Of a DNA stretch of 34,235 nt, positions 1-34,235 are shown piece after piece. The stretch comes from Flavobacteriales bacterium (GTDB taxonomy: Bacteria > Bacteroidota > Bacteroidia > Flavobacteriales_D > Crocinitomicaceae): assembly GCA_947380375.1 (NCBI GenBank), contig CANCQX010000015.1:1-34235 (forward strand), read 5' to 3'. Position 1 is the stretch's first letter; each line of letters begins with the position of its first letter. The notes under the pieces are model-generated. The model saw only the letters and a list, made by a program, of their open reading frames with translations. It was not told where the DNA came from and did not search any database. A program made the position numbers and the translations under genes.

Positions 1-46
1 CGGTACATTGTTCTTTGTCTTTATTTGTTCCATCCCAAAAATATAA
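1..46 (-). pseudogene. 3' fragment of a second sorting-domain coding sequence
   Basis: Read on the minus strand after an in-frame stop at 47-49, this edge encodes LYFWDGTNKDKEQCT. It matches the WDGTNKDKEQCT stretch near the C terminus of the PKD protein just to the right. At DNA level 9-39 and 183-213 are identical over 31 bases, including synonymous positions, so this is a recent duplication or gene conversion and not mere family similarity. The reading frame runs off the left edge. It may be the damaged start of a partial C-terminal copy or a recombination scar. No start codon is visible. Confidence 0.6.
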
Positions 47-88
47 TCACATTGTTTTGTTATTTACATAAGTTTAACATTTGAAACA

Positions 89-3000
89 CTATTCTAGTTT
101 TGTTACTGAACCAATTTTTTCAAAAGGAGTTTCATCTACTAAAGTACCTTTAAGGACATAAAAATAAACTCCTTCAGTGCACTGTTCTTTGTCTTTATTT
201 GTTCCATCCCAAATATACACTCCTGTAGCATTTTTTCTTTCGTAAACCACATTATCCCATCTATTTAATATAGTAACATCATATGATTTGAAAAGATCAT
301 GATAAAATTTAAAAAAATCATTCACACCATCGTTGTTGGGGGTGAAAACATTAGGAACAATAAAATCACCTTTAATTCGAACTGGAGAAATGTATTTACT
401 TTCACATCCGTTTTGATCTGTAATTGTTAGAGATGCTTTATAAAGATAGGGCAAATCATATGTGAAAGCTGTATTTGCATCTGAATTATTTAATAAAGTT
501 GTATTATCAAAATCTTTATACTCCCATAACCAGGTTAAAATTGGAACGTTAAAAGTGGATTGATCGTCAAAAATAATTTCTATTCCCGTATTTGTAACCG
601 ATGGGTTTGTCGTAAAAAATGCTTTGAGTTCAGTCGGAACGGTAAAGGAATTTATCTTATAAGGTATTCCACAATTTTGAGTATCATAAATTGTAAGAGT
701 CGGACTATAAGTTCCCCCTTTAGGATAATTATGTTCTACAGATGAAATTGTAGAGTTTGATCCGTCTCCAAAATCCCAAATAAGATGATCTACATATTGA
801 GGATTTAAAGTGTCAAAAAAGTATAAATTATCACACATTGTTCCAGATGGATAAGAATTTAATTTAACGTTTGGCCCATCAATTTTTAAATAATCAATTA
901 AAATCGTGTCGTCTATGCAATTATTTTGATCAGTAATTGTCAATATAGAGGTATAGGTATCTGCAAAAACATACGTGTTTTGAGGGTCTTTTAAAATAGA
1001 AGTTTTACCATCCCCAAAATTCCATAAAGAATTAAAAGTTGTTCCTAATGCAGATGATTGATTCGTAAATGTAGCAAAAACAGGAGGGCAGGATGCTGTT
1101 GAAATGGTACTCATATTTGCACCTGAAAAAATATATTTAAAATCTGCATGAGGAATTGAAACATCGATGAGTTTAGAAATTGTATTTCCACATCCATTTG
1201 CATCTGTAACAATTAAAGTTATAGTATGTTGAGCACTAGTTGTAGTTGTTGGATCTTTGAAAAAATAGCTGAAATTTTTAGAGTTTCCTCTCATAATATT
1301 GTCAACTTTCCATTTATAGTTGAATGGAGGTAATCCGATTGAATTATCAGTTATATTAAAAGTTTCCAAATTACATACTAATGGATCGTAAATGAAATTT
1401 GGAGTAGGACGAGTTACGTTTATATTTTTTGAAGAAGGTAAAGAAACACAGCCAAATCCATCGGTAGCAACTAATGTAACTGTGTAATTGTAATTTCCTG
1501 GAAGTGAAGCTGATAAGAAATGAGTTTGTTGATTTAATTGAGTAGTCGTTTGAGTAGCTCCATCAGGTAATGTCCATAAAAAGCTTGATAAAGTAGGGTT
1601 TCCATTACCTTGTTTAACGGAGGTGTTTGAAAATATTAAATCAGTTGATACACAAGAGGTAGAGGGAGTCGAAATTACTGCTAAAGGTAGCTCAAGTGAA
1701 GTAAAAAGTAATTTTGAACTATCAATACAACCGTAACTATTTTGAGCAGTTAATTTAATATTAAAAGTACCAGCCTCGTTATAAATAAAATTCGCAGGAT
1801 TTCCCGATGATACTCCGTTATTTACTCCCATTTCGTAGGAATAAATTACTGTAAGTCCTATTGGAACTGTTGTTGCATTTCCATTCATTGTCAACTGACT
1901 ATTTTTGCATAGAGTAGTTGCGGATAAATTAAATCCAGCATCAATTTTAGAAATTGTAAATTGCTGTGTGCTAGAATCTTTACATCCAGTAGTATTGTTG
2001 TAGATAACTTGTTTTACAGTATAACTTCCATATTCAGTATAATTAAAACTACTTGAGCCATCAAAACTACTATTAAACGAATTGCTAGATAAGATTGTAT
2101 TACTTTTAAGTGGGTCACCCCATCTCCATATCATTTCAATATTATCACCTTGTCTACCAATTTTAGCAAGGTCAGAAACTTCTAATTTTACTGGTGTAGA
2201 AGGAAAATTTGAAGGATTACAAAAACTAGTTTGAGAAGGTTTAAATATGGAGATAGGAGCTTTAATAAAAACAGATTTAGTAACAGTGAAATCTTTCTCA
2301 CAACCTCTTAATGTAAGTGTTAAAGTAACATCAAAATATCCAGTATCAATAGGATAGGTATAAATTGGATCTTTCAAGCTTGAAGGAGTTCCAGCATCAC
2401 CAAAATCCCAATTATAGGTTAATTCACCAGGATTGTATGGGGTTGAAACAATACTTAAATTTGTAAATTGAACTTGTGATTTAGCGCATGAGGTAGATGG
2501 GGAGTTTGAAAAATTAACTAAATCAATAGCTCCAACTTGAATGTAATTTAGTTTTGTTTCGTTGGCTTCACAACCTTTGAGCGTTTTTATTTTAAGAGAT
2601 ACTGTGTATATACCAGATGTGTAAATTTGATTAGGAGGTATTTGAAGATTTGATGTTATACCATTCCCAAAATTCCACTCCCAAAATACGATAGGGTCAT
2701 CAGTTGGATTTTTACTCGTGGATAAATCTTTTAATTGAACAGATAACGGCGCGCAACCTTTTATAACTGTACTTTCAAAATTAGCTAGTGAGGGTCCAGT
2801 TTGAATAATGTTTTGATATATAGTTTTTGAATAACAACCATTTAAATCTGTAGCTGATAGTGAAACTGAAAATTGGCCATTAGATAAATAGGAGTGAGAA
2901 GGAGGTGTTTTACTAGTAAATAATGGACTTCCATCTCCAAAATCCCAACTATAATTAGTGTTGTCAATTGATAAATTTGTAAAATTAACTACCAATGGAG

Positions 3001-3856
3001 TACAACCAGATGAAGGCAGAATTGAAAAAGAAGGTTTGTTTTCTGGGAAAATAGTTATGACTTTGGTTAAAGTCGATTTGCATGCGGTATTTTTGTTTTG
3101 AGATGTTAATGACACATTAAAAACTCCAGCTTTTGTGTACTTAATGGTCGGGTTTTTAATTGAATAAATAGTTCCATCACCATCGTTCCATTGCCAATCA
3201 TCTATTCCTGCAGATGATTTATCTATTAAAGGAATATTTGTTCCAATACAAGCCGTTTGTTGAATATCAAAATCTGTTTGGTAATTTGATGTTGTAATTG
3301 TAGAAGATGTACCAGAATGACAACCTGTTTTAGTGTTAGTTATATTTAGCGATACTACAAAATTTGTAGTGCTAGTATAGGTTATTACTGGAGGGTTTTC
3401 TATATTGGAAGTTTGTGTATTTCCAAAATCCCAAGCATATTGATAATCATTTCCATTAGTGGATTGATTAATAAATGTTGCCGTTGCGGGAATAGAACAA
3501 AGATTTCCAGTTACATTAAATTTAGCGGTTGGAATTTCTCCAACAGTAATATAACTTATTTTCGTTTCAGGATCTGCAAATTGATTTTGATCAGTTACCA
3601 CTAGAATTATGGTGTATATACCAGGTGTATCATATGTGTGTGTAGGATTTTCAGTAATATCGAATGGAGAGCCATCTCCGAAATCCCACGACCATTTTAC
3701 GATTGGGAAGCTTCCATTAGTTGAAGTGTTTGTAAAAGCGATTGATTCCCCCTCGCAAATTACAAGAGGTGTTGCTGTAAATTGGGCAGAAGGGCCTTGA
3801 GAAAAACCAAAAACTGAAAATGAAAATATAGAAAGATAAAATAGGATTTGATGCAT
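89..3856 (-). CDS. Large secreted PKD-repeat protein with type IX (gliding-type) C-terminal sorting domain
   Basis: The 1255-residue protein starts with a signal peptide (about residues 1-20, ending GFSQ). It is then almost wholly built of PKD-like Ig folds, about a dozen, recognisable by motifs such as WSWDFGDGSP (~55), SWDFGDGSP (~302), NWDFGDAG (~486), WNFGDGKTS (~960) and WDFGDGSNS (~1040). Several middle copies have lost the classical WDFGDG motif. The last ~88 residues begin VPNVFTPNNDGVNDFF, the hallmark of the CHU_C / gliding-motility-associated domain that directs export by the type IX system and surface attachment (type B signal). Established knowledge of the family suggests an adhesin or surface matrix protein; the ligand is unknown. 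It is transcribed alone, divergently from tex. Its 3' end is partly duplicated at the left window edge. Confidence 0.9.
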   Translation of the reverse strand: MHQILFYLSIFSFSVFGFSQGPSAQFTATPLVICEGESIAFTNTSTNGSFPIVKWSWDFGDGSPFDITENPTHTYDTPGIYTIILVVTDQNQFADPETKISYITVGEIPTAKFNVTGNLCSIPATATFINQSTNGNDYQYAWDFGNTQTSNIENPPVITYTSTTNFVVSLNITNTKTGCHSGTSSTITTSNYQTDFDIQQTACIGTNIPLIDKSSAGIDDWQWNDGDGTIYSIKNPTIKYTKAGVFNVSLTSQNKNTACKSTLTKVITIFPENKPSFSILPSSGCTPLVVNFTNLSIDNTNYSWDFGDGSPLFTSKTPPSHSYLSNGQFSVSLSATDLNGCYSKTIYQNIIQTGPSLANFESTVIKGCAPLSVQLKDLSTSKNPTDDPIVFWEWNFGNGITSNLQIPPNQIYTSGIYTVSLKIKTLKGCEANETKLNYIQVGAIDLVNFSNSPSTSCAKSQVQFTNLSIVSTPYNPGELTYNWDFGDAGTPSSLKDPIYTYPIDTGYFDVTLTLTLRGCEKDFTVTKSVFIKAPISIFKPSQTSFCNPSNFPSTPVKLEVSDLAKIGRQGDNIEMIWRWGDPLKSNTILSSNSFNSSFDGSSSFNYTEYGSYTVKQVIYNNTTGCKDSSTQQFTISKIDAGFNLSATTLCKNSQLTMNGNATTVPIGLTVIYSYEMGVNNGVSSGNPANFIYNEAGTFNIKLTAQNSYGCIDSSKLLFTSLELPLAVISTPSTSCVSTDLIFSNTSVKQGNGNPTLSSFLWTLPDGATQTTTQLNQQTHFLSASLPGNYNYTVTLVATDGFGCVSLPSSKNINVTRPTPNFIYDPLVCNLETFNITDNSIGLPPFNYKWKVDNIMRGNSKNFSYFFKDPTTTTSAQHTITLIVTDANGCGNTISKLIDVSIPHADFKYIFSGANMSTISTASCPPVFATFTNQSSALGTTFNSLWNFGDGKTSILKDPQNTYVFADTYTSILTITDQNNCIDDTILIDYLKIDGPNVKLNSYPSGTMCDNLYFFDTLNPQYVDHLIWDFGDGSNSTISSVEHNYPKGGTYSPTLTIYDTQNCGIPYKINSFTVPTELKAFFTTNPSVTNTGIEIIFDDQSTFNVPILTWLWEYKDFDNTTLLNNSDANTAFTYDLPYLYKASLTITDQNGCESKYISPVRIKGDFIVPNVFTPNNDGVNDFFKFYHDLFKSYDVTILNRWDNVVYERKNATGVYIWDGTNKDKEQCTEGVYFYVLKGTLVDETPFEKIGSVTKLE

Positions 3857-3938
3857 TTATTTTATTGTTATATTTTTTTTACCTGAAATAATTTAAAAAA
3901 ACTAAATATAATTAAGATAAACGGTTTTACTTTAATAA

Positions 3939-3946
3939 CAAAGTTA
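3939..3946 (-). promoter_or_regulatory. Candidate -7 element for the PKD gene
   Basis: On the minus strand this reads TAACTTTG, a full match to the Bacteroidota -7 consensus TAnnTTTG, 83 bases before the ATG. No TTG lies at the usual 19-21 base spacing upstream, so the call is weak. Confidence 0.3.
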
Positions 3947-4059
3947 GGATTTTTAATTTAAAATTAGTTTATAATTGAATTTGAGTAGAATGATTTTCAT
4001 CAATTTTGATAAAAAACCGATTCGAAAATTATCTTTAAATTTACCATCAAAATACCATT

Positions 4060-6174
4060 ATGACAGTTTTAAGCTTTATTCAAAATTATACTTCTATAAA
4101 CGAAAAAAGTATTACTAATACCTTAAGTTTATTAAATGAAGGAGCGACCATTCCTTTTATCGCTAGATACCGTAAAGATTTAACTTTTGGTTTGGATGAA
4201 GTTCAAATTGCAGATATTCGAGATTATTCAAAAAAATTTGAAGAGATAAATGGCAGACAAAAAACGATTTTAAACTCAATTGAAGAGCAAGGTAAATTGT
4301 CAGAAGAATTAAAATCTAAAATTGAATCTTGTTTTGATTTAACAATTTTAGAAGATTTATACCTTCCTTACAAGCAAAAACGTCAAACAAAAGGAGATAA
4401 AGCAAAAAAATTAGGATTAGAACCATTAGCAAAAATGTTTATGTCTCAAAGAGGTGGAGATCCCTCTGTGATGGCTCAAAAATTTGTAAAAGGAGAAGTA
4501 ATTGATGAAGAAATGGCAATTTCGGGCTCAAAAGATATAATTGCAGAATGGATAAACGAAAATACCGTTGCAAGGTCAAGAGTTAGAACATTATTTCAAA
4601 GAAAATCAATTTTGACCACTAAATTAGTGAAAGGTAAAGAAGAAGAAGGAGCAAAATACCGAGATTATTTTGATTTTTCAGAACCACTTTATAAATGCGC
4701 TTCACATCGATTTTTAGCTTTGTATAGGGCAGAAAGAGAAGGTTTTTTATCGCTAAAAGCCCAGCCATTAAAAGAAGATGCATTAGAAAATTTAGAGCGT
4801 TTTTTTGTTAAAGGAACCGATTCTTGTTCTGAAATTGTATCAGAAGCATGTAAAGAATCTTATAAACGATTAATGTGTCCATCTTTAGAAACAGAAACGT
4901 TAAACGAAGCAAAAGAAAAGGCTGATAAAGAATCTATAAAAGTTTTTTCAACTAATTTACGACAACTTTTATTAGCTCCACCATTAGGTGCTAAACGAAT
5001 TTTAGCAATCGATCCAGGTTTTAAATCAGGTTGTAAGGTCGTTTGTTTGGATGAATCAGGAGAACTTTTAACGAACGTAAATATCTATCCTCATCCTCCT
5101 CAAAAGGAAATGGAGAAAGCAATGTCAAAATTATTTCAGTTAGTTCAAGCTTATAAAATTGATGCAATTGCTATTGGAGATGGAACAGCAGGAAGAGAAA
5201 CAGAAGCACTTGTTAAAAAAGTTAAATTTGACAGAGATTTAGACGTTTTTGTTGTAAACGAAGATGGAGCATCGATTTATTCTGCAAGTTCAATTGCTAG
5301 AAAAGAATTCCCTGATTACGATGTTACAGTAAGAGGTTCTGTATCAATTGGTAGGAGATTGATGGATCCTTTAGCTGAATTAGTTAAAATCGATCCAAAA
5401 TCAGTTGGTGTTGGGCAATATCAACATGAAGTAAATCAAGGTATGTTGAAAAATGCTTTAGACGATGTAATTGTTTCTTGTGTAAATACTGTTGGAGTTG
5501 ATTTAAATACAGCTTCACCTTATTTGTTGAGTTATGTTTCAGGTTTAGGACTTTCAATTGCTGAAAATATTGTTGCATATAGAAGTGAAAATGGAGGTAT
5601 TAAATCAAGGGAAGAACTAAAAAAAGTGAAACGTTTAGGGGACAAAGCATTTGAACAAGCAGCAGGATTTTTAAGGGTTCGTGAAGCGGTTAATCCTTTA
5701 GATAATTCAGCAATTCATCCGGAAAATTACAAAGCTGTTGAAAAAATGGCGAAAAAATTGAAATTGAAAGTTCCTGAATTAATTGGAAATGAAGTCGTTT
5801 TAAAAGAAATTAAGAAAACAGATTTCCTAGATATTGATGGATACACTTTTGATGATATTATTAAAGAATTAAAAAAACCAGGAAGAGATCCGCGTAAAAA
5901 GGCAAAAGTTATTGAATTTGATTCAAGAATTCGTTCAATTGAAGATTTACAAGTAGGAATGATTTTACCCGGAATTGTTACAAATGTAACAGCTTTCGGT
6001 GCCTTTGTAAATATCGGAATAAAAGAAAATGGATTGATTCATAAATCGAATTTAGCAGATGTCTATGTGGCTGATCCTTCACAATATATTTCACTTCAGG
6101 AACAAATTGAAGCTCAGGTTATAGAAGTGGATGTACCAAGGAAGAGAGTGGGATTAAAACGAGTGAATAAATGA
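4060..6174 (+). CDS. tex: Tex-family RNA-binding transcription accessory protein
   Basis: The 704-residue product matches the Tex/YhgF family in length and domain order. It has a helical Tex N-terminal region with FIARYRKDLTFGLDEVQ near the start, and a YqgF/RNase H-like fold beginning RILAIDPGFKSG at about residue 313. A helix-hairpin-helix pair follows (LNTASPYLLSYVSGLG, then VKRLGDKAFEQAAGFLR), and a C-terminal S1 domain runs from about 631 to the end (GIVTNVTAFGAFVNIG). Tex is a cytoplasmic nucleic-acid-binding protein linked to transcription in other bacteria; its exact role here is unknown. The gene is complete, has an ATG start, and stands alone between a divergent PKD gene and a predicted outer-membrane protein. 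No clear hairpin terminator follows. Confidence 0.95.
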   Translation: MTVLSFIQNYTSINEKSITNTLSLLNEGATIPFIARYRKDLTFGLDEVQIADIRDYSKKFEEINGRQKTILNSIEEQGKLSEELKSKIESCFDLTILEDLYLPYKQKRQTKGDKAKKLGLEPLAKMFMSQRGGDPSVMAQKFVKGEVIDEEMAISGSKDIIAEWINENTVARSRVRTLFQRKSILTTKLVKGKEEEGAKYRDYFDFSEPLYKCASHRFLALYRAEREGFLSLKAQPLKEDALENLERFFVKGTDSCSEIVSEACKESYKRLMCPSLETETLNEAKEKADKESIKVFSTNLRQLLLAPPLGAKRILAIDPGFKSGCKVVCLDESGELLTNVNIYPHPPQKEMEKAMSKLFQLVQAYKIDAIAIGDGTAGRETEALVKKVKFDRDLDVFVVNEDGASIYSASSIARKEFPDYDVTVRGSVSIGRRLMDPLAELVKIDPKSVGVGQYQHEVNQGMLKNALDDVIVSCVNTVGVDLNTASPYLLSYVSGLGLSIAENIVAYRSENGGIKSREELKKVKRLGDKAFEQAAGFLRVREAVNPLDNSAIHPENYKAVEKMAKKLKLKVPELIGNEVVLKEIKKTDFLDIDGYTFDDIIKELKKPGRDPRKKAKVIEFDSRIRSIEDLQVGMILPGIVTNVTAFGAFVNIGIKENGLIHKSNLADVYVADPSQYISLQEQIEAQVIEVDVPRKRVGLKRVNK

Positions 6175-6256
6175 ATTAAGTTTTAGATTAAGGTTTAGAC
6201 TGATGTATATATAAATGGGCAATTGTTTTATTTAATTTCATCATTAATGTATCTAA

Positions 6257-6286
6257 TTGACTAATTAATCAGGAATTACAACTTTG
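6257..6286 (+). promoter_or_regulatory. Candidate promoter for the outer-membrane barrel gene
   Basis: TTG at 6257-6259, 19 bases of spacer, then CAACTTTG at 6279-6286, which matches the Bacteroidota -7 element TAnnTTTG at five of its six fixed positions. It would give a leader of about 85 bases before the ATG at 6379. Confidence 0.4.
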
Positions 6287-6378
6287 AAAGTTGAATCTTT
6301 AAAGAGATTTTTAAGAAAATATAATTAGTATTATTAATTTTTTTTTAATAATTTTACAGCTAATTAATTTACAGTTAA

Positions 6379-7047
6379 ATGAAAATAAATATTTTTTTAG
6401 TAACCTTTCTTTTGATAGGTTTTTTTCAAGTTAAGGGTCAATCAATTAAAGATAAATTATCTTTAGATATGAATATAGGTACTAGATTATTAGGTAAAAC
6501 ATCTGATAAAACTAATATAATACCAGGTTTTCATGCTAGTAGTGGATTACTATATTCAGTAAACAAGATTTTTTCTGTCAAAGGGGAACTTGCTGTTGAT
6601 TCATATCATGCTAGAGACTTTGCTTCCAAATGGGAAAATCAAATTAAATACACTAATATTCATGATCGTTCATTTCTTGTGAGAGCAAATTTGAAAGGAG
6701 CAATAAATTTATTAGAATTGGCTAAAATTAATTCTGATAAATTTGTATTTAATCTTATTGGGGGAGTTGGATTAGCATCAAATTATAATTCTGATTTTCG
6801 CCAAAAAAACACTACTATTTTAAGTCGTTTAGGGCTTAAAGGAAACGATAATATGTTATGTGTATTAGTAGGTGTAAATCCTAAACTTAATGTTTCTCCA
6901 AGAGTTTCTTTAACTAGTGAAATTTCATATGGTTTATTATTAAATCAAACTTATTATATAGATAGAAAAGTTAATTCTACTTCGATTAATTCTACAGATA
7001 ATTTGTTAAATATTTCATTAGGTATTTCTTTGAAATTAAAAAAATAA
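6379..7047 (+). CDS. Predicted small outer-membrane beta-barrel protein
   Basis: The 222-residue protein has a clear signal peptide (MKINIFLVTFLLIGFF, cleavage near residue 20, just before or after GQS). The mature part is made of alternating polar/hydrophobic strands, such as GFHASSGLLYSVNKIFSVKG and SLTSEISYGLLL. It ends NISLGISLKLKK, where the last strand resembles, without a terminal aromatic residue, the end of a membrane barrel. The pattern fits the porin-family / OmpA-N-like barrels common in Bacteroidota. No OmpA peptidoglycan-binding domain, lipobox or enzymatic motif is visible. The function is unknown. It is monocistronic, with an ATG start after an A/T-rich leader. Confidence 0.6.
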   Translation: MKINIFLVTFLLIGFFQVKGQSIKDKLSLDMNIGTRLLGKTSDKTNIIPGFHASSGLLYSVNKIFSVKGELAVDSYHARDFASKWENQIKYTNIHDRSFLVRANLKGAINLLELAKINSDKFVFNLIGGVGLASNYNSDFRQKNTTILSRLGLKGNDNMLCVLVGVNPKLNVSPRVSLTSEISYGLLLNQTYYIDRKVNSTSINSTDNLLNISLGISLKLKK

Positions 7048-7074
7048 GCAAAAAAAATATTTCAACTTTATTTA

Positions 7075-7116
7075 GAATAGAATTGTAAATGCTAATTAAA
7101 TAGTTCAATTCTATTC
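7075..7116 (+). terminator. Long hairpin after the barrel gene
   Basis: A perfect 11-base inverted repeat, GAATAGAATTG at 7075-7085 and CAATTCTATTC at 7106-7116, has a 20-base loop and starts 28 bases after the stop codon. It lacks a strong downstream T run, so it may be an imperfect terminator or an RNA-stabilising stem. Confidence 0.4.
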
Positions 7117-7154
7117 ATAATAATTCCTTAATTTTAAATAATTTTGATTATTAT

Positions 7155-7595
7155 TTAATTGTACTCAGTAATTTTTTGTAATTCAAAATTTCCGTTTTTT
7201 TCGATGTGAAAAGGTGTTTTATTTCTATTTAAATAGAGCTTTGCTATATCTTCTATTGTAGTTATATAAATATAAGCTTTGTGTTTTGTGCTATTTTTTA
7301 GATTGAAATAAAGTGTTTTGATCGATATGTTTTAAATCAGAAAGATAGGTTGCCTTTATCTTTTCAATTTCATGGTTGTTTATTTCCCAAATAACTTTAT
7401 TTGTCCAATACCATTTCAAAGTGGATGTATTTTCATGTGTAATTATTTTTTTAAATAAAAATATAGAAGTAAATAATTGTTGTCATTACATATATGCTAA
7501 TATAATTAGATGGATTTAACTGCTCCTATTGAAAATAAAACACAAAAATTATATTAATTAAGCCAACCTATAATAGAACTAGATTTCTTTTCCAT
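7155..7595 (-). pseudogene. Decayed gene for a small membrane-anchored protein
   Basis: No intact ORF fills 7048-7780, but the minus strand keeps a readable coding trace across three frames. It starts at ATG 7595 with MEKKSSSIIGWL and passes by frameshift into LINIIFVFYFQ, then a stop and NPSNYISIYVMTTIIYFYIF. It shifts again into ITHENTSTLKWYWTNKVIW and NNHEIEKIKATYLSDLKHID. A last shift near 7320 leads to KTLYFNLKNSTKHKAY and HIEKNGNFELQKITEYN, with a stop at 7155-7157. Start and final stop are in the same frame, as expected if three like-signed indels restored it. The remnant suggests a protein of about 145 residues with an N-terminal membrane segment. The family is not recognised. Confidence 0.5.
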
Positions 7596-7732
7596 TTTAT
7601 TTTAATTTCTTCTATTTTTTGTCTTTTTCTATTTTTTTGGAAATATATACAGTTATTGAAAATAATAGTACGAATTTATTTTTTATTTGGCTTTATTCTC
7701 AAATTGACTTTTTCATATTGTATTTTACAAAA

Positions 7733-7762
7733 AAAATGGAATCCCTTTCGAGATTCCATTTT
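7733..7762 (-). terminator. Intrinsic terminator of ahcY
   Basis: Arms AAAATGGAATC (7733-7743) and GATTCCATTTT (7752-7762) are perfect complements. On the minus strand the stem runs into a T tract. It lies 18 bases past the ahcY stop codon. Confidence 0.85.
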
Positions 7763-7780
7763 AAAAATTTATTAATGAAA

Positions 7781-9091
7781 TTAATAACGGTATTCGTCAG
7801 ATTTGAAAGGACCTTCAACTGGAACGCCAATATAATCAGCTTGTTCTTGAGTTAAAATGTCTAATTCAACACTGATTTTAGCTAAATGTAAACGAGCTAC
7901 TTTTTCATCCAAATGTTTTGGTAAAACGTAGACATCATTTTCATAATTAACACTATTTTCCCATAATTCTATTTGAGCCAATGTTTGGTTCGTGAATGAA
8001 TTAGACATTACAAAAGATGGGTGACCAGTTGCACAACCTAAGTTTACTAAACGACCTTCAGCTAAGATAATTATATCTTTTCCATTGATTGTATAAATGT
8101 CAACTTGAGGTTTAACAGTGTTTTTAGTGTGACCATAATTACCATTTAACCAACCCATATCGATTTCGTTATCGAAGTGACCGATATTACAAACTATCGC
8201 TTTGTCTTTCATGTTTTCGAAGTGACGACCAACAATGATGTTTTTGTTACCAGTAGTTGTTACTAAAATATCTCCTAAACCAACAACTGTGTCTAATTTT
8301 TTCACTTCAAATCCGTCCATTGCAGCTTGTAAAGCACAAATTGGGTCGATTTCAGTAACGATAACTCTAGCACCAGCCCCTTTTAAAGAAGCAGCAGAAC
8401 CTTTACCAACATCTCCGTAACCACAAACTACAGCAACTTTACCAGCCATCATAACGTCAGTAGCACGACGAATAGAATCAACTAAAGATTCTTTACATCC
8501 GTATTTATTATCAAATTTAGATTTAGTAACTGAATCATTAACGTTGATTGCAGGCATTACTAAAGTTCCATTTTTAACACGTTCGTGTAATCTGTGAACA
8601 CCAGTTGTAGTTTCTTCAGATAAACCTTTAATTCCAGAAGTTAATTCAGGGAAACGATCAAAAACCATATTAGTTAAATCACCACCATCATCCAAAATCA
8701 TATTCAAAGGTTGACCATCTTTAAATGCAAATATTGTTTGCTCAATACACCAATCAAATTCTTCTTCATTTAAACCTTTCCAAGCAAAAACAGGAACACC
8801 TGTAGCAGCAATAGCAGCAGCAGCTTGATCTTGAGTTGAGAAAATATTACAAGAAGACCATGATACCTCAGCTCCTAAAGCAGTTAAAGTTTCGATCAAA
8901 ACAGCAGTTTGAATCGTCATATGAAGACAACCTGCTATACGAGCTCCTTTTAATGGTTGAGTTGCGCCAAATTCTTCACGAAGAGACATTAAACCTGGCA
9001 TTTCAGCCTCAGCTAACATAATTTCTTTTCTTCCCCATTCAGCCAAGCTGATATCTTTAACTTTGTATCCTAATTTTTCAGTTGTGTTCAT
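7781..9091 (-). CDS. ahcY: Adenosylhomocysteinase (S-adenosyl-L-homocysteine hydrolase)
   Basis: The 436-residue enzyme reversibly splits S-adenosylhomocysteine into adenosine and homocysteine, relieving product inhibition of SAM-dependent methyltransferases in the activated methyl cycle. Visible signatures are [17 protein letters not shown] near residue 80, [13 protein letters not shown] around 185, the NAD-binding glycine motif [12 protein letters not shown] around 223, and the C-terminal [10 protein letters not shown] typical of the family's tail. The enzyme is cytoplasmic and NAD-dependent, and tetrameric in known relatives. It is complete with an ATG start. It has its own promoter (9118-9147) and terminator (7733-7762), so it is a single-gene unit. 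The predicted leader is only about 20 bases, too short for an SAH riboswitch. Confidence 0.97.
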
Positions 9092-9117
9092 AATTTTCTT
9101 ATCTTTTTTATATATTA

Positions 9118-9147
9118 CAAATTTACAAAACTCCTTTTAAATAACAA
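9118..9147 (-). promoter_or_regulatory. Promoter of ahcY (Bacteroidota -33/-7 type)
   Basis: On the minus strand TTG (9147-9145), a 19-base spacer and TAAATTTG (9125-9118) match the consensus TTG-N19-TAnnTTTG exactly. Transcription would start near 9111, giving a leader of about 20 bases to the ATG. Confidence 0.75.
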
Positions 9148-9281
9148 AATCAATTTTGTTTAAAGTTTTTATAAATTTATTAAACGAATCATTCATTTGA
9201 ATTTATTTTTTCTAATGACTGAAAGTACTTTTGATTAAGGTGTTTAACTTTTTGATTTTTAACAAAAATATTATCAAAAAA

Positions 9282-9305
9282 AAGCAGAGAACTTAATCTC
9301 TGCTT
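9282..9305 (-). terminator. Intrinsic terminator of the efflux operon
   Basis: A perfect 9-base stem, AAGCAGAGA (9282-9290) and TCTCTGCTT (9297-9305), has a 6-base loop. On the minus strand it is followed by a run of T. It lies 31 bases after the RND pump stop codon. Confidence 0.85.
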
Positions 9306-9335
9306 CATAAATAAAATAAATGGGAATTTATTTAT

Positions 9336-12300
9336 TTAACTCAATACTTCATCCAAAACTTGGATCTTTTTATTTTTTCTAAAAGCAATTTTATCTTTTA
9401 TTCTATCAACTGTGTAATACATCATTGGAACCAATATAATAGTTAAGAACATAGAACTCAATAATCCTCCGATTAATACCCAAGCAAGACCATTTTTCCA
9501 TTCCGCTCCAGATCCTTTTGCAATTGCAATTGGAATCATACCGATAACCATAGCTATTGTTGTCATCAAAATTGGGCGCATTCTTTCTTTTACGGCTTCA
9601 AGAAGAGCTGAATAAGTAGATTTTCCTTCTGCTTTTAAGTGATTTGTAAAATCGACAATTAAAATGGCGTTTTTAGAAACCAAACCTAATAACATAATCA
9701 TCCCTAACATCGTGAAAATCCCAATGTTTGAAGAAGAGAAATTTAAAGCTAACAAAGCACCAATTAATGCTACAGGTATTGAGAATAATACTACAAAAGG
9801 ATAGATGAAATTATCGTATAATGCTACCATTATCAAGTAAACTAATACTAATCCAATTAGCATCGCACTTCCCATAGCTCCAAAACCTTCTTTTTGTCTT
9901 TTTACTTCACCTCCCCACGTTAATCTAACATTTTGATCTAATGGTTTTTTAACAAGGTATTCGTCAATTTGTTTAGCAACGTTACCTGCAGCAGAACCTA
10001 ATACATAAGCTCTTACCGTTGTAGAACTTAATCTGTTTTTACGTTCCAAAGAAGCAAATCCATTACCCATAGTAATTTCAGCAAATTCTTCTAATTCTAC
10101 AACATTACCTTTTGTAGTTGTGAAACTCATATTTTTAATATCACGAATATTTTGACGATCACTTTGATCCATCATTACTCTGATTTCGTATTCGTTGTCT
10201 TTTTCAGTGTAATTAGATTGTGTATTTCCTGTTAATGCATTTTGGAGTTGCATACCTACTACTGCTATAGGCAATCCTAATTGTCCCATTTTTTCACGGT
10301 CTAATTCGATTCTGATTTCTGGAGTAATATCGTCAGTAGAAACTGTAGGGTCTTTAGCTCCAGGCATTACTAAAATAGCTTCTTTTAATCTTCTTGCTTC
10401 CTTCATCAATAAATCTGTATCATTACTAGATAAGAATATCTCAATCGGTGCTTCTTCAGATTCAACCATACCGATGTTGATTGCTTTTACTTCGATTCCA
10501 GAGTGTTTTTGTTCGATTTTTTTACGAATTTCACTCATGTAAACAGCAGTTGGAATTCTATCTTGAACGTGATCTTTTAATTTAACTGTTAACTCAGATC
10601 TTGATTCATTTCCAAATGATGCTGCACCCATTCCAGAACTTGGTCCACCTACATTTGAGAATACCATTTTAACATCTTTTTGAGCTAAAATCATTTTCTC
10701 AATATCAAGAGTTATTGCATTGTTTTCCGCAAATGGTGTACTTTTGTCGTATTTCAATTTGATCATAAATTTACCTTGATCACCTTGAGCAACAAATTCT
10801 TGTCCAACAATTCCTAATCCCATTACAGCGAAAGAGATAACAAATAAGCCTAAAATTGAAACCGCAGTAATTATTTTATGTTTTAATGACCAACCTACTA
10901 ATTTAACGTATTGATTTGTAAAAATATCGATTCGTCTTTCAAACCACATTAAGAATCTGTGAATTGGATTTGATTTTTTTAAGACCGTTTCTTTCGCAAA
11001 ACGAGAAGCTAACCAAGGTGTTAATGTGAAACAAACAAATAAAGACATCAATGTAGAAATTACTACTACAATTGAGAATTGTTGAAGTATGTCAGAAATA
11101 GTACCTTGTACGAATACTACAGGGGTAAATACTACAACGTCAACAAATGTGATTGCTAATGCTGTAAATCCAATTTCATTTCGCCCATCTAATGCAGCTT
11201 GCCGGCTATTTTTACCCATCGAAAGGTGACGGTAAATGTTTTCGAGGACCACAATGGAGTCATCAACTAAAATACCGATTACCAATGACATAGCTAATAA
11301 GGTCATTAAGTTTAATGTATAACCTAAAAGATACATTGCGATGAAGGTTGTAATCAAAGAAGCTGGGATTGATACCAAAACGATGATTGCATTTCTCATA
11401 CTGTGCAAGAATAAAAGCATTACGGCAGCAACTAAGAAAATAGCTAATTCTAAATCGTGAAATACAGCATTTACAGCTTCAATTGTTGGTAAAGAGGTAT
11501 CCGTTGCAACAACAAATTTTAAACCTTCCTTTTTGTATTTTGCTTCTAATTCAACAAATTTTTCTTTCGTTAATTTTGACATTTCAACCGCATTTGCATC
11601 CGATTGTTTTTTTATTCGAAGTCCAATTCCATTTATTCCATTAAATCTACTTACAGTAAGTTGATCAATTGTTCCATCATAAACTTCAGCTACATCTTTT
11701 AATTTAATAGTAGAAGTTCCGTTTGACATTAGTATCAATTCTTTAAGATCTTCTAATGTTTGGTATTTTCCAGCTAAACGAACCGTCATTTGTTCTTGGC
11801 GATCTTTTACTTTTCCTGTTGGGAACTCAATATTAGCAGAAGCAATAGCTTGATTTATAGACGCTAATGAAAGACCTAATAACTTTGCTTTTTCTTTGTC
11901 AATATTTACTCTAACTTCTCTTTTTTCACCTCCTAAAACATTAATTTCAGCAACACCTTTCGTTTGTTTTAAAAGTGGTAGAATCTCTTCTTTCATTAAT
12001 TCATAAAAGGCTCTATCATCCAAATTGTCACAAGTAGAACTTACTTGAAGTACCGGCGAAGCATTTGGTTCAATTTTAGCAATTACCGGAGTTTCACTTC
12101 CATCTGGTAATCTACTTTTGATACCTTCAATTTTACGTTGAGCATCTTGCATAGCTTCATCCATTTTTACTGAATGGTTGAATTCAAGCATTACAACTGA
12201 TGCGTTTTCTAAAGAGAAAGATGTTACTTCTTTGATGTTTTCTAGACCGCTTAATGCATCTTCAATTCCTTCTGAAACTTGAGATTCTACAATTGATGGT

Positions 12301-12464
12301 GAGGCTCCAGGGTAAGGAGTTGTTACCGTTAAAATAGGCGGAGAAAAATCGGGTAATAATTGATAGCTGAGTTGTTTGTAACTCAACATTCCACCTCCAA
12401 TAAGAATTGTAAAAATTACGATAATTAATGAAGGTCTTTTTATAGCTAATTCTGTAATTGTCAT
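9336..12464 (-). CDS. RND efflux pump, inner-membrane transporter subunit (AcrB/HAE1-like)
   Basis: The 1042-residue length and the repeated architecture fit the RND superfamily: TM1, a large periplasmic loop, a TM2-6 block, a second periplasmic loop, and a TM8-12 block. The N terminus MTITELAIKRPSLIIVIFTI is typical of Bacteroidota pumps. The proton-relay aspartates lie in TM4 as VDDSIVVLENIYRH (~residues 400-413). The second half has the matching lysine in GLVSKNAILIVDF. The protein uses proton influx to drive substrates out through the adaptor and TolC partner encoded just upstream. Motifs resemble drug (HAE1) pumps more than metal (CusA) pumps, but the substrate cannot be told. It is the last gene of the operon, 16 bases after the adaptor gene. 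Confidence 0.93.
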   Translation of the reverse strand: MTITELAIKRPSLIIVIFTILIGGGMLSYKQLSYQLLPDFSPPILTVTTPYPGASPSIVESQVSEGIEDALSGLENIKEVTSFSLENASVVMLEFNHSVKMDEAMQDAQRKIEGIKSRLPDGSETPVIAKIEPNASPVLQVSSTCDNLDDRAFYELMKEEILPLLKQTKGVAEINVLGGEKREVRVNIDKEKAKLLGLSLASINQAIASANIEFPTGKVKDRQEQMTVRLAGKYQTLEDLKELILMSNGTSTIKLKDVAEVYDGTIDQLTVSRFNGINGIGLRIKKQSDANAVEMSKLTKEKFVELEAKYKKEGLKFVVATDTSLPTIEAVNAVFHDLELAIFLVAAVMLLFLHSMRNAIIVLVSIPASLITTFIAMYLLGYTLNLMTLLAMSLVIGILVDDSIVVLENIYRHLSMGKNSRQAALDGRNEIGFTALAITFVDVVVFTPVVFVQGTISDILQQFSIVVVISTLMSLFVCFTLTPWLASRFAKETVLKKSNPIHRFLMWFERRIDIFTNQYVKLVGWSLKHKIITAVSILGLFVISFAVMGLGIVGQEFVAQGDQGKFMIKLKYDKSTPFAENNAITLDIEKMILAQKDVKMVFSNVGGPSSGMGAASFGNESRSELTVKLKDHVQDRIPTAVYMSEIRKKIEQKHSGIEVKAINIGMVESEEAPIEIFLSSNDTDLLMKEARRLKEAILVMPGAKDPTVSTDDITPEIRIELDREKMGQLGLPIAVVGMQLQNALTGNTQSNYTEKDNEYEIRVMMDQSDRQNIRDIKNMSFTTTKGNVVELEEFAEITMGNGFASLERKNRLSSTTVRAYVLGSAAGNVAKQIDEYLVKKPLDQNVRLTWGGEVKRQKEGFGAMGSAMLIGLVLVYLIMVALYDNFIYPFVVLFSIPVALIGALLALNFSSSNIGIFTMLGMIMLLGLVSKNAILIVDFTNHLKAEGKSTYSALLEAVKERMRPILMTTIAMVIGMIPIAIAKGSGAEWKNGLAWVLIGGLLSSMFLTIILVPMMYYTVDRIKDKIAFRKNKKIQVLDEVLS

Positions 12465-12480
12465 TTGAAATCGTATTTAA

Positions 12481-13536
12481 TTACTTAGTAATTACGTTTG
12501 AATTATTTTGAATATTTATTTGACCTTTTATCACTATAATGTCATTTTTAGATAAACCGTCAATTACTTCGATGAATTCTCCATCACTTGTTCCAGCAGT
12601 AAAAGAAACAATTTTAGCTTTTCCGTTTTTCACAACAAAAACTTGAGGCGCTTTTGAAGATCCTAATAAAGCTTTTCTTGGAATTGAAAGTGCATTTATA
12701 GTTTTTGAATTTTGTAAAACTACTGATCCATACATTCCTGCCATTAATGGATTTGCACTTGTGTTTTGAATAAGTACTTCAACTTTGAAATTATGACTTG
12801 CATCTGCTTTCACAGAAATATTTGAGACTTTTCCTGAAAATACTTTATTTGCATATACATCAGCATTAACAGTTACCTGTTGTCCAATTTTAAATTTTAA
12901 AATATCTCTCTCAGGAACTGAAATATTTAATTTCAAAGAAGAAATATCTGTTAATTCCAAAGCAGGGGTTCCAGGTCCTACAACACTACCTAAGTCAATC
13001 ATTTTTTTGGTTACAACACCTGAAAATGGTGCTATAATTGAAGTGTTTTTGATTTGTTTTTTAATTTGTTTAACTTGTGTTTCTGCAGATTTCAATGCTA
13101 ATTTCGTTTTTTCTTGTTGTACACCTGAAATAACATTGTCTTTAGCTAAATTTGAATTTCTTGTATCATCATTTTTTTGACCTTCAACATTGATTTCAGC
13201 ATTTTCTAATTGAATATTCAACATTTCATCGTCTAATTTCGCCAGAACTTGCCCTGCTGAAACTCGATCGCCTTCTTGAAAATTTAAACGTACTATTTTA
13301 CCAGCTGCATCTGAACCAATTGTGTTTTGTCTAGTTGGATCAAAAGTTCCTAAAAATGCAAATGAATTTTCAAACGTATGAAAACTTGGTTTGGTAACAT
13401 CAACTAAAATAGCAGCTGAAGTATCGTGAATATATAATTTGTTTTGTACTTTTTCTTTGTTTGATTTTAATTTGAAAATACTAAAAATGATTAGTACAAT
13501 TGCTACTCCTATGATTGTTATTACTCTTTTGTTCAT
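12481..13536 (-). CDS. RND efflux periplasmic adaptor subunit (membrane fusion protein)
   Basis: The 351-residue protein has an N-terminal membrane anchor (VITIIGVAIVLIIFSIF) without a lipobox. It then has a split biotinyl-lipoyl-like domain (GKIVRLNFQEGDRVSAGQVL, completed by SIIAPFSGVVTKKMIDLGS) around a short coiled-coil hairpin (~105-155). A beta-barrel domain (PERDILKFKIGQQVTV) and a membrane-proximal domain (SIPRKALLGSS) follow. This is the HlyD/AcrA-type adaptor bridging pump and outer-membrane channel in the periplasm. It starts 6 bases after the tolC-like stop, so the two are translated from one transcript. The short hairpin is typical of small Bacteroidota adaptors. Confidence 0.92.
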   Translation of the reverse strand: MNKRVITIIGVAIVLIIFSIFKLKSNKEKVQNKLYIHDTSAAILVDVTKPSFHTFENSFAFLGTFDPTRQNTIGSDAAGKIVRLNFQEGDRVSAGQVLAKLDDEMLNIQLENAEINVEGQKNDDTRNSNLAKDNVISGVQQEKTKLALKSAETQVKQIKKQIKNTSIIAPFSGVVTKKMIDLGSVVGPGTPALELTDISSLKLNISVPERDILKFKIGQQVTVNADVYANKVFSGKVSNISVKADASHNFKVEVLIQNTSANPLMAGMYGSVVLQNSKTINALSIPRKALLGSSKAPQVFVVKNGKAKIVSFTAGTSDGEFIEVIDGLSKNDIIVIKGQINIQNNSNVITK

Positions 13537-13542
13537 GTTTAT

Positions 13543-14871
13543 TTATTTTAAATTACCAGTAGATTTTAATAAGTCTAATTCAGCTTGACGAAGTTGAACG
13601 TATGATGATATTACATTTGTTTGAGATTGATTTAAGTCGTTTTCCGCTTTTATTATATCATTGGAAGAAACAATACCTTCTTTAAATGAAGCCTCAACTT
13701 GATTGTATATCTTTTCAGAAAGTACCAATTGTTCTTTTGCTATAATTAAAGAATTCATTTGAATTTCAACCTGTTTTTTAGCATTTTCTGTCGCCATTGC
13801 TAATTGCTGATCTATTAATTCAAATTGATTGTTTAATTTTTCAGATTGAATACGATTTACTTTTGCTTTGTTGTGTTTTTCGAAACCATCAAACAATGTC
13901 CAATCAATTCGAACACCTACGAAACTTGAATTAATTCCTTTTGAAAAGTTAGTTTCAGGACGCATATTATATCCATAACTGTAGGCTGCATAAAAAGAAA
14001 ATGTTGGAAGATAAGCCATTTTTAAACCACTTTTTTCTAGCTGATTTAATTCTGTTTGAGCATTAATAATTTCTAATTCAGTATTTTGTCTTTCGGCTTT
14101 ATCAATTAAAATTGTTTTTTCTATTAAACCTTCTGCTACTAATTCAATTTTTTCAGAAGCATCCATTCCAATCAATATTTTTAATAGGTATTCTAATTGA
14201 TCTTTTGTAGAATTTAATTTTTGTTGTTGATTTACAAGGTTTAAGCGATTTACATTTAGTTTGTCAGCTTCAACAGAAAGCATCATTTTTTGACTTATAA
14301 AAGCATTCACATTTGCAATTAATTTATCAGTGTTTTTTAAATTACTCTCTACAAATGTAAGTTGTTTTGAAATTGCTTGAAGATTGAAAAAAGTTTGATA
14401 AACTTGATATTGAGTATTTTGGCTTGTTAATTTACTCTGAAGTTCAACTATTTTTTGATTTACTTTCAATGAATTTAGTCCAGAACTAAGAAGCGGATTG
14501 TAAATTGTTTGGTTCAGTTGAACTGTATTTGCGAAGTTATATGGAACTCCAAATTGAACTACGGTGTATGTTCCAGGTTTACCTCCTGAAAATTCTGCAG
14601 GAAATAATGATCCAGGAATTACAGGATAGTATCTATAGTCACCTGTGAAATTAACTTTGGGTAGTAAAGATGCTTTATAAGCACTGATTTGATTTTGGTT
14701 ACTTGCAATGTCTAATCTAGCATTTTTTAAGGATAGATTAGCGGTGTCAGCCATTTTTAAACAAGTTTCCAAGTCCAAGGTTTGACTATAACTTTGAAAG
14801 CCAATAAAAACAGATGCTAAAAGTATTAGTTTACTTTTAATCCTTGTTTTTTGTTTTTGTTTTTTGTTCAT
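13543..14871 (-). CDS. TolC-family outer-membrane efflux channel
   Basis: The protein has 442 residues when started at the ATG at 14871. The open frame reaches a TTG at 14892, but the ATG gives a proper signal peptide (MNKKQKQKTRIKSKLILLA to SYSQ). The mature part shows the duplicated long-helix pattern of TolC/OEP proteins: LETCLKMADTANLSLKNARL, SLLPKVNFTGDYRYYP, a mid-protein repeat with AYLPTFSFYAAYSYGYN and GVRIDWTLFDG, and the terminal SSNDIIKAENDLNQSQ and QAELDLLKSTGNL. Three copies would form the outer-membrane exit duct for the pump encoded downstream. It sits second in the tetR-tolC-adaptor-pump operon. Confidence 0.92.
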   Translation of the reverse strand: MNKKQKQKTRIKSKLILLASVFIGFQSYSQTLDLETCLKMADTANLSLKNARLDIASNQNQISAYKASLLPKVNFTGDYRYYPVIPGSLFPAEFSGGKPGTYTVVQFGVPYNFANTVQLNQTIYNPLLSSGLNSLKVNQKIVELQSKLTSQNTQYQVYQTFFNLQAISKQLTFVESNLKNTDKLIANVNAFISQKMMLSVEADKLNVNRLNLVNQQQKLNSTKDQLEYLLKILIGMDASEKIELVAEGLIEKTILIDKAERQNTELEIINAQTELNQLEKSGLKMAYLPTFSFYAAYSYGYNMRPETNFSKGINSSFVGVRIDWTLFDGFEKHNKAKVNRIQSEKLNNQFELIDQQLAMATENAKKQVEIQMNSLIIAKEQLVLSEKIYNQVEASFKEGIVSSNDIIKAENDLNQSQTNVISSYVQLRQAELDLLKSTGNLK

Positions 14872-14911
14872 ATTATTCGTGTTTAAATTCAATTTATTCT
14901 TTTATGGTTGA

Positions 14912-15523
14912 CTATTTAGTCGGAAACAAATAACCAATTATCATTTCTGTAACATATTGTTTATGAATGACTAATTGTTTCTCATATTCATCATCTTTTA
15001 ATGAGTTTATCATTTGCACCATTGGTTTTGCAATAAAGGGAAAGTGACAGTTAGACATCATTAATAACATAATACTAACAATGTCAATTTTTCTCATTTC
15101 ACCTATTTTTTGAGATTCTTCGATTTGTTCAAATATTTTGGCTTCTTTAATTTCATTATTAATATCTAAAAGTTCAAAAAAGGATTTATCTTTTTTTCCT
15201 AATTCAGTTATAATAAAATTTGGTATTTCTGGGTGTTTAGATAAAAACTCATATTCTTTATCAATGAATATTCTTGTTTTATTAATCAGAGGAATATTTG
15301 ATTTAAAAATATCAATCATTGAAAGGGTAAATTCTTTCATAACAGATGAAACAACAATATCGAATAAATGACCTTTACTTTTGAAATAATAGTTTACTAG
15401 GGCAACGTTCATTCCTGCTTCTTTCGCAATTTCTCTAGATGTACAGCCGTTAAATCCTTTTGAAATAAATATATTTCTAGCTGCATCTTTAATTTTTGCT
15501 TCTGTTGTATGATCTTTAACCAT
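14912..15523 (-). CDS. TetR/AcrR-family transcriptional regulator of the efflux operon
   Basis: The protein has 203 residues from the ATG at 15523 (the frame extends to a TTG at 15538, judged not used). The N terminus carries the TetR helix-turn-helix: IKDAARNIFISKGFNGCT, SREIAKEAGMNVALVNYYF and KSKGHLFDIV. The C-terminal two thirds is helical and divergent, as expected for a ligand-binding domain. Being first in the operon, just upstream of tolC, it very likely autoregulates and represses the pump until a ligand binds. A candidate operator (15552-15569) lies 29 bases upstream of the start. Confidence 0.9.
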   Translation of the reverse strand: MVKDHTTEAKIKDAARNIFISKGFNGCTSREIAKEAGMNVALVNYYFKSKGHLFDIVVSSVMKEFTLSMIDIFKSNIPLINKTRIFIDKEYEFLSKHPEIPNFIITELGKKDKSFFELLDINNEIKEAKIFEQIEESQKIGEMRKIDIVSIMLLMMSNCHFPFIAKPMVQMINSLKDDEYEKQLVIHKQYVTEMIIGYLFPTK

Positions 15524-15535
15524 AAATATTTTTTT

Positions 15536-15543
15536 CAAAAGTA
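15536..15543 (-). promoter_or_regulatory. Candidate -7 element of the efflux operon
   Basis: The minus strand reads TACTTTTG, matching TAnnTTTG, 12 bases before the tetR ATG. No TTG is present at the usual distance; the inverted repeat at 15552-15569 occupies the spacer region instead. The same octamer occurs before the M16 gene (18721-18728). Confidence 0.4.
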
Positions 15544-15551
15544 GTCACTAA

Positions 15552-15569
15552 TTTAAACGTTTGTTTAAA
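15552..15569. promoter_or_regulatory. Candidate TetR operator (inverted repeat)
   Basis: TTTAAAC-GTTT-GTTTAAA: perfect 7-base arms around a 4-base centre, directly upstream of the putative -7 element of the tetR operon. Position and symmetry suit a dimeric repressor that blocks RNA polymerase. The arms are A/T-rich, so chance is possible. The rest of 15570-15770 is A/T-rich with no gene seen. Confidence 0.5.
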
Positions 15570-15770
15570 GTTTTTCAAAAATATAAATTTAATCTCCCTT
15601 TAATTATTTTAATATACTGATATTCATCAGTTTATTTGTTTGTGTTAGTTTTTAATTTTTTTTGACAAAAATATTATTTTTTTAAGTGACAAGTAACGAT
15701 CAATTCGGTGAAATGTAAAATAGAGTAGGTGAATAGTAAATCAAATTTATGTGATGGATAAAAATAAAAA

Positions 15771-15797
15771 AAGGCGTAATTTTTATAATTACGCCTT
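15771..15797 (-). terminator. Intrinsic terminator of the M16 protease gene
   Basis: A perfect 11-base stem, AAGGCGTAATT (15771-15781) and AATTACGCCTT (15787-15797), is followed on the minus strand by a T-rich run. It lies 22 bases past the M16 stop codon. Confidence 0.88.
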
Positions 15798-15819
15798 GAA
15801 ATAATTACTTATACGTTAT

Positions 15820-18699
15820 TTAGTATACTTTGATATTTTTTAATTTCAATTCAACTACATTTCCGTATTCTGCTAATTTCTTTTTATCAATCATTTGAGC
15901 ATTTCCATAAACTGTAATTACTCTATTTTGACTTTGAATATTAGATTTATAAAAAGAAACAATATCATTAAATGTTAAAGTACCATATAGTTTATACTCA
16001 TCAACTAAAGGAGATTGAGAATATCCCATTTGTCTACCTCTATCAATTCTATTTGAAATACTTCTAAAATCAGGAAAATTAGACGAAACAGAATTGATTA
16101 AACCTGCTTTAATCATTTCAATTCTTTCGGGTTTTTCGGGCATCTTTTTTAAGATATTATTCATCACAGCAATTGCATCTAAAGTTTTGTCACCTTGACA
16201 GCCAACGTAAGAATAGAAAGAACCAGGATTGTTTTTACGAATTGGATTAATGAATGCACCAGATGTAGTGTATGCTAAAGAGCGGTATTCTCTAATTTCT
16301 TGCATTAATATTCCAGAGAAACCATCACTCATATATTGATTGAAAGATTCAGCATTCACTTTATCTGTTGTATTTCCTGAGAAATTAGGAGTATTCACTA
16401 AAAAGTAAACCTGACTTTGAACTGCATTTTTATCATTTATAAAGTAAACTGTATTCTTTTTTATTTCCTTTGTTTTTTTGTCATTGAATTCTACTTTTCT
16501 GTTAGTGTTTTCAATTGAGAAAGTTGAAGTCAACATTTCTTTCACTTTGTCAGTAGAAGTTGTACCTACGAAATGATAAGTTGTATTATACTTGAAAATT
16601 TCTTTATAGGCAGAAATAATTTGAGGAACGGTTAACTTTTTAATTTTCTTTAATGGGGCGCGTGTTAAGTTATCTGATTGTTCACCAAAACGAGCATAGT
16701 TTAATAACATTTCTCCCATTGCACTTGGATCTTTAATTTCAGAATCTCTTTCAGAAACAATTTGTTCAACGATACTTTTTAGAGAAGCTTCGTCAGCGAT
16801 TGGTTCATACATTAAAGATTTAATTAACGGTAGTGCTTTTTGAAGATTTCCTTCAATTCCATTAAAAGTTACAGAAAAACGATTGTCATTTACTTGAGCA
16901 TAATAAGTAATTCCTAACAATGCAAAAGCTTCTTTTAATTGATCTCTAGACTGATCTTTTGTATAGAAGTAATTGAATAATGAAGCTGCTAGATCTAAAT
17001 TTTTAATTGAATCTTCACCAACCATTTTCTCGATTTTTAAAGTAAATAAATCGTTAATTGGGTTTGGAGTAATGTATAATTTATTACTTGCATTTAAATC
17101 AATTGATTGTGCATCTTTATTATAATCTAAGATTCTTGGGCTTTCAGATGAAACGATTGTAGATAAAAAGTTTTTAGCATATTCTGAATCGATTAGTTTA
17201 TCTACTGTAACTGGTTTGAAACCTGGTTTTTCTAAAATGTCTTTTTTAGGAAAGCCTGTAGAAGAGTGCATTACAAAATGGTTTTCACCAAAATATTCAT
17301 TAGCAACCTTCATTATGTCTGCTTTTGTTAATTTTTCGATTGTTTCAGTTTGTTTTAGGTAATCTTCCCAAGTTGACCCTTCACTAAAAACTTGTACTAA
17401 ATTCATTACTCTGTCTTCACTATTTTCAAGACCTTCTTTGCGTTGACGAGTAATTTCTTGTTTAATAATTTGTAAATCTTTGTCCGAAAATTCTCCATTT
17501 TTAATTTTTTTGATTGCTTCATAAACTAATGCTTCAGCATCTTCAAAAGATTGACCTACAATTTTAGGTATATAGTACATTACGATAGCTCCATCATCAT
17601 TGTAACTTAGAGGGATAATTCCTATACCCATTATTTTTCCGTCTAATTGAAGTTTGTTCAGTACTCCAGTTTCTGATTCATTATACAATAAACGAGTAAA
17701 TACATCCAGTGCGATTTCGTCTTTATTTCCCTTTTTAACTGTTTTATAACCAAGTAATCCAAATTTGATAGGAGTGTATTTAACTTCTACAATTTCTTTT
17801 TTCTCAAATTTACTTTGCTCATAATTTGGAAAAACAGGAATTGGAGCAGAACGAAGTGTCGAGAATTTTTGTTTTATAATTGGAATTGTTTTTTCTAAAT
17901 CAAAGTTTCCTGAAATCACCAAAGCCATATTATTTGCAACATAATAGGTATTGAAATATTCATACATTTTTGTCAATGAAGGATTTTTCAAATGTTCTGT
18001 TGTACCAATTGTACTTTGAGTTCCGTATGGGTGAGTTCTGAATAATTGAGTTTGGATTTCTTCAAATAATTTACTGAATGGGCTATCCATTCCACGGTTT
18101 TTTTCTTCGTAGACCACTTCTAATTCAGATTGAAAAGATCGAAATACTGGTTTTTGAAAACGGTGAGAATATAGTTCTAACCATTTTTCTATTTGATTCC
18201 CAGGAAATTCATTGTGATAAACAGTCATATCATTTGCTGTGAAAGCATTTAAACCTGTACCACCGATACTTTTGATTAATTTATCAAATTCAGTAGGATT
18301 TGCAAGTTTAGATTGTTGAACACTTTGATTATTAATTAATAATTGAATTTTCTTTCTTTCAGCATCGTCTTTTGTTTTCCCTAATAAATCATAATAATAG
18401 ATAATAGAATCCATAAATGGTTTTTCTTTGGAGAAATCAATTGAACCTAATTCTTCTGTCCCCTTAAATAATAAATGTTCAAGGTAATGAGCCATTCCGG
18501 TTGCATCTGCTGGATCGTTTTTACTTCCTGCTTTTACTACAACTGCTCCATAAACATCTTTTGCGTTTGGATCTTGATTTAATATTACCGTAAATCCATT
18601 GTCAAGAACGAATTTTTCAACTTTAAGTGCGTTTTGGCTAATTGCGTTAATTCCTATAAAAAAGAACAGAAAAAAACAGGTGTTTTTAATCATTTTCAT
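15820..18699 (-). CDS. Secreted M16-family zinc metallopeptidase (two-domain, pitrilysin-like)
   Basis: The protein has 959 residues from the ATG at 18699. The frame continues to a TTG at 18723, but the ATG places a signal peptide at the start (MKMIKNTCFFLFFFIGINAI, then SQ). An ATG two codons later is equally possible. The inverted zinc motif HxxEH is present as GMAHYLEHLLFKG, with the downstream glutamate in ELEVVYEEKNRGMDSP. A second, inactive M16 half follows, with VNTPNFSG and LMQEIREYRSLAYTTSGAF recalling the family's C-terminal domain. Long M16 proteins degrade peptides inside a closed chamber; here this would occur in the periplasm. It is a single-gene unit with a terminator, divergent from the propeller sensor. 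Confidence 0.92.
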   Translation of the reverse strand: MKMIKNTCFFLFFFIGINAISQNALKVEKFVLDNGFTVILNQDPNAKDVYGAVVVKAGSKNDPADATGMAHYLEHLLFKGTEELGSIDFSKEKPFMDSIIYYYDLLGKTKDDAERKKIQLLINNQSVQQSKLANPTEFDKLIKSIGGTGLNAFTANDMTVYHNEFPGNQIEKWLELYSHRFQKPVFRSFQSELEVVYEEKNRGMDSPFSKLFEEIQTQLFRTHPYGTQSTIGTTEHLKNPSLTKMYEYFNTYYVANNMALVISGNFDLEKTIPIIKQKFSTLRSAPIPVFPNYEQSKFEKKEIVEVKYTPIKFGLLGYKTVKKGNKDEIALDVFTRLLYNESETGVLNKLQLDGKIMGIGIIPLSYNDDGAIVMYYIPKIVGQSFEDAEALVYEAIKKIKNGEFSDKDLQIIKQEITRQRKEGLENSEDRVMNLVQVFSEGSTWEDYLKQTETIEKLTKADIMKVANEYFGENHFVMHSSTGFPKKDILEKPGFKPVTVDKLIDSEYAKNFLSTIVSSESPRILDYNKDAQSIDLNASNKLYITPNPINDLFTLKIEKMVGEDSIKNLDLAASLFNYFYTKDQSRDQLKEAFALLGITYYAQVNDNRFSVTFNGIEGNLQKALPLIKSLMYEPIADEASLKSIVEQIVSERDSEIKDPSAMGEMLLNYARFGEQSDNLTRAPLKKIKKLTVPQIISAYKEIFKYNTTYHFVGTTSTDKVKEMLTSTFSIENTNRKVEFNDKKTKEIKKNTVYFINDKNAVQSQVYFLVNTPNFSGNTTDKVNAESFNQYMSDGFSGILMQEIREYRSLAYTTSGAFINPIRKNNPGSFYSYVGCQGDKTLDAIAVMNNILKKMPEKPERIEMIKAGLINSVSSNFPDFRSISNRIDRGRQMGYSQSPLVDEYKLYGTLTFNDIVSFYKSNIQSQNRVITVYGNAQMIDKKKLAEYGNVVELKLKNIKVY

Positions 18700-18720
18700 T
18701 TTGAAGTTTTTATTTAGGTT

Positions 18721-18728
18721 CAAAAGTA
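18721..18728 (-). promoter_or_regulatory. Candidate -7 element of the M16 protease gene
   Basis: The minus strand reads TACTTTTG, a match to TAnnTTTG, about 21 bases before the chosen ATG at 18699. It overlaps the TTG that would be the longer start, which supports the shorter protein. No good -33 TTG is seen. Confidence 0.45.
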
Positions 18729-18826
18729 GTAAATAAGTTTTATTTATATATTTTTTAATCTTCGTTCTAAAACAATATTTATAGCTATTTACATAATTTG
18801 TTAATAATATTTAATATTTTTAAAGA

Positions 18827-21800
18827 ATGAAATGTAGACATTTTTTTTATTTGATATTATTTATTGTTGGATGTTCCGATAGGGATAGTATTAACACTCA
18901 ATTATTTTCTCCGAAAGTAATTTATACTAAGGGTTATATTTTACCTAAAGAAAAATGCCCTAATCCGAAATCATTTTTGGTTAATGAGCCAAAGCCAATT
19001 GTCGCGGGAAAACCATTGATAAGTAAAACAAATCAGAATATTAAATTAGCTGGAAATCCTATACTAGTTAAAGTAGGAGAACCAATTGTGAATATAGTTG
19101 GCAAGGGTAATATATTGAAACCAATAACTTCTAAAGGTATTGGAACTATTATAACGGCTGGTATCCCCGAAGTTGTTATTGCCAAAGATCCTGATGCTAA
19201 AGATGTAAATCCATCTAATTTTTCTTTTTATAAAACTTTACATGGTCTAAAACATAATAATATTTTTTGTTCTAAACAAGATCGCAATGGAAATATTTGG
19301 TTTGGATCAAATGGTGGTGGTATAACTAGATTTGATGGTAAATCGTTCACGAACTTTACAGAAAAAGAGGGGTTAAGTAATAATGTTGTTTGGTCAATTT
19401 TAGAAGATAAAAAAGGCAACTTGTGGTTTGGTACTTCATCAGGATACGCTTGTAAATACGATGGCATAACCTTTACTTCTTATTTAATAAATAGAAATAT
19501 TGAAAATAATATTGTTCAATCAATTCTAGAAGATAAAAAAGGTAATATTTGGTTTGGAACTTTGTTTGGTGGTGTTACATGTTTTGATGGAAAAGTAATG
19601 ACAAATTACTCAATAGAACAAGGTTTAAGTAACAATTCCGTTTGGTGCATTACAGAAGATAAAAAAGGTGATTTATGGTTTGGTACTTCTGGGGGGGGTG
19701 TTTCTAAATTTGATGGAAAAAAATTCACAAACTATTCTGAAAAGCAAGGTTTAACTAATAGTAATGTAAATTCAATTTTAGAAGATAAAAAGGGAAATCT
19801 TTGGTTTGGAACTTTTGGTGGAGGAGTTTGTTGTTTTGACGGAAATTACTTCAGAAATTACACTGAAAATGAAGGGCTAATAAATAATTTTGTTAACACT
19901 ATTATTCAAGATAAAGAGGGTGAACTTTGGTTTGGAACTTATGGAGGTGGTGGTTGTCGTTTTAACGGTAAATATTTTACTTATTTTTCAGAAAACGAAG
20001 GCCTTAATGGTAATGTTGTCAATACTATTTTAGAAGATAAATCTGGAAGCGTTTGGTTTGGAATGCATGGCGGAGGAATTGTTAGGTATGATGGTAAAAA
20101 GTTTTTAAATTATTCAGAGAAAGAAGGAATAAGTAATAATGTAATTTGGACAATATTTGAAGATAAATCTAATAAAATTTGGTTTGGAACAAATGGAAAC
20201 GGTGTTTCAGTATATGATGGAAACTCGTTTACTAATTACTCTATAAATGAAGGTTTATGTAATGATTTTATCAATTCAATTATCCAAGATAAAAAAGGTA
20301 ATTTTTGGTTTGGTTCTTTTAGTGGGGTTTCAAAATTTAATGGAAAAACTTTTAAGAATTATTCAATAAATGAAGGATTAGTAAATAATGTGATTAACTA
20401 TATTCTGGAAGACAAAAAAGGAAATATTTGGTTTGCAACAACTGGTGGTGTAACAAAATTTGATGGTAAATATTTTACAATATATACGGAAAAGGAGGGG
20501 TTGAGTAATAATATTATAACTACTATACATGAAGACAGAAAAGGAAATCTTTGGTTTGGAACAAATGGTGGTGTAACAAAATTTGATGGTAAAGTTTTTA
20601 CACATTTTACTGATAAACAAGGTTTAGACAATAATTTTATTTTATCGATTCTAGAAGATAAAAAAGGGAATCTTTGGTTTGGAACAAATGGTGATGGTGT
20701 TTTCATTTACGATGGAAAAAAAATGATCAATTTGACTGAAAAGCAAGGTTTGATAAATAATGCCGTTTTAAATTTGCTACAAGATAATAAAGGAAATATT
20801 TGGTGTGGTACAAGAAAAGGGTTGAGTAAAATCAGAGCTTCAAATTTATTAAATTTAGAATCGAATAAAAAGAACTATAATTTCATTAAAGATGTGTTTT
20901 TTTATAATTATGGATACAATGATGGTTTCTTAGGTTTAAATTGTAGAAGAAATTCAGTTTTACAAGATCGTAAAGGTAAAATTTGGTGGGGAACGGATGT
21001 TTTGACTTGTTACAATCCTAAAGGAGATTTTGAAGATAAATCAGCTCCAAAAATAAATCTTACAAGTATTAAATTGTTTGGAGAAGATATTGTTTGGGCG
21101 AATTTAAAAGCTGTTGATAGGGATGAATTTGGAAAGGAAATTGTAAACGGAGAAGCAATAGATACGTTACTTTCTAACGGTATATTACTTAAAAATATTA
21201 AATTTAATGGACTTTCAAAATGGTATAATTTTCCTAAAAATTTAATTTTACCTTATAATACAAATAATCTTACGTTCAATTTTATAGGTGTTCACATGCA
21301 AAGCAGAAACCATATAAAATACAAGTATAAAATGGAGGGGCTAGATTCTGATTGGAGCTCAATAAACGATCGTACTGAAGCAAATTACGGAAATCTTCCA
21401 AGCGGTGAATATACTTTCAAAGTGAAAGCAATGAATCAAAGTGGTATTTGGAGTAAGACTTTACAGTATAAATTTATTATTAACCCTCCTTGGTGGCAAA
21501 CTTGGTGGTTTAGAATTATTGTACTAGTTATTTCTATCTCTGTAGTATTATTTTATATTAAAGCAAGGGAGAAAAAATTAATAAAAGAAAAAGAAATTTT
21601 AGAAGAAACAGTTGAATTAAGAACAGCTGAGGTAATTGAAGAGAAGAAAATTGTTGAAGATCAAAAACATTTAATAGAGGAAAAACACAAAGAGATTAAG
21701 GATAGTATAAATTATGCTGAAAGAATCCAGCGTGCATTATTAGCAAATAAAAAAATATTGGATGAAAACTTAAAAAATTATTTTATTTTTTTTATACCAA

Positions 21801-22444
21801 AAGATACTGTAAGTGGTGATTTTTATTGGGCTACTAAATTGAATAATAATCATTTCGGACTCGTAATTGCTGACAGTACTGGTCACGGTGTTCCTGGAGC
21901 AATTATGAGTATTTTAAATATTGCATGCTTAGATAAAGCTGTCACTAAAGGAATAAATAGACCTGATTTGATTTTAAATGAGACTAGGAATTTGATTAAA
22001 GAGTATTTAACAGACGACGATTCATCTGAAGGTACAAAAGATGGTATGGATGGTAATTTATTAAGTTTTGATTTTGAAAATAATAAATTGTATTCGGCGT
22101 CTGCAATAAATCCTATCTGGATAATCAGAAATGGAAATATTATTGAGATAAAAGCGGATAGATTTCCAATAGGTAGTCATATAAAAGACAAAACTCCATT
22201 TACTTTACATGAACAAGATATAGTAAAAGGTGATATTATTTATTCTTTTACGGATGGTTTTCCAGATCAATTTGGAGGTCCAAATGGTAAAAAATTCAAA
22301 TATAAGCAGTTACAAGAATTATTGCTTTCAATAAGTGATGATACAATGGAGAATCAAAAAATCAAATTAAATGATGTTTTTACTTCATGGAAGGGTGATT
22401 TTGAACAAATTGATGATGTGTGTTTAATTGGGATTAGGATATAA
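18827..22444 (+). CDS. Membrane sensor: double beta-propeller, Y_Y_Y domain and SpoIIE-type phosphatase
   Basis: The 1205-residue protein begins with a lipoprotein signal (lipobox IVGC, Cys16), then a proline/glycine-rich spacer to ~140. Next come 13 clear and one weak 41-42-residue propeller repeats (core EDKKGNLWFGT, GGVxxFDGK, NYxxxEGL), enough for two seven-bladed propellers. A Y_Y_Y domain (YKYKMEGLDSDWSS) follows at ~830-885. A membrane helix at ~893-912 (IIVLVISISVVLFYI), a coiled coil (~915-960) and a PP2C/SpoIIE serine phosphatase complete it. The phosphatase keeps SGDFYWA, VIADSTGHGVPGA and SFTDGFPDQFGG, so it looks active. The ectodomain matches hybrid two-component sensors of Bacteroidota, but the output is a phosphatase instead of a histidine kinase. 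The likely target is an anti-sigma antagonist or similar phosphoprotein, none of which is encoded nearby. The signal sensed is unknown. Confidence 0.9.
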   Translation: MKCRHFFYLILFIVGCSDRDSINTQLFSPKVIYTKGYILPKEKCPNPKSFLVNEPKPIVAGKPLISKTNQNIKLAGNPILVKVGEPIVNIVGKGNILKPITSKGIGTIITAGIPEVVIAKDPDAKDVNPSNFSFYKTLHGLKHNNIFCSKQDRNGNIWFGSNGGGITRFDGKSFTNFTEKEGLSNNVVWSILEDKKGNLWFGTSSGYACKYDGITFTSYLINRNIENNIVQSILEDKKGNIWFGTLFGGVTCFDGKVMTNYSIEQGLSNNSVWCITEDKKGDLWFGTSGGGVSKFDGKKFTNYSEKQGLTNSNVNSILEDKKGNLWFGTFGGGVCCFDGNYFRNYTENEGLINNFVNTIIQDKEGELWFGTYGGGGCRFNGKYFTYFSENEGLNGNVVNTILEDKSGSVWFGMHGGGIVRYDGKKFLNYSEKEGISNNVIWTIFEDKSNKIWFGTNGNGVSVYDGNSFTNYSINEGLCNDFINSIIQDKKGNFWFGSFSGVSKFNGKTFKNYSINEGLVNNVINYILEDKKGNIWFATTGGVTKFDGKYFTIYTEKEGLSNNIITTIHEDRKGNLWFGTNGGVTKFDGKVFTHFTDKQGLDNNFILSILEDKKGNLWFGTNGDGVFIYDGKKMINLTEKQGLINNAVLNLLQDNKGNIWCGTRKGLSKIRASNLLNLESNKKNYNFIKDVFFYNYGYNDGFLGLNCRRNSVLQDRKGKIWWGTDVLTCYNPKGDFEDKSAPKINLTSIKLFGEDIVWANLKAVDRDEFGKEIVNGEAIDTLLSNGILLKNIKFNGLSKWYNFPKNLILPYNTNNLTFNFIGVHMQSRNHIKYKYKMEGLDSDWSSINDRTEANYGNLPSGEYTFKVKAMNQSGIWSKTLQYKFIINPPWWQTWWFRIIVLVISISVVLFYIKAREKKLIKEKEILEETVELRTAEVIEEKKIVEDQKHLIEEKHKEIKDSINYAERIQRALLANKKILDENLKNYFIFFIPKDTVSGDFYWATKLNNNHFGLVIADSTGHGVPGAIMSILNIACLDKAVTKGINRPDLILNETRNLIKEYLTDDDSSEGTKDGMDGNLLSFDFENNKLYSASAINPIWIIRNGNIIEIKADRFPIGSHIKDKTPFTLHEQDIVKGDIIYSFTDGFPDQFGGPNGKKFKYKQLQELLLSISDDTMENQKIKLNDVFTSWKGDFEQIDDVCLIGIRI
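19256..20838 (+). repeat. Tandem propeller-encoding repeats (~126 bp unit, 13 copies)
   Basis: Thirteen in-frame units of 41-42 codons lie inside the sensor gene. Each contains a tract coding GNLWFGT and one coding FDGK. Units 9-11 are one residue shorter (GGV in place of GGGV). DNA identity is highest at the GATAAAAAAGG and TGGTTTGGAAC tracts. This is a protein-coding repeat, not a CRISPR: units are contiguous with no unique spacers. Confidence 0.85.
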
Positions 22445-22535
22445 AATAGGTTGTATCGATTTTGACATAATCTCTTTATTTTTGAGTTCACTATTGAAAA
22501 AATCAATTTTGAGGTTTTATTTCTTATAGATTTTT

Positions 22536-23096
22536 TTATTTTTTAAAAGTTAAATTATTATCCGTTAATGATTTTTCTAAAATTTGAATCGCTATTTTTC
22601 CCATTCCATGAAATTCTAAAATTTCAGTTTTTGTACATTTTGATAATTCTTCAAGATTAATAATGTTTTTAGAAACAAGTGCTCTTTGAGCTAGGGCAGA
22701 AAGTCCATCAACGAAAAAATAGTCAGCTTTTTTACTGCCTTTAATAAACGAGTCTATGTTTTCTTTTATTCGGAAGAGTACTATTTTTTGAATCAATTCG
22801 ATTGGTAAGGGTTGATCTAATGGGAATTGAACGGCACCTTTGGAATTATTGTATTTATCAATTTCAGATTTAAATGCTTTAAGTCCTGATGGAGCAGGGT
22901 AGAAGCCTATGTGGTTTTTATATCCTGCAAAATGAACTAGGTTTCCATACAAATCAAAAGTAGGCATTCCGTATTTGAATGTTTCAATCGCGTTTGGAAC
23001 TTCTTTTTTGATTAAAGCTCTAATTGTTTGTAATTTTTCTTGGATTTCCTTAGGGAAAGTAAGTATATATTTGTCTATTTTTTTTGAGAATTGCAT
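22536..23096 (-). CDS. DUF1801-family protein with C-terminal helix-hairpin-helix domain
   Basis: The protein has 186 residues. Residues ~1-115 look like the DUF1801/YdhG-like fold: IDKYILTFPKEIQEKLQTIR, IKKEVPNAIETFKYGMPTF, GYKNHIGFYPAPSGL and AVQFPLDQPLPIELIQKIV. Residues ~128-180 form a second module, LSALAQRALVSKNIINLEEL then LEFHGMGKIAIQILEKSL. That module resembles the RNA polymerase alpha-subunit C-terminal domain/HhH fold (GxG hairpin HGMGK). DUF1801 proteins have no firm biochemical role; the tail suggests contact with DNA or protein. It is convergent with the sensor gene and lies downstream of the repeat protein on the same strand, with a terminator between. Function not assigned. 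Confidence 0.75.
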   Translation of the reverse strand: MQFSKKIDKYILTFPKEIQEKLQTIRALIKKEVPNAIETFKYGMPTFDLYGNLVHFAGYKNHIGFYPAPSGLKAFKSEIDKYNNSKGAVQFPLDQPLPIELIQKIVLFRIKENIDSFIKGSKKADYFFVDGLSALAQRALVSKNIINLEELSKCTKTEILEFHGMGKIAIQILEKSLTDNNLTFKK

Positions 23097-23114
23097 TGCG
23101 ACTTTTTAAACCAA

Positions 23115-23145
23115 AAACACCAACAAAATAATCTTGTTGGTGTTT
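23115..23145 (-). terminator. Intrinsic terminator of the 26-residue-repeat gene
   Basis: A perfect 12-base stem, AAACACCAACAA (23115-23126) and TTGTTGGTGTTT (23134-23145), has a 7-base loop and A/T runs on both sides. It separates the repeat gene from the DUF1801 gene, so the two are not one operon unless readthrough occurs. Confidence 0.82.
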
Positions 23146-23167
23146 AGTTTTTTAATTGTAATAATTC

Positions 23168-24037
23168 TTATTGGAAATAATCAACTTTTATTTCTGCTAT
23201 TGAAACAGGTTTTTTATTAGTTTCTCCCGAAACGTTATACTTAACTCTTTTTACCCAGTTTTTGTATTTGTCGAAATCGTAATTATAAATATTTTTTCTA
23301 AAAACAACACCATCTCCATTGTGGTCACTTTCTTCGATGATGTTTCCTTTATCGTCATATATATACGTGTATTTATCATAAATCACGTTGGATGAATTGA
23401 TTGCGCAATTTTCAATCATGTTCCCTTTATCATCATACTTATAAGTGTATTTGTCAGACAATACTCCTGTACCATTGTAATAATTTTCTTCAACGACATT
23501 TCCTTTATCGTCGTATTTATAAGTATATCTATTGAATAATACTCCATTTGCATCAAAATCTTTTTCTTCTAACATGTTGCCTTTAGAGTCATTTAAGTAA
23601 ACGATTTTACCTTGCATTATACTGTCTGAATTATAATCTTCAGTTTGGATAAAAAATCCTTTTTCGTCATATTTGTGAACTGTTTTTTTATACAATTTCC
23701 CACTTGAATCAAATTTTGAAAAAGCTATTAATTTCCCATTTTCATTGTAATCAAAAATATACTTTTCAATTATTGAGCCATTCCCATTGTAATGAATTTC
23801 CTGAATTTTACCACCTTTAATATTATATAGTTGTGTGTAATATTTTTGTAAAGTTCCTTTGACAAGTTCCCCTGATTTATCATACATGTCATATACTGAA
23901 ATGTGAACAGATTTCACTTTCCCTTTTTCATTCTCCTTAGATGGTTTAAATAGTGGAATATGTGAACTCTGACCATCTTGTTGAGAGAAAACAATTTGAT
24001 GACTAATTAATAATAGAAGGAGTAGTGTTTTTTTCAT
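23168..24037 (-). CDS. Secreted protein of 26-residue YD/RHS-like repeats
   Basis: The protein has 289 residues with a signal peptide (MKKTLLLLLLISHQIVFSQ). From ~60 to ~245 it consists of about seven tandem units of exactly 26 residues with the pattern KYTYKYDDKGN-(V/M/I)-(V/I)-E-E/N followed by a (N/D)GxGV-like turn. Examples are YKYDDKGNVVEENYYNGTGV and YIYDDKGNIIEESDHNGDGV. The tail (DFDKYKNWVKRVKYNVSG) resembles the end of short RHS/YD-like proteins. These repeats build beta-strand stacks; no toxin, shell or sorting domain is attached. It is exported to the periplasm or beyond, with no type IX signal seen. Function unknown. Confidence 0.7.
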   Translation of the reverse strand: MKKTLLLLLLISHQIVFSQQDGQSSHIPLFKPSKENEKGKVKSVHISVYDMYDKSGELVKGTLQKYYTQLYNIKGGKIQEIHYNGNGSIIEKYIFDYNENGKLIAFSKFDSSGKLYKKTVHKYDEKGFFIQTEDYNSDSIMQGKIVYLNDSKGNMLEEKDFDANGVLFNRYTYKYDDKGNVVEENYYNGTGVLSDKYTYKYDDKGNMIENCAINSSNVIYDKYTYIYDDKGNIIEESDHNGDGVVFRKNIYNYDFDKYKNWVKRVKYNVSGETNKKPVSIAEIKVDYFQ

Positions 24038-24274
24038 AATCTTAATTTTATTTTAAATGTAATTTATTTTTTATTAATAATTAATAATTCATAACATTAA
24101 ATTTATTTTTTTCGAAAATAAATTCTTCTAGCTTTAAAAACGTTTTATAGTTAGGTGTTTTAGTTGAAATAGATTTTTTTAAAAAAGTGATTAATATTCT
24201 ATTATTCAAAATGATGTAATTCTAATTGTAAATAATGTAAATTTATAGACTTATGAAAGACCAATTTTGTAAAT

Positions 24275-24835
24275 ATGAAATATACAATTAGAAAAAACAG
24301 AATGTTACTAAATTTTAATATGGTTTTTAAAAGTAGTTTACTTTTAAGAGTGTTGTTTTTTTCTTCAATTTCAATGTCTCAAGATTTAGAAACTGTTTCA
24401 ACAGTTGATATACAGAAATATTCTGGGAAATGGTTTGAAATTGCTTCCTTTCCTCAGCGTTTTCAAAAAGGTTGTACTTGTACAACGGCAGAATACACGT
24501 TGACAACTAAAAATTATCTTATAGTCGAAAATCGTTGTAATAAAGATAGTTTAAATGGTAATCAACAATATATCAAAGGAAAGGTGTTTGTTGTTAAAAA
24601 TACAGGAAATTCAAAGTTAAAAGTTCAATTCTTTTGGCTTTTCAAAGGCAAATATTGGATTATTGATTTAGCAAATGATTATTCTTATGCTGTAGTTGGG
24701 CATCCAAATCGGAAATATTTATGGATACTTTCAAGAACAGCTTCTATGGACGATGTGATTTATCAGGAAATTATATCTAGAATTGCATTAAAAGGATATG
24801 ATGTATCTAAAATTTTAAAAACCAAACAATTTTAA
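24275..24835 (+). CDS. Lipocalin-family protein (Blc-like)
   Basis: The 186-residue protein carries the lipocalin first-strand signature YSGKWFEIASFPQRFQKGC at ~50-68. The second conserved block is GKYWIIDLANDYSYAVVGHP, and the third is YLWILSRTASMDD. These are in the order and spacing of bacterial lipocalin Blc. The N terminus is a hydrophobic export-like segment ending SISMSQ. There is no lipobox cysteine, unlike E. coli Blc, so it may be soluble in the periplasm. ATGs at residues 10 and 16 could be the true start and would improve the signal peptide. It is followed after 10 bases by a SOUL gene and is probably co-transcribed with it. The likely ligand is a lipid or another hydrophobic molecule. 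Confidence 0.88.
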   Translation: MKYTIRKNRMLLNFNMVFKSSLLLRVLFFSSISMSQDLETVSTVDIQKYSGKWFEIASFPQRFQKGCTCTTAEYTLTTKNYLIVENRCNKDSLNGNQQYIKGKVFVVKNTGNSKLKVQFFWLFKGKYWIIDLANDYSYAVVGHPNRKYLWILSRTASMDDVIYQEIISRIALKGYDVSKILKTKQF

Positions 24836-24845
24836 ATTATAAATT

Positions 24846-25445
24846 ATGAAGATTATATTAATAATACTAGGTGTCTTATTCGGACTATTTATCATTTTTC
24901 AAATCGTAATAACTATGTCAACAGCAAAAACTGAAAATCAAGATTACAAACTTATTCAAAAAGAGGAAGGTTTTGAAATACGCTATTATCCAGCTTCCAC
25001 AATGGCGAAAGTGACGTCGAATATTAAATCATACAAAGATTTGGGACATTCTGGCTTTGGAGTCTTGGCTAAATACATTTTTGGTGGGAATAGTGAAAAG
25101 AAACAAATAGCTATGACTTCACCAGTTCATATGGAGATATCTGATACTGTTTCATCTATGGCTTTTGTGATGCCTTCTAAATTCAATAAGGATAATTTAC
25201 CTTCACCTGATAATGCAAATGTAGTTATTGAAACTACAGAAGCCGAATATGTAGCTGTTATATCTTTCGGAGGCTTTGCAAATGAAAAAAGTATCAATGA
25301 AAATAAATCGCTTCTTGCAACAGCATTAAAGAAAAAAGGGATAGCATACCATGGCAACTTTCGTTTTTTAGGGTATAATCCGCCTTATCAATTAGTTGGA
25401 AGAAGAAATGAGGTGATTGTTGCGGTAGATTCTGAGGGATTTTAG
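24846..25445 (+). CDS. SOUL/HBP-family heme-binding-like protein
   Basis: The protein has 199 residues. An N-terminal membrane anchor (IILIILGVLFGLFIIFQIVI) is followed by the SOUL fold. Its signatures are DYKLIQKEEGFEIRYYPAS, FGVLAKYIFGGNSEKKQIAM followed by TSPVHME, AFVMPSKFN, and the end FRFLGYNPPYQLVGRRNEV. SOUL proteins bind heme or tetrapyrroles in eukaryotes. In bacteria the role is not established, and heme ligation cannot be judged from sequence alone. The main domain is expected on the periplasmic side. It is the second gene of the lipocalin pair and is closed by a strong terminator. Confidence 0.88.
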   Translation: MKIILIILGVLFGLFIIFQIVITMSTAKTENQDYKLIQKEEGFEIRYYPASTMAKVTSNIKSYKDLGHSGFGVLAKYIFGGNSEKKQIAMTSPVHMEISDTVSSMAFVMPSKFNKDNLPSPDNANVVIETTEAEYVAVISFGGFANEKSINENKSLLATALKKKGIAYHGNFRFLGYNPPYQLVGRRNEVIVAVDSEGF

Positions 25446-25472
25446 ATTCTAACTAGTATATGGTATAAATAG

Positions 25473-25507
25473 AAAAAGCCTTGTAAATTAAATTTACAAG
25501 GCTTTTT
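25473..25507 (+). terminator. Strong intrinsic terminator after the lipocalin-SOUL pair
   Basis: A perfect 16-base stem, AAAAAGCCTTGTAAAT (25473-25488) and ATTTACAAGGCTTTTT (25492-25507), has a 3-base loop and a T run. It is the last feature before the mobile element. Symmetric A and T runs would let it act in both directions. Confidence 0.9.
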
Positions 25508-25543
25508 TGTGATCCCGTTTGGAATAATTTGACGAATTAATGC

Positions 25544-25659
25544 AATACCTAAAAACGCTTTAAAATACCTATTTATCAATAATTTATGAATTTTAACTGA
25601 TTGTTTAAATGTCTTTAAATATCTTTAAATTGCTAAATTGTTTACCCTAATGTTTACCC
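25544..25659. repeat. Short direct repeats upstream of the integrase (candidate att/arm sites)
   Basis: Three sets lie in this gene-free stretch. AATACCTA occurs twice with a 20-base period (25544-25551, 25564-25571). A 10-base tandem ending CTTTAAAT or GTTTAAAT occurs three times (25601-25630), followed by a weaker fourth copy. TGTTTACCC occurs twice with a 12-base period (25639-25647, 25651-25659). Periods of 10, 12 and 20 bases put the copies on about the same helix face. This suits integrase arm-type or excisionase binding sites next to an attachment core. No tRNA gene is complete here. Confidence 0.5.
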
Positions 25660-25678
25660 CATTTTGCTTTTATTTTCT

Positions 25679-25686
25679 TATATTTG
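25679..25686 (+). promoter_or_regulatory. Candidate -7 element of the integrase gene
   Basis: TATATTTG matches TAnnTTTG and lies 22 bases before the ATG at 25709. It is immediately downstream of the TGTTTACCC repeats, so proteins bound there could repress int. No TTG at the standard spacing. Confidence 0.45.
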
Positions 25687-25708
25687 TTTAGAAATAAAAA
25701 CATATAAA

Positions 25709-26932
25709 ATGGCATCAGTTTCAATAGTACTCAGAAAAGATAAACTTAATAAAAATAATGAAGCTCCAATTCATTTTCGTATTATAAAAGATAGGAAAAT
25801 TTCATATATCGCTACTGGTTATATCATAGATGTAAATGATTGGGATGATGGTAATAAAAAAATAAAATCAACACGCAAAGGTAGAGACCACAAAGAAACG
25901 ACAGCAAAGATGAATGCAATAATTTCTAAGAGGTATTCAGATATTCAAAAAGAAGTAATTGATTTAGAAACATTAAAAAAACACGTTTCATCTAAAAACG
26001 TTAAAGATGTTGTGTTTGGTAAGAAAGCAGAAGATTTCTATTCCTTTGCTGATACGGTTGTAAATAATTACGATATTGATAGTAAACCTGGTACATTTTC
26101 AAGAACACAATCCGTTATTAAGAAACTTAAATTATATGCTCCAAAATTAAATTTCAATGAGATTACACCAAAATTTCTATCCGAATATGAAAACTACTTA
26201 AAAACAAAGAAAAAACCCAATTCAATAAATACAATACACGCAAATTTCAAGTTCATACGATTAGTTTTTAATAAAGCTTATCAGATGGATATAATAGACT
26301 TAAGTTTAAATCCTTTTTTAAAGTATAAAATTAAAACTGAAAAAACACAGCGAGAATATCTTACAGAAGAAGAATTATTAGCTTTCTATGAAGTTAAAAC
26401 ACAATTAGGTTCTCGATTAGATTTGCATAAAGATATGTTTGTGTTTTCAGCCTATTCAGGAGGTTTAAGAGTGTCAGATATGTTACAGCTTCAATGGAAG
26501 CATTTTGATGGCTCTAATATCAATTTTACAATCAAAAAAACAAATAATCAACTTTCAATTAAAATCCCAAATAAAGGTTTAGAAATTCTCAATAAATACA
26601 AAAAAGAGGATACAAAAAGTAACGATTACATTTTTGAAATGTTATCTCCAAATACTTTTAAATTAACTGCTAAAGAAATTGACGATGCAATTAGTTCGGC
26701 AACTGCTCAGATTAATAAAAATCTAAAATTATTAGCAACAGATGCTGAGATTGAAAAAAATATATCCTTCCATATAGCTCGTCATACATGGGCTACAAGG
26801 GCATTAAAAAAAGGGATTTCAATAGATAAGGTTTCCAAGTTAATGGGACACGCTGCAATTAAAGAAACGCAGGTTTATGCAAAAATTGTAAATTCGGAGT
26901 TGGATAAGGCAATGGATGCATTTAATGATTAG
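25709..26932 (+). CDS. int: Tyrosine recombinase / integrase of the mobile element
   Basis: The protein has 407 residues from the ATG at 25709; an upstream in-frame TTG at 25664 lies before the -7 element and is rejected. The N terminus (MASVSIVLRKDKLNKNNEAP and YIIDVNDWDD) is the arm-DNA-binding domain usual in Bacteroidota integrases. A SAM-like core-binding domain spans ~110-210. The catalytic domain shows Arg254 in YSGGLRVSDML, a likely lysine in FTIKKTNNQLS, His355 and Arg358 in HIARHTWATRA, His381 in LMGHAAIKETQ, and the nucleophile Tyr390 in VYAKI. All catalytic residues are present, so it should be active. It integrates and excises the element by site-specific recombination. An unknown gene follows almost without gap. 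Confidence 0.95.
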   Translation: MASVSIVLRKDKLNKNNEAPIHFRIIKDRKISYIATGYIIDVNDWDDGNKKIKSTRKGRDHKETTAKMNAIISKRYSDIQKEVIDLETLKKHVSSKNVKDVVFGKKAEDFYSFADTVVNNYDIDSKPGTFSRTQSVIKKLKLYAPKLNFNEITPKFLSEYENYLKTKKKPNSINTIHANFKFIRLVFNKAYQMDIIDLSLNPFLKYKIKTEKTQREYLTEEELLAFYEVKTQLGSRLDLHKDMFVFSAYSGGLRVSDMLQLQWKHFDGSNINFTIKKTNNQLSIKIPNKGLEILNKYKKEDTKSNDYIFEMLSPNTFKLTAKEIDDAISSATAQINKNLKLLATDAEIEKNISFHIARHTWATRALKKGISIDKVSKLMGHAAIKETQVYAKIVNSELDKAMDAFND

Positions 26933-26936
26933 TAAT

Positions 26937-28379
26937 ATGATAGAAAGAGTAGAAGAATATTTCAAGAGTGTTATTATAGAGCTTAACGATGTTAAAAATG
27001 AATTAGATAAAAATTCAAATAATTTAAACTCTTTAAAGCAATCCTCTTTGAGGCTTTTTAATTTACTCCACAATCCTTGTTCTCCATTAGCAATCTCGTA
27101 TGATTATTTAATAACTAATAGTTCAACAAAAATTTATATTAATTCAAAAGAAAAATTATACCGTATTCAATTGATAATTCAGCAATTTGGTAAAGATTTA
27201 AATTTTGATTTGGAGCATAAAAAAGTTAACTCATCTTATGGTCTTTTAATTGAAGCTCTTAGAATTAATGCTTTTAAAACAGATGTTTATTATTCAACTC
27301 ATGATTACATTGATCTTAAAGATGAAATCTTAAAATCTCGAAGTGTAAAATATTTAAATGAAATATCTTCGGGTTTATTATCTGAAACAAAGTTTTTCAT
27401 ACAGAATAACATAATTGATACAATTTTACACATAACTTTTACTTCAAAAAAAGACACAGACAAAGAATTTTCTAAATATCAATTGGAATATTTCAAAAAA
27501 TGGGTTGATAACACTATAACATATCGTGATTTATCAAGTAATTCTTTTTATGATTTAAATGAATTCTTGTCTACTGAAAAAATAAGTTTTGAAATTAATG
27601 AACAGATTGAGAATAAAAAAATAGAGTTATTCTATGAGGGAATAGATAAAAAATTGAATAGTTTAAAAGATGATCTTTCTGAAATCAATAAAGAAAAAAG
27701 AATTCAAACTATTAATACCCATAAAAAACTAATTAATTCATTCTTGGACGGTAATATCGATAGACTTTTAATCGAACGTTTGAATATATTCATACAAATA
27801 GATAATCCTGAAAAAGTAATTATTGAATACGATAAAATTTTACAATCAGATTTTTATAGTTTTAATGATGCGATGGTTTATGAACCTAAAAAAATGAGAA
27901 GATTTTCTGATGTATTTACAGCAAATCTTTTATTTGAATATTTGAAGTTGATTAATTCCCCCAAATTAATTCCAGATGCATATGATTATTTAGATGAGGA
28001 TGAAATCGTTAAAAGAGTTTCATTTAAATTTATTGGTGATGAAGAGAAACTTTTATATGCTTTAAAATCTTTACATCTGACAATTGATCTTTTAAAAGAT
28101 GATTCTCAAATTAATTATTTATTTGATATTTTAACATCTGTTGATTTAGCAGAGTTTAAAGAAGAAATTCTTATAAATTGTGAAACAAAACAATTTGCTT
28201 ATACATTAAAATCGTTATCACCTTATTTTAATAACTTAAAAATGAAGTGTATTGAAGGATCAAAATTATTTAAATCAAAAAATAATAAGTTGATTACGGC
28301 AAATAGTTTATATTCGAAAGATCAGTTATCACCTAAAAAATCAGAAGATATTGATAGGATAATTAATTATATGAAATAA
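26937..28379 (+). CDS. Unrecognised 480-residue protein following the integrase
   Basis: I do not recognise a family. The chosen start (ATG 26937, MIERVEEYFKS) lies 4 bases after the int stop. An ATG at 26916 would overlap int by 17 bases. The protein is highly charged and helical, rich in Lys, Asn, Ile and Leu, with no signal peptide or membrane segment. Coiled-coil-like stretches lie at ~10-40 (ELNDVKNELDKNSNNLNSLK) and ~235-265 (KKLNSLKDDLSEINKEKRIQ). The C-terminal ~110 residues form a denser, more domain-like part (VSFKFIGDEEKLLYALKSL, FDILTSVDLAEFKEEI, TLKSLSPYFNNLKM). That part could be the conserved module of accessory proteins found beside Bacteroidota integrases. Co-transcription with int suggests a role in integration control or element maintenance; this is inference. 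Confidence 0.8.
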   Translation: MIERVEEYFKSVIIELNDVKNELDKNSNNLNSLKQSSLRLFNLLHNPCSPLAISYDYLITNSSTKIYINSKEKLYRIQLIIQQFGKDLNFDLEHKKVNSSYGLLIEALRINAFKTDVYYSTHDYIDLKDEILKSRSVKYLNEISSGLLSETKFFIQNNIIDTILHITFTSKKDTDKEFSKYQLEYFKKWVDNTITYRDLSSNSFYDLNEFLSTEKISFEINEQIENKKIELFYEGIDKKLNSLKDDLSEINKEKRIQTINTHKKLINSFLDGNIDRLLIERLNIFIQIDNPEKVIIEYDKILQSDFYSFNDAMVYEPKKMRRFSDVFTANLLFEYLKLINSPKLIPDAYDYLDEDEIVKRVSFKFIGDEEKLLYALKSLHLTIDLLKDDSQINYLFDILTSVDLAEFKEEILINCETKQFAYTLKSLSPYFNNLKMKCIEGSKLFKSKNNKLITANSLYSKDQLSPKKSEDIDRIINYMK

Positions 28380-28386
28380 AAAACAG

Positions 28387-28420
28387 TAAGTTCAATAAGA
28401 TAACTTAGTACAATCTTATT
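28387..28420 (+). other. Interleaved inverted repeats with H-type pseudoknot geometry
   Basis: Stem 1 pairs TAAGTT (28387-28392) with AACTTA (28402-28407). Stem 2 pairs AATAAGAT (28394-28401) with ATCTTATT (28413-28420). The 5' arm of stem 2 lies in the loop of stem 1, with 1-base and 5-base connecting loops. As RNA the two stems are interleaved, an H-type pseudoknot, or could form as alternatives. It begins 8 bases after the stop of the unknown gene and ends 30 bases before the next -7 element. It is A/U-rich and no T tract follows. Confidence 0.4.
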
Positions 28421-28449
28421 ACCTTATTATTCCCCCTTTACACCTTCCA

Positions 28450-28457
28450 TACATTTG
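28450..28457 (+). promoter_or_regulatory. Candidate -7 element for the HTH/replication genes
   Basis: TACATTTG matches TAnnTTTG, 23 bases before the ATG at 28480. No TTG at the standard distance. It would start a transcript through both HTH genes and probably the helicase. Confidence 0.45.
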
Positions 28458-28479
28458 TTCATATATAAAAAATTATAAT

Positions 28480-28722
28480 ATGAACGAAAAATTAATTATT
28501 AGAAAGTTGGATAACATCGAAGCGATGTTACAACAAAAAAACATCATTACTAAAGATGTATTGACATTCAATGAAGCTGCACTTCTATTAGATGTAAGCC
28601 ATTCTCATTTGTATAAACTAACAAGTACCAAACAGATCCCTCACTATTGTCCGCAGGGTAAGAAACTTTATTTTGATAGAGAAGAAACTATTAAATGGAT
28701 GAAGAAAAATTTAATCAAGTAA
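28480..28722 (+). CDS. Small helix-turn-helix protein (excisionase/AlpA-like), first of two
   Basis: The protein has 80 residues. Residues ~25-77 form a MerR-like winged HTH of the HTH_17/excisionase type: LTFNEAALLLDVSHSHLYKL, then TSTKQIPHYCPQGKKLYFDR and EETIKWMKKNLIK. Such proteins act as recombination directionality factors or as regulators of integrase and replication genes in integrative elements. A short helical N terminus (NEKLIIRKLDNIEAMLQQKN) may be a dimerisation helix. It has its own candidate promoter and lies 21 bases ahead of a second HTH gene of similar design. Confidence 0.82.
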   Translation: MNEKLIIRKLDNIEAMLQQKNIITKDVLTFNEAALLLDVSHSHLYKLTSTKQIPHYCPQGKKLYFDREETIKWMKKNLIK

Positions 28723-28743
28723 TTAACCTAAAACTAAATAGCA

Positions 28744-29019
28744 ATGAATTTCAACGTTATTCCCCAAGTTCAATACGACTTATTAATTAATCGTATTGAA
28801 ACAATGCACAAAGAGCTTTCAACGAAGCAGAAAAACCCAAAAGAAGTGATTTATGATAGCCTATCACTTATGGAAATGCTAAACGTAAGCAAATCCACTT
28901 TACAAAAAATGAGAGATGAAGGATATTTAGGTTTCTCACAAGTAAATGGCAAATTCTTTTACAGACAATTAGATGTAAATGAAATGATTGAAAAGAATTA
29001 CAAACCTGCATTTAGGTAA
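28744..29019 (+). CDS. Small helix-turn-helix protein (excisionase/AlpA-like), second of two
   Basis: The protein has 91 residues. After a helical N terminus (LLINRIETMHKELSTKQKN) comes an HTH_17-like domain: YDSLSLMEMLNVSKSTLQKM, RDEGYLGFSQVNGKFFYRQL and DVNEMIEKNYKPAF. The design parallels the preceding protein (helix, HTH, wing, last helix), but sequence identity is low, so they are distant paralogues with probably separate targets. One may be the excisionase and the other a regulator of the replication genes; which is which cannot be told. Confidence 0.8.
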   Translation: MNFNVIPQVQYDLLINRIETMHKELSTKQKNPKEVIYDSLSLMEMLNVSKSTLQKMRDEGYLGFSQVNGKFFYRQLDVNEMIEKNYKPAFR

Positions 29020-29026
29020 ACCATTC

Positions 29027-29042
29027 TCCGCAATCCTGCGGA
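29027..29042 (+). repeat. Small G+C-richer hairpin after the second HTH gene
   Basis: Perfect 6-base arms TCCGCA (29027-29032) and TGCGGA (29037-29042) enclose the loop ATCC, 8 bases after the stop codon. The stem is G+C-rich in an A/T-rich setting. A following A run in place of T makes it a poor terminator; it could be an RNA processing or protein-binding site. Confidence 0.4.
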
Positions 29043-29063
29043 AAAATCACTAAAAATTTAAGA

Positions 29064-29156
29064 ATGAACACACAGAACTTTCGCTTTACAGCGCAAGAAC
29101 AGAAATCTATTGTCAAAACATTTGCACCAGGGCAAAGCCTTGGTGCTTCAAACTAA
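29064..29156 (+). CDS. Possible 30-residue small ORF ahead of the helicase
   Basis: ATG at 29064 opens 30 codons starting MNTQNFRFTAQEQKSIVKTF and ending GQSLGASN, 12 bases before the helicase ATG. Its base composition is richer in G+C than its neighbours. It may be a real small protein or a leader peptide, since its 3' end contains a stable hairpin (29124-29146) that could couple its translation to that of the helicase. No family recognised. Confidence 0.45.
   Translation: MNTQNFRFTAQEQKSIVKTFAPGQSLGASN
29124..29146 (+). promoter_or_regulatory. Hairpin just upstream of the helicase gene
   Basis: GCACCAGGGC (29124-29133) pairs with GCCTTGGTGC (29137-29146), 10 pairs including one G-U, around a 3-base loop AAA. 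It is one of the most stable stems in the element, inside the end of the small ORF and 22 bases before the helicase ATG. No T run follows, so a regulatory role in translation is more likely than termination. Confidence 0.5.
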
Positions 29157-29168
29157 AAAAAAGAAAAC

Positions 29169-30731
29169 ATGGAAATGATGGAAATTAAATCTACATTATT
29201 AAACAACGTGCTTAACCAAACTGCACAAACAAGATTGAGAAAAAGTCAATATCTAACCGAAACAAGTTTTGCGTATGATATACTTCAATTCAAGTATGAC
29301 AATAAAAATAACCGGTTTGAATTGTCAGGGATCTATCACGAAGGTGTTCGTGAATACTTAGCGTCAGTAGGTATTTTCAAAAGATACATTAATAAAGATA
29401 AAGCTATTCTTATCAAACAAGATGGTTGTTTTATTGAGGAAATTTCCCCTGAAAATATCAAAGACATTTTTCAAGATTACATTTTTTCATTGGAAGAAAA
29501 TATCAAATTCAAATACAATGAAGTTGATTACAACATTCCTGCTGATGCGATTAGAAATTACTTCTTAAAGCAATCTAATTTATTCTTTAATGAAAAGTGG
29601 TTAGAACACTTAAACGAGCATACAATTCCAATATTAAAAGATACAAAGAAATATTGCTATGTTGTTTTTCGAAATTGCTTCGTTCAAATTTCTGAAAAAG
29701 ATAATGTTGAAGTATTGGATATTGAGAAACTTTCAGAGAAATGTATATGGAAATCACAACGTATTGAAAGAGATTTTAAACAAGTTGATGATTACACTTC
29801 AAATCAATTCGTACAATTTTTTACAAATGTTACTTCAGGTATTGAAGGTCGTTACGATGCGCTTCGTGGTGCTTTTGGTTACTTAATTCACAATTACTTT
29901 TCTCCTGCAGATGGTAAAGCAATTCTACTATATGATGAAGCATTGACTGATAGTTTGAAACCAATGGGGGGAACAGGAAAAGGTTTGTGTGCGAATGCCT
30001 TATCCCTGATACGTTCTCAGGTCAAGATTGATGGTAAACATTGGGATGCTACAAATAGATTTCGTTTTGAATTAGTTAAACCTGGTACTCAAATCGTATG
30101 GATAGATGAAACTAAATCCGACTTTAAGTTTGACTCGATGTTTTCTTGTTTAACGGACGGTTGGACGATTGAACGTAAATATTTACCTCAATTTTTTATT
30201 AAGCCTGCAGATAGTCCAAAAGTGTTGATTTGTAGTAACTCAATAATCACAAACATTGGTTCTTCTAATAAAAGAAGACAATTTATTGTGGAGTTAAACA
30301 ACTATTATAGTAAAAAAATTATCACCGGTTCAGAAAAGCCAATCGAAGAAGAACATGGTTTGCTTTTTGGTGAACAATGGTCTGTGATTTCTTGGAATGA
30401 ATTTTACTCCTTTATGATAGAATGTATCTACCATTACTTTCAAAATGGATTAATACCCTATGAGTTAAAGAATGTTTCTAATAATCTATTGCAACAGAAA
30501 ACAAGTCCTGATTTTATTGAATGGTGTGACGAACAAAACTTTGAATTGGATATAGATTATGATACAAAGATTTTATTTGACGATTACAAAAACAAATACT
30601 TAGGGGAAGATACAAATCATAAACAACGTGGTTTTACAAATTGGTTAAAGCTCTTCGCTTCTATTAAACTGTACTCTTTCAATACGACGACTTCTAATGG
30701 TAAACCTACATTTCGATTTTCTAAGAATTAA
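29169..30731 (+). CDS. D5/SF3-like replicative helicase of the element (primase-helicase family)
   Basis: The protein has 520 residues. The ATPase core lies in the middle: Walker A MGGTGKGL at residues 266-273, Walker B IVWIDET with Asp313-Glu314, and an SF3-type motif C region PKVLICSNSII at ~351-361. It continues with GSSNKRRQFIVELNNYY, where the arginine pair may serve as the finger. This fits the phage/plasmid D5-like helicases often annotated as DUF5906 or primase-helicase. The N-terminal ~200 residues carry no archaeo-eukaryotic primase or Toprim motif that I can see, so priming may be done by another protein. It probably loads on the element's origin and unwinds it. It is directly followed by a spacer with a long inverted repeat and then a small DNA polymerase. 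Confidence 0.85.
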   Translation: MEMMEIKSTLLNNVLNQTAQTRLRKSQYLTETSFAYDILQFKYDNKNNRFELSGIYHEGVREYLASVGIFKRYINKDKAILIKQDGCFIEEISPENIKDIFQDYIFSLEENIKFKYNEVDYNIPADAIRNYFLKQSNLFFNEKWLEHLNEHTIPILKDTKKYCYVVFRNCFVQISEKDNVEVLDIEKLSEKCIWKSQRIERDFKQVDDYTSNQFVQFFTNVTSGIEGRYDALRGAFGYLIHNYFSPADGKAILLYDEALTDSLKPMGGTGKGLCANALSLIRSQVKIDGKHWDATNRFRFELVKPGTQIVWIDETKSDFKFDSMFSCLTDGWTIERKYLPQFFIKPADSPKVLICSNSIITNIGSSNKRRQFIVELNNYYSKKIITGSEKPIEEEHGLLFGEQWSVISWNEFYSFMIECIYHYFQNGLIPYELKNVSNNLLQQKTSPDFIEWCDEQNFELDIDYDTKILFDDYKNKYLGEDTNHKQRGFTNWLKLFASIKLYSFNTTTSNGKPTFRFSKN

Positions 30732-30825
30732 GAATTAGGAGTAATTGCTTACGGGGGTATCCCTTTATAATTCAAATCATTTATACACATACACCCTATA
30801 GGAGTATAACTTAATTCTTAATTCT
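30724..30825. repeat. Long-spaced perfect inverted repeat between helicase and polymerase (candidate origin)
   Basis: AGAATTAAGAATTA (30724-30737) and its perfect complement TAATTCTTAATTCT (30812-30825) flank a 74-base centre. The left arm overlaps the helicase stop and the right arm ends 6 bases before the polymerase ATG. The centre holds AGGAGTA twice (30738-30744 and 30800-30806), GGGGGTATCCC and CCTATAGG. This concentration of symmetry in a spacer between two replication genes suggests a replication origin or a shared operator. As RNA it would sequester the polymerase start region. Confidence 0.5.
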
Positions 30826-30831
30826 AAAACA

Positions 30832-32019
30832 ATGAGTTTAACAACAAATGAACAATCATTTTTAGCACTTATCAGAGCATTACATCTAAAAAAACAATCT
30901 ACAAGAAAGGATCAAACTTTAGACTTTGTTTTTCTGTCACTCAAAACAATTAAAGCAAACTTTTTTCAAGATGATTATGAGTTAGTATTTAATAAATTAA
31001 AATCTCAAAATGAAATTGACTTTGAGAAAGTCCTAAATGATAATGGTAGTTTTTATTTCAAGTTCAAAGTATTAAATGATGGTCCGATAGATTTCAGTTT
31101 ATTGAAAGATAAATCTCGTAAGTTGGATAATTTAGATCGTATGATTAAAGCCAACTTGCGTTGGGTATCTATTGTGCAAGGTATTCAATCATCAATCTAT
31201 TTTGAACAATTCTTAAAACAAAAAGAAAAGCACTTAGACGCTTTCTTTTCAGTAGATAAATTTTCTGGTAGAATTCATACTCCAATTACGAGTTTGCAGG
31301 GTTCTATCAGGAAACATCTACTACTTAAAAATGAAACAGTTGTTTCATTAGATGTTGCACAAATTCAACCCTTATTACTTTCTTTCATTTTGAATGAGAA
31401 TATTGGTAATAATGAGTTCACAGAATGGATTGAAAATGGAGAAGATATTTACCTAAAATTCAAAGAGAAATTAAATCTTCAAAACAGAGAAGAAGCAAAA
31501 ACCAAATTCTACGAAATTACATTTGGTATAGCGAATAAAAGGTTAGCTGAAATGTTCGGATTTTCTAATTGGATTAAATGGGTTAATGATGTTAAATCTT
31601 TTGTTTTACAACAAAATCCTAATTCTAAAACAAAACCCCATTCCAATTTAGCTTGGTTACTCCAAACTACGGAAGTAAAGATTATGCGTTCAATTTGGCA
31701 AAAACTAATTGATAATGATATTCTGTTCCTTACCGTACACGATGAAGTAATCGTTCGTATTTCCGATGCAGATGAAACGTATAAAATTATGGTAGATGAA
31801 TTGAAATTTCATTTCAATACGTTTAAGGTGAATGTGAAAGATAATACATTACCTTCATTTGACACAATTGAAGAAAAAATAGAAAATATTGACGCATCTA
31901 AAATGTACTACCCTTATGAGTTACTGGAGAAATTTGATTTGTCGTTAGATGATATTACATCATTGATTGAACAAAAATTGTTAGAAGAAACATTTCCTGA
32001 TTGTTACAGAAAATTATAA
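30832..32019 (+). CDS. Minimal family A (Pol I-like) DNA polymerase of the element
   Basis: The 395-residue protein contains only a polymerase domain; there is no 3'-5' or 5'-3' exonuclease. Motif A is SLDVAQIQPLLLS with Asp174. Motif B is REEAKTKFYEITFG with Arg219, Lys223, Tyr227 and Phe231-Gly232 at the spacing of E. coli Pol I Arg754, Lys758, Phe762 and Tyr766-Gly767. Motif C is TVHDEV with His303-Asp304-Glu305. Upstream, FSGRIHTPITSLQGSIRKHL corresponds to the Pol I region before motif A. All catalytic carboxylates are kept, so activity is expected. Gln179 stands where Pol I has the sugar-gate Glu710. Located right after a helicase and a possible origin, it probably copies the element. 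Normal family A polymerases have about 600 or more residues, so this is unusually small. Confidence 0.85.
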   Translation: MSLTTNEQSFLALIRALHLKKQSTRKDQTLDFVFLSLKTIKANFFQDDYELVFNKLKSQNEIDFEKVLNDNGSFYFKFKVLNDGPIDFSLLKDKSRKLDNLDRMIKANLRWVSIVQGIQSSIYFEQFLKQKEKHLDAFFSVDKFSGRIHTPITSLQGSIRKHLLLKNETVVSLDVAQIQPLLLSFILNENIGNNEFTEWIENGEDIYLKFKEKLNLQNREEAKTKFYEITFGIANKRLAEMFGFSNWIKWVNDVKSFVLQQNPNSKTKPHSNLAWLLQTTEVKIMRSIWQKLIDNDILFLTVHDEVIVRISDADETYKIMVDELKFHFNTFKVNVKDNTLPSFDTIEEKIENIDASKMYYPYELLEKFDLSLDDITSLIEQKLLEETFPDCYRKL

Positions 32020-32077
32020 AAGCAATTGAATTATTTATAAATCATTTTTTAGTTAAAATATAAACCTGTCATATTAT

Positions 32078-32108
32078 CTGACTTTTTTCTTTTTCTTTCT
32101 TATCTTTC
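32078..32108 (+). promoter_or_regulatory. Weak candidate promoter of the mod-res operon
   Basis: CTG at 32078-32080, 20 bases of spacer, and TATCTTTC at 32101-32108 each differ by one base from the Bacteroidota TTG and TAnnTTTG elements. It lies 27 bases before the mod ATG in a 116-base pyrimidine-rich gap. Confidence 0.3.
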
Positions 32109-32135
32109 GCTCTTGTTATTAAGAAATAAAATAAG

Positions 32136-33719
32136 ATGCCGACATTACATTGGATAGGAAAAGAAAAAGTTATCAATCATCATAGAGATGTTCCGTTTAA
32201 AGTTCTTGAGCACAAATACGGTTTTGACAATGGTGTACAATCTGAAATACTATCCAATTCTGGAAATTTAATCATACACGGAGACAATCTTGAAGCTTTA
32301 AAAGCTTTACTTCCTCAATATGAAGGTAAAGTAGATTGCATTTGCATAGACCCTCCATACAATACAGGCAACGAACATTGGGTATATAACGACAATGTAA
32401 ACCATCCAAAAATTAAAAAATGGTTAGGGGAAGTTGTTGGTAAAGATGGGGAGGATTTAAGTCGTCACGATAAGTGGTTGTGTATGATGTATCCAAGATT
32501 AAAATTGCTTCATCAATTACTATCTAAAAACGGTGCAATTTTTATTTATTGTGATGATAATGAGCAAGCTAATCTAAAATTAATTTGTGATGAGATTTTT
32601 GGTAATAATAATTTTGTAGCAAATGTAATATGGCAACACAGCATTCAACCAAAAGGTTATCTTGGTAAGTTTTCAGTTCATCATAATCATACATTAATTT
32701 TTTCAAAATCATCAACATTTACCATTGGTAATTTGGAGCGAACTGATGAACATAATAAAGCATATTCAAACCCAGATAATGACCCCAGAGGTTTATGGAG
32801 AACAGGTGATGTAAGAAATGCATTATACCGTCCTAATCTAATTTATGATATTCAAACACCATCAGGTAAAATAATTTCACCCCCAAAAAATGGATGGCGC
32901 TGGAGTAAAACAACTTTAGATGAAAAAATAAAAACTGGTGAAATAATTTTTAATAAAACAGAAACAAATATTATTAGAAAGATTTATTTGGATACATTAG
33001 AAGGTCGTGCACCTGAAACAATATGGTTTGGACAAGATGTCGGCACAACAAGAGATGCAAATAAAACACTTAAAGAAATTTTCGACCAAGAATTACCTTT
33101 TGACACTCCTAAACCATATCAACTTATTGAAAGAGTAATAAGCATTTGTACAAATAAAGATTCAATAATTTTAGATTCATTCGCAGGTTCTGCTACTACT
33201 GCTCATGCTGTATTAAATTCAAATAAGGATGGTGGTAATCGCAAATTTATTTGTATCGAAATGGAAGATTATGCCGAAACTGTATCGGCTGAAAGGGTAA
33301 GAAGAGTTATTAATGGTTACGGTTCAGTCGATAAAAAAAATGAAGGTGCAGGTGGTGGTTTTGATTATTATGAATTAGGTCTTCCAATTTTTGTTGGTGA
33401 AAATAATGAGTACCTAAATGAAAAAATCGACATCGAAAAAATAAGAGAATACATTTGGTACAGCGAAACAAGAAGTCCATATATTAAACCAATAAATGAA
33501 GATTCAGAATATTTTTTAGGTAAAAAAGATGAAACAGCATATTATTTTATCTACGATAAATCTATAGAAACAACTTTAGATTATGATTCGCTTTCTGAAA
33601 TAAAAACAAAAAGTCAGCAATACGTAATCTATGCTGATAACTGTTTGTTAGCAAAAGAATTTATGATGACGAACAACATAACATTTAAAAAAATCCCTCG
33701 TGATGTAACTCGTTTCTAA
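32136..33719 (+). CDS. mod: Type III restriction-modification methyltransferase subunit (Mod)
   Basis: The protein has 527 residues. The catalytic motif DPPYNTG (Asp72) precedes the SAM-binding motif DSFAGSATTAHAV (~347-359), the order of beta-class adenine-N6 methyltransferases. Flanking blocks NLIIHGDNLEALKALLPQYEG and KWLCMMYPRLKLLHQLLSKN are typical of type III Mod proteins. The central part (~170-320) is the variable target-recognition region, so the recognised site cannot be predicted. The C-terminal ~100 residues probably contact Res. It methylates one strand of an asymmetric site and gives Res its specificity. At 527 residues it is near the lower end for Mod proteins. One base separates its stop from the res ATG, a clear operon. 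It serves as defence cargo of the element. Confidence 0.93.
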   Translation: MPTLHWIGKEKVINHHRDVPFKVLEHKYGFDNGVQSEILSNSGNLIIHGDNLEALKALLPQYEGKVDCICIDPPYNTGNEHWVYNDNVNHPKIKKWLGEVVGKDGEDLSRHDKWLCMMYPRLKLLHQLLSKNGAIFIYCDDNEQANLKLICDEIFGNNNFVANVIWQHSIQPKGYLGKFSVHHNHTLIFSKSSTFTIGNLERTDEHNKAYSNPDNDPRGLWRTGDVRNALYRPNLIYDIQTPSGKIISPPKNGWRWSKTTLDEKIKTGEIIFNKTETNIIRKIYLDTLEGRAPETIWFGQDVGTTRDANKTLKEIFDQELPFDTPKPYQLIERVISICTNKDSIILDSFAGSATTAHAVLNSNKDGGNRKFICIEMEDYAETVSAERVRRVINGYGSVDKKNEGAGGGFDYYELGLPIFVGENNEYLNEKIDIEKIREYIWYSETRSPYIKPINEDSEYFLGKKDETAYYFIYDKSIETTLDYDSLSEIKTKSQQYVIYADNCLLAKEFMMTNNITFKKIPRDVTRF

Positions 33720-33720
33720 T

Positions 33721-34235
33721 ATGGAATTAAAAAGCTACCAACATAAAGTAATCAAGGATTTAGAAAGTTTTTTAGAATACTTACAAATCCATAAAAGAAT
33801 TGATGATTCTTTCAATAAATATTGGGAAGATAAAATAGGTCCATACAATCCGATTTCAGAGGAAGGTATGCAACCGTACAAAAACAATATCAAAAAAGCA
33901 CCTCACGTAAGTATTAAAGTTCCAACAGCAGGTGGTAAAACTTTTATTGCTTGTAATGCTTTAAGTTCAATTTTTAATGCCTATAATTCAGAATTACCAA
34001 AAGCAGTAATTTGGTTAGTTCCTTGGAGTAATTTATTAGACCAAACAGTAGCAAGTTTAAGTAATCCTGACCATCCATATAGACAAAAATTAAACAGTCT
34101 TTTTAATCATAGAGTTGAAGTGTATGAGAAGAAAGATTTGTTACAAGGTTCAAACTTTAACCCAAGTGTTGTTAAAGACCAATTATCTATCATTGTAATG
34201 AGTTTTTCAAGCCTTAGAGCAAGAAATAAAGACGA
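33721..34235 (+). CDS. res: Type III restriction endonuclease subunit (Res), 5' part only
   Basis: The ATG at 33721 follows the mod stop by one base, and the frame is open to the window edge (171 complete codons). The N terminus MELKSYQHKVIKDLESFLEY resembles the start of type III Res/DEAD-like helicases. Walker A is KVPTAGGKTFIA with Lys73. Motif Ia follows as VIWLVPWSNLLDQT, and a later segment reads LSIIVMSFSSLRAR. The downstream DEAD box and the nuclease domain lie outside the window. With Mod it forms the ATP-dependent type III complex that cuts near pairs of unmethylated inverted sites. Whether it is intact cannot be judged here. Confidence 0.9.
   Translation, partial: MELKSYQHKVIKDLESFLEYLQIHKRIDDSFNKYWEDKIGPYNPISEEGMQPYKNNIKKAPHVSIKVPTAGGKTFIACNALSSIFNAYNSELPKAVIWLVPWSNLLDQTVASLSNPDHPYRQKLNSLFNHRVEVYEKKDLLQGSNFNPSVVKDQLSIIVMSFSSLRARNKD

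Follow-up and report, generated by a model that had tools for sequence, protein, structure and literature searches.

The window, that is, the whole stretch of 34,235 nucleotides that was analysed, carries at one end a mobile element with genes for an integrase, a helicase and a small polymerase (Table 1). The element starts past a SOUL gene, with its left end between position 25430, at which synteny with a genus-mate (G001) stops, and position 25664, and it is cut off on the right by the end of the contig at 34235. Between the SOUL and integrase genes (25473-25507) lies an inverted repeat of 17 bp without mismatches, which has a T run and resembles a terminator. A search for an attachment site rendered no convincing direct repeat among the 20 repeat families listed out of 49, no tRNAs were found, and no RNA families were found in positions 24000-34235. 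The helicase gene, ending at 30731, is adjacent to the polymerase gene and upstream of it, and the pair is kept in the same order in the closest relative (L002, 37-40% identity, with L007 as the longer stretch).

Table 1. Features of the mobile element and of its polymerase gene, in positions of the window
Feature	Position	Strand	Evidence
Tyrosine integrase	25664..26932	+	Phage_integrase, 80.4 bits
DUF6617 protein, between integrase and HTH genes	26916..28379	+	64.3 bits
HTH_17 excisionase-like protein	28480..28722	+	HTH_17 match
Second HTH_17 protein	28744..29019	+	HTH_17 match
SF3/D5-like helicase without N-terminal primase domain	29169..30731	+	phrog_28855, C-terminal part, E 2.9e-54
TV-Pol-like mini family A polymerase, 395 aa	30832..32019	+	Motifs, Pfam, predicted fold, profile alignment
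N-terminal winged-helix domain, residues 1-92 (predicted)	30832..31107	+	AlphaFold2 model of the domain alone, pLDDT 87.8
Arg147, beta-hairpin arginine	31270..31272	+	Invariant, 39/39 rows
Asp174, motif A metal ligand	31351..31353	+	39/39 rows
Gln179, at the Glu710 (sugar gate) position	31366..31368	+	Gln 37, His 2 in 39 rows
Motif B, R219..K223..Y227..F231	31486..31524	+	Profile alignment and family rows
Glu281	31672..31674	+	39/39 in the family; Ala in the displayed Pol I row (L065)
Motif C, H303 D304 E305	31738..31746	+	Third residue Ser in 32/39, Glu in 2/39
Type III methyltransferase (probable cargo)	32136..33719	+	PADLOC MTase_III, E 7.9e-202, full length
Type III restriction subunit, gene start (probable cargo)	33721..34235	+	Open at contig end; ResIII 33.6 bits (cut-off 22.5)

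The polymerase matched the Pfam family DNA_pol_A over residues 154-245 with an E value of 5.7e-5, but its 22.7 bits stay under the gathering score of 34.3, so that it is a remote member of family A. Among the PHROGs it matched phrog_4756, of unknown function (E 9e-6), and phrog_15971, annotated as DNA polymerase I (E 0.0018). Searches with the single protein detected no relatives among viral contigs, genome contigs or plasmids and two weak matches in phage records; no PDB chain was matched by phmmer at E<=1, and the polymerase profile at E<=10 found only two kinesin chains (E 0.1). A comparison of the profile of its family, the TV-Pols (34 rows), with a Pol I profile made from 13 of 15 loci fetched from related genomes (two escaped the reading pattern) gave a P value of 4.9e-4. 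Motifs A and B were aligned in it free of gaps, and the HDE of motif C was placed on the HDE of Pol I; Asp174 falls on the Asp and Gln179 on the Glu of DYSQIELR, while in motif B Arg219 and Lys223 fall on R754 and K758, Tyr227 on F762 and Phe231 on Y766. Here the E. coli Pol I numbering (Glu710, R754, K758, F762, Y766 and Gln849) is the one that we take to apply to the aligned columns. The alignment of the TV-Pol profile with T7 DNA polymerase (P 4.6e-4) covers motifs B and C only. An earlier note, made from the sequence alone, had read motifs A, B and C of Pol I in a 395-residue frame, with Gln179 opposite Glu710 and Tyr227 opposite Phe762 and with no exonuclease domain, and it proved right on all these points, no exonuclease family of Pfam being matched. 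It had also called the enzyme very small; the window protein is the shortest of the 39 family rows described below, but within this family (395-686 aa) its length is nothing out of the ordinary.

The structure prediction that the earlier note had proposed as a check gave, at the level of the whole fold, a family A DNA polymerase. The AlphaFold2 model, built with 27 sequences (pLDDT 83.2, pTM 0.76), resembles these enzymes over residues ~93-350 by both VIA and Foldseek. Its top VIA match is the apicoplast polymerase (Z 15.6, 235 residues, 3.2 A), T7 DNA polymerase scoring Z 15.2 and the Klenow fragment (1kfs_A) Z 14.2, and Foldseek gave an E value of 2.3e-6 against family A DNA polymerases, with mitochondrial RNA polymerases ranking well below (E 0.04 and above). 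The best viral structural match (E 2.2e-14) came from an uncultured marine phage, with a protein of 403 aa labelled 'putative DNA polymerase I'. Close kinship with T7 RNA polymerase was considered and rejected, since the hhalign comparison gave a P value of 0.19 and covered motif C only. In the thumb region, which in the TV-Pols is described as made of two helices, the model has helices at residues 100-111 and 122-130. The N-terminal residues 1-92 are predicted to form a winged helix, with VIA scores of Z 8.1 to 4pql_B and 7.7 to 4pt7_B ('initiator') and with replication initiators and ORC subunits among the best matches (Z 8.1 and below). The Foldseek E values were weak (0.012 at best), so that the call is one of fold only, and for the same reason the assignment of this domain to a named family was discarded.

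Of 395 genomes belonging to one class, probably the Bacteroidia to judge by the type of integrase and the phage matches, at least 28 yielded relatives of the polymerase in a profile search, a lower bound because few candidates per genome are scored. Genome matches with internal stops or without flanks (G338:C33, G205:C3) were excluded. The alignment used for the gate tally has 39 rows, including the window protein and leaving aside duplicate loci and a fragment at a contig end (L037). Reading the motif A column in these homologues, as the earlier note had suggested, gave Gln in 37, His in two (L036 and L123) and Glu in none, the profiles used for collecting them having been built from Gln-bearing rows, which introduces a mild bias toward Gln. 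Pol I itself, read by regular expression as a control, has Glu in all 15 sequences from relatives and, among the 30 top-scoring matches of the class, in 29, the remaining one having Asp; Phe762 and Tyr766 are kept in all 45. Judging from the aligned rows, the sampled TV-Pol group thus keeps its Gln gate consistently, and the idea of a change peculiar to one protein can be rejected. Arg147, Asp174, Lys223, Glu281 and Asp304 are invariant in the 39 rows, so that the motifs are not due to chance. Other columns vary: the Arg219 column holds Arg in 32 of 39, the Tyr227 column F19, Y6, L6, M4 and I4, the Phe231 column F24, Y14 and N1, and the residue following Asp304 is Ser in 32, Ala in 4, Glu in 2 and Cys in 1. 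The invariant Glu281 sits three residues past the Gln aligned with Pol I Gln849. Gln-gate TV-Pol-like genes also occur in two records of uncultured phages, 635-642 kb in length (L005:2350-3606 and L006:2368-3603).

The TV-Pols were defined by Iyer, Abhiman and Aravind (2008, PMC2579912) as predicted primase-polymerases of mobile elements, with members named in Bacteroidetes, and both activities were predicted from their link with D5-like helicases; the gate residue is not discussed in the text of that paper. The window protein shares with them a minimal family A domain, a size close to the ~400-600 aa described, the absence of a nuclease domain, and a place beside a D5-like helicase within an element that carries an integrase (PMC2579912). 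The two conserved Asp of the palm correspond to Asp174 and Asp304 (39/39 each), the Arg of the hairpin to Arg147 (39/39), which was matched to Pol I through the GR motif, and the RxxxK of the fingers to Arg219 and Lys223 (32/39 and 39/39). The column of Asp205, a candidate for the Asp of the fingers, is a gap in 36 of the 39 rows. A difference lies in the N-terminal part, predicted here as a winged helix, whereas a subset of the TV-Pols has an all-helical N-terminal domain (PMC2579912). In phage Ma-LMM01, for which a TV-Pol was named in 2008, the TV-Pol profile matched nothing in the phage record at E<=1, and a local comparison with gp030 gave only an E value of 2; read by eye only, gp030 has QHDG and a stretch resembling motif A, YDVVKCHATIAHH, in which His occupies the gate position. 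The gp030 gene (L092:22746-24266, reverse strand) adjoins a transposase gene. Taken from sequence features and gene context, the polymerase fits the TV-Pol family and would be a new member of a known, little-studied group.

According to Bebel et al. (2020, PMC7581432), CCPol of SCCmec, placed in the TV-Pol group, primes when bound to its partner MP, which is required for this activity, and it is described there as the sole enzyme of the group characterised by 2020. CCPol-MP and the PolA-SSB type resemble the window protein in being small family A polymerases without a complete exonuclease domain, with a helicase gene adjoining in a mobile element and with a shortened last thumb helix (PMC7581432, PMC10061031). 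That helix is one turn shorter in modelled primases (Rice 2023, PMC10061031), it is shorter in CCPol-type primases and T7 RNA polymerase (PMC7581432, PMC10061031), and the resulting space has been suggested to accommodate the initiating triphosphate (PMC7581432, PMC10061031). In our AlphaFold2 model the last thumb helix comprises four residues (157-160), and at this place the profile alignment with Pol I opens a gap of 6 residues, so that the helix is predicted to be shorter than in Pol I. The distance from the hairpin Arg to the Asp of motif A is 27 residues in the window protein and 24-30 in 34 family rows, compared, by the pattern used, with 38 in 11 of 13 Pol I sequences and 52 in the other two. 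On the other hand, CCPol has Glu (E174) and Phe (F225) where the window protein has Gln179 and Tyr227, although Glu is not a defining feature of the PolA-SSB type. MP is an OB-fold protein encoded between polymerase and helicase (PMC7581432), whereas in the window the helicase gene precedes the polymerase gene and a winged helix is fused to the polymerase; no MP-like single-strand-binding partner was found, and no ORF of at least 60 aa lies between the two genes. DNA polymerase I shares the fold and motifs A, B and C, but the window protein stays under the PF00476 cut-off, has no exonuclease match and a shorter thumb-palm connection, and has Gln for Glu710 and Phe for Tyr766. The T7-like RNA polymerases are relatives within family A, with a likeness in motif C, which is HDS in most TV-Pols (Ser in 32/39); the window protein differs in its HDE and in having Gln at the position of Gly542, as placed by the offset from the motif A Asp.

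The window helicase had no Pfam match at E<=1 and no sequence match among PDB chains at E<=10, but a Walker-like GGTGKG and a VWIDE can be read in it by eye, and DUF5906, unmatched in it, is above the cut-off in three of its relatives (L060, L129 and L135). The earlier note had seen no primase motif in this protein, and the comparison with its relatives agrees, the window copy being without the primase domain that many of them carry. A phage relative is fused to BT4734-like and PriCT_1 domains, and two Salinibacter plasmids have a fusion to a Zn-ribbon and Toprim, below the cut-off. Among chromosomal relatives, fusions were found to BT4734-like domains (L129, L135), Prim-Pol (L133) and CHC2 (L134, L136 and L139, with L141 below the cut-off), whereas three of ten long N-terminal extensions had no primase match (L140, L142, L143). 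In another locus (L126) a separate BT4734-like/PriCT_2 gene lies beside the helicase gene, its BT4734-like match being slightly below the cut-off. The BT4734-like_N domain is one that we take to be of the AEP type. The two Salinibacter plasmids, pSR31 and pSR14 (L061, L062), also carry a terminase-family gene, suggesting that they are phage-like satellites.

A possible exchange of primase modules was assessed in 25 helicase loci with flanks (two further G316 fragments were left out), 15 of them without and 10 with a long N-terminal extension (at least 290 residues). Within the flank retrieved, a TV-Pol is found near six of the 15 extension-free helicases (window, L007, L044, L050, L123, L132) and near none of the ten extended ones, with a one-sided Fisher p of 0.028, a value obtained from related, non-independent genomes, L044 being close kin to L050. 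Of the 15 extension-free loci, five or more are cut or broken (L125, L128, L131, L137, L138), which makes the share approximate, and the L132 helicase ORF is short (309 aa). Seen from the other side, a helicase homologue is absent from 31 of the 37 TV-Pol stretches (window, L007-L009, L040-L059, L123, L132, L144-L154) and present in the same six, window included; most TV-Pols do without this helicase within the flank seen, or use another helicase. The helicase-linked TV-Pols are scattered in the tree (the window with L002, L015 with L038, and L031 with L123), and an integrase of the cluster of the window integrase is found near 16 of 23 other TV-Pols, these being the first 23 stretches besides the window. 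The helicase lineage presents several unrelated primase modules combined with one motor.

Three of the helicase-linked loci contain a second polymerase. Next after the helicase gene, L044, L050 and L123 each encode a Pol I of 598-635 aa with a Glu gate and a 3'-5' exonuclease domain (85.9, 98.0 and 101.9 bits, respectively; cut-off 23.6), and the TV-Pol is encoded separately, in the opposite orientation, at 0.9, 0.3 and 4.4 kb from the Pol I gene. All three genes are located within ~8 kb (L044:7148-12895, L050:3258-8247, L123:3096-10702). Because the TV-Pols of L044 and L050 are close kin, these amount to about two independent cases. Elsewhere, a single 1117-aa protein joins an SF3/D5-like helicase, a 3'-5' exonuclease and a Pol I domain (L124:3528-6878), and in L130 an exonuclease is fused to the helicase with a Pol I gene adjoining; no TV-Pol was found in either of these stretches.

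The explanation that we consider probable is that the protein is the TV-Pol of an integrative element and, working with the upstream helicase, starts strands without a primer. It builds on the motifs and predicted fold of the protein, the Gln or His gate in the 39 rows, the gene pair and the varied primase modules of the helicase relatives. The SF3/D5-like helicase would open the origin of the element, and the polymerase, a minimal family A enzyme with predicted winged helix, thumb, palm and fingers, would hold the single-stranded template by its winged helix, start strands primer-free and perhaps extend them a short way, in place of the primase domains fused to many of the helicase relatives. 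What we infer in this way is the priming activity, the part played by the winged helix, and a use mainly of dNTPs, the selection of sugars being perhaps relaxed. The suggestion of the earlier note that the enzyme helps to prime replication of the element gains from the gene context, from a helicase without a primase domain and from the 2008 prediction (PMC2579912), and loses from the 31 of 37 TV-Pol stretches that lack the helicase.

It could also be the case that the protein is a primer-dependent DNA polymerase which extends strands for the element, the host primase supplying the primers. The predicted fold, nearest to family A DNA polymerases, is in line with this, as is the absence of a match to any further polymerase in the nine scanned ORFs of the window or in the L007 stretch. 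However, no proofreading domain was matched in the protein, its helicase is without the primase domain of many relatives, and the three related elements, two of them close kin, have a TV-Pol besides an exonuclease-bearing Pol I. In the elements that have both polymerases, extension is unlikely to be mainly the work of the TV-Pol, a point in favour of priming. We regard a primer-dependent extender as unlikely.

Priming could also proceed with ribonucleotides, the Gln gate making the protein a primase that lays RNA or mixed primers. This is decidedly improbable in our opinion, although Glu is found at the gate in 0/39 TV-Pol rows while it is kept in the Pol I of three elements that also hold a TV-Pol. 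In bulk Gln comes close to Glu, and His is large as well, so that the change in size would not by itself be expected to abolish the gate. Glu710 is described as the steric gate of Pol I (PMC13228545), and in the Taq variants engineered for 2'-modified substrates the gate Glu is replaced by Gly (PMC9738464). In T7 RNA polymerase Tyr639 contacts the 2'-OH and selects rNTPs, the Y639F change lowering the discrimination from ~120-140 to ~5-7 fold (PMC9836923); by the register of motif B, the position of this Tyr is occupied in the window protein by Phe231, which is without the hydroxyl. RNA primers are made by most known primases (PMC7581432), but CCPol-MP is reported to prime with dNTPs only (Bebel et al. 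2020, PMC7581432), a result that does not settle the matter since CCPol keeps the Glu gate. For these reasons the acceptance of rNTPs, which the earlier note had put forward, finds no support here. Gln179 and Phe231 together describe a polymerase without the charged gate for DNA and without the Tyr that selects RNA, and from these residues the expectation would be dNTP use with a possibly relaxed sugar selection, rather than pure RNA priming. Tyr227, which occupies the 762 position as a Tyr does in T7, is relevant to the use of ddNTPs (PMC13228545), and it is not a family trait (6 of 39 TV-Pol rows). A literature search found no data on a Glu-to-Gln change at the Pol I 710 position, and, covering text, no statement on a Gln gate in TV-Pols; the column may be published in the alignment figure of the 2008 paper. 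Finally, that the polymerase is cargo serving repair or defence, together with the type III methyltransferase and restriction-subunit genes directly downstream, is very improbable: a defence role for such primases has been raised (Rice 2023, PMC10061031), but neither the polymerase nor the helicase had a PADLOC match at E<=0.01, and in L007 the pair is kept and then followed by a 118-aa protein without a Pfam match.

Family A DNA polymerases are known to depend on primers and to reject ribonucleotides. If the window protein is the primer-free TV-Pol that we favour, a further step, unlikely in our view, would be that TV-Pols are a natural class that changed its Glu gate to Gln or His on becoming primases, with a relaxed selection that would let a strand begin with any nucleotide available and give mixed RNA-DNA primers. 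If true, in elements such as L044, L050 and L123 an exonuclease-bearing Glu-gate Pol I would then do the extending, primase and replicase being split between two branches of one polymerase family. The Gln or His gate common to the sampled family and the elements holding both gate types merit attention, since a Gln/His TV-Pol beside a Glu-gate Pol I would make a loosening of sugar selection on becoming a primase directly testable.
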